A stretch of 27,878 nucleotides of DNA, from IMG/VR virus record IMGVR_UViG_3300023284_000157, positions 1 to 27,878 of that record; one strand, given 5' to 3'. The notes under the pieces are model-generated. The model had not been told where the DNA came from. It did not search any database and worked only from the letters and a program-made list of their open reading frames with translations. Source of the stretch: a virus. The number at the start of each line of letters is the position of its first letter. Position 1 is the stretch's first letter. Positions 1 to 27,878 of the stretch are shown in pieces. A program made the position numbers and the translations under genes.

Positions 1-2
1 AA

Positions 3-155
3 TCGTTGAAATGTAGCCCATGCACAAGCTGTTCCTGCTCACAAGCGCGGGAGCTACATGCCGATGATAAGATTGGCCACGGTGACTACACGCGCAACTT
101 ATGCCTACGTTGCGCAGCCATAGCCAAAGCAACTGGACAGGAGGCCGCGACATGA
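3..155 (+). CDS. Cys-rich hypothetical protein, 5' truncated by window edge
   Basis: An open frame enters from the left edge and stops at TGA 153-155, giving about 50 visible residues. It carries a cluster of cysteines near the visible start (KCSPCTSCSC) and a later CLRC, the spacing expected of a small zinc-binding fold. The N-terminus lies outside the window, so length and family are unknown. Its stop overlaps the ATG at 152 of a tiny SD-led ORF, the same overlapping style used by genes throughout the window, which supports it being a real gene. Small Cys-rich proteins are common in phage early regions. I assign no function. Confidence 0.5.
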   Translation, partial: SLKCSPCTSCSCSQARELHADDKIGHGDYTRNLCLRCAAIAKATGQEAAT

Positions 156-220
156 TGTGTGGGGCTCTGCCTGCTTACGCAGAAGTTGCCCACGGCGTTT
201 ACGTGGACCTGGGCCAGTAA
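152..220 (+). CDS. Possible 22-residue peptide with a strong ribosome binding site
   Basis: A perfect AGGAGG at 139-144 sits 7 nt before ATG 152, and the start overlaps the preceding stop (ATGATG/TGA). The ORF is only 22 codons (begins MMCGALPAYAEV) and ends at TAA 218-220, shortly before the terminator at 300-333. It could be a real micropeptide, a leader peptide, or the start of a gene truncated by a rearrangement next to the homing endonuclease. The ribosome binding site is the only positive evidence. There are no recognisable motifs. Confidence 0.3.
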   Translation: MMCGALPAYAEVAHGVYVDLGQ

Positions 221-299
221 TGGCATCTTGCTCCGCTCAGTCGTGAGAGCCTCACACACCATGCCGCGCACGATGCTGGGGCTCGTAGCTCCGGCACAA

Positions 300-333
300 C
301 CTCCCGCCTTCTTAGAGTGGGCGGGAGGCTTTT
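300..333 (+). terminator. Rho-independent terminator
   Basis: CCTCCCGCC (300-308) pairs perfectly with GGCGGGAGG (320-328), a 9-bp GC-rich stem with an 11-nt loop, followed by CTTTT. This is a canonical intrinsic terminator on the + strand. It ends the transcript reading in from the left and separates it from the HNH gene at 378. The stretch from 221 to 299 shows no supported gene. I could not identify a clear sigma70-type promoter between the terminator and 378. Confidence 0.85.
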
Positions 334-377
334 AGAAGGATCGGAACACGACGGGCCATTGACATAGGAGAATCGGC

Positions 378-929
378 ATGAGCGTGGAACACTGGAAGCC
401 TGTTGTCGGATGCAAGCGGCTATATGATGTTTCGTCACTAGGGAGAGTACGAAGCAAACGTAGTGGCATTGGGCTAACACAGTGGACGCTCAACGGCTAT
501 CAATATGTTTCCTTGCAGAAGATCGGAAGGCGAGTGAGCCGCCCGGTTCATCTGTTGGTCTTGGAAGCGTTTGTTGGGCCGCGTCCATACGCCCTTGAAT
601 CTAATCACAGCGATGGGAACAAGGGGAACAACTCACTTGCAAACTTACAATACATCACTCATAAAGAAAACGTACAACATGCTATAAAGACTGGATCGGT
701 GCGACGGGGAAATAGAGTTTACTGTGCGATTCTCACAGAAGGAAAGATCATGCGGGCTTGTAGAAAAATAGCGCGTGGACGTTCCATGTCCGACGTTGCT
801 TACGAGATAGGCGTTAGCAAGGGTGTGCTTTGGAAGGCAATATCCAGAAACGGTACTACATGGAGGCACATTCAATGCAAGGTGGCACCAGTATTAGTAG
901 GCAAGTGGCCAGCGCGAACCAGTGGCTAG
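378..929 (+). CDS. HNH homing endonuclease with NUMOD4 and C-terminal DNA-binding region
   Basis: A 183-residue free-standing homing endonuclease. The N-terminus matches NUMOD4 (W6 and the YDVSSLGRVRS segment at 16-26). The HNH nuclease follows, with H58 in RPVHLLVLEAFVG and N76-H77-x-D79-G80-N81 then NSLANLQYIT, the usual ββα-metal layout. The C-terminal third (SMSDVAYEIGVSKGVLWKA) looks like a helix-turn-helix or NUMOD1-like DNA reader. AGGAGA about 7 nt upstream of ATG 378 fixes the start. Such genes are mobile intruders in phage genomes that nick or cut intron-less or gene-less alleles to spread. It stands just after a terminator and before the recombination module and is not visibly inside an intron. 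The target site is unknown. Confidence 0.9.
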   Translation: MSVEHWKPVVGCKRLYDVSSLGRVRSKRSGIGLTQWTLNGYQYVSLQKIGRRVSRPVHLLVLEAFVGPRPYALESNHSDGNKGNNSLANLQYITHKENVQHAIKTGSVRRGNRVYCAILTEGKIMRACRKIARGRSMSDVAYEIGVSKGVLWKAISRNGTTWRHIQCKVAPVLVGKWPARTSG

Positions 930-954
930 GAAACACTAACTGAAAGGAATGATG

Positions 955-1170
955 ATGCCCCGTAAGAAGTGTCCCATGATTGTACAGGTGACTGATGATG
1001 ATGGTGGATGGGTAGACCATCCAGACGGGGTTGAGCATGTCTCAACCGTGAAGGCCCAAAGCTGGATTCGTAAGAACATGACCAAGGGCGACTTCCGCAT
1101 TATCAGCGTGCGTGCCACTGGTAGTTTTCGGAAGAAGTCTGTTGAGAAAACGTCGCTGGTACTGGATTGA
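955..1170 (+). CDS. Hypothetical protein
   Basis: A 71-residue protein beginning MPRKKCPMIVQV. Three consecutive ATGs (949, 952, 955) follow AAAGGA; the first is too close to the SD, so 955 (or 952) is preferred. The composition is mixed and charged with no membrane segment. Segments such as VDHPDGVEHVSTVKAQSWIRKN and GDFRIISVR alternate strand and helix tendencies, suggesting a small folded α/β domain. I recognise no family. It lies directly after the homing endonuclease and before other small early genes. Confidence 0.6.
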   Translation: MPRKKCPMIVQVTDDDGGWVDHPDGVEHVSTVKAQSWIRKNMTKGDFRIISVRATGSFRKKSVEKTSLVLD

Positions 1171-1243
1171 CGCTATGGCGTCTACCCGATGGCCTCTAGT
1201 CGTGGAGCGGGGGCCAGAGGGCAGAACCCATAGGAGGAAAACG

Positions 1244-1558
1244 ATGGCGACTTACAACGCGGATTATTTCCTAAAGAAGTTTGGTCCCAAACCTGCACGT
1301 CTTTGGTGTACTCGCGCTTTCCAACGTGGCAAAAAATACTGGGCTTTGGGATATTGTGGGGCACGTACAGGAAGATCAACACCAGAATCTAGAGCGCTGG
1401 ACAGCCTGTTTTGTATACAAGCTTCTGCAAATGTATGGTGCGTTAATGACAGTCGCAAGTACGCCAGAAATATGCGCGTTTCTTACAAAGAATCCAGGCA
1501 AGGGCCACGCGCCCGGATCATGGCGGCCTTACGCATTATCAAAGCAAAGGGAGGTTGA
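1244..1558 (+). CDS. Small phage protein, possibly DUF6197-like
   Basis: The start is set by AGGAGG 7 nt before ATG 1244; the open frame extends further upstream but without an SD. The 104-residue product has ARLWCTRAFQRG near the N-terminus, ALGYCGA, and a C-terminal VNDSRKYARN...ARIMAALRII. This order (Trp/Cys segment, ALG-x-GA, then a WND-like segment and a terminal helix) resembles the DUF6197 proteins of phages and actinobacteria, though I cannot confirm it without a profile search. Function in that family is unknown. It precedes a small helical protein and the RecE-like gene, so it is probably an early gene. Confidence 0.7.
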   Translation: MATYNADYFLKKFGPKPARLWCTRAFQRGKKYWALGYCGARTGRSTPESRALDSLFCIQASANVWCVNDSRKYARNMRVSYKESRQGPRARIMAALRIIKAKGG

Positions 1559-1559
1559 T

Positions 1560-1736
1560 ATGCCACTAACAGATGTTGGAGAAACCGCCCGGTATGTGCG
1601 TGCATTGGCCGCCACGTCTAGGCTTTTACAAGACCTTGCCAAAGATGAGCGGGTCTATATCCCACAAGAGGTTGCACAGGAGCTAGCACAACAGATTGAC
1701 AAAATCTACAGGGAGGTCAACAGTGGAAACAACTGA
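1560..1736 (+). CDS. Small helical hypothetical protein
   Basis: A 58-residue protein started by ATG 1560 behind GGGAGG. It is almost wholly predicted helical (ETARYVRALAATSRLLQDLA, then EVAQELAQQIDKIYREV), fitting a short two-helix protein. Its 3' end overlaps the GTG start of the RecE-like exonuclease at 1723 by 14 bases, so the two are probably translationally coupled. No function is evident. Its position directly before the exonuclease suggests an early-expressed accessory to recombination, which is inference only. Confidence 0.65.
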   Translation: MPLTDVGETARYVRALAATSRLLQDLAKDERVYIPQEVAQELAQQIDKIYREVNSGNN

Positions 1737-2556
1737 AACACCAGACCCCGGCATCTATCCGAACGTGAGCATGGAGCGGTATCTATCATGGCCCTATGCA
1801 TCATCGTCAATGCTTAAGACGTTGTTTAAGAGCCCCGCCAAGGTCAAGCATGAAAGGGATGCTGGCCCATCTAAGTCAACAGAATCGCAAGCCTTTGGCA
1901 GCGCTTCGCATTGTTGCGTATTGGAACCGGAAGTGTTCCACCGTACCTATGTAATTGAGCCAGACGTAAACAAAAAGACAAAGGCGGGCCGTGAACAGAT
2001 TGCAAAAGTCCAGGCAACATGCAAAAGCAAAGGGCAAATCCTTGTAAAGAACGCCGACTATGTGCGTTGCAAGGCGATTGCAGAACGGTTACAGAAGGAT
2101 GAGATAGCAGCAGAAATGCTAGCGGGTAAAGGCACAAATGAAGTGTCGGTAGTGTGGGACCACGAGCCAACCGGCCTGCGTTGCAAGGCGCGGATTGATC
2201 GCCTTACAGACTGGAAGGGCTTTACATGCCACATTGATTTGAAGTCTACCGTAGACGCCAGCCCGGATGGATACCCGCGCCAGTGCCGCAAATGGAAATA
2301 CCACTGGTCGGCGGCTTTATATCTCAAGGGCTGTGAAGCCTTGAAGCCCGGTACGCGGCGCTTCATGCACATTGCATTTGAGAAGGTGCCGCCGTATGAC
2401 GTGGGAACCTACGAGTTTACTTCTGGCGACCCGCAAAATTACTTGGGCCTTGAAGAAGGCTGGCGCAAGTGTGAAAGCATGTTGGCGCTGTACAAGGAAT
2501 GCGTAGACAACGATACATGGCCTAGCTATGGTGGGCCTCATCCAGTGGAGCTTTGA
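1723..2556 (+). CDS. RecE-like PD-(D/E)XK exonuclease (DUF3799/YqaJ-type)
   Basis: A 277-residue protein resembling the catalytic domain of RecE/exodeoxyribonuclease VIII. It would digest the 5' strand of double-stranded ends to feed RecT. The order of motifs fits: GIYPNVSMERYLSW...SSSMLKTLFKSPA near the N-terminus, G-x-A-x-H63 with LEP after it, E130, GLRCKARIDRL with D149, then the core IDLKS (D162, K164), and a YHWSAALY helix. The GTG at 1723 has GGGAGG six bases upstream and is preferred to an upstream TTG at 1696. A zinc-finger gene separates it from recT at 2977, making a RecE/RecT-type annealing recombination module. The length equals the nuclease part alone, without the long N-terminal region of E. 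coli RecE. Confidence 0.88.
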   Translation: METTETPDPGIYPNVSMERYLSWPYASSSMLKTLFKSPAKVKHERDAGPSKSTESQAFGSASHCCVLEPEVFHRTYVIEPDVNKKTKAGREQIAKVQATCKSKGQILVKNADYVRCKAIAERLQKDEIAAEMLAGKGTNEVSVVWDHEPTGLRCKARIDRLTDWKGFTCHIDLKSTVDASPDGYPRQCRKWKYHWSAALYLKGCEALKPGTRRFMHIAFEKVPPYDVGTYEFTSGDPQNYLGLEEGWRKCESMLALYKECVDNDTWPSYGGPHPVEL

Positions 2557-2557
2557 T

Positions 2558-2980
2558 ATGTCTTATGGCACGATAGATCATTACGTTGGAGATGAAACGC
2601 TTATCGTTCGTAAGTGCTGGTGTGGGCTTCTCCATGCGATACCTAAATCACTAGATCGTATCGTTAGTAATGGTGAACATAGCGTGTATTGCCCCTTGGG
2701 GCATAAAGGGCACGTGGGTGAAACGGAAACTGACCGCTTGAAAAAGAAACTAAGCTTGGAGCAAGATAAGCTTTGCCGTGAGCGTGCCCACCACGATCAA
2801 ACCCGCGCAGAGCTTGAAGATACAGAGAAGCGCCGCCGCGCTCAAAAGGGCGCGAAAACAAGGATTATGAATCGTGTTGCGCGTGGCGTTTGCCCATGCT
2901 GCAATCGTAGCTTTTCTAATCTTCACGCCCATATGAAAACCAAGCATCCTGATTATGTGAAAGAGAGTGATAACCCATGA
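2558..2980 (+). CDS. Zinc-finger and coiled-coil protein between exonuclease and RecT
   Basis: A 140-residue protein starting at ATG 2558 two bases after the exonuclease stop. The N-terminal half holds CWCG (about residue 24) and a later CPLGH, perhaps one metal site. The centre (ETDRLKKKLSLEQDKLCRER...AELEDTEKRRRAQ) is a highly charged coiled coil. The C-terminus has CPCCNRSFSNLHAHMKTKH, a C2H2-type zinc finger. It overlaps recT by ATGA. Similar zinc-finger proteins occur in other phage early operons, but I know no assigned function. The position hints at a DNA-binding accessory of the exonuclease/annealase pair, which is inference. Confidence 0.75.
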   Translation: MSYGTIDHYVGDETLIVRKCWCGLLHAIPKSLDRIVSNGEHSVYCPLGHKGHVGETETDRLKKKLSLEQDKLCRERAHHDQTRAELEDTEKRRRAQKGAKTRIMNRVARGVCPCCNRSFSNLHAHMKTKHPDYVKESDNP

Positions 2981-3780
2981 CCGAAACAGCCCTTGCCAAC
3001 CTACCCGATGCCAAGACAGCAGCGGCAGAGATTCTGTTAAGCAAGATGGAATCTGTGATAGCCACGTACCCCGACAGCAGCCCACAGGCGCGAGAGCGTT
3101 TCGCTCATATCTGCATGGCCTTAAGCAACACAAAAGACCTACGGGAGTGCGACCCCGCAAGCGTGGTGGTCGCTATCTACGGCTGCGCCATGCTGGGCCT
3201 TGTGCCGGATAAGAACCTTGGCCATGTATACGTCATTCCCCGCAAGGAGAAGGGCCGTAAGGTGGCTACTCTCATGGTTGGATACCGTGGGTATATGGAA
3301 TTGGCACGCCGTAGCGGGCACGTGAGCTACATAGACGCCCGTGTGGTGTACCGCAATGACGAATTCGACGTGCAGTATGGGACCACCCCCGGCATCATCC
3401 ATAAGCCCTGGTTCCTTTTGGGCCATGACAAGGCAGCGGAACCGTGGGCGGCCTACTGTGTGGCGCAACTCAAGGGCCAGGACATATACCAATTCGACGT
3501 GCTTACACGGTCAGATATTGAAGCAGCAAAGAAGATAAGCAAGGGCAAGAATTCGGAATACTCTGCGTGGATACAGTATGAAATGGAAATGTGGCGTAAG
3601 ACCGCTATACGCCGTGGCTCAAAGTATTGGCCCCAATCGCCTTTATTGGCTCAAGCCGTTGCATGGGATGAGCAGGTCGAAATGGGTAGACGGCAGGAGA
3701 TACCTACGCCGGAGTTTGTAGGCGCGCCGATTGTGGCCAAGACCGATCCACTCATGCAGGAGCTAGAAAAAGATGAGTGA
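2977..3780 (+). CDS. recT: RecT single-strand annealing protein
   Basis: A 267-residue RecT-family annealase that coats ssDNA left by the exonuclease and pairs it with complementary strands. Family signatures are clear: AIYGCAMLGLVPDKNLGHVY followed by VIPRK, then MVGYRGYMELARRSGHV, IDARVVYRNDEFDVQYGT, IIHKPW, AAYCVAQLKGQ and, near the C-terminus, EMWRKTAIRRGSKYWPQSP. The length is typical. The ATG overlaps the stop of the preceding zinc-finger gene by four bases, so expression is coupled to it and the exonuclease. The conserved core is intact with no sign of truncation. Confidence 0.95.
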   Translation: MTETALANLPDAKTAAAEILLSKMESVIATYPDSSPQARERFAHICMALSNTKDLRECDPASVVVAIYGCAMLGLVPDKNLGHVYVIPRKEKGRKVATLMVGYRGYMELARRSGHVSYIDARVVYRNDEFDVQYGTTPGIIHKPWFLLGHDKAAEPWAAYCVAQLKGQDIYQFDVLTRSDIEAAKKISKGKNSEYSAWIQYEMEMWRKTAIRRGSKYWPQSPLLAQAVAWDEQVEMGRRQEIPTPEFVGAPIVAKTDPLMQELEKDE

Positions 3781-4012
3781 CACAAAAGAAGTTTTAGAAT
3801 GTGGGCATCCGGTTGAGTGCGCTGCGGAACACGGCGATTGCCGTTGGTGCAGCGAAGTCTACTCATTGAAAAGCCATGCGCAAGCACTGGAAGAAAACAT
3901 TAACAAGCAAGGCATTATTATCAATGGCGGCACGTCTTACGTTTACAGCAAAGAGGTAGGTTATCTTGTAGCCAACAAGGGCGCAACGATCTACTTTAAA
4001 CAACACATATGA
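3773..4012 (+). CDS. Small Cys-rich protein, partial relative of the protein at 14061
   Basis: A 79-residue protein overlapping the end of recT by eight bases. The N-terminus carries CGHPVEC...CRWC, a likely zinc site, followed by a short helix and a β-rich C-terminus (GIIINGGTSYVYSKEVGYLV). Its CG-x-PVEC-x-A-x-x-GD motif recurs at the start of the protein encoded at 14061, so the two share an N-terminal module. No enzymatic motif is seen and I assign no function. Confidence 0.65.
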   Translation: MSDTKEVLECGHPVECAAEHGDCRWCSEVYSLKSHAQALEENINKQGIIINGGTSYVYSKEVGYLVANKGATIYFKQHI

Positions 4013-4018
4013 GCCTAG

Positions 4019-4375
4019 ATGATGCATGACGCCCCCCTCTTTACCAAGTACCACCGCCACGATCCAGCTACAAGCAGGACGGCAGCGGCGGTGTTCCGTA
4101 AGAGCGGCAAGCGTAAGACCCATGAGGCGATCATCCTAGAGGCGGTGACGGCCCATCCAGGCAACACAGCCCATGAGCTTGAGAAATACACACCGCTTAC
4201 CTACGTGCAGATAGACCGCCGTGCATTGGAAATGGAGCGCGACAGACTCATACACAGAAAAGGGGTGCGCCATGGCGCAATGTGCTGGTGGCCAGGACCA
4301 CAGAGATTCAATGGAGAACAAGAAGCGGTGGCTCCTATCCCACAAGTCACATACCCGCGTGGACGTCACCCGTGA
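4019..4375 (+). CDS. Winged-helix DNA-binding-like protein
   Basis: A 118-residue protein with a compact helical domain at about residues 17-85: DPATSRTAAAVFRKSGKRKTHEAIILEAV, then NTAHELEKYTPLTYVQIDRRALEMERDRLIHRKG. The pattern (helix, helix, recognition-like helix, then a wing ending in CWWPG) fits the small winged-helix/MarR-like proteins common near phage recombination genes. The start is at ATG 4019 or the next ATG 4022; the SD is weak (GAG). Its 3' end overlaps upstream parts of the next open frame. It may act as a transcription regulator or as an accessory to replication, but target and role are unknown. Confidence 0.7.
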   Translation: MMHDAPLFTKYHRHDPATSRTAAAVFRKSGKRKTHEAIILEAVTAHPGNTAHELEKYTPLTYVQIDRRALEMERDRLIHRKGVRHGAMCWWPGPQRFNGEQEAVAPIPQVTYPRGRHP

Positions 4376-4418
4376 ACACTACCTATGGCTATGCGAACAG
4401 ATAGAAAAGAGGCGAGCC

Positions 4419-4709
4419 ATGACGATTGAAGAACAGATTATTGAAAAGCTGGAAGCTGAAACAGAGGTTTCAAGAGAGCGCGAATACGTGGATTCGCCGT
4501 CCAGCGTGACCGGAAACAACATGACGGGCGCTCCCGTGGACAGTTTGGATATCCAGGGGCCTACGGAAGTGACGGTGACACTCGGCCTGGACGAAGATAT
4601 ACGGGCAGGTGTGTCCGCGAGCTTCAACGTAGACGGGCACGACGTAGACTTTGAGGCCACGTTAGAGAAACAAGTAGGGCTAGAGCTAACATACTCCCTT
4701 ATCTACTAG
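4419..4709 (+). CDS. Acidic hypothetical protein (start uncertain)
   Basis: The frame is open from 4221. Three ATGs are plausible: 4272 (AAGGGG six bases upstream, but a 104-base overlap with the preceding gene), 4311 (no SD), and 4419 (AGAGG six bases upstream, no overlap). I choose 4419, giving 96 residues beginning MTIEEQIIEKLE. The upstream in-frame segment (VTREHYLWLCEQIEKRRA) also looks protein-like, so a longer form is possible. The C-terminal half is β-rich and acidic (TEVTVTLGLDEDIRAGVSAS, then NVDGHDVDFEATLEKQ). No family is recognised. Confidence 0.6.
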   Translation: MTIEEQIIEKLEAETEVSREREYVDSPSSVTGNNMTGAPVDSLDIQGPTEVTVTLGLDEDIRAGVSASFNVDGHDVDFEATLEKQVGLELTYSLIY

Positions 4710-4719
4710 GAGCATTCCC

Positions 4720-5034
4720 ATGACGCGGCAAGGATTCTACAGGCTGTTGCGGAAGGTGACGAAAGAGCGCAAGATTAAATGGACTATCAAACGCGGAAAG
4801 ATAAGGGCACGAAATTATATTGATTGTTGTCCTATATCTGTATGTCATTCGGATGGCGTGCGTAAGTCGCGCGAGTATATGAATGTTTCTGCATCACTTA
4901 GGTTGCCGGATAGACCAGCGCGCAATATTGCCATTGCATCGGATGCGAAGCTAAATGAGTTGCCAGCAGATAAGCGGGTTATACGCCATTCCCTTCTCCG
5001 CGCCTGCGGATTGGAGGGCCATAGGTATGCCTGA
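4720..5034 (+). CDS. Basic hypothetical protein
   Basis: A 104-residue protein with AGGAGC about seven bases before ATG 4720. The first 40 residues are strongly basic (RLLRKVTKERKIKWTIKRGK), suggesting nucleic-acid contact. The middle carries NYIDCCPISVCHSDG, and the C-terminus is mixed. It overlaps the next gene by eight bases. The mix resembles small phage early proteins of unknown function. I recognise no family and infer nucleic-acid binding from charge alone. Confidence 0.65.
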   Translation: MTRQGFYRLLRKVTKERKIKWTIKRGKIRARNYIDCCPISVCHSDGVRKSREYMNVSASLRLPDRPARNIAIASDAKLNELPADKRVIRHSLLRACGLEGHRYA

Positions 5035-5320
5035 GTATTCACAGGAGATTGTTAATGCCGTCGAAGCTGTAAAAGAGTTGGCATTGGTAACTGCTGGACA
5101 TGGCGGGCTTTATTGGGACTCACACCATACAGACAAATGCCAAGCCCTAATAGCCAAACACATAGCTCCGCTGATTGAGCGGGAAAGGGTAGCCGCAATT
5201 AGAGATTGTGCCGCCACCCTGTGCAATCCAGTTACGGCCTCATTTAACGACTTTATGTGTGCTTCAAAGCTTAGGAAGTTTGCGGACGATGAAGCAATCA
5301 AAGCGGGGTGTGGGGAATGA
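5027..5320 (+). CDS. Small conserved-type phage protein
   Basis: A 97-residue protein; ATG 5027 follows GGAGGG with eight-base spacing and overlaps the previous stop. It contains HTDKCQALIAKHIAPLIERE followed by AAIRDCAA, a pattern I associate with many uncharacterised phage early proteins in which a helix with I-AP-I-E-x-ER is followed by a short Ala/Cys helix. It is mostly helical with no membrane segment. The next gene begins inside its stop codon (ATGA), consistent with a tightly coupled operon. Function unknown. Confidence 0.65.
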   Translation: MPEYSQEIVNAVEAVKELALVTAGHGGLYWDSHHTDKCQALIAKHIAPLIERERVAAIRDCAATLCNPVTASFNDFMCASKLRKFADDEAIKAGCGE

Positions 5321-5502
5321 GCGCCCGCATAGCAGACATTCCCGGTGTGTGCATAGCCTGCACCCAAAGGCTGGCGACGGCAGGCATTCACACGCTAGAC
5401 GATCTGCGCAAGGCAGAGCCGCAGGTGGTGTTGGAGCGGGTGTCGGTGGTGTGCATGGCGGCGCTAGGGATACCCACGGTAGGGGCTCATAGTGAAAGCT
5501 AA
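5317..5502 (+). CDS. Mini helix-hairpin-helix protein
   Basis: A 61-residue protein overlapping the previous stop by ATGA. Residues 5-35 (DIPGVCIACTQRLATAGIHT followed by LDDLRKAEPQ) match the helix-hairpin-helix pattern of DUF4332 and the TfoX C-terminal domain: I-PG-x-x, a helix, AGI-x-TLDDLR. Such domains bind DNA backbone non-specifically or mediate protein contact. The conserved glycine after PG-V is replaced by CIAC, and the protein is the HhH unit alone. Neighbours include a PD-(D/E)XK-like protein whose GTG start lies within this gene's 3' end, so it might help that protein contact DNA. That is inference. Confidence 0.65.
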   Translation: MSARIADIPGVCIACTQRLATAGIHTLDDLRKAEPQVVLERVSVVCMAALGIPTVGAHSES

Positions 5503-6304
5503 GGGAAAGAAAATAACCGCACAGCATTTGGCCAGCCTATTGCGGCTGAGGCATCACAAAGATGTATTTGTGGATGAGTGCAAGAATGGCCCGACATGGT
5601 ACGCCAACGGACTTTTAAAGGTAGACGCATGGGCCATGCGCAAAAGCTGGGCTAATCCGTGTGCTTGGGGTTATGAAATAAAGGTGTCACGCGCCGACTA
5701 TGTGCAAGATGATAAATGGCCGGGCTACCTTACGCTTTGTAACCAATTCTATTTTGTCTGCATTCCAGGAATCATAGATAAGGCTGAGGTTCCAGAGGAT
5801 GCCGGATTAATCGTGTCAAGCTTAAACGGAACGCGGCTATACACAAAGAAGAAAGCGCCATATCGGGAGGTGGATATTCCGCAAGACATATATCAATATA
5901 TTTTGATGAGCCGGGCAAAGATCATACGCTATGAACATCGACAAAGCCGCGCAGACTATTGGAAGCGATGGTTAAAAGATAAATCAGACAATAGAGAATT
6001 AGGTTACGAGGTATCCAAGGCCGTAGCCGATCATGTACACACTATAGAGCGACAGAACGTCAGGCTAATAAACGAACACAAAGCATATGAAAGACTTGAG
6101 AACATGCTTTCCGACATGGGTATATCGCCCGGAGCGTGGAATATGGAGAGTCGCGTGCAGCAGGCAATAGAACGGGTAAATGCGTCGGTGCCGTTTGATA
6201 TGGATCAGACGTTAAATAATCTTGAGAGAGCGATAACAAGTTTCCGCGCGGAGTTGGCGAAAAACTCACATGCCACAAAGGAGCCTGCGGATGAAAAAGC
6301 GTAG
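5492..6304 (+). CDS. MmcB-like PD-(D/E)XK family protein
   Basis: A 270-residue protein with a GTG start at 5492 behind AGGGGC. Residues 10-130 match the MmcB-type DNA-repair fold: LLKVDAWAM with D45, then YEIKVSRADYVQDDKWPGYL with E62-x-K64 (the (D/E)xK core), and CNQFYFVCIPGII followed by an AGLI strand and KKAPYRE. The remainder is mainly helical, with possible coiled coil (DHVHTIERQNVRLINEHKAY, then ERLENML). Chromosomal MmcB proteins belong to DNA-damage mutasome/repair genes; phage versions may be nucleases processing replication or recombination intermediates. The catalytic residues look intact. The C-terminal extension of about 130 residues is not part of the usual small MmcB protein. 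Confidence 0.75.
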   Translation: MKAKGKKITAQHLASLLRLRHHKDVFVDECKNGPTWYANGLLKVDAWAMRKSWANPCAWGYEIKVSRADYVQDDKWPGYLTLCNQFYFVCIPGIIDKAEVPEDAGLIVSSLNGTRLYTKKKAPYREVDIPQDIYQYILMSRAKIIRYEHRQSRADYWKRWLKDKSDNRELGYEVSKAVADHVHTIERQNVRLINEHKAYERLENMLSDMGISPGAWNMESRVQQAIERVNASVPFDMDQTLNNLERAITSFRAELAKNSHATKEPADEKA

Positions 6305-6542
6305 CAGGAAGAAGGTAACGACCAGCAAAGAGGCTGAAACAATCCCTGTGCAATGGGTGTGCAAAACCTGTGGATATCATAGCCAAAGGGAAAAGGCCGC
6401 TGTCACAGTTGCATTCGGCAATGTATCCTTACAAGGTCTATGCCCGAATTGCTTTGGGCATTGGTGGGAACATCAGCTTGCCGACGTGCCGCGCATGGTC
6501 ATAGAGCCGGTGAAGAAGAAGGCACCCAAGAAGCGGAAGTAG
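6291..6542 (+). CDS. Basic zinc-ribbon protein
   Basis: An 83-residue protein; ATG 6291 has AAAGGAGC just upstream and is preferred to an earlier in-frame start at 6270. It overlaps the MmcB-like gene by 14 bases. Both termini are lysine-rich (MKKRSRKKVTTSK and KKKAPKKRK), flanking CKTCGY...CPNCFGHWW, a two-CxxC zinc ribbon with about 28 residues between pairs. This is a typical small nucleic-acid-associated zinc ribbon. The specific role is unknown. It stands immediately before the replication-initiator-like gene. Confidence 0.7.
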   Translation: MKKRSRKKVTTSKEAETIPVQWVCKTCGYHSQREKAAVTVAFGNVSLQGLCPNCFGHWWEHQLADVPRMVIEPVKKKAPKKRK

Positions 6543-6551
6543 GGAGGCGTC

Positions 6552-7352
6552 ATGGAAGATTGGGCATGGGAAATCGTGGGCTGGGAAGGCACCTACGAGA
6601 ATTCAAGGTCACGGCAAGTGGACAATTGCCGCTGGGTGGCCCTCCCAAATCGCTTCGACGGGGACAAAATATCAGAGTTGATCGGGAGTTGCGGCGAAGT
6701 TGGGTACGCCATTTGGTGTTCACTCATCGCGGTGGGGTCCAGGTGCAAGCCCCGTGGCCTGCTCATCCGTAAGAACGGACACCCCCATGACGCACGTAGC
6801 CTGAGCCGTATAACTGGCCTATCTATAAAGGGTTACAACAGAACATTCCCCGTCGCAGAGGCTTGCGGGCTCATCGTCAAAACGTCACTTGGACGTCACT
6901 TGGACGTCACCCCGACGTCACTTGGACGTCAGTCAAAAGCCATAGAAGGGAAGGGAAGGGAAGGGAAAGAATGGAATGGAAAAGAAGGGAAGGGAAGGGA
7001 AGCACCAGAGGCCGAGCCCGACCCCGAATCTTCCAGCGATAACGGAAAGGCAAGGTCCGTTGCTCTGCTAAGATACATGCAATCAATTGAGATCGTACTG
7101 CAACAAGGTTCTACGAAAGGCCGGTACACCCAAGACCTTGAAGCGGTCAAACGATGGTGGAACGGAATCATATGGCCAAAGACACTAGACACACAAGAGG
7201 GAGAACGCAGAGCAAAGCATTTCAAATCCATAGCCAACAGAGCGATCAAGAAGCAGGGTAACATGATGGCGTACATAGAGGCGGCGCTAGACAAAGAACA
7301 ATGGAGTAACCCAAATGATAGCAGCGATACACCACGTGCGGTGGATACATGA
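6552..7352 (+). CDS. Replisome organizer-like protein (phage replication initiator)
   Basis: A 266-residue protein with a GGGAGG-type SD before ATG 6552. The N-terminal ~110 residues (WVALPNRFDGDKISELIGS, then GYAIWCSLIAV, GLLIRKNGH, SLSRITGLS and EACGLIV) follow the winged-helix pattern of phage replisome organizers and DnaD-like initiators. A low-complexity linker at about 110-165 (SLGR repeats, then a GK/GE-rich run) is encoded by the direct repeats and polypurine tract listed separately. The C-terminal ~90 residues are helical and end in YIEAALDKEQW, recalling DnaD-type ends. Initiators often bind an origin located inside their own gene, as lambda O does. No helicase or loader follows directly. 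Confidence 0.75.
   Translation: MEDWAWEIVGWEGTYENSRSRQVDNCRWVALPNRFDGDKISELIGSCGEVGYAIWCSLIAVGSRCKPRGLLIRKNGHPHDARSLSRITGLSIKGYNRTFPVAEACGLIVKTSLGRHLDVTPTSLGRQSKAIEGKGREGKEWNGKEGKGREAPEAEPDPESSSDNGKARSVALLRYMQSIEIVLQQGSTKGRYTQDLEAVKRWWNGIIWPKTLDTQEGERRAKHFKSIANRAIKKQGNMMAYIEAALDKEQWSNPNDSSDTPRAVDT
6882..6932 (+). repeat. Five direct repeats at exact 11-bp spacing, candidate origin iterons
   Basis: ACGTCA occurs at 6882, 6893, 6904, 6915 and 6926, each start exactly 11 bases after the last. Three copies extend to ACGTCACTTGG, one reads ACGTCACCCCG, and the last is followed by GTCAA. The core GACGTC is palindromic. The spacing is about one helical turn, so bound proteins would line up on one face. 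They lie inside the replisome-organizer-like gene, immediately before a polypurine tract. The arrangement resembles phage origins embedded in the initiator gene. Initiator binding is inferred, not shown. Confidence 0.75.
6944..7002 (+). repeat. Polypurine tract with GGGAA repeats
   Basis: From 6944 to 7002 the + strand is all purine except two T residues (6972 and 6977). It is built of GGGAA/GGAAT-type five-base units on both sides of a central ATGGAATGGAAAAG. It encodes a Gly/Lys/Glu-rich linker in the replication gene. Strand asymmetry of this kind can favour unwinding, triplex or altered helix. Next to the iterons it is a plausible DNA-unwinding part of an origin, although it is not A+T-rich. 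Confidence 0.7.
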
Positions 7353-7503
7353 CACAGATAAGCGTTCACCAAAGATTGAAAAACTACGCGAGTTAAGACT
7401 TGGCATAATGTTTGCCCGCGAGAGAGGCTTGAACATGCACGCGAACAGGATATGGAAAGAGAGCAAAGGCAAATGGGGATGGCCGGAGAAACAAAATGAT
7501 TGA
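7315..7503 (+). CDS. Small hypothetical protein
   Basis: A 62-residue protein; ATG 7315 follows TGGAGT with seven-base spacing and lies inside the last 38 bases of the replication gene. The central part (KIEKLRELRLGIMFARERGL followed by NMHANRIWKESKG) is amphipathic helix with basic residues, and the C-terminus ends WGWPEKQND. It overlaps the next gene by eight bases. No known domain is seen. Its position after the initiator gene could suit a small replication accessory, which is inference. Confidence 0.6.
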   Translation: MIAAIHHVRWIHDTDKRSPKIEKLRELRLGIMFARERGLNMHANRIWKESKGKWGWPEKQND

Positions 7504-8080
7504 CGAAAGAAGCAATGATAAGATCGAGAAATGGTTTATCTTGCGCAAAGGACTTTGGCAAGACGATAGAAAAGTCACGGGCTTGGAAAATCTGTGGCTT
7601 AAGAGCCGCGCATTTAGCAACCGCTGTTGTTGTATTCAATGCCGCGAATGGGACGATGATCCAATTGGAATGGCAAACATGATCTGGCGCAACTCAACGC
7701 CGGACCCCATCATCTACGATATTAGTTATTCAGCAGGTGGTGGTCACGGGATGCCTGCGCTTGCAAAAGCTTTGCAAGAACGTGGCCTGTTTATTGACAC
7801 AGCAGTTATGTGCGATCCAGTAGACCTTTCAACGCTTGTTTTTATGCACTGGCGCAGCTTGATAAACCGTGGGCCTCTTGCGCCAAAGATTATCATTCCT
7901 CCCAACGTGCGCAAGATCATTTGGTTTAGGCAAAAACATAACAAGCCGCAAGGCCATGACATAGTGTGCAAGGGTGATACGAAAATCGTAGGACCAACGT
8001 GGATTAATGCCGGGCATTCGTTCATGGATGAGCGCCAGGAATTCCACGATGCAGCGTTAAACCTGCTTAGGAATGGATGA
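7496..8080 (+). CDS. Alpha/beta-hydrolase-like protein
   Basis: A 194-residue protein; ATG 7496 has CGGAG upstream and overlaps the previous stop. After an N-terminal region of about 65 residues comes PIIYDISYSAGGGHG, a strand-elbow-helix with a Y-S79-A-G-G nucleophile elbow like that of lipase/thioesterase-type α/β hydrolases. LAKALQERGL and VMCDPVD (D107) follow, and near the C-terminus NAGHSFMDER (H174). Ser-Asp-His are in the order of a catalytic triad. The first glycine of the GxSxG elbow is replaced by serine. The protein is shorter than most hydrolases and lacks an evident signal peptide, so it should be cytoplasmic. The substrate is unknown; esterase activity is inference. Confidence 0.6.
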   Translation: MIDERSNDKIEKWFILRKGLWQDDRKVTGLENLWLKSRAFSNRCCCIQCREWDDDPIGMANMIWRNSTPDPIIYDISYSAGGGHGMPALAKALQERGLFIDTAVMCDPVDLSTLVFMHWRSLINRGPLAPKIIIPPNVRKIIWFRQKHNKPQGHDIVCKGDTKIVGPTWINAGHSFMDERQEFHDAALNLLRNG

Positions 8081-8122
8081 TAGGAAACAGACTTCGCAAC
8101 CCGTATGAAGGAGCTATGCACT

Positions 8123-8743
8123 ATGCAAAAGGCAAGTGAGATTGTAAGGCTGTTGGGTTTCATGCTGGCGTTTATAGCATTGAACGCAATGCTGTGCTTT
8201 GGTCTTGGCTGTCAACGGACAATGAGCAGCCAAGATGCTCCGGTGAATACACAGCAGGGCACACTTGGTCAAACAGATATCCTACAGATTCAGTTTTTCC
8301 CAGCACAGAGCCTCAATGCAAGGCCAGTACATGCGCGGGCAGCAGGCACAAGCGATGGTGTGGTCCCCGGCCCATTAGGGCGCAATTGGGCAGACGTAGC
8401 AAACTTCCAGGGCGCTACGTTTTACTTCAATGTGAGCGTGACTAGCGCCGGAGCAGATACAGCCTCAGAATCCAGAGGCGCGCCTACAACCGGGCCAGTG
8501 GATCAAAGCCCCAACCAGGACAACAGGCTAGCGCTACCCGTAGCTGTAGGGCCCAACCCAAGGGCCAGCGCTACCGTAGCAGACGAAGCAGCCGGGGACA
8601 CCACGACTGGTGGGGAAGCACAACCAAGCCCTGAGCGTACACCTGAGCCCCCTGCCGTTGATCCTCCCGCCGATGAGCCCATGACCCTGAGACAGCGGGA
8701 ACAAATCATGCTTGCACTGTTGGCCATGAGCAAGCGGCAATAA
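8123..8743 (+). CDS. Secreted or lipoprotein-like protein with Pro-rich C-terminus
   Basis: A 206-residue protein. ATG 8123 lies nine bases after AAGGAG; in-frame ATG 8105 has no SD. Residues 1-30 form a signal sequence: a few charged residues, then LLGFMLAFIALNAMLCFGLG, then C. GLGC resembles a lipobox, but the -3 position is Gly instead of Leu/Val/Ile, so lipidation is uncertain. The mature part has a short β-type region (ADVANFQGATFYFNVSV) and a long Pro/Ala/Thr/Glu-rich stretch ending in a helix (LRQREQIMLALLAM). It may be anchored in the envelope or act in superinfection exclusion or lysis. None of these is shown by the sequence. Confidence 0.65.
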   Translation: MQKASEIVRLLGFMLAFIALNAMLCFGLGCQRTMSSQDAPVNTQQGTLGQTDILQIQFFPAQSLNARPVHARAAGTSDGVVPGPLGRNWADVANFQGATFYFNVSVTSAGADTASESRGAPTTGPVDQSPNQDNRLALPVAVGPNPRASATVADEAAGDTTTGGEAQPSPERTPEPPAVDPPADEPMTLRQREQIMLALLAMSKRQ

Positions 8744-8768
8744 CAACTTTCCAGACAGGAGAAATTCC

Positions 8769-8840
8769 ATGAGCGGTAGAGCAGCAGAACGGTTCCCCAA
8801 AAAGATGTGGAAAGCGCACGCTTTGCGTCATGGACTGTGA
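8769..8840 (+). CDS. Short SD-led frame that may be the true start of the two-TM protein
   Basis: ATG 8769 has a strong AGGAGA about six bases upstream but reads only 23 codons (MSGRAAERFPKKMWKA...) to TGA 8838-8840. The two-TM protein that follows is in the -1 frame, opening at GTG 8807 with no SD. A -1 shift at CCCCAAAAAG (8795-8804) would join MSGRAAERFPKK directly to DVESARFASWT. Either a programmed frameshift, a missing A in the homopolymer, or translational coupling could explain it. Treat this entry and the next as possibly one gene. Confidence 0.4.
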   Translation: MSGRAAERFPKKMWKAHALRHGL

Positions 8841-9091
8841 CGCTAATTATCTCAGCAGTTTCAATAGCGTGCTGTCTTAGGCTTGGTGAGGTAGTAGCTC
8901 AGACCACTGAGGAATGGGTTATATTCATGGCCGTGTACGTAAGCGGCTTTGCATTGGCAATTGGTTGGACGCTACAAATATGTTCAACACCACACTTCCA
9001 CATAATGGAGAAGTTATTGAAGGTAACGGAAGATATGGGAGAACAGAACGAAAGGCTTATTAAGATTGCATTTGGAAAGGATAAGCCATGA
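8807..9091 (+). CDS. Two-TM membrane protein (holin-like architecture)
   Basis: The frame from GTG 8807 gives 94 residues with two hydrophobic segments, WTVTLIISAVSIACCLRLG (about 9-27) and VIFMAVYVSGFALAIGW (about 38-54), then a helical cytoplasmic-type tail (MEKLLKVTEDMGEQNERLIK). Two TM segments and about 100 residues match the general shape of class II holins, but many small phage membrane proteins share it. No endolysin is seen near it, so holin is only one option. The GTG has no SD; the true N-terminus may come from the SD-led frame at 8769. It overlaps the next gene by ATGA. Confidence 0.6.
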   Translation: MESARFASWTVTLIISAVSIACCLRLGEVVAQTTEEWVIFMAVYVSGFALAIGWTLQICSTPHFHIMEKLLKVTEDMGEQNERLIKIAFGKDKP

Positions 9092-9537
9092 GCGATGAAG
9101 GGCATGTAACAATGAGCAGAGAGGACGCTAAGAAGCGTGTACGCACAGCCGACATGCGCCGCGGTAAGCCGTGCATTGAACCCACCGCTTCACAGAAGCA
9201 GATAGCCAAGCTTGAAGAACAACGCGACCAGGCGCTTAACGATCGCGCAGACTTGGAATCTAGCGTAATGTCTGCGTTGGGCTGGGATACCAAGGGTGAA
9301 ACATTTGACGTTATCATACGTAGGCATAAAGAAATCGTGGACAAGTTGCCCAAGACAGCAGACGGCGTATCGGTTGTCCCTGGTATGGAATTGTGGTATC
9401 GCCATAAGTATGACGGTAGGTTTTTTATAATGACAGCCGCTTTCCATGATGCTGAAAGTATTGATTCAGCGTATTCTACGTTAGAAGCCGCCGAAGCTGC
9501 CTTAGAGGAAATGAAAAGTGCATACAAACACAGCTAA
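9088..9537 (+). CDS. Conserved-type phage protein with LPKTAD motif (paralogue of 15260)
   Basis: A 149-residue protein overlapping the previous gene by ATGA. The N-terminal half is charged and helical with coiled-coil character (KQIAKLEEQRDQALNDRADL). The C-terminal half is IVDKLPKTADGVSVVPGMEL, then a β segment (WYRHKYDGRFFIMTAAF), then YSTLEAAEAALEEMKS. The protein at 15260 has IVNRLPKTAD...PGMKVY...YSTQDEAEAAME in the same order. Proteins with LPKTADGVPV-x-PGM are frequent in phages and of unknown function. The conserved half looks like a small β domain closed by a helix. Confidence 0.75.
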   Translation: MSDEGHVTMSREDAKKRVRTADMRRGKPCIEPTASQKQIAKLEEQRDQALNDRADLESSVMSALGWDTKGETFDVIIRRHKEIVDKLPKTADGVSVVPGMELWYRHKYDGRFFIMTAAFHDAESIDSAYSTLEAAEAALEEMKSAYKHS

Positions 9538-9721
9538 ACATCTTCGCAACAAGAAGCTTGCTGATGCTACGGCTGAATTAGAACGCTGGATGCGAAAAGA
9601 AGGTAGCACCATGCTTACAACGATGGTTAACCGAAAGATAGGAAAAACTACATGGGAAAAGGTTAGGCCGGAATTCCTCTACAGCGACGGCATACAAGGT
9701 GGAAGCGGGATATTAGCATGA
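9518..9721 (+). CDS. Small hypothetical protein (GTG start)
   Basis: A 67-residue protein starting at GTG 9518, eight bases after AGAGGA, overlapping the previous gene by 20 bases. It has a helical N-terminus (LRNKKLADATAELERWMRK) and a C-terminal part TMVNRKIGKTTWEKVRPEFL that looks like a small conserved unit. Its last bases overlap the start of the first Tat-signal gene (ATGA at 9718). No function is recognised. Confidence 0.55.
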   Translation: MHTNTAKHLRNKKLADATAELERWMRKEGSTMLTTMVNRKIGKTTWEKVRPEFLYSDGIQGGSGILA

Positions 9722-10047
9722 GCCCCAAGATATCAAACGCAATGCGCAGAGGCGGTCTATCACGCAGAGGGTTTCTACGTGCGCTAGGAATAACTGCGTG
9801 CGCCGCGCTTGTGCCGGGGCTGGCATTCGCGCAAGTGGAATTGCCAAAGGGCTACATCACGCGAGCATTCCTAATGAACGGAATGCCACATGGGATCATT
9901 ACTGAAACTGGTGCGTATGCTATGGTGACACACGCACGCAACGAGAAGCACAACGGTCTATGGCGTATAGTCGAATCGTTCCACACACGAAACGGCGTCT
10001 GCTACAGAACCATTCCAGAACCAGCGTTGATCGGATGGGCACCATGA
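9718..10047 (+). CDS. Secreted protein with Tat signal peptide
   Basis: A 109-residue protein. Residues 9-38 form a textbook twin-arginine signal: basic n-region, S15-R16-R17-G-F-L, a moderately hydrophobic h-region (GITACAALVPGLA), and an AFA cleavage site before QVELPKGY. The mature ~70 residues are β-rich (YITRAFLMNGMPHGIITETG, then AYAMVTHA) with one cysteine. Tat exports folded, often cofactor-bearing, proteins across the cytoplasmic membrane. The start overlaps the previous gene by ATGA and the stop overlaps the next gene, which carries a nearly identical signal. The mature function is unknown. Confidence 0.7.
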   Translation: MSPKISNAMRRGGLSRRGFLRALGITACAALVPGLAFAQVELPKGYITRAFLMNGMPHGIITETGAYAMVTHARNEKHNGLWRIVESFHTRNGVCYRTIPEPALIGWAP

Positions 10048-10412
10048 ACAACAGCACTATTCAAACCATGAGAAAAGGCGGGCTCTCAAGACGCGGCTTC
10101 CTGAGAGCCTTGGGGATCACCAGTGCAAGCGTTCTGGTGCCGGGGCTGGCGATCAAGGAAAGCGCCTGTCCGTGGACACCGGCAGAGGCATACAAATACC
10201 CATCATGGGCCGCACCAGTGGGATTCAATGTGTGTGTCAGCAATGTGGGTGGGCAAAATTGGTATAGATACGTGGATCACAGAGACATGAAAGGCATGGG
10301 GAATTTCAAGGTAGAGATTGTTTCAACGGTGGAAATGAACGATTTGAAGGTGCAACTGCGATTACCAGACGACGGGATTTTAAGCTTGACACCTAGAAAA
10401 GTCAAGGCATAA
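10044..10412 (+). CDS. Second secreted protein with Tat signal peptide
   Basis: A 122-residue protein whose ATG 10044 overlaps the previous stop (ATGA). The signal matches its neighbour: GGLSRRGFLRALGIT is identical in both, with RR again at 16-17, followed by SASVLVPGLA. A clear AxA site is missing after LAIKESA, so the cleavage position is uncertain. The mature region does not resemble the first protein; it has VGFNVCVSNVGGQNWYRYV and a β-rich end (KVEIVSTVEMNDLKVQLRLP). The shared signal with different mature parts suggests signal duplication or domain swapping. It may act in the host periplasm. No family is recognised. Confidence 0.7.
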   Translation: MNNSTIQTMRKGGLSRRGFLRALGITSASVLVPGLAIKESACPWTPAEAYKYPSWAAPVGFNVCVSNVGGQNWYRYVDHRDMKGMGNFKVEIVSTVEMNDLKVQLRLPDDGILSLTPRKVKA

Positions 10413-10413
10413 A

Positions 10414-10905
10414 ATGGGTAGTACAATGCAACAAGCGGATGATAATGGTAAAGAGGGAGTAGGGGAAGAAAAAGTATTGCAGCCCCCACACTCAGACGTC
10501 CCTGCTTCAACTATCGGGGGCTCGGGGGCGCTCCAAGAAGGGCTAGAGGATCGTGCCCATGAACGCGGCACGGGCAGCATCATCCGACAGGCATTGGACA
10601 ACGGCTGGATATCTTTCTGGAACATTCCCAAAGACATGATGGATGATTTGCCCCGCATACTTACAGAGCATATCCGTGCGGCAAATGAACGCGGTGACAT
10701 GCGCACAGTTAAGGGCTTGAGCAATACGCTGCGTGCGCTGGTAGACAGCAACGTAAAGGCCGCAGAGCTTGTGGACAGAACCGACCGCCTGGACGCTGGG
10801 AAGCCTACGGACTCCTACGAGTTGCAGCCGGTTATCTTTCCGGGCATGACAAAGCCCTTGACGGCGAAGCGTGATGATGGTAGTAATGGTGACGCCGCAA
10901 CGTAG
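10414..10905 (+). CDS. Hypothetical protein, possibly terminase small subunit-like or virion accessory
   Basis: A 163-residue protein with AAGG six bases before ATG 10414. The N-terminal ~55 residues are low-complexity (Gly/Glu/Ser/Pro). Residues 56-135 form helices: IIRQALDNGWISFWNIPKDM, then LPRILTEHIRAANERGDMRT, GLSNTLRALVDSN and TDRLDAGKPTD. The IP...R-L...D-x-R-x-x...TLRAL pattern resembles short proteins found near some terminase genes that are sometimes called small-subunit-like. TerL is about 5 kb downstream, so this is weak. The end carries QPVIFPGMTKP. Function unresolved. Confidence 0.55.
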   Translation: MGSTMQQADDNGKEGVGEEKVLQPPHSDVPASTIGGSGALQEGLEDRAHERGTGSIIRQALDNGWISFWNIPKDMMDDLPRILTEHIRAANERGDMRTVKGLSNTLRALVDSNVKAAELVDRTDRLDAGKPTDSYELQPVIFPGMTKPLTAKRDDGSNGDAAT

Positions 10906-10946
10906 CAGCGCATTCCCACGGCCCCTAGTTGAACCAGGAGGCTCCG

Positions 10947-11273
10947 ATGCTTAACAATCCAATGCCGTACACGGCCCATCCAGTCGTGCGCCAGCTTGTG
11001 AGGGATGGCATTAAATTGTTTCCAGCAAGCATATGGCGTTCTAAGTTGCACGACGGGAAGCACATGAGGTGCGCACAGGGCAAGTGTCCTATGGGATTGC
11101 ACCCATGTTGCGCTGGTCTATGCCCTTGTCAATACAGAGATTTTCCCATATACGGTATGTTGGTTGGAGAATGTGAGCGCGCACAACAGGAGTTTGCTAG
11201 GTGGTGGGATTGTGAGACCGACGCAGCCGCAGCGCTTGCGGAGATAGAGCGCGTTAAGGGGGTGGTGGCATGA
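10947..11273 (+). CDS. Cys-rich hypothetical protein
   Basis: A 108-residue protein; AGGAGG five bases before ATG 10947 decides the start over an in-frame TTG at 10929. The centre is unusually Cys-rich: CAQGKCPMGLHPCCAGLCPC within about 20 residues, consistent with a compact metal-binding knuckle or Fe-S-like cluster. The C-terminal helix (AAAALAEIERVKGVV) follows EFARWWDCETD. It overlaps the next gene by ATGA. No cofactor-binding enzyme family is recognised. Confidence 0.65.
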   Translation: MLNNPMPYTAHPVVRQLVRDGIKLFPASIWRSKLHDGKHMRCAQGKCPMGLHPCCAGLCPCQYRDFPIYGMLVGECERAQQEFARWWDCETDAAAALAEIERVKGVVA

Positions 11274-11575
11274 AGAACAAACTAACGTCATTCTTTACAA
11301 GGGCCTTTACAAGCTCACCCTTCACAGTCTTTATGTATTACGGTATTGTGTTGCTCATACTCGCAGGTATAGTGGTAGGAATCCGCTATGTGGTAAACGA
11401 CATTATAGAATATGTCCCACCCAAGCCCCTCCAAGCCTGGACCTTTGAAGATCACTCATGGATCACATTCAACAAGGGTGGGCTCTATCACAATCCTGAT
11501 TGCCCGTGTAAGAAACTAACAGAGGCACAGCCTCAGAAGGAGAGCAGACATGGAAGCGACAGAGAAAACAACTGA
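11270..11575 (+). CDS. Single-TM protein with CPC motif
   Basis: A 101-residue protein with one strongly hydrophobic span (FTVFMYYGIVLLILAGIVVG, about residues 19-38) and a C-terminal domain holding GGLYHNPDCPCKK, a possible metal site. The basic N-terminus before the TM suggests N-in orientation, placing the Cys motif outside the cytoplasm. The start overlaps the preceding stop by ATGA. Its 3' end overlaps the next gene by 26 bases. Function unknown. Confidence 0.6.
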   Translation: MKNKLTSFFTRAFTSSPFTVFMYYGIVLLILAGIVVGIRYVVNDIIEYVPPKPLQAWTFEDHSWITFNKGGLYHNPDCPCKKLTEAQPQKESRHGSDRENN

Positions 11576-11918
11576 GCGGGGCAATGCCTTTGAGGTTCAT
11601 GCAGCGTATCCAGTCATTGACGACGACCTGGATAAGATGTATGAGCTTCAAGACATGATGGAGAAAATCGTACTGAGGCGCATTGGCTTCTCCGGTTGTG
11701 GCGCTGGATCGTGGGCATCGGGCGATTCTTGCGCTACATGGAGAAGCCTTGGTTGGGAAGGGCTTAGCGAACAAGAAGCCAAGGCATTGCTTGGGGAATT
11801 GCAAACACTAGTGGGCGATGGTGAAGGTGGCAAAGCAGCCGTGCCAGGGCTCAAGCTGCGTATAGCAAACTCATTCGATTTGACAAGCGGTGAAACCGGA
11901 GGCAGTAGCGATGCCTAG
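11550..11918 (+). CDS. Hypothetical protein
   Basis: A 122-residue protein; AAGGAG about seven bases before ATG 11550. The N-terminal helix (DDDLDKMYELQDMMEKIVLR) is followed by FSGCGAGSWASGDSCATW, glycine- and cysteine-rich, and a helix (LSEQEAKALLGELQTLVG). No membrane segment or known domain is seen. It overlaps the neighbours on both sides, consistent with operon membership. Confidence 0.6.
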   Translation: MEATEKTTERGNAFEVHAAYPVIDDDLDKMYELQDMMEKIVLRRIGFSGCGAGSWASGDSCATWRSLGWEGLSEQEAKALLGELQTLVGDGEGGKAAVPGLKLRIANSFDLTSGETGGSSDA

Positions 11919-12123
11919 CTTCAAAGGGTGTTCGCAAAAAGGTTGTGACTTGCTTCCCATGTATCGTTACACTTGGCCCGGCCATGATGAAGCGGCTGTG
12001 TGTTTAATCCATGCGCAGAGCGTGCAGGGGATAGCAAACACTATGAGCTTTCCGCTTCAACTCATTAAGCTTGAACCGCTTGAAATACAACCCCGTGACG
12101 AACAGGAGGTAAGCGATGAGTAA
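11911..12123 (+). CDS. Small Cys/His protein
   Basis: A 70-residue protein; GGAGG lies eight bases before ATG 11911, so this start is preferred to a GTG at 11890. It has GCSQKGCDLLPMYRYTWPGH and AAVCLIHAQ, giving C-x4-C-x~19-C-x2-H, a plausible zinc site. The WPG followed by a C-x-x-H motif resembles small phage proteins I have seen described only as hypothetical. Eight-base overlaps join it to both neighbours. Confidence 0.6.
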   Translation: MPSFKGCSQKGCDLLPMYRYTWPGHDEAAVCLIHAQSVQGIANTMSFPLQLIKLEPLEIQPRDEQEVSDE

Positions 12124-12601
12124 CGTAACAGCCAACCTTAAAGCAATGGACCTGGATCAAGTGTGCAGGGAAGTAGAAGATTTAGCAGATAGGCTTTCCA
12201 TGCCAGACGCGCCAATGTCTCACTTACTCTTAGAGCTTGCACGTCGCGCAAGAGTAATGGATCAGCACCTATCGCCTAAGCCAGAGGATGCGAAGATGCC
12301 GGAGCCGGTGCAAGTGTGGTTGTGGCGCGGGCAAGGGGGCAAGTGGAATATATTTACCAATCCGGTTGCTCCATATGGACTGACAGGTGACGGCCCCCAC
12401 ACAATCATTCCGGGGATTATGACCCCGGACGAACTGGCCAAGCATGAGCTTTATATTTTCAGCAATGGGGATGGCTGGTTTGTTGAAATCATCCACAAAA
12501 TAGAGCATAGAACATTGCACAAGCTTATGTCCAAGCCACTTGGCACCGCCCTTGAAGCACAGTGGGCGGCAACGCAGCTTGCGAAGAAGGGGGGTGGGTG
12601 A
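12116..12601 (+). CDS. Hypothetical protein
   Basis: A 161-residue protein with a strong AGGAGGTAA before ATG 12116. Residues 1-50 are helical (LDQVCREVEDLADRLSM, then LLLELARRARVMDQ). The centre is β-rich (PVQVWLWRGQGGKWNIFTN) and the end helical (GTALEAQWAATQLAKKGGG). There is no recognisable family. The stop overlaps the next ATG by one base (TGATG). Confidence 0.6.
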   Translation: MSNVTANLKAMDLDQVCREVEDLADRLSMPDAPMSHLLLELARRARVMDQHLSPKPEDAKMPEPVQVWLWRGQGGKWNIFTNPVAPYGLTGDGPHTIIPGIMTPDELAKHELYIFSNGDGWFVEIIHKIEHRTLHKLMSKPLGTALEAQWAATQLAKKGGG

Positions 12602-12903
12602 TGGCAGCACTAAATGAATGTAAGAAGCTGTGCAAGTTTATTCCTATCATTCCAGCAAACATGGAAGCCGAATCTATCAAGTGGCTACGCGAAGTGCGCA
12701 ACGTGCTTCCTGTTCTTATCGCTGAGGCCGAAAGGATTACCGGCCTAGAGGAACAGGTGCAAGTGGGGCAGAGCGCGGCTTATCATCTTGACCAACTGGC
12801 GTCTTGTGGATGCGCCGTTGGGCAAAGCATAGAACCTGATGTAATGGAAACTATAGGGGAGTGTATTAGGGTTGGCTTACTATGTGAGCCACCAGCAACA
12901 TGA
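12601..12903 (+). CDS. Helical hypothetical protein
   Basis: A 100-residue protein; ATG 12601 overlaps the previous stop as TGATG with a purine-rich AAGGGGGG just before. The middle (ESIKWLREVRNVLPVLIAEA followed by ERITGLEEQVQ) matches a helical pattern shared by many small phage proteins in which LP-x-LIAE-x-ER recurs; the protein at 14898 has the similar ILPRLIADVERLE. Two to three Cys follow near the C-terminus. Function unknown. Confidence 0.6.
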   Translation: MAALNECKKLCKFIPIIPANMEAESIKWLREVRNVLPVLIAEAERITGLEEQVQVGQSAAYHLDQLASCGCAVGQSIEPDVMETIGECIRVGLLCEPPAT

Positions 12904-12938
12904 ACCCCAACAGAGGCTAAGCCGCAGGAGAGTTAGCT

Positions 12939-13181
12939 ATGGCAAGTGTAAGAGCTAAGTTTGTTGTAACCTTTGTCAACCCCGGCACAGGGCAAGTCAC
13001 ATTGCAACCCGTCACCGGGTCCGACTGTTCACAGAACAAGGCATTTTGGAAAGCTACACCAATCGGTCGCCTTGACATGACCCTCACGAAGCCAAAAGCT
13101 ATAGCGCAGTTTATTGATGGCAACGAATACTATTTGGACTTCACGCCAGCTACTAAAGCAAAAACCACACCTACCAAGTAA
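12939..13181 (+). CDS. Small β-rich hypothetical protein
   Basis: An 80-residue protein with AGGAGAG upstream of ATG 12939. It looks like a compact all-β fold: RAKFVVTFVNPGTGQVTLQP, then FWKATPIGRLDMTLT, then EYYLDFTP, with a Lys/Thr-rich tail. Phages often encode such small soluble proteins of unknown role in this region. No catalytic or metal motifs are seen. Confidence 0.65.
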   Translation: MASVRAKFVVTFVNPGTGQVTLQPVTGSDCSQNKAFWKATPIGRLDMTLTKPKAIAQFIDGNEYYLDFTPATKAKTTPTK

Positions 13182-13193
13182 AGGAGAGTTGAT

Positions 13194-13478
13194 ATGCCAC
13201 ACTTCCAACATAAAAGCGGGTTTGAGGCACACGATGTTGTTACAGGATTCAAGGGAATCATTACGGGGCGAGCAGACTACATTACGGGATGCCACCAATA
13301 TCTATTGAGCCCGCAGGAGTGCAAAGATGGAAAGCCTGTAGAGAGCCAATGGTTTGACGAAGATCGAATCACTGTCCACACATATGAGCCACGGCTTAGC
13401 ATGAACACGCCTCCAATGCAGGAGGAAGCTCCGGCAAGAACGGGCGGCCCTCAGCGTCACCCCGCCCCGATCAAGTAG
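13194..13478 (+). CDS. Small phage protein with VVTGFKGIITGRADY motif
   Basis: A 94-residue protein; AAAGGAGAG before ATG 13194. The conserved-looking core is DVVTGFKGIITGRADYITGC, then HQYLLSPQE, then WFDEDRI. I recognise this pattern from many phage hypothetical proteins: a short β-barrel-like unit in which a GF-x-G-I-x-TGRADY loop and a final FDE-x-R-I occur. The last 25 residues are Pro-rich and disordered. Function is unknown in the family. Confidence 0.75.
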   Translation: MPHFQHKSGFEAHDVVTGFKGIITGRADYITGCHQYLLSPQECKDGKPVESQWFDEDRITVHTYEPRLSMNTPPMQEEAPARTGGPQRHPAPIK

Positions 13479-13480
13479 CC

Positions 13481-13687
13481 ATGAAGTTTAAAGACACCCG
13501 CGTTACAATGGACGGCATCTACCGTTGCTGCTTCCGCGCCTTTGATCCCATGAAGAATGAAGATGATGTAGAAGAAGGCCACCACCTGAAATGCAAGTAT
13601 TGTGCCGGTGGCTTGAGGCTACACGATGGCGCATGGATCGCGGCCAGGAAGTATGATGCACTCAAATCCCAAGGAGTTAAGACATGA
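13481..13687 (+). CDS. Small Cys-containing protein
   Basis: A 68-residue protein starting at ATG 13481 three bases after the previous stop, with no clear SD, so probably translated by coupling. It contains YRCCF near the start and LKCKYC in the middle, a likely two-part zinc site, followed by LRLHDGAWIAARKYDALKS. Overlaps the next gene by ATGA. No family is recognised. Confidence 0.55.
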   Translation: MKFKDTRVTMDGIYRCCFRAFDPMKNEDDVEEGHHLKCKYCAGGLRLHDGAWIAARKYDALKSQGVKT

Positions 13688-14064
13688 ACGACTTGAACGA
13701 AAGGCGAGCAGCGTTTGTTTATGAGGGTGCAAGGATCGCTGCAATGGCGGCCAACGCGCCCATTATTCCCGTACCGTGGCCAGAGCGTGAGGATGATTTT
13801 AAGGCACAATTCCTTAACGTCATTGATAGGCAATGTGGGCCTCAACGCTCTACGTCACCAGAGGAATTGCACGGCAGTTGGATGCAAGCGTACCTAGAAA
13901 TGGGCTGGGTGTACGGTGAGAAGTATGACCGCAGAGCCCGCGTGCATCCCGACCTTGTTCCTTACGCACAATTAGGACAGCTTGAACAAGACAAGGATGC
14001 GGTGTTTGTTATGCTGTGTGAAATTGCAAGGCTATACATTTACGATCAGGAGGCAGCAACATGA
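13684..14064 (+). CDS. RyR-domain-like phage protein
   Basis: A 126-residue protein overlapping the previous gene by ATGA. The central part follows the RyR domain pattern (PF02026) common in phage and bacterial small proteins: VPWPEREDDFKAQFLNVID, then SPEELHGSWMQAYLEMGWVY, then GEKYDRRARVHPDLVPYAQL and LEQDKDAVFVMLC. The key features are SW-x5-GWVYG, the HP-x-LVPY segment and a closing EQ-x-KD helix. RyR domains in bacteria are proposed to bind nucleotide-like or modified ligands, but no phage function is established. The adjacent gene at 14061 overlaps it by ATGA. Confidence 0.75.
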   Translation: MNDLNERRAAFVYEGARIAAMAANAPIIPVPWPEREDDFKAQFLNVIDRQCGPQRSTSPEELHGSWMQAYLEMGWVYGEKYDRRARVHPDLVPYAQLGQLEQDKDAVFVMLCEIARLYIYDQEAAT

Positions 14065-14282
14065 GCAGCGAAAAATGCGAAACGTGCGGAGCCCCCGTCG
14101 AATGTTCAGCACCAGACGGCGACCTTGCATATAAGGATGATGGCCTTAGTTTTCTTTACCACCAATTGCTGTACGCGGTATGCAGTAAGCATCCCGGCGA
14201 GACACGGCATGAAACAGCGTTGCGTTACATACATGAGCGCGAATCCAAGCGTGAAGGCCCAGCACAGGAGCGTAAGGCATGA
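14061..14282 (+). CDS. Small Cys protein sharing a module with the protein at 3773
   Basis: A 73-residue protein with AGGAGG before ATG 14061 and ATGA overlaps at both ends. The N-terminus CETCGAPVECSAPDGD resembles CGHPVEC...GD of the protein at 3773. A later CSKHPGETRHE may complete a metal site (C-x2-C, C, C-x-x-H). The C-terminus is a charged helix. It follows the RyR-like gene and precedes a membrane-anchored protein. Function unknown. Confidence 0.65.
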   Translation: MSSEKCETCGAPVECSAPDGDLAYKDDGLSFLYHQLLYAVCSKHPGETRHETALRYIHERESKREGPAQERKA

Positions 14283-14875
14283 TGAACACGGTTACAGATT
14301 GGCTCATAGGCGGTGGCGGGGCGGTGTTTGTGTTGAGCATGATCGCTTGGTTCTGGCCCAAGAAGAAGCACGACCCACGGCAAGGCGAGCAATGGCGTGA
14401 GGATACGGACGCACCAAGGCTTTACTTAGATATGACGCCCAAGCCGACAGAGCGCCCATCGTTTCCAGAGAATCAGGAAAGAGCAGAATCCGAAGTGCAA
14501 GCACCAGAGCCAACACCACCTGCGCCACCAGAGCAAACAGCATTCAAGCCCGAAAATTGGAAGGTAGTAGATTGGGATGGCAACACAGTTGTTAGGATAA
14601 AGAAGTGTGAAATCATAATGGATGTAACAGATAAAACAGGCGTACTTATCCACGGTTACTTGCTTAAAAATGGTGACACTGTGCCGTCATGGGAAACGGA
14701 GATTGCAGCACGGGATACGCAGCCCACAGAGGAAATATATCAGTGCAATTATTGTAAAGACAAGATCACAGGCATTAGCCCGCACAGATACCAAGATGGA
14801 CGTGGCTTATACTACTGCTCTTATCTGTGCAACGATAGGCACAATAAGCCTGAAATGTTTACTACGTGCCCATGA
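14279..14875 (+). CDS. Membrane-anchored protein with Pro-rich linker and zinc-like C-terminus
   Basis: A 198-residue protein starting at ATG 14279 (next ATG 14282), overlapping the previous stop. The first 26 residues hold a TM segment (GGGGAVFVLSMIAWFW) followed by KKKHDPRQ, so N-out/C-in by the positive-inside pattern. A Pro/Glu-rich linker (EPTPPAPPEQTAF) leads to a β-rich part (NWKVVDWDGNTVVRIKKCEI) and a C-terminal YQCNYCKDKI...YYCSYLC, a CxxC/CxxxC zinc-like unit. No catalytic motif is seen. It may tether a nucleic-acid- or protein-binding domain to the inner membrane. Confidence 0.65.
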   Translation: MMNTVTDWLIGGGGAVFVLSMIAWFWPKKKHDPRQGEQWREDTDAPRLYLDMTPKPTERPSFPENQERAESEVQAPEPTPPAPPEQTAFKPENWKVVDWDGNTVVRIKKCEIIMDVTDKTGVLIHGYLLKNGDTVPSWETEIAARDTQPTEEIYQCNYCKDKITGISPHRYQDGRGLYYCSYLCNDRHNKPEMFTTCP

Positions 14876-14897
14876 CCACGCTGCATAGGAGTAAGAC

Positions 14898-15263
14898 GTG
14901 AGCGACTACCAGCACAGCACGGACAAGGATAGGAAAGAATGGAAGGCTATGTGTGATGAGGCTCCACCTGGACCGTGGACACGATGCAGACCAGATAGGG
15001 ATAAGACAAAGCGCGTGCTTCTATGGTCGGCTAAAACGGAGCGCCCGATAGTGAAGCTAAATGGTGGAGGCGGTTATCTACAATGCACAGACTCTATGCT
15101 ATGGTTCCTTGAGAACAGCATCACGATATTGCCCCGGCTGATTGCAGACGTGGAGCGCCTAGAAAAAGATCGTGACAGATTGTTGGCATTGTCGGTTGAG
15201 CTTGCTAAGCCTGCCAATGGTATTCTTACAGGTGAGACAGTCATAGTGAAAGGCGGTGGATGA
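14898..15263 (+). CDS. Hypothetical phage protein (GTG start)
   Basis: A 121-residue protein; AGGAGTAAG just upstream supports the GTG at 14898. It contains a short PGPW segment (EAPPGPWTRCRPDRD), then SAKTERPIVKL, then FLENSITILPRLIADVERLE followed by KDRDRLLALSVELAK. This layout (GPW, a β pair, A-x-x-PLIA-x-ERL coiled coil) is typical of widespread phage proteins of unknown function. It overlaps the next gene by ATGA. Confidence 0.7.
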   Translation: MSDYQHSTDKDRKEWKAMCDEAPPGPWTRCRPDRDKTKRVLLWSAKTERPIVKLNGGGGYLQCTDSMLWFLENSITILPRLIADVERLEKDRDRLLALSVELAKPANGILTGETVIVKGGG

Positions 15264-15709
15264 TGCCCGAAGTGGCAACAGAAGAAGCACGCGGTTTCAC
15301 GGTCCCATTTAGTGAAAAGCTTTTGGACATGCTGGATAACGCCGCGCGAACATGCGCAAAGCAATGGCCCGATTCAGACAGCCCAGCAGGAGCGTGTAGA
15401 ACGGTATCTGTTGGTGTTAAAAATGGGCTCATTGAAATCATGCAATTACGTGATATTGTTAACAGACTACCTAAAACAGCGGACAACGCGCCAGCAACAC
15501 CAGGAATGAAAGTGTATGTTAAAGAAAATGAAATGCCACGAAGCTGCATGGGACAAGACTGGTTTGTTGGGAACGACTTACGGTATGCAACCTCAACGCC
15601 TGAAAATGACATGATTGGCATTGATAAATGTTACTCTACGCAGGATGAAGCCGAAGCCGCAATGGAAGCACCCAATGGAAGCAGCAGAGAAACAGCTAGT
15701 AAAGCTTGA
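15260..15709 (+). CDS. LPKTAD-motif protein, paralogue of 9088
   Basis: A 149-residue protein whose start (ATG 15260 or 15263) overlaps the previous stop. It shares IVNRLPKTAD, TPGMKVYV and a terminal CYSTQDEAEAAME with the protein at 9088, in the same order and to the same total length, but the N-terminal halves differ. The two are probably copies of one family that have diverged. TerL begins within its last 35 bases, so it is the last small gene before the packaging block. Function unknown. Confidence 0.7.
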   Translation: MMPEVATEEARGFTVPFSEKLLDMLDNAARTCAKQWPDSDSPAGACRTVSVGVKNGLIEIMQLRDIVNRLPKTADNAPATPGMKVYVKENEMPRSCMGQDWFVGNDLRYATSTPENDMIGIDKCYSTQDEAEAAMEAPNGSSRETASKA

Positions 15710-16976
15710 GCTACCAACGCTCTATCCCAAGCAGCAGGACGCAATATGCAGCCCGGCCCGTTGGGCGCTAATTGAAGCATCCACCAAGGCGGGTAAGTCT
15801 ACAGGCTGTCTTGTGTGGCTTCTGGCGCTTGGATGGAACGACGGGCACAAGGGCTGGAATGCAGGATGGGTAGCTCCCACCTATCGGCAGGCGAAGATCA
15901 TTGGCTTTGACCGTATGTATGCGGCGCTAGAGGCATGGGACGTTAGACAAACATGGTGGAGCTATTCACTTACTGAATTGACAATTACATTATTCAATGG
16001 CGCTAAATACTTCTTCTTAGGTGGCGACCGCCCCGAAACAATCTATGGCGATGATTGGTATGCAGCGGTCATTGATGAGGCCACGCTATGCCGACCGGCT
16101 GTGTTCTATGCTGTGCGCACGTTGTTGACATTCACCAAGGGGCCATGCCGGATCATCGGCAATGTGCGGGGCCGCAAGAATTGGGCGTACAAGCTGGCAC
16201 GTAAGGCACAGGCTGGGGAGAAGAATATGAGCTACGCCAAGCTTACGGCGCAAGATGCTGTAGATGGCGGTGTGCTGGATGCAGAGGAAATTGAAGATGC
16301 TAAGCGCCTGTTGCCGGAGAATGTATTTAAAGAGCTATACATGGCTGAGCCATGCGACGATGAGGGCAACCCCTTTGGGATCAAGGCCATTAACGCAATC
16401 TGTAGGGATGGCATATCTGGTGGAGAGGTTGTCGCCTACGGTGCAGATTTGGCAAAAAGCAGGGATTGGGCAGTATTGTTGGGCCTGGACGTAGATGGCC
16501 GGACAGCCAGCTTAGAGCGGTGGCAAGGGGATTGGAGGGGTACGCGCCAGCGGTTAGCGCTTGCAATCAAGGATAAGCCTGCATATATTGACAGCACTGG
16601 TGTAGGCGATCCAATTGTAGAGGACTTGCAGCGTGTATGTCCCAATGTTCAAGGCTTCAAGTTTACGAGCCAGAGCAAGCAGCAGCTAATGGAAGGGCTG
16701 GCGCTTGGCATCCAACAACAAGAAGTATGGATACCGAATGATCCAGAACATGCATGGCTTAAAGCAGAGCTTGATAGCTTTGAATATGAGTACACGCGCA
16801 CAGGTGTTCGGTACACCGCGCCAGAAGGGATGCATGACGATGGAGTAGATGCGTTGGCGCTAGGGTTTATGTGTCACAAGCGCCGTCCGAAGAATGAATT
16901 GATATGGCGCATGATCGGCTATGACGAAAATGAATTAGATGAATTAGAGGAAGATGAAATTGATAGCTTTACTTAA
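15675..16976 (+). CDS. terL: Terminase large subunit
   Basis: A 433-residue packaging ATPase/nuclease. Walker A is ASTKAGKST (residues 35-43). Walker B is AAVIDEA with D134-E135. The C-terminal RNase-H-like nuclease shows YGADLAKSRDW (D258), AYIDSTGVGD (D306) and MHDDGVDAL (D388/D389/D392). ATG 15675 follows GGAAG; the frame extends upstream to 15615 without support. It overlaps the previous gene by 35 bases and the portal by 23 bases. It threads concatemeric DNA through the portal and cuts it. I see no confident terminase small subunit immediately upstream. Confidence 0.95.
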   Translation: MEAAEKQLVKLELPTLYPKQQDAICSPARWALIEASTKAGKSTGCLVWLLALGWNDGHKGWNAGWVAPTYRQAKIIGFDRMYAALEAWDVRQTWWSYSLTELTITLFNGAKYFFLGGDRPETIYGDDWYAAVIDEATLCRPAVFYAVRTLLTFTKGPCRIIGNVRGRKNWAYKLARKAQAGEKNMSYAKLTAQDAVDGGVLDAEEIEDAKRLLPENVFKELYMAEPCDDEGNPFGIKAINAICRDGISGGEVVAYGADLAKSRDWAVLLGLDVDGRTASLERWQGDWRGTRQRLALAIKDKPAYIDSTGVGDPIVEDLQRVCPNVQGFKFTSQSKQQLMEGLALGIQQQEVWIPNDPEHAWLKAELDSFEYEYTRTGVRYTAPEGMHDDGVDALALGFMCHKRRPKNELIWRMIGYDENELDELEEDEIDSFT

Positions 16977-19596
16977 ACGGTTGTTTAGTAATTTGCCGGT
17001 GATTGGTGGTAGCGTGCGCGTCTTTGATGGCGCAGGGTCTAGCTTTGTACGCAACCACCCCTTTAACTATGCTCGCGCCGTTGCTCAATTTAACTCATGG
17101 GTCTATACGGCTTCGCGTATCGTGGCCTATGAGTTGGCCAAGCAACCACTACGCCTGTTTGTGCGTACACGCAATGGCACCAAACTATACCGTAGCCGTG
17201 GCGTAGACAGGCTGAGGAAGAATTACCTATGTGGCCGTGGGCTTGATCGTCCTAGCGCATATGTCATGCGCAAGGCCGCAGACTTCAATGACGATTTTGA
17301 AGAAGTGACGGAGCCTCATCCCGCCATTGAAGTCTTGGCAGAAGCCAACGACTTTGAAAATGGCTTTGGGCAAACAGCGCTACGTTTCATTTACTTGCAG
17401 CTTACCGGCAATAGCTACATGCATCCTGTGTTCAATCGGATGCTTGGCATTCCCGAAGAAGTGTGGTTGTTGCCTCCCCAATGGACAACCATTCTGCCCG
17501 ACAAAGAAGAATTCATACGCGGCTATCAATTCGGTGCCGAGTCTAGTAGTGAAAGGTTCTTTGAGCCCGATGAAGTTATCCACTTCAAGTTGCCCAACCC
17601 TGAGAATGTCTTTTATGGCAAGGGTCCGCTTGAAGCCATCTTTAGCGCATGGGGATTGCACCTTGATAAGCGGCAAATGGATTTGGCCAACTTCCAGAAC
17701 AGAGGTAGGCCCGATTGGATTATCGCTATCAAAGGGGCGAACCAAGATGCTGTAGATCGCTTTGAACGTAAGGTAGAGAACAAATTTAGAGGCCCGCGCA
17801 AAGCCGGTAGAATGTTGGCGCTGGCCAATGATGTAGAAGCAAAGCAGTTGTCTTTCCCGCCTGATATCATAGGCGATGCCGACAGAGTGCTAGATGAGAT
17901 ATCGTCTGCATTTGGCGTGCCTCGCGCTATGTTGACCGGCAATGCAAACATACCCGGTGGCGGGCCAGAGGTATCCGACTTTGGTTTTCAGCGTGGCACC
18001 ATCCTTCCGTATCTGCGCATGGATGAGGAAAGGCTTAACGAGAAATGGCTACCGCTGTTCGGCATAGAGGATGATGCATTTCTGGCCTATGACAATCCCG
18101 TACCGGAAGATAAGCAGTTTGAGCTAAGGCGCACAATTGAATTAACGACTTCCGGCATTACGTCCCGCAATGAAGCGCGTGCCGAATTGGGACTTGAACC
18201 CCATGAAGCAGATACCGCAGACGAATTGCTTATTGGTGGCAGAGACATAGACGCTGTTGGTCAAGCACAAGCAGGCGGCATTAGTGGACTCTTTGCCACG
18301 GCGCGGGCACCTGGAATGGAACGGATGGAGCCAAGCCAAGGAATCCAGGTGCCCCCGCCATCGGCAGAGCAGATATCCGAAATCGTAGCCGATGCCGTGC
18401 GTGTAGGTGTGCGTCGTGAAATGCGTAGAGGATTCAAGAAGGCTGAAAAGGATGATGAGCCAGTCATTACCAAGCCGCCTCCGCGCATGGCCGATGAGAC
18501 ATTGCAACAGTGCTTAAGTAGGGCGATCCCTGCATTGATTGAAGAAGGCAAGCCGATGGATCAAGCAGTTGCTATTGCACATGATCTATGTGAAAAGTGT
18601 ACGGAACCTGTAACCGAAAAGGAGGCCACAAAATGGCTAAGTCAAAGAGCGGTCATGGCGGGACTGGTAGACGAAAGAAGCCTGTGCGGGTGCGAAGCGG
18701 AAATGGAAGCCGAAAGCAGCAAACAGAACAAGAGCGACAGCGCAGGCGCAGAACGCGCGGGTATTGAATTACTGTTTGATCCACTCATTGTTAAGCAAGA
18801 TGCGGAAGCAGATATACGCGAAGATGAGCCGGAGCTACCCGGCGATCAAATGCGGCGCATACTGCAAGGCATCCTTGATTCAATGAAGGATGATATCTTG
18901 GGCGTTATATCACGCAGGGATACGCAGAAGATATTGGAGAACGTAGACTTTGACGATATAGAGGCGATCATTGCCGAGCATCGCAGCCAAATCTTTGAAG
19001 ATATCGCTTCACCGCTTGAACGCATTTTAACAGCGGGTGCAGGTGAAGGGCTTACCAGCATTAACCTTGAAGCATCTATCTTCTCAGTGACCGATCCCAA
19101 TGTGCAGAGCAAGCTCAATGCCTTTAGGGAGCGGCTTGCAGGCAATGTGACGGACAACACCATAACGCGGCTGCGGGCCAGTCTTGGCGAAGGCGTGGGC
19201 TTAGGCGAGACAGGGAGCCAGTTAGCCGACCGCGTAGAGGCTACGGGCCTGTTTGACCGCAACCGATCACAGATAATTGCCCGCACAGAATCGGCCCGCG
19301 CCTTCATTGAAGGCCAGCTAGAGGGCTGGAAACAAACCGACGTGGTAGCGGGCAAACAGTGGCTTTTGGCCCCCAATGCGTGCCCCTGGTGCAGAGCAGC
19401 GGCAAAAGCCTTCAACTCAGAAACCCGTACCCTTGACACATCGGTACAGAGTGTGATAGGAAGTAACGAGCTATCAGCGGTCTTTCCCGGTGGAAAGACA
19501 AGGGTGTTGAACCTAGACTATGCGCCAGTGTTAGGCGGTGGTTACTTACACCCGAATTGTAGATGCACGATTGTTCCCGTTTTAGTTAGCGAATGA
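16954..19596 (+). CDS. Portal protein fused to MuF-like minor head protein
   Basis: An 880-residue fusion. Residues ~25-430 are an HK97-type portal (phage_portal, PF04860): FNSWVYTASRIVAYELAKQP, GNSYMHPVFNR, VIHFKLPNPEN then FYGKGPLEAI, FGVPRAMLTGNAN. A linker follows with ETLQQCLSRAIPALIEEGKP and MDQAVAIAHDLCEKC. The C-terminal ~240 residues are MuF-like (PF04233): LAGNVTDNTITRLRASL, IIARTESARAFIEGQ, WLLAPNACPWCRAA and a final HPNCRC. Portal and MuF are usually separate genes. The ATG at 16954 lies three bases after AGAGG and overlaps terL. A small SD-led ORF in another frame lies in the linker (see 18633). Confidence 0.9.
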   Translation: MKLIALLKRLFSNLPVIGGSVRVFDGAGSSFVRNHPFNYARAVAQFNSWVYTASRIVAYELAKQPLRLFVRTRNGTKLYRSRGVDRLRKNYLCGRGLDRPSAYVMRKAADFNDDFEEVTEPHPAIEVLAEANDFENGFGQTALRFIYLQLTGNSYMHPVFNRMLGIPEEVWLLPPQWTTILPDKEEFIRGYQFGAESSSERFFEPDEVIHFKLPNPENVFYGKGPLEAIFSAWGLHLDKRQMDLANFQNRGRPDWIIAIKGANQDAVDRFERKVENKFRGPRKAGRMLALANDVEAKQLSFPPDIIGDADRVLDEISSAFGVPRAMLTGNANIPGGGPEVSDFGFQRGTILPYLRMDEERLNEKWLPLFGIEDDAFLAYDNPVPEDKQFELRRTIELTTSGITSRNEARAELGLEPHEADTADELLIGGRDIDAVGQAQAGGISGLFATARAPGMERMEPSQGIQVPPPSAEQISEIVADAVRVGVRREMRRGFKKAEKDDEPVITKPPPRMADETLQQCLSRAIPALIEEGKPMDQAVAIAHDLCEKCTEPVTEKEATKWLSQRAVMAGLVDERSLCGCEAEMEAESSKQNKSDSAGAERAGIELLFDPLIVKQDAEADIREDEPELPGDQMRRILQGILDSMKDDILGVISRRDTQKILENVDFDDIEAIIAEHRSQIFEDIASPLERILTAGAGEGLTSINLEASIFSVTDPNVQSKLNAFRERLAGNVTDNTITRLRASLGEGVGLGETGSQLADRVEATGLFDRNRSQIIARTESARAFIEGQLEGWKQTDVVAGKQWLLAPNACPWCRAAAKAFNSETRTLDTSVQSVIGSNELSAVFPGGKTRVLNLDYAPVLGGGYLHPNCRCTIVPVLVSE
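18633..18767 (+). CDS. Possible nested small basic protein inside the portal-MuF gene
   Basis: ATG 18633 in a frame different from the surrounding gene is preceded by AAAAGGAGG (18617-18625) with ideal seven-base spacing, among the strongest SD sequences in the window. It encodes 44 residues beginning MAKSKSGHGGTGRRKKPVRV and ending RRRRTRGY, extremely basic with about one third Arg/Lys. It falls exactly in the linker between portal and MuF domains, where the main frame is low-complexity. It may be a nucleic-acid-binding peptide, or a relic of a separate small gene. Expression is unproven. Confidence 0.45.
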   Translation: MAKSKSGHGGTGRRKKPVRVRSGNGSRKQQTEQERQRRRRTRGY

Positions 19597-19611
19597 ATGC
19601 GGAGCCGGGCA

Positions 19612-20295
19612 ATGGCTAAGAATAAGACGGACGTTAAAAAGACGTGGGTTGCCAAAGTCATTTCGGACGATGGCAATCGTTCCATTACAGCGCGTATAAG
19701 CACAGAAGATGTTGACCGTGACGGCGATGTATTGGTTCCGCAAGGTTGTGACTTCTCCCGCTTCAAAGACAATCCCGTTGTGTTCTTTGCCCATGACTAC
19801 ACCACGTTGCCTGTGGGTACATGCATAGACATTTCAAAGAACGATGCAGATATTGTTGCAACCACGAAGTTTGCTGAACGGCCCAAGTCTCATCCCGAAG
19901 CAGCTACGTGGATGCCCGATATCATCCTTGACCTATTCAGGCAGAAAGTCTTGAAGGGCTTTAGCGTTGGCCTGGACCCCGTTGAAATGCGACCGGCCAA
20001 GAAGGCAGACATTGAACGCTTTGGAAAGGGCGTTACCCGTGTAGTGAGTAAGTGGAGCTTGTTGGAATACAGCGTAGCTCCTATCCCGACCAACGACCGT
20101 GCATTAACTATGGCCGTAAGCAAGGGCGTGGTGTCACTGGATGATGCCCGCATTGCATGTCCCGGCTTGGAAACTCCAACGAAGAAGGCCATTGTTATTT
20201 GCATGGCTCCACCAAAGAAGAAGAAAAGCAAGCCCAACGTGGGCTTGATAATCACCCGTGCAATCAAACATGCAGCGGGGAAACTTTATGAGTGA
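19612..20295 (+). CDS. HK97-type prohead maturation protease
   Basis: A 227-residue protein. GGAG seven bases before ATG 19612 favours this start over ATG 19597. It matches the HK97 family serine protease (peptidase U35): DRDGDVLVPQGCDFSRF, NPVVFFAHDYTTLPVGT with H61, KVLKGFSVGLDP with S118, and WSLLEYSVAPIPTNDRAL. These proteases clip the scaffold-like delta domain of the capsid protein and then themselves. The C-terminus carries PPKKKKSKP. It precedes the major capsid gene with a 112-base gap in which I see no supported gene, promoter or terminator. Confidence 0.93.
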   Translation: MAKNKTDVKKTWVAKVISDDGNRSITARISTEDVDRDGDVLVPQGCDFSRFKDNPVVFFAHDYTTLPVGTCIDISKNDADIVATTKFAERPKSHPEAATWMPDIILDLFRQKVLKGFSVGLDPVEMRPAKKADIERFGKGVTRVVSKWSLLEYSVAPIPTNDRALTMAVSKGVVSLDDARIACPGLETPTKKAIVICMAPPKKKKSKPNVGLIITRAIKHAAGKLYE

Positions 20296-20407
20296 ATGAC
20301 GGCAGGCAATATGGGCGAGTGCTTACAACGGGTTATGCCGAGTAAGACAACGCAATAAATCAGCCAGTGCCGAAGTGTTTGTGAATCAATAAAGGAAAGG
20401 AATTGCA

Positions 20408-21826
20408 ATGACTGTTAAAGAATTGGAAATGATTTTGCCTTCGCTTATTAAAGCGCATGGCAATGGCAAGCCCCTGATTAAAGCAATCAATGGAATGCTT
20501 AAGCAGGGCGATGAGGTAGTCCCCATTGTTAATGAGAATGGGGAACCTGTACTGATTGAAGAAATCATCCTTGTTGGCGCACCCAGCGAGGCTGAGATCG
20601 AGGAATTGGAAGAAGAAGCAGGAGAACCCGCCCAGGAACCGGCCAGCACTCCTGCAATTCAGGCAGCGATAAAGAAGGCTGTAGCCGAAGCGTTCAAGAG
20701 CGCAACGACCAAGGCCGCTTTGAATATCAGTGGTGGAGCGCCTGCATCCGAAAAGGATGAAGAGCGCTTCGGATTTAAGAGCATGGGCGAACAGCTTATG
20801 TGCGTAGTCACCGCTTGCGGTGGCGGCGGCGTAGACCAGCGGCTTTACAAGGGATTCACCGGCGACAAGGCCATGTTGAAGCAGCCCACGACGGTATCTA
20901 ATACCGGCGTAGGTGCGGAAGGTGGTTTTACGATTGCCCCTATGTTTGTAAGTGAGATTAGGGAAATCACAGAAGCCGAAGAATCCCTGCTTAGTCGCGT
21001 TAATATCATGCCGGTGACTGGTAACTCCATCACGGTTCCAGCCGATGAGAACACGGATTGGGATACGGTTAGGGGCATCCAGGCCAAGGCGACAGCGGAG
21101 AACGCGAAGAAAACACAGAGCAAGATTGATCTTAAGCAGTTGAATTTGCGTCTTAAGAAGATCGTTTCACTTGTGCCTGTGACCGATGAATTGCTTGATG
21201 ATAACGCTACAGCGCTTGCGACGTATGTTTCCCGCAAGGCTGGCCGGAAAATTGATTTTGAATCCGGTGAATGGATTGTGCGCGGCACAGGTGCGGGTGA
21301 AGCATTGGGCTTCTTGAATTCTCCGGCCCTTGTGTCAGTTGCCAAAGAAGGTGGACAAGCTACGGATACAATCGTCTACAACAACATCATTAAGATGTGG
21401 TCGCGCATGTACGGTCCCAACCGTTCCCGTGGCATCTGGTTAATCAACCAGGACATTGAGCCGCAGTTGTTCCAGCTTAGTTTTGAAGGTACATCATCCA
21501 GCGTCCCGGCTTATCTGCCTGCCAACGGGCTTTCAGATTCTCCGTTCGGTTCGCTGTTTGGCCGTCCCGTCGTTCCTACACAACATGCTGAAACTCTTGG
21601 CGACAAGGGCGACATTATGTTTGTGGACCTGGATGCCTACTTGGTTATCCAGAAGGAAGGCGGCATTCAGGCAGCCGAGTCAATGCATGTGTGGTTTGAC
21701 TTCGACACCACGGCGTTCCGCTTCGTCATGCGTATGGACGGGCAGCCTTGGTGGACCGCACCCATTACACCGCGTAAAGGCACCGCCACATTGAGTCCCT
21801 TTGTGACGTTGGATGCACGCGCTTAA
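20408..21826 (+). CDS. HK97-fold major capsid protein
   Basis: A 472-residue protein with AAAGGAAAGGAATT before ATG 20408. The N-terminal ~110 residues are acidic and helical (EAEIEELEEEAGEPAQEPAS, then AAIKKAVAEAF), the expected scaffold-like delta region removed by the protease. The shell domain has VGAEGGFTIAPMFVSEIREI, NSITVPADENTDW, LVPVTDELLDD, ESGEWIVRGTGAGEALGFLN, SRGIWLINQDIEPQLFQLSF, SLFGRPVVPTQHAETLGDKG and DIMFVDLDAYLVIQ, in the order of phage_capsid (PF05065). The protease gene directly upstream supports the assignment. Cleavage probably lies near residue 110-150. I see no truncation. Confidence 0.94.
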   Translation: MTVKELEMILPSLIKAHGNGKPLIKAINGMLKQGDEVVPIVNENGEPVLIEEIILVGAPSEAEIEELEEEAGEPAQEPASTPAIQAAIKKAVAEAFKSATTKAALNISGGAPASEKDEERFGFKSMGEQLMCVVTACGGGGVDQRLYKGFTGDKAMLKQPTTVSNTGVGAEGGFTIAPMFVSEIREITEAEESLLSRVNIMPVTGNSITVPADENTDWDTVRGIQAKATAENAKKTQSKIDLKQLNLRLKKIVSLVPVTDELLDDNATALATYVSRKAGRKIDFESGEWIVRGTGAGEALGFLNSPALVSVAKEGGQATDTIVYNNIIKMWSRMYGPNRSRGIWLINQDIEPQLFQLSFEGTSSSVPAYLPANGLSDSPFGSLFGRPVVPTQHAETLGDKGDIMFVDLDAYLVIQKEGGIQAAESMHVWFDFDTTAFRFVMRMDGQPWWTAPITPRKGTATLSPFVTLDARA

Positions 21827-21844
21827 TAGAAAGGAGTTGTTGTC

Positions 21845-22288
21845 ATGGGCGACAGCAATATGCTTGGTACTGAAAAATTCGCGGTTGTCGCTACGGTTGA
21901 TCCCGACGCTTTGACGGCGGCTCAGCATAATAGCGATGGCGTGGATATGAAGTTGTTTGAAAGTCTCTCTGTCATTCTGTCCGTAGGGACGCTTGGTGCA
22001 AGCGCTACGGTTGACATGGACGTTACGTCTGGTTCCGACAACGTGACATTCGGCAACACTGTTAAGTCTATCACCCAGCTTACGCAAGCCGGGACTGATA
22101 GCGATAAGCAGGTTGTAGTGAATGTGCGTGCTGAGGACTTGACAGAAGGCGACAGTTTCGTTCGCGCAGAGGTAACGGTTGCGGTCGCTACGTCGGACGG
22201 CGCAGTTGTGATTCTCGGTCACAACCCGCGTTATGCTCCGGCGAGTGATAACGACCTTGCATCTGTGGATGAGATTGTTAGCTCGTAA
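21845..22288 (+). CDS. Small structural protein, probable capsid decoration or head-associated
   Basis: A 147-residue protein with AAAGGAG upstream of ATG 21845. It looks all-β: KFAVVATVDPDALTAAQ, VDMKLFESLSVILSVGTLGA, TVDMDVTSGSDN, KQVVVNVRAEDLTE, RAEVTVAVATS and a final RYAPASDNDLA. This pattern occurs in small head-region proteins of HK97-like phages, but the precise role is not established. Its place directly after the capsid gene fits a decoration or cement protein. It is followed by a hairpin that may limit downstream expression. Confidence 0.65.
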   Translation: MGDSNMLGTEKFAVVATVDPDALTAAQHNSDGVDMKLFESLSVILSVGTLGASATVDMDVTSGSDNVTFGNTVKSITQLTQAGTDSDKQVVVNVRAEDLTEGDSFVRAEVTVAVATSDGAVVILGHNPRYAPASDNDLASVDEIVSS

Positions 22289-22300
22289 ACAGCGCAGCAT

Positions 22301-22331
22301 CCTTGGGGGGCCTAACCGCCCTCCAAGGCTT
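22301..22331 (+). terminator. GC-rich hairpin, possible attenuator or weak terminator
   Basis: CCTTGGGGGGC (22301-22311) pairs with GCCCTCCAAGG (22318-22328) over 11 bp with one G-T pair and a 6-nt loop, followed by CTTTA. The U tract is short, so it may attenuate transcription or protect/process mRNA rather than terminate fully. It lies in the 55-base gap after the likely decoration protein. A step down in expression after the abundant capsid genes would suit phage morphogenesis operons. Confidence 0.55.
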
Positions 22332-22343
22332 TAGGAGTAAGAT

Positions 22344-22736
22344 ATGCCGATTAACTTTGAGACAGCCAGCATAACGGTTGCGAATACCGACACTGAGTTG
22401 ACGGAACAAATTGTAGACAAGCGCACGCCCGTTCAAGGCATGATGCTTGCCATTGAAGTAGACAACACAGGTGCTACCACGTTTGATAGCTTCAAGGTGC
22501 AAATCAGAACGCACGCCAATGGGACGTATGTAGACTTCCTAACAGATACAGATTTTGATTCAATCACCAATTCAAACATGATCTTTTCTACAAGCACTGG
22601 ACCGCATGAAGTAGTCAATGGGACCAAGGCACATACTATTGTGCGCCTGCCCGCTGTTAATGCGTTCAAGCTGTTTGGTAAAGTTGCAGCCGGTACTACT
22701 ACCGCCGTTGTACGCGGCGCAGCGGACTTCCTCTAA
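22344..22736 (+). CDS. Small β-rich virion-type protein
   Basis: A 130-residue protein with AGGAGTAAG before ATG 22344. It is almost wholly β-strand: TASITVANTDTELTEQIVD, MLAIEVDNTGATTFDSFKVQ, GTYVDFLTD, HTIVRLPAVNAFKLFGKVAA then TTTAVVRGAADFL. The pattern (exposed hydrophobic strands, Thr/Val/Asp-rich turns) fits a jelly-roll or Ig-like virion component. It is coupled by TAATG to the fibre-like protein at 22736, so the pair may assemble together. The function is inferred from context. Confidence 0.65.
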   Translation: MPINFETASITVANTDTELTEQIVDKRTPVQGMMLAIEVDNTGATTFDSFKVQIRTHANGTYVDFLTDTDFDSITNSNMIFSTSTGPHEVVNGTKAHTIVRLPAVNAFKLFGKVAAGTTTAVVRGAADFL

Positions 22737-23935
22737 TGTCAGGCACGCACTTCTCAGGCTCTAGCATTGATACCGCGCTGTTTGCCCAGCTTGCGCAGAA
22801 TGAAACCGTTACCGGCGATTGGACGTTTGATACCAAGATAACTGTTCCCATTATTGAAAACGCTACTGGCGTAATTATTCGCCCGTCCGTTGCAGACGTT
22901 GGCGTTAAATTCGGCGGCAACAACGACGAAATCACTGTACGCGGTGTTGGTAAAATCACACACTCCGGCATACGTATGAAGCTTGATAGTGGCGCAGGTG
23001 AGCCCGTAGAGTTTACAGAAGATGGTATTATTCAACCCGATACGGACGCTTCCCATGCTGTTACGCTTATATGGGCCGGATCGAATGTTACGGCAGACCG
23101 TACCATTACCATTTTTGGAGGCGATGCCAGCCGTTCGCTTACGTTGGGCGGCAACTTCACGATTGACGGTACAACCACGATTAGCGCGTTCGGTGCAACG
23201 CTTGTAGATGATGTAGATGCATCTTCGGCACGGACCACATTGGGCGCACTTGGCACAGCAGACATTGACACGCTGGCCGAGTTAAACGCAATCATCACAG
23301 ATGCCACACTGATAAACACCACAGACGCTAGGCTTAGTGATGCACGCACGCCGCTTGCCCACACCCATGCAGCCAGTGATATAACCGCCGGGACGTTCGC
23401 GGCCGGTACATTCGACTTTGTGGGCTCAACCATTACCGATTTGGGTACTGTTTCTACGGCAAACATTGACGGCGGGACCATTGACGGGACAACTATCGGC
23501 GGGGCTTCTCCCGCTGCGGCCACTGTTTCCAGCTTGACCAACAACGGTGTTACCACAGTAGGCGTTGGCACCAAGAACGATGGTAAAGTTACTTCGGATT
23601 CCGTTGAAGTACAGACTACAGACGCCACAGTAACTACCATTGCAACAATTCCTTTGCTGGATGAAAACCTTTACCAGATCGGAGCGGAGATAAATGGCGA
23701 TGAAAGCGATGGCACTGATCGGATAACCGCCGAAATCAAGGGCAGCTTCTTTCGCACGGCGGCTGGATCGGCCACACAGCAGGGGTCCACAGACCTGATA
23801 CACCGGGAGCGCACGATAGGCACATGGAATGTCACCTTTGCTGTTTCCGGTAATAACGTGCTGGTTCAGGTAAAGGGCTCTGGAACAGTGGAATGGGCTG
23901 GCAACACCACCCACAACAACGTAAGCGAAACGTAA
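22736..23935 (+). CDS. Fibre-like structural protein
   Basis: A 399-residue protein coupled to the previous gene by TAATG. It is Thr/Ala/Gly/Asp-rich with short β repeats typical of phage fibre or spike shafts. The motif DARLSDARTPLAHTHAASDI, then TAGTFAAGTFDF and DGGTIDGTTIGG, resembles known tail-fibre shaft repeats with HTH metal-site candidates. The C-terminal part (ENLYQIGAEINGDESDGTDR onward, ending NVTFAVSGNNVLVQVKG) looks like a compact β domain. It lies between capsid and connector genes, not after the tail genes. Host-range, head-fibre or neck-whisker roles are all possible. Confidence 0.75.
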   Translation: MSGTHFSGSSIDTALFAQLAQNETVTGDWTFDTKITVPIIENATGVIIRPSVADVGVKFGGNNDEITVRGVGKITHSGIRMKLDSGAGEPVEFTEDGIIQPDTDASHAVTLIWAGSNVTADRTITIFGGDASRSLTLGGNFTIDGTTTISAFGATLVDDVDASSARTTLGALGTADIDTLAELNAIITDATLINTTDARLSDARTPLAHTHAASDITAGTFAAGTFDFVGSTITDLGTVSTANIDGGTIDGTTIGGASPAAATVSSLTNNGVTTVGVGTKNDGKVTSDSVEVQTTDATVTTIATIPLLDENLYQIGAEINGDESDGTDRITAEIKGSFFRTAAGSATQQGSTDLIHRERTIGTWNVTFAVSGNNVLVQVKGSGTVEWAGNTTHNNVSET

Positions 23936-23953
23936 ACAACAAAGGGTATTAAC

Positions 23954-25132
23954 ATGGCTGGTGAACAAGGCGTTGTAGGCGGGCAACTGTGCTTACCCGA
24001 TACCGATAATAGCCATACGGCTTTCTTTGAGGTAGGCAGCAATCTCACGGCAGATCGTATCTATACATTTGCATTCGGTGACGCACCCCGCACTATTACA
24101 ATCACCGGCAATCCCACGCTTGTAGAGGGCACAATGGTTGAAACTACCGATGCTCGTTTGAGCGATGCGCGCACTCCCACGGCACATACGCACGCAGCGG
24201 GCGACCTCGCCTCTGGTACGGTGTCCGTTGTCCGTGGCGGTACTAACTCTGGTACAGCGTCCGGCGCACGTACTAATCTTGGCCTAGCAATTGGAACAGA
24301 TATTCAGGCATACGATGCTGGCCTGCTCTCTATCGCTGCATTGACCACGGAAGCAGATAGGTTGATCTACACCACGGCCAGCGATACCTACGCGGTAGCC
24401 ACGTTGACCGCTGCTGGCCGTGCCTTAATTGACGACGCTTCTGCTGCGGCGCAGCGCACGACCCTGGGCGTAGCGATAGGCACGGATGTTCAGGCGGACT
24501 TGGACGTCATGTCGCAGGTTGACGCAGAAGCGGGCACAGCCACGGATGAACGCATTGTAACCGCCCAGCGCATGAAACAAGCCATAGACTCGCTGGGCAG
24601 CGCCGGCCTTGTCCTCATTAGCAGCCAAGTTGCAAGTGCAAGCTCGTCCATTGATTTTACATCAGCCCACATCACCAGCACATACGCCATGTACCTATTC
24701 CTGTTTGAAAATGTCCACCCTGCAACAACGGCAGTGGACTTCCACGGTCTGGTAAGCAACGATGGCGGATCAACATGGGAGGCCGATGCCAGCGAGTATC
24801 GGTATGCGGCCAAACACCGCCACAGTAGCGGTTCAGACACCAACTTAGATTCCAGTGGCGACACCAAAATCCTTTGGAACGCGGCCACCATATCCAACTC
24901 CACCGCACAGGGCGTCAGCGGGCACCTGTATATGAGTGGCGCGGCAACATCGGGCTTCTATGCTCTGTTCACTGGCGTTCTATCGTACCGTGACGCTGCG
25001 GGACGGCTGAATGGTGGATGGGTAAATGCCGAACACTCCACAGCAGAAGTCGTCAATGGCGTCCAGTTCAAGTTTAGTTCCGGCAACATGACAGGTGGTC
25101 GCATTACCTGTTACGGCGTGAAGCACGCATAG
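23954..25132 (+). CDS. Fibre protein with probable receptor-binding tip
   Basis: A 392-residue protein; AAAGGG before ATG 23954. Its N-terminal section (GSNLTADRIYTFAFGDAPRT, then DARLSDARTPTAHTHAAGDL) is clearly related to the middle of the previous fibre. A shaft with repeats of TLGVAIGTDVQA / NLGLAIGTDIQA follows. After about residue 220 the C-terminal domain (VLISSQVASASSSIDF, TYAMYLFLFENVHPA, HGLVSNDGGSTWEAD, YRYAAKHRHSS) resembles tip domains of many phage tail fibres and may bind host receptors. The location next to neck genes is unusual. Confidence 0.8.
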   Translation: MAGEQGVVGGQLCLPDTDNSHTAFFEVGSNLTADRIYTFAFGDAPRTITITGNPTLVEGTMVETTDARLSDARTPTAHTHAAGDLASGTVSVVRGGTNSGTASGARTNLGLAIGTDIQAYDAGLLSIAALTTEADRLIYTTASDTYAVATLTAAGRALIDDASAAAQRTTLGVAIGTDVQADLDVMSQVDAEAGTATDERIVTAQRMKQAIDSLGSAGLVLISSQVASASSSIDFTSAHITSTYAMYLFLFENVHPATTAVDFHGLVSNDGGSTWEADASEYRYAAKHRHSSGSDTNLDSSGDTKILWNAATISNSTAQGVSGHLYMSGAATSGFYALFTGVLSYRDAAGRLNGGWVNAEHSTAEVVNGVQFKFSSGNMTGGRITCYGVKHA

Positions 25133-25141
25133 GGGATTGAT

Positions 25142-25393
25142 ATGCCTTATAAGAAAGATGATGTTGGTCCGAAAATGGTTAACGGTGTTGCAGTTGTTCT
25201 TACCGCTGCAAAACGTACGGTTATTGCAGAGGCATGGAATAGAAATGAAAAAGTTACCAAAGCAAAGTTTGAAGCCGCAAATGCACGCGATGGACGGCTG
25301 CAAGCCTTGAAGGTGCGCATAGCCAATGGCTCCGCAGACATTGACGAAATTAGAGAATACACGATTTTGCGCGATGGCTTGAAGGTTGAATAA
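25142..25393 (+). CDS. Small hypothetical protein downstream of the fibres
   Basis: An 83-residue protein; AGGGG before ATG 25142. It begins PYKKDDVGPKMVNGVAVVLT and continues with a helical, basic part (KVTKAKFEAANARDGRLQAL). Its TAATG coupling to the next small gene suggests co-translation. Small proteins next to fibre genes are often assembly factors or minor virion proteins; none is recognised here. Confidence 0.6.
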   Translation: MPYKKDDVGPKMVNGVAVVLTAAKRTVIAEAWNRNEKVTKAKFEAANARDGRLQALKVRIANGSADIDEIREYTILRDGLKVE

Positions 25394-25614
25394 TGCCCGA
25401 CTATGTGAAACAACAAACACCGGCAGAGGGAACCCTAGCTATTGGTATCATAGATCGTGGTGGCGATGGCTTTGGCATAGAAGCCACAGACCACACAGGC
25501 CGTCGCATACTCATTGCCACACTCAACAAATCAGGACAATTCTATTTGCACCAAGTAACGGAAGATTCTGGACTTGACGTGGACAACAAAGGCCATATCA
25601 TAATAGCCAACTAG
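25393..25614 (+). CDS. Small β-rich protein
   Basis: A 73-residue protein whose ATG overlaps the previous stop (TAATG). It is β-rich with TLAIGIIDRGGDGFGIEATD, RRILIATLNKSGQFYLHQVT and DVDNKGHIIIAN, a repeat-like strand pattern ending in a hydrophobic strand. It could be a minor virion component linked to the fibres. No family is recognised. Confidence 0.6.
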   Translation: MPDYVKQQTPAEGTLAIGIIDRGGDGFGIEATDHTGRRILIATLNKSGQFYLHQVTEDSGLDVDNKGHIIIAN

Positions 25615-25624
25615 AGGTAGCAAC

Positions 25625-25891
25625 ATGCGTAACAATGGGCAATTTATTGGTAAAGTAGGGTTGGCCGTCACTGTCTTAACTGTTGTAATAGTCACCGTGG
25701 GTGGCTATGCTGTCATGCGTCACCAAGTAGGAAACCATGAGAAGCGCATAAAAGCAGTTGAAAGCCTACAGACTAAGAGCATGACGCGACTTGAGAAGAT
25801 AGCAACTATGCAAGAATCGCAAGGCAAACAGATTGACACAATTGGTGGCGATGTAAGAACATTGCTATTGCGTTCAGGCGGTGCGCCGTGA
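25625..25891 (+). CDS. N-terminal TM plus coiled-coil protein
   Basis: An 88-residue protein with GAGGTAG upstream of ATG 25625. Residues 10-30 form a TM span (VGLAVTVLTVVIVTVGGYAV), followed by a long coiled coil (HEKRIKAVESLQTKSMTRLE, then KIATMQESQGKQIDTIG). This N-in, C-out plan resembles i-spanin or small holin-associated proteins, but no lysis gene is seen beside it and it sits within the virion genes. It overlaps the next gene by GTGA. Confidence 0.6.
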   Translation: MRNNGQFIGKVGLAVTVLTVVIVTVGGYAVMRHQVGNHEKRIKAVESLQTKSMTRLEKIATMQESQGKQIDTIGGDVRTLLLRSGGAP

Positions 25892-26094
25892 TTGTTAAAT
25901 TCCTCAAGGTCCATAAAGGCTTTGCCGTTGGCGAAGTAGTCACAGTGGGCCGTGATTTTGGCAATAAAGTATTAGAGCATGGATATGCAAAGCGGCTACA
26001 GGAACCAGAAGTGCGTAAGATCGTTACAATGGCAAAAGATTCTAAACTTGCACAGCATGTAGAGGCATGTCATGGCTCTAGCGACACTAACTAA
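25888..26094 (+). CDS. Small neck-region protein (GTG start)
   Basis: A 68-residue protein beginning at GTG 25888 inside the previous stop (GTGA). It starts with IVKFLKVHKGFAVGEVVTVG, then a KVLEHGYAKRL segment: the pattern β, G-x-V-V, then a helix with L-x-x-GYA recurs in small proteins placed just before gp6-like connectors. The C-terminal part is a helix ending in AQHVEACHGSSD. It overlaps the connector gene by 23 bases. Function unassigned. Confidence 0.6.
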   Translation: MIVKFLKVHKGFAVGEVVTVGRDFGNKVLEHGYAKRLQEPEVRKIVTMAKDSKLAQHVEACHGSSDTN

Positions 26095-26938
26095 TGTCAA
26101 GCTGCATCTTCGCATTCCCGTTGCCGATGTAACCGAAGATGATCTGCTTAACCTTATCATTCTTGAAGTGTCTGCGCGTATAGAGCGTGCAACGGCCCGG
26201 ACGTTTGAGGCCGCCGATTACTCCGAATTCTTCAAGGCCGACGATGCACAAGTTGTGGTCATTCGTAACTTCCCCATTATCACAGTCAATCGCGTAGCCA
26301 CAGGCATAGACACGGCCATAGATGTTTCATATGACGGCACAGATATTCGCGCCCTGGTGAGTGTGACCGATGATAAGGTAAGACTTATCAGCACAACGGC
26401 GGCGGGCGTTACTACAACCACCGATCTTACCTTTGCCGCAAACCTCACGGCAAGCGCGATGGCTACGGCAATTACAGCGATTGCCGATTGGACCGGCACT
26501 GTGCGCACAGACATTTTGAGCAACAACCTATACCGGCTGGGTGGCCTCAACGCCAAGGGTGTGACCGTTCAGCTTTCCTATCCTGAGCATGACATAGCGG
26601 ATTACCAGATAGATTATGACCTTGGGGAAATTCGCTTGATACACGGGTTTCATTTTCACGGCCATGCAGGGTTTGGGGACGAGACAGTTTTTAGAAACTT
26701 TGTGCTTGTAGAATATCGCGGTGGATTTGAGATAGTGCCCGCCGATGTTTCAGCATTGGCTATCAGCTTGATTAAAGAGGGCTTCGACGGCACCAAAATA
26801 AGCGGGGCATTGTCCAGCGAATCCATAGGGGATTACTCTTACTCAGTTGGCACAGGTGAGCTAAGCACTGTGACCGACGATCAAATACGTAGCAGGCTTG
26901 GCCACTACATTAACATTGCAATTGCAGGGGTAGCGTAA
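26072..26938 (+). CDS. Head-tail connector protein (HK97 gp6-like)
   Basis: A 288-residue protein; AGAGG six bases before ATG 26072. Its N-terminus follows the phage_connect_1/gp6 pattern: LTNVKLHLRIPVADVTEDDL, LLNLIILEVSARIERATART, then a YSEFFKADDAQVVVIRNFP segment with PIITVNRV. A β-rich insertion (TTAAGVTTTTDLTFAANLT) and a C-terminal helix (PADVSALAISLIKEGFDG) follow. The family forms the ring under the portal. At 288 residues it is much longer than HK97 gp6 (roughly 100), owing to the central insertion. Confidence 0.85.
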   Translation: MALATLTNVKLHLRIPVADVTEDDLLNLIILEVSARIERATARTFEAADYSEFFKADDAQVVVIRNFPIITVNRVATGIDTAIDVSYDGTDIRALVSVTDDKVRLISTTAAGVTTTTDLTFAANLTASAMATAITAIADWTGTVRTDILSNNLYRLGGLNAKGVTVQLSYPEHDIADYQIDYDLGEIRLIHGFHFHGHAGFGDETVFRNFVLVEYRGGFEIVPADVSALAISLIKEGFDGTKISGALSSESIGDYSYSVGTGELSTVTDDQIRSRLGHYINIAIAGVA

Positions 26939-27285
26939 TGGCGACACAAGTACAAACATCTACGCCAAGCCATTTGCTTACAGATACCATCATTATACAG
27001 CGGCCTTCATTTGCTCAGGGGTCCGCAGGTGGCCAGAGCAAGACCTATGCTGCCCACCTCTCCGGCGTCAAGGCAAGGGTGCAACCTATCTCTAGCTCCG
27101 AAGCAATCCGCTATGGACGCGAAAGCACACGGGCACTTGCACGCTTCTTTGTAGATGGGTCGCTTGATATTGTAGAAAAAGACCGCATAGTTTTTGAAAG
27201 CAACAACTATGACATATTTGAGAAGTCCGACAATCAAAATGCGCGTGTTCTAACTCGCCTTGTGGCGCAGAAAACAGCGGTCTAA
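26938..27285 (+). CDS. Head closure / head-tail joining protein
   Basis: A 115-residue protein coupled to the connector by TAATG. The pattern HLLTDTIIIQRPSFAQGSAG, then SKTYAAHLSGVKARVQPIS, SEAIRYGRES, ARFFVDGSLDIVEKDRIVFE and NNYDIFEKSDNQNARVL matches phage head-tail adaptor/head-closure proteins (SPP1 gp16-like, PF05521): a small β-barrel with IQR near the N-terminus and D-I-x-x-x-D-R-I-V in the middle. It seals the connector before tail attachment. Position in the operon agrees. Confidence 0.85.
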   Translation: MATQVQTSTPSHLLTDTIIIQRPSFAQGSAGGQSKTYAAHLSGVKARVQPISSSEAIRYGRESTRALARFFVDGSLDIVEKDRIVFESNNYDIFEKSDNQNARVLTRLVAQKTAV

Positions 27286-27803
27286 TGAGCGCTGAATTTA
27301 AAAGCCGACGCAAAGAATTTATCACCGCCATGCGCAAGGCCGCTATGGATAGTGTTGCTGATGCTGCGGCTATATTGCAACGGGAAGTAGTCTTGCAGTT
27401 AAACAAGAGAGGTAGCAACAAGGCCGCAGGCAATATCCCTTCCCCCCCTGGTGAACCCCCAGCGAAACAATCAGGGGCACTAGGCCGAAGCATCGTATTA
27501 AATACTACAGGGCTTACCAATCCAAACCCGCGTGCAGAAGTTGGTACATCATTGCGGTATGCACGCATTCACGAATTCGGAGGCAGGATCAATATTCCCT
27601 TGATTCTTCCAAAAAGGAAAACCGTGCTGCGTTGGAAAACAAAAAGTGGCTCTATCATCTTTAGTAAATTCTCCCGTCCGCGTACAGTGACGATGCCACC
27701 ACGACCTTACTTCCGTCCCGGCATTGCCGTGGCGCTACCTAAGATAGAGAAGCGTCTTGGAAGTCGCTTCGCCGCTCTATCACTGAAATTCGGTAGCACA
27801 TAA
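27285..27803 (+). CDS. HK97 gp10-like neck/tail completion protein
   Basis: A 172-residue protein overlapping the previous stop (TAATG). It contains SPPGEPPAKQSGALGRSIVL, YARIHEFGGRINIP and TMPPRPYFRPGI, the hallmark run of the HK97 gp10-like family (PF04883): a PPG-x-PP loop, L-R-x-SI, HEFGG, and PPRPF near the end. Members link head and tail as tail-completion proteins. The N-terminal helix (AMRKAAMDSVADAAAILQRE) is also usual. It overlaps the next, truncated gene by one base. Confidence 0.88.
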   Translation: MSAEFKSRRKEFITAMRKAAMDSVADAAAILQREVVLQLNKRGSNKAAGNIPSPPGEPPAKQSGALGRSIVLNTTGLTNPNPRAEVGTSLRYARIHEFGGRINIPLILPKRKTVLRWKTKSGSIIFSKFSRPRTVTMPPRPYFRPGIAVALPKIEKRLGSRFAALSLKFGST

Positions 27804-27878
27804 TGGCACAGATAGACCTATATGACGCGATCTTTACCACGCTTACTACGGACAAAGCGCCGGGCAGTTTCTTTGATG
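27803..27878 (+). CDS. Probable tail terminator protein, truncated by window end
   Basis: ATG 27803 overlaps the previous stop (TAATG). The 25 visible residues (MAQIDLYDAIFTTLTTDK...) fit the start of small tail-terminator/tail-completion proteins that often begin with a DLY-x-AI helix and follow gp10-like genes. The rest is outside the window, so the family is inferred from place and the first helix only. Confidence 0.55.
   Translation, partial: MAQIDLYDAIFTTLTTDKAPGSFFD

Follow-up and report, generated by a model that had tools for sequence, protein, structure and literature searches.

Small phage proteins that act in the periplasm are a known kind. Spackle (gp61.3) of phage T4 is a small early protein of the periplasm that blocks superinfecting phage and has a mature part of 75 amino acids (PMC7677548), and the T4 antiholin RI is likewise small, has a cleavable signal peptide and acts in the periplasm (PMC8385771). 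The published anatomy of signals for the twin-arginine (Tat) pathway comprises an SRRxFLK motif, modest hydrophobicity and a helix breaker near the end of the h-region; motif positions other than the arginines are only semi-conserved and are not essential for Tat (PMC7317946). No Tat-exported phage protein is described in the open-licence papers that we searched, and the Tat route predicted below for the products of two adjacent phage genes, A and B, is thus undocumented for phages in that literature.

Layout and genomic setting of genes A and B

The stretch of DNA analyzed here (the window) is an entire virus record of 27,878 bases, which has no end repeats and is probably a fragment. The genes, all on the + strand, run in the order exonuclease VIII-like, RecT-like, a run of small genes, TerL, a portal/head-morphogenesis fusion, protease, HK97-type capsid, and tail-fibre-like and connector genes. 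The exonuclease VIII-like product (at 1696) and the RecT-like product (at 2977) were recognized by profile matches, and the head module (15615..21826, + strand) by PHROG matches to TerL (15615), a portal with a head-morphogenesis domain (16954), a protease (19597) and the HK97-type capsid (20408). The matches to TerL, portal and capsid assign the record to the Caudoviricetes and bear out the earlier attribution of A and B to a phage. Cultured relatives are distant (portal, ≈24–28%; capsid, ≤35%), and a TerL search returned no relatives. A capsid alignment turned up 80 viral contigs that encode a related capsid.

The initial annotation had placed two adjacent genes at 9718–10412, and both coordinates and frames were correct. 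Gene A (9718..10047, + strand) encodes a predicted Tat precursor of 109 amino acids, and gene B (10044..10412, + strand) one of 122 amino acids, its start being Met29 of the listed open reading frame (ORF). Both assignments draw on the ORF, on the TIGR01409 profile described below and on codon fit: for A, the annotated frame had the best fit of all six, and the in-frame fit of B was likewise supportive. The start codon of B, ATG at 10044, overlaps the stop codon of A as ATGA. A small ORF on the 5′ side (9518..9721, + strand) overlaps A by the same four bases, ATGA, and belongs to the same coupled gene run; on the 3′ side, an ORF of 163 amino acids with no family match (10414..10905, + strand) starts one base past the end of B. 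These overlaps and the tight spacing suggest that A and B are translationally coupled. If A is cleaved after AFA38, its mature part would have ≈71 amino acids (8.0 kDa), and that of B ≈86 amino acids (9.7 kDa) with two cysteines; both predicted mature parts are basic.

Several other features were observed in the neighborhood. Just 5′ of the A/B region, 8105–8743 encodes a proline-rich protein, a possible lipoprotein, whose hydrophobic N-terminus ends in LGC, and 8807–9091 encodes a protein with two hydrophobic stretches. Given these two products, the region around A and B may be enriched in envelope proteins. The products of 9088–9537 and 15260–15709 resemble paralogues by eye: LPKTAD...PGM occurs in both, and their C-terminal parts, with YST..EAEAA, are alike. 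At the end of B, ahead of the next gene, 10386–10415 has a strong sigma-70-like match, TTGACA-18-TAAAAT (11/12), in a region with no excess of such matches.

Predicted Tat signals

Comparison of A and B reveals two shared blocks near their N-termini. The first, the twin-arginine core GGLSRRGFLRALGIT, occupies codons 12–26 (9751..9795 in A and 10077..10121 in B, both on the + strand) and is identical at 15/15 residues. The second, LVPGLA, occupies codons 31–36 (9808..9825 in A and 10134..10151 in B, + strand), is identical at 6/6 residues and forms the end of the h-region with a Pro-Gly helix breaker. The blocks are in register, at equal residue positions as had been reported. In all, M9-R10, G12-T26 and L31-A36 are common to A and B at equal positions, and the proteins differ at residues 2–8, 27–30 and almost everywhere beyond residue 36. 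The description of the signals as near-identical therefore holds for the core (24/36 residues overall, or 23/28 counted from Met9), but not for residues 2–8 and 27–30. The alignment of the two signals scored 118, against a maximum of 43 over 2000 shuffles. Since Met9 is common to both proteins and residues 2–8 are not, Met9 is a possible start in both, and translation may begin there; the signals would be unchanged by this.

The SRRGFLR sequence in both cores presents a twin arginine within an S/T-R-R-x-F-L-K type motif. The signal prediction that had been proposed as a check placed both N-termini above the curated cut-off of 16.7 bits for the NCBIfam profile TIGR01409 (19.8 bits for A, 17.2 bits for B; 21.3 and 19.3 bits when scored on DNA). 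The h-regions are moderately hydrophobic, with mean Kyte-Doolittle values of 1.65 and 1.56, and Pro33-Gly34 lies near their end. The signal-peptidase site of AxA type is AFA↓Q in A, whereas B has only the weak site GLA↓I; Lys38, past this site in B, is a possible Sec-avoidance residue. By profile, then, the N-termini of A and B are predicted Tat signals, and they fit the published anatomy (PMC7317946). Counting against the Tat-export reading are that neither homologues of A or B nor a Tat-exported phage protein turned up in the databases and papers searched, that B has no clean AxA site, and that the scores with the Pfam profile PF10518 (14.0 and 14.3 bits) are below its gathering score of 22.7, a threshold of the profile rather than a biochemical feature.

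In the whole record, TIGR01409 matched only the signals of A and B, and a six-frame motif scan yielded no other twin-arginine signal that was judged signal-like. The best PDB sequence match of the B N-terminus was the N-terminal region of nitrous-oxide reductase, known as a Tat substrate; the match is insignificant (E 0.7). Two weak matches to the B signal were rejected: a “holin” of Xanthomonas phage PBR31, which has no RR, and a human gut contig that resembles a histidine kinase.

Divergence of the signals and of the mature parts

Between A and B, 13 of the 15 codons of the core differ, and every difference is synonymous, including swaps between both arginine codon families. Only two codons are identical, a number that does not exceed the 4.06 expected if codons were drawn independently, which implies that the synonymous sites are saturated and that the common ancestor of the signals is old. 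Over codons 9–36, the Nei-Gojobori method gave pS of 0.79 and pN of 0.21. Identity of the protein despite saturated synonymous sites argues that selection on the protein maintains it, in agreement with the earlier proposal that the DNA had diverged synonymously while selection kept the signal. Such selection is also a sign that both frames are translated. The pattern RRGFLRALGIT occurs exactly twice in the window, compared to 0 occurrences in 100 shuffles. The rarity of the motif among viral contigs and prokaryote genomes, described below, makes convergence of the two signals unlikely. Judged by their sequences, the signals of A and B are thus of common ancestry and under protein-level selection. 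Because the non-arginine positions are dispensable for Tat, the conservation between A and B is stricter than targeting is known to need.

In the LVPGLA block, 4/6 codons are identical between A and B (P = 0.037). Selection against direct repeats was considered as the source of the codon divergence in the core and is unsupported, the shortfall of identical codons (2 against 4.06) having P = 0.18. An eleven-pair inverted repeat lies within the signal DNA of B (10081–10109). An mRNA hairpin in this signal was likewise unsupported as the source of the divergence (z 0.35 for 71 nt; z −1.65 for the 35-nt stem), the 71 nt folding no more strongly than shuffles.

The mature parts had been described as unlike, and indeed their similarity did not exceed that of shuffles under any of ten alignment settings (P = 0.10–0.83), so that A and B do not qualify as full-length paralogues. 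This leaves two histories: one signal segment joined to two different domains, or domains that have diverged beyond recognition. No homologues of A or B were found in cultured phages, IMG/VR, plasmids, PHROGs or, by sequence, the PDB, and the PADLOC anti-phage defence models gave no match to either at E ≤ 1. The structure prediction suggested earlier could be carried out, but the single-sequence models of A and B were too poor to use, with mean pLDDT of 39 and 47; their mostly beta mature parts do not count as evidence at that very low confidence.

We consider it moderately probable that A and B are coupled small precursors, with signals derived from one ancestral segment joined to two mature domains, that are exported folded by Tat, cleaved, and most likely act as accessory envelope proteins. 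One signal-coding segment would have become joined to two different mature domains, giving A and B. The TatABC of the host, the presence of which is assumed, would recognize SRRGFLR in both precursors, and each small domain would cross the inner membrane already folded. Signal peptidase would then release free, basic periplasmic proteins of ≈8 kDa (A) and ≈10 kDa (B), accessory envelope proteins supplied by the small-gene block 5′ of the head genes. Export, cleavage and joint action of A and B are the steps that we infer.

Tat-like blocks in other phages and comparison with known systems

The uncommonness of Tat signals in phages, as claimed in the initial annotation, was borne out among the capsid relatives: of 82 records, namely the 80 viral contigs and the two cultured phages closest by capsid, none scored above the TIGR01409 cut-off, many of the 80 contigs being fragments too short to include the counterpart of the small-gene run. 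The count supports rarity of Tat signals in this phage group, as distinct from proven absence. In 2.9 million viral contigs, there was no further carrier of GLSRRGFLRALGI, also when taken with the following T, and the looser pattern GxSRRGFLRALG had one match. In a scan of ≈85,000 prokaryote genomes, run without a positive control, neither GLSRRGFLRALGIT nor RRGFLRALGIT had a match. As a check on the patterns, RRGFLRALGIT recovered both copies in the window, and the sister pattern recovered its carrier in the viral set, the contig described next. The observation made on A and B is both real and uncommon, and its earlier interpretation was borne out in part.

This carrier, the 202 kb viral contig IMGVR_UViG_3300022723_000184, encodes at 4262–4594 a lone protein of 110 amino acids with the signal GMSRRGFLRALGVT (TIGR01409, 21.1 bits). 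Like A and B, it is a small product of a phage contig with a Tat signal; unlike them, it comes from a single gene and has an unrelated mature part. A small membrane-protein-like gene follows directly. The existence of similar signals in other phage contigs agrees with an alternative history in which A and B were acquired separately from an unsampled phage protein family sharing the signal, with Tat export but no duplication within the phage. An old common ancestor, as implied by synonymous saturation, and mature parts that cannot be aligned would be expected from such a history as well. We nevertheless regard it as rather unlikely, since local duplication explains the adjacency and register of A and B more simply and no further carrier of GLSRRGFLRALGI(T) was found.

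Tat-like blocks also occur in phages that are unrelated to the window phage and have a portal of SU10 type. In two contigs of this lineage, L094 and L095, two otherwise unlike proteins share KGG[LM]S[RK]RGFL, followed 13–17 residues on by APDLIK; the carriers are at 105–1520 and ≈6447 in L094 and at 51–800 and 5374–5664 in L095. One is a protein of 96 amino acids that scores above the TIGR01409 cut-off (17.1 bits), and in the other, the copy lies inside the protein (residue 231 of 471) and has KR in place of RR. The block adjoins the portal gene, the copies are ≈5.6 kb apart, and there is no clear AxA cleavage site. The design parallels that of the window in placing two blocks on two unlike proteins of one phage, but differs in the distance between the copies, the internal copy with KR and the unclear cleavage site.

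The internal copy cautions against equating a Tat-like block with an export signal, and two further explanations draw on this lineage. The signals themselves might be active, occupying TatBC so as to block or reprogramme Tat export by the host, with the mature parts as stoppers or anchors. A cleavable export signal would make no sense in the interior of a 471-residue protein, which speaks for this explanation, but the good AFA site in A, together with mature parts of 71 and 86 amino acids whose in-frame codon use suggests working domains, makes it very unlikely for the window. Alternatively, the block might merely resemble a Tat signal and be a short membrane-active or virion-related motif, its products staying in the membrane or entering the virion. 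The position beside the portal gene, KR in one copy, the unclear AxA site, and the PF10518 scores of A and B below cut-off are consistent with this. In the window, on the other hand, RR is present in both copies, each lies at the N-terminus of its protein and scores above the TIGR01409 cut-off, and we consider a motif that only resembles a Tat signal very unlikely. At its broadest, the parallel might mean that phages of unrelated lineages repeatedly place one twin-arginine cassette (GG-[LM]-S-[RK]-R-G-F-L and a helix-breaking second block) on several unlike proteins of the same genome, either for folded export via TatABC or to occupy TatABC during infection. We regard so general a practice as unlikely.

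Returning to the reading in which A and B are exported folded, if the two proteins truly pass TatABC, phages would exploit folded-protein export, and the pair would provide a compact test case. Strict conservation of signal positions that are not essential for Tat would indicate a function beyond targeting. With the shared block of L094 and L095, a second system is available for testing these ideas. A superinfection-blocking or envelope-guard role such as that of T4 Spackle is a somewhat unlikely guess, drawn only from the size of the products, where they are predicted to be located and where their genes lie. No homology of Spackle or RI to A or B was found in the phage collection, PHROGs or the PDB.

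Compared with the described systems, Spackle resembles the predicted A and B products in being small and periplasmic, with its localization signal cleaved off (PMC7677548), but it is the product of a single gene and a compact alpha-helical bundle with a disulfide, whereas the models of A and B are mostly beta at very low confidence. RI differs from A and B in controlling lysis and in being encoded by a single gene. The closest likeness in the signals themselves is to the bacterial Tat signals described by TIGR01409, which share with both proteins an SRRxFLK-type core and a moderate h-region with Pro/Gly close to its end, and with A only an AxA site. What sets A and B apart from usual bacterial Tat signals is their occurrence on two adjacent orphan phage genes, where an identical block of 15 residues is carried by unrelated proteins.
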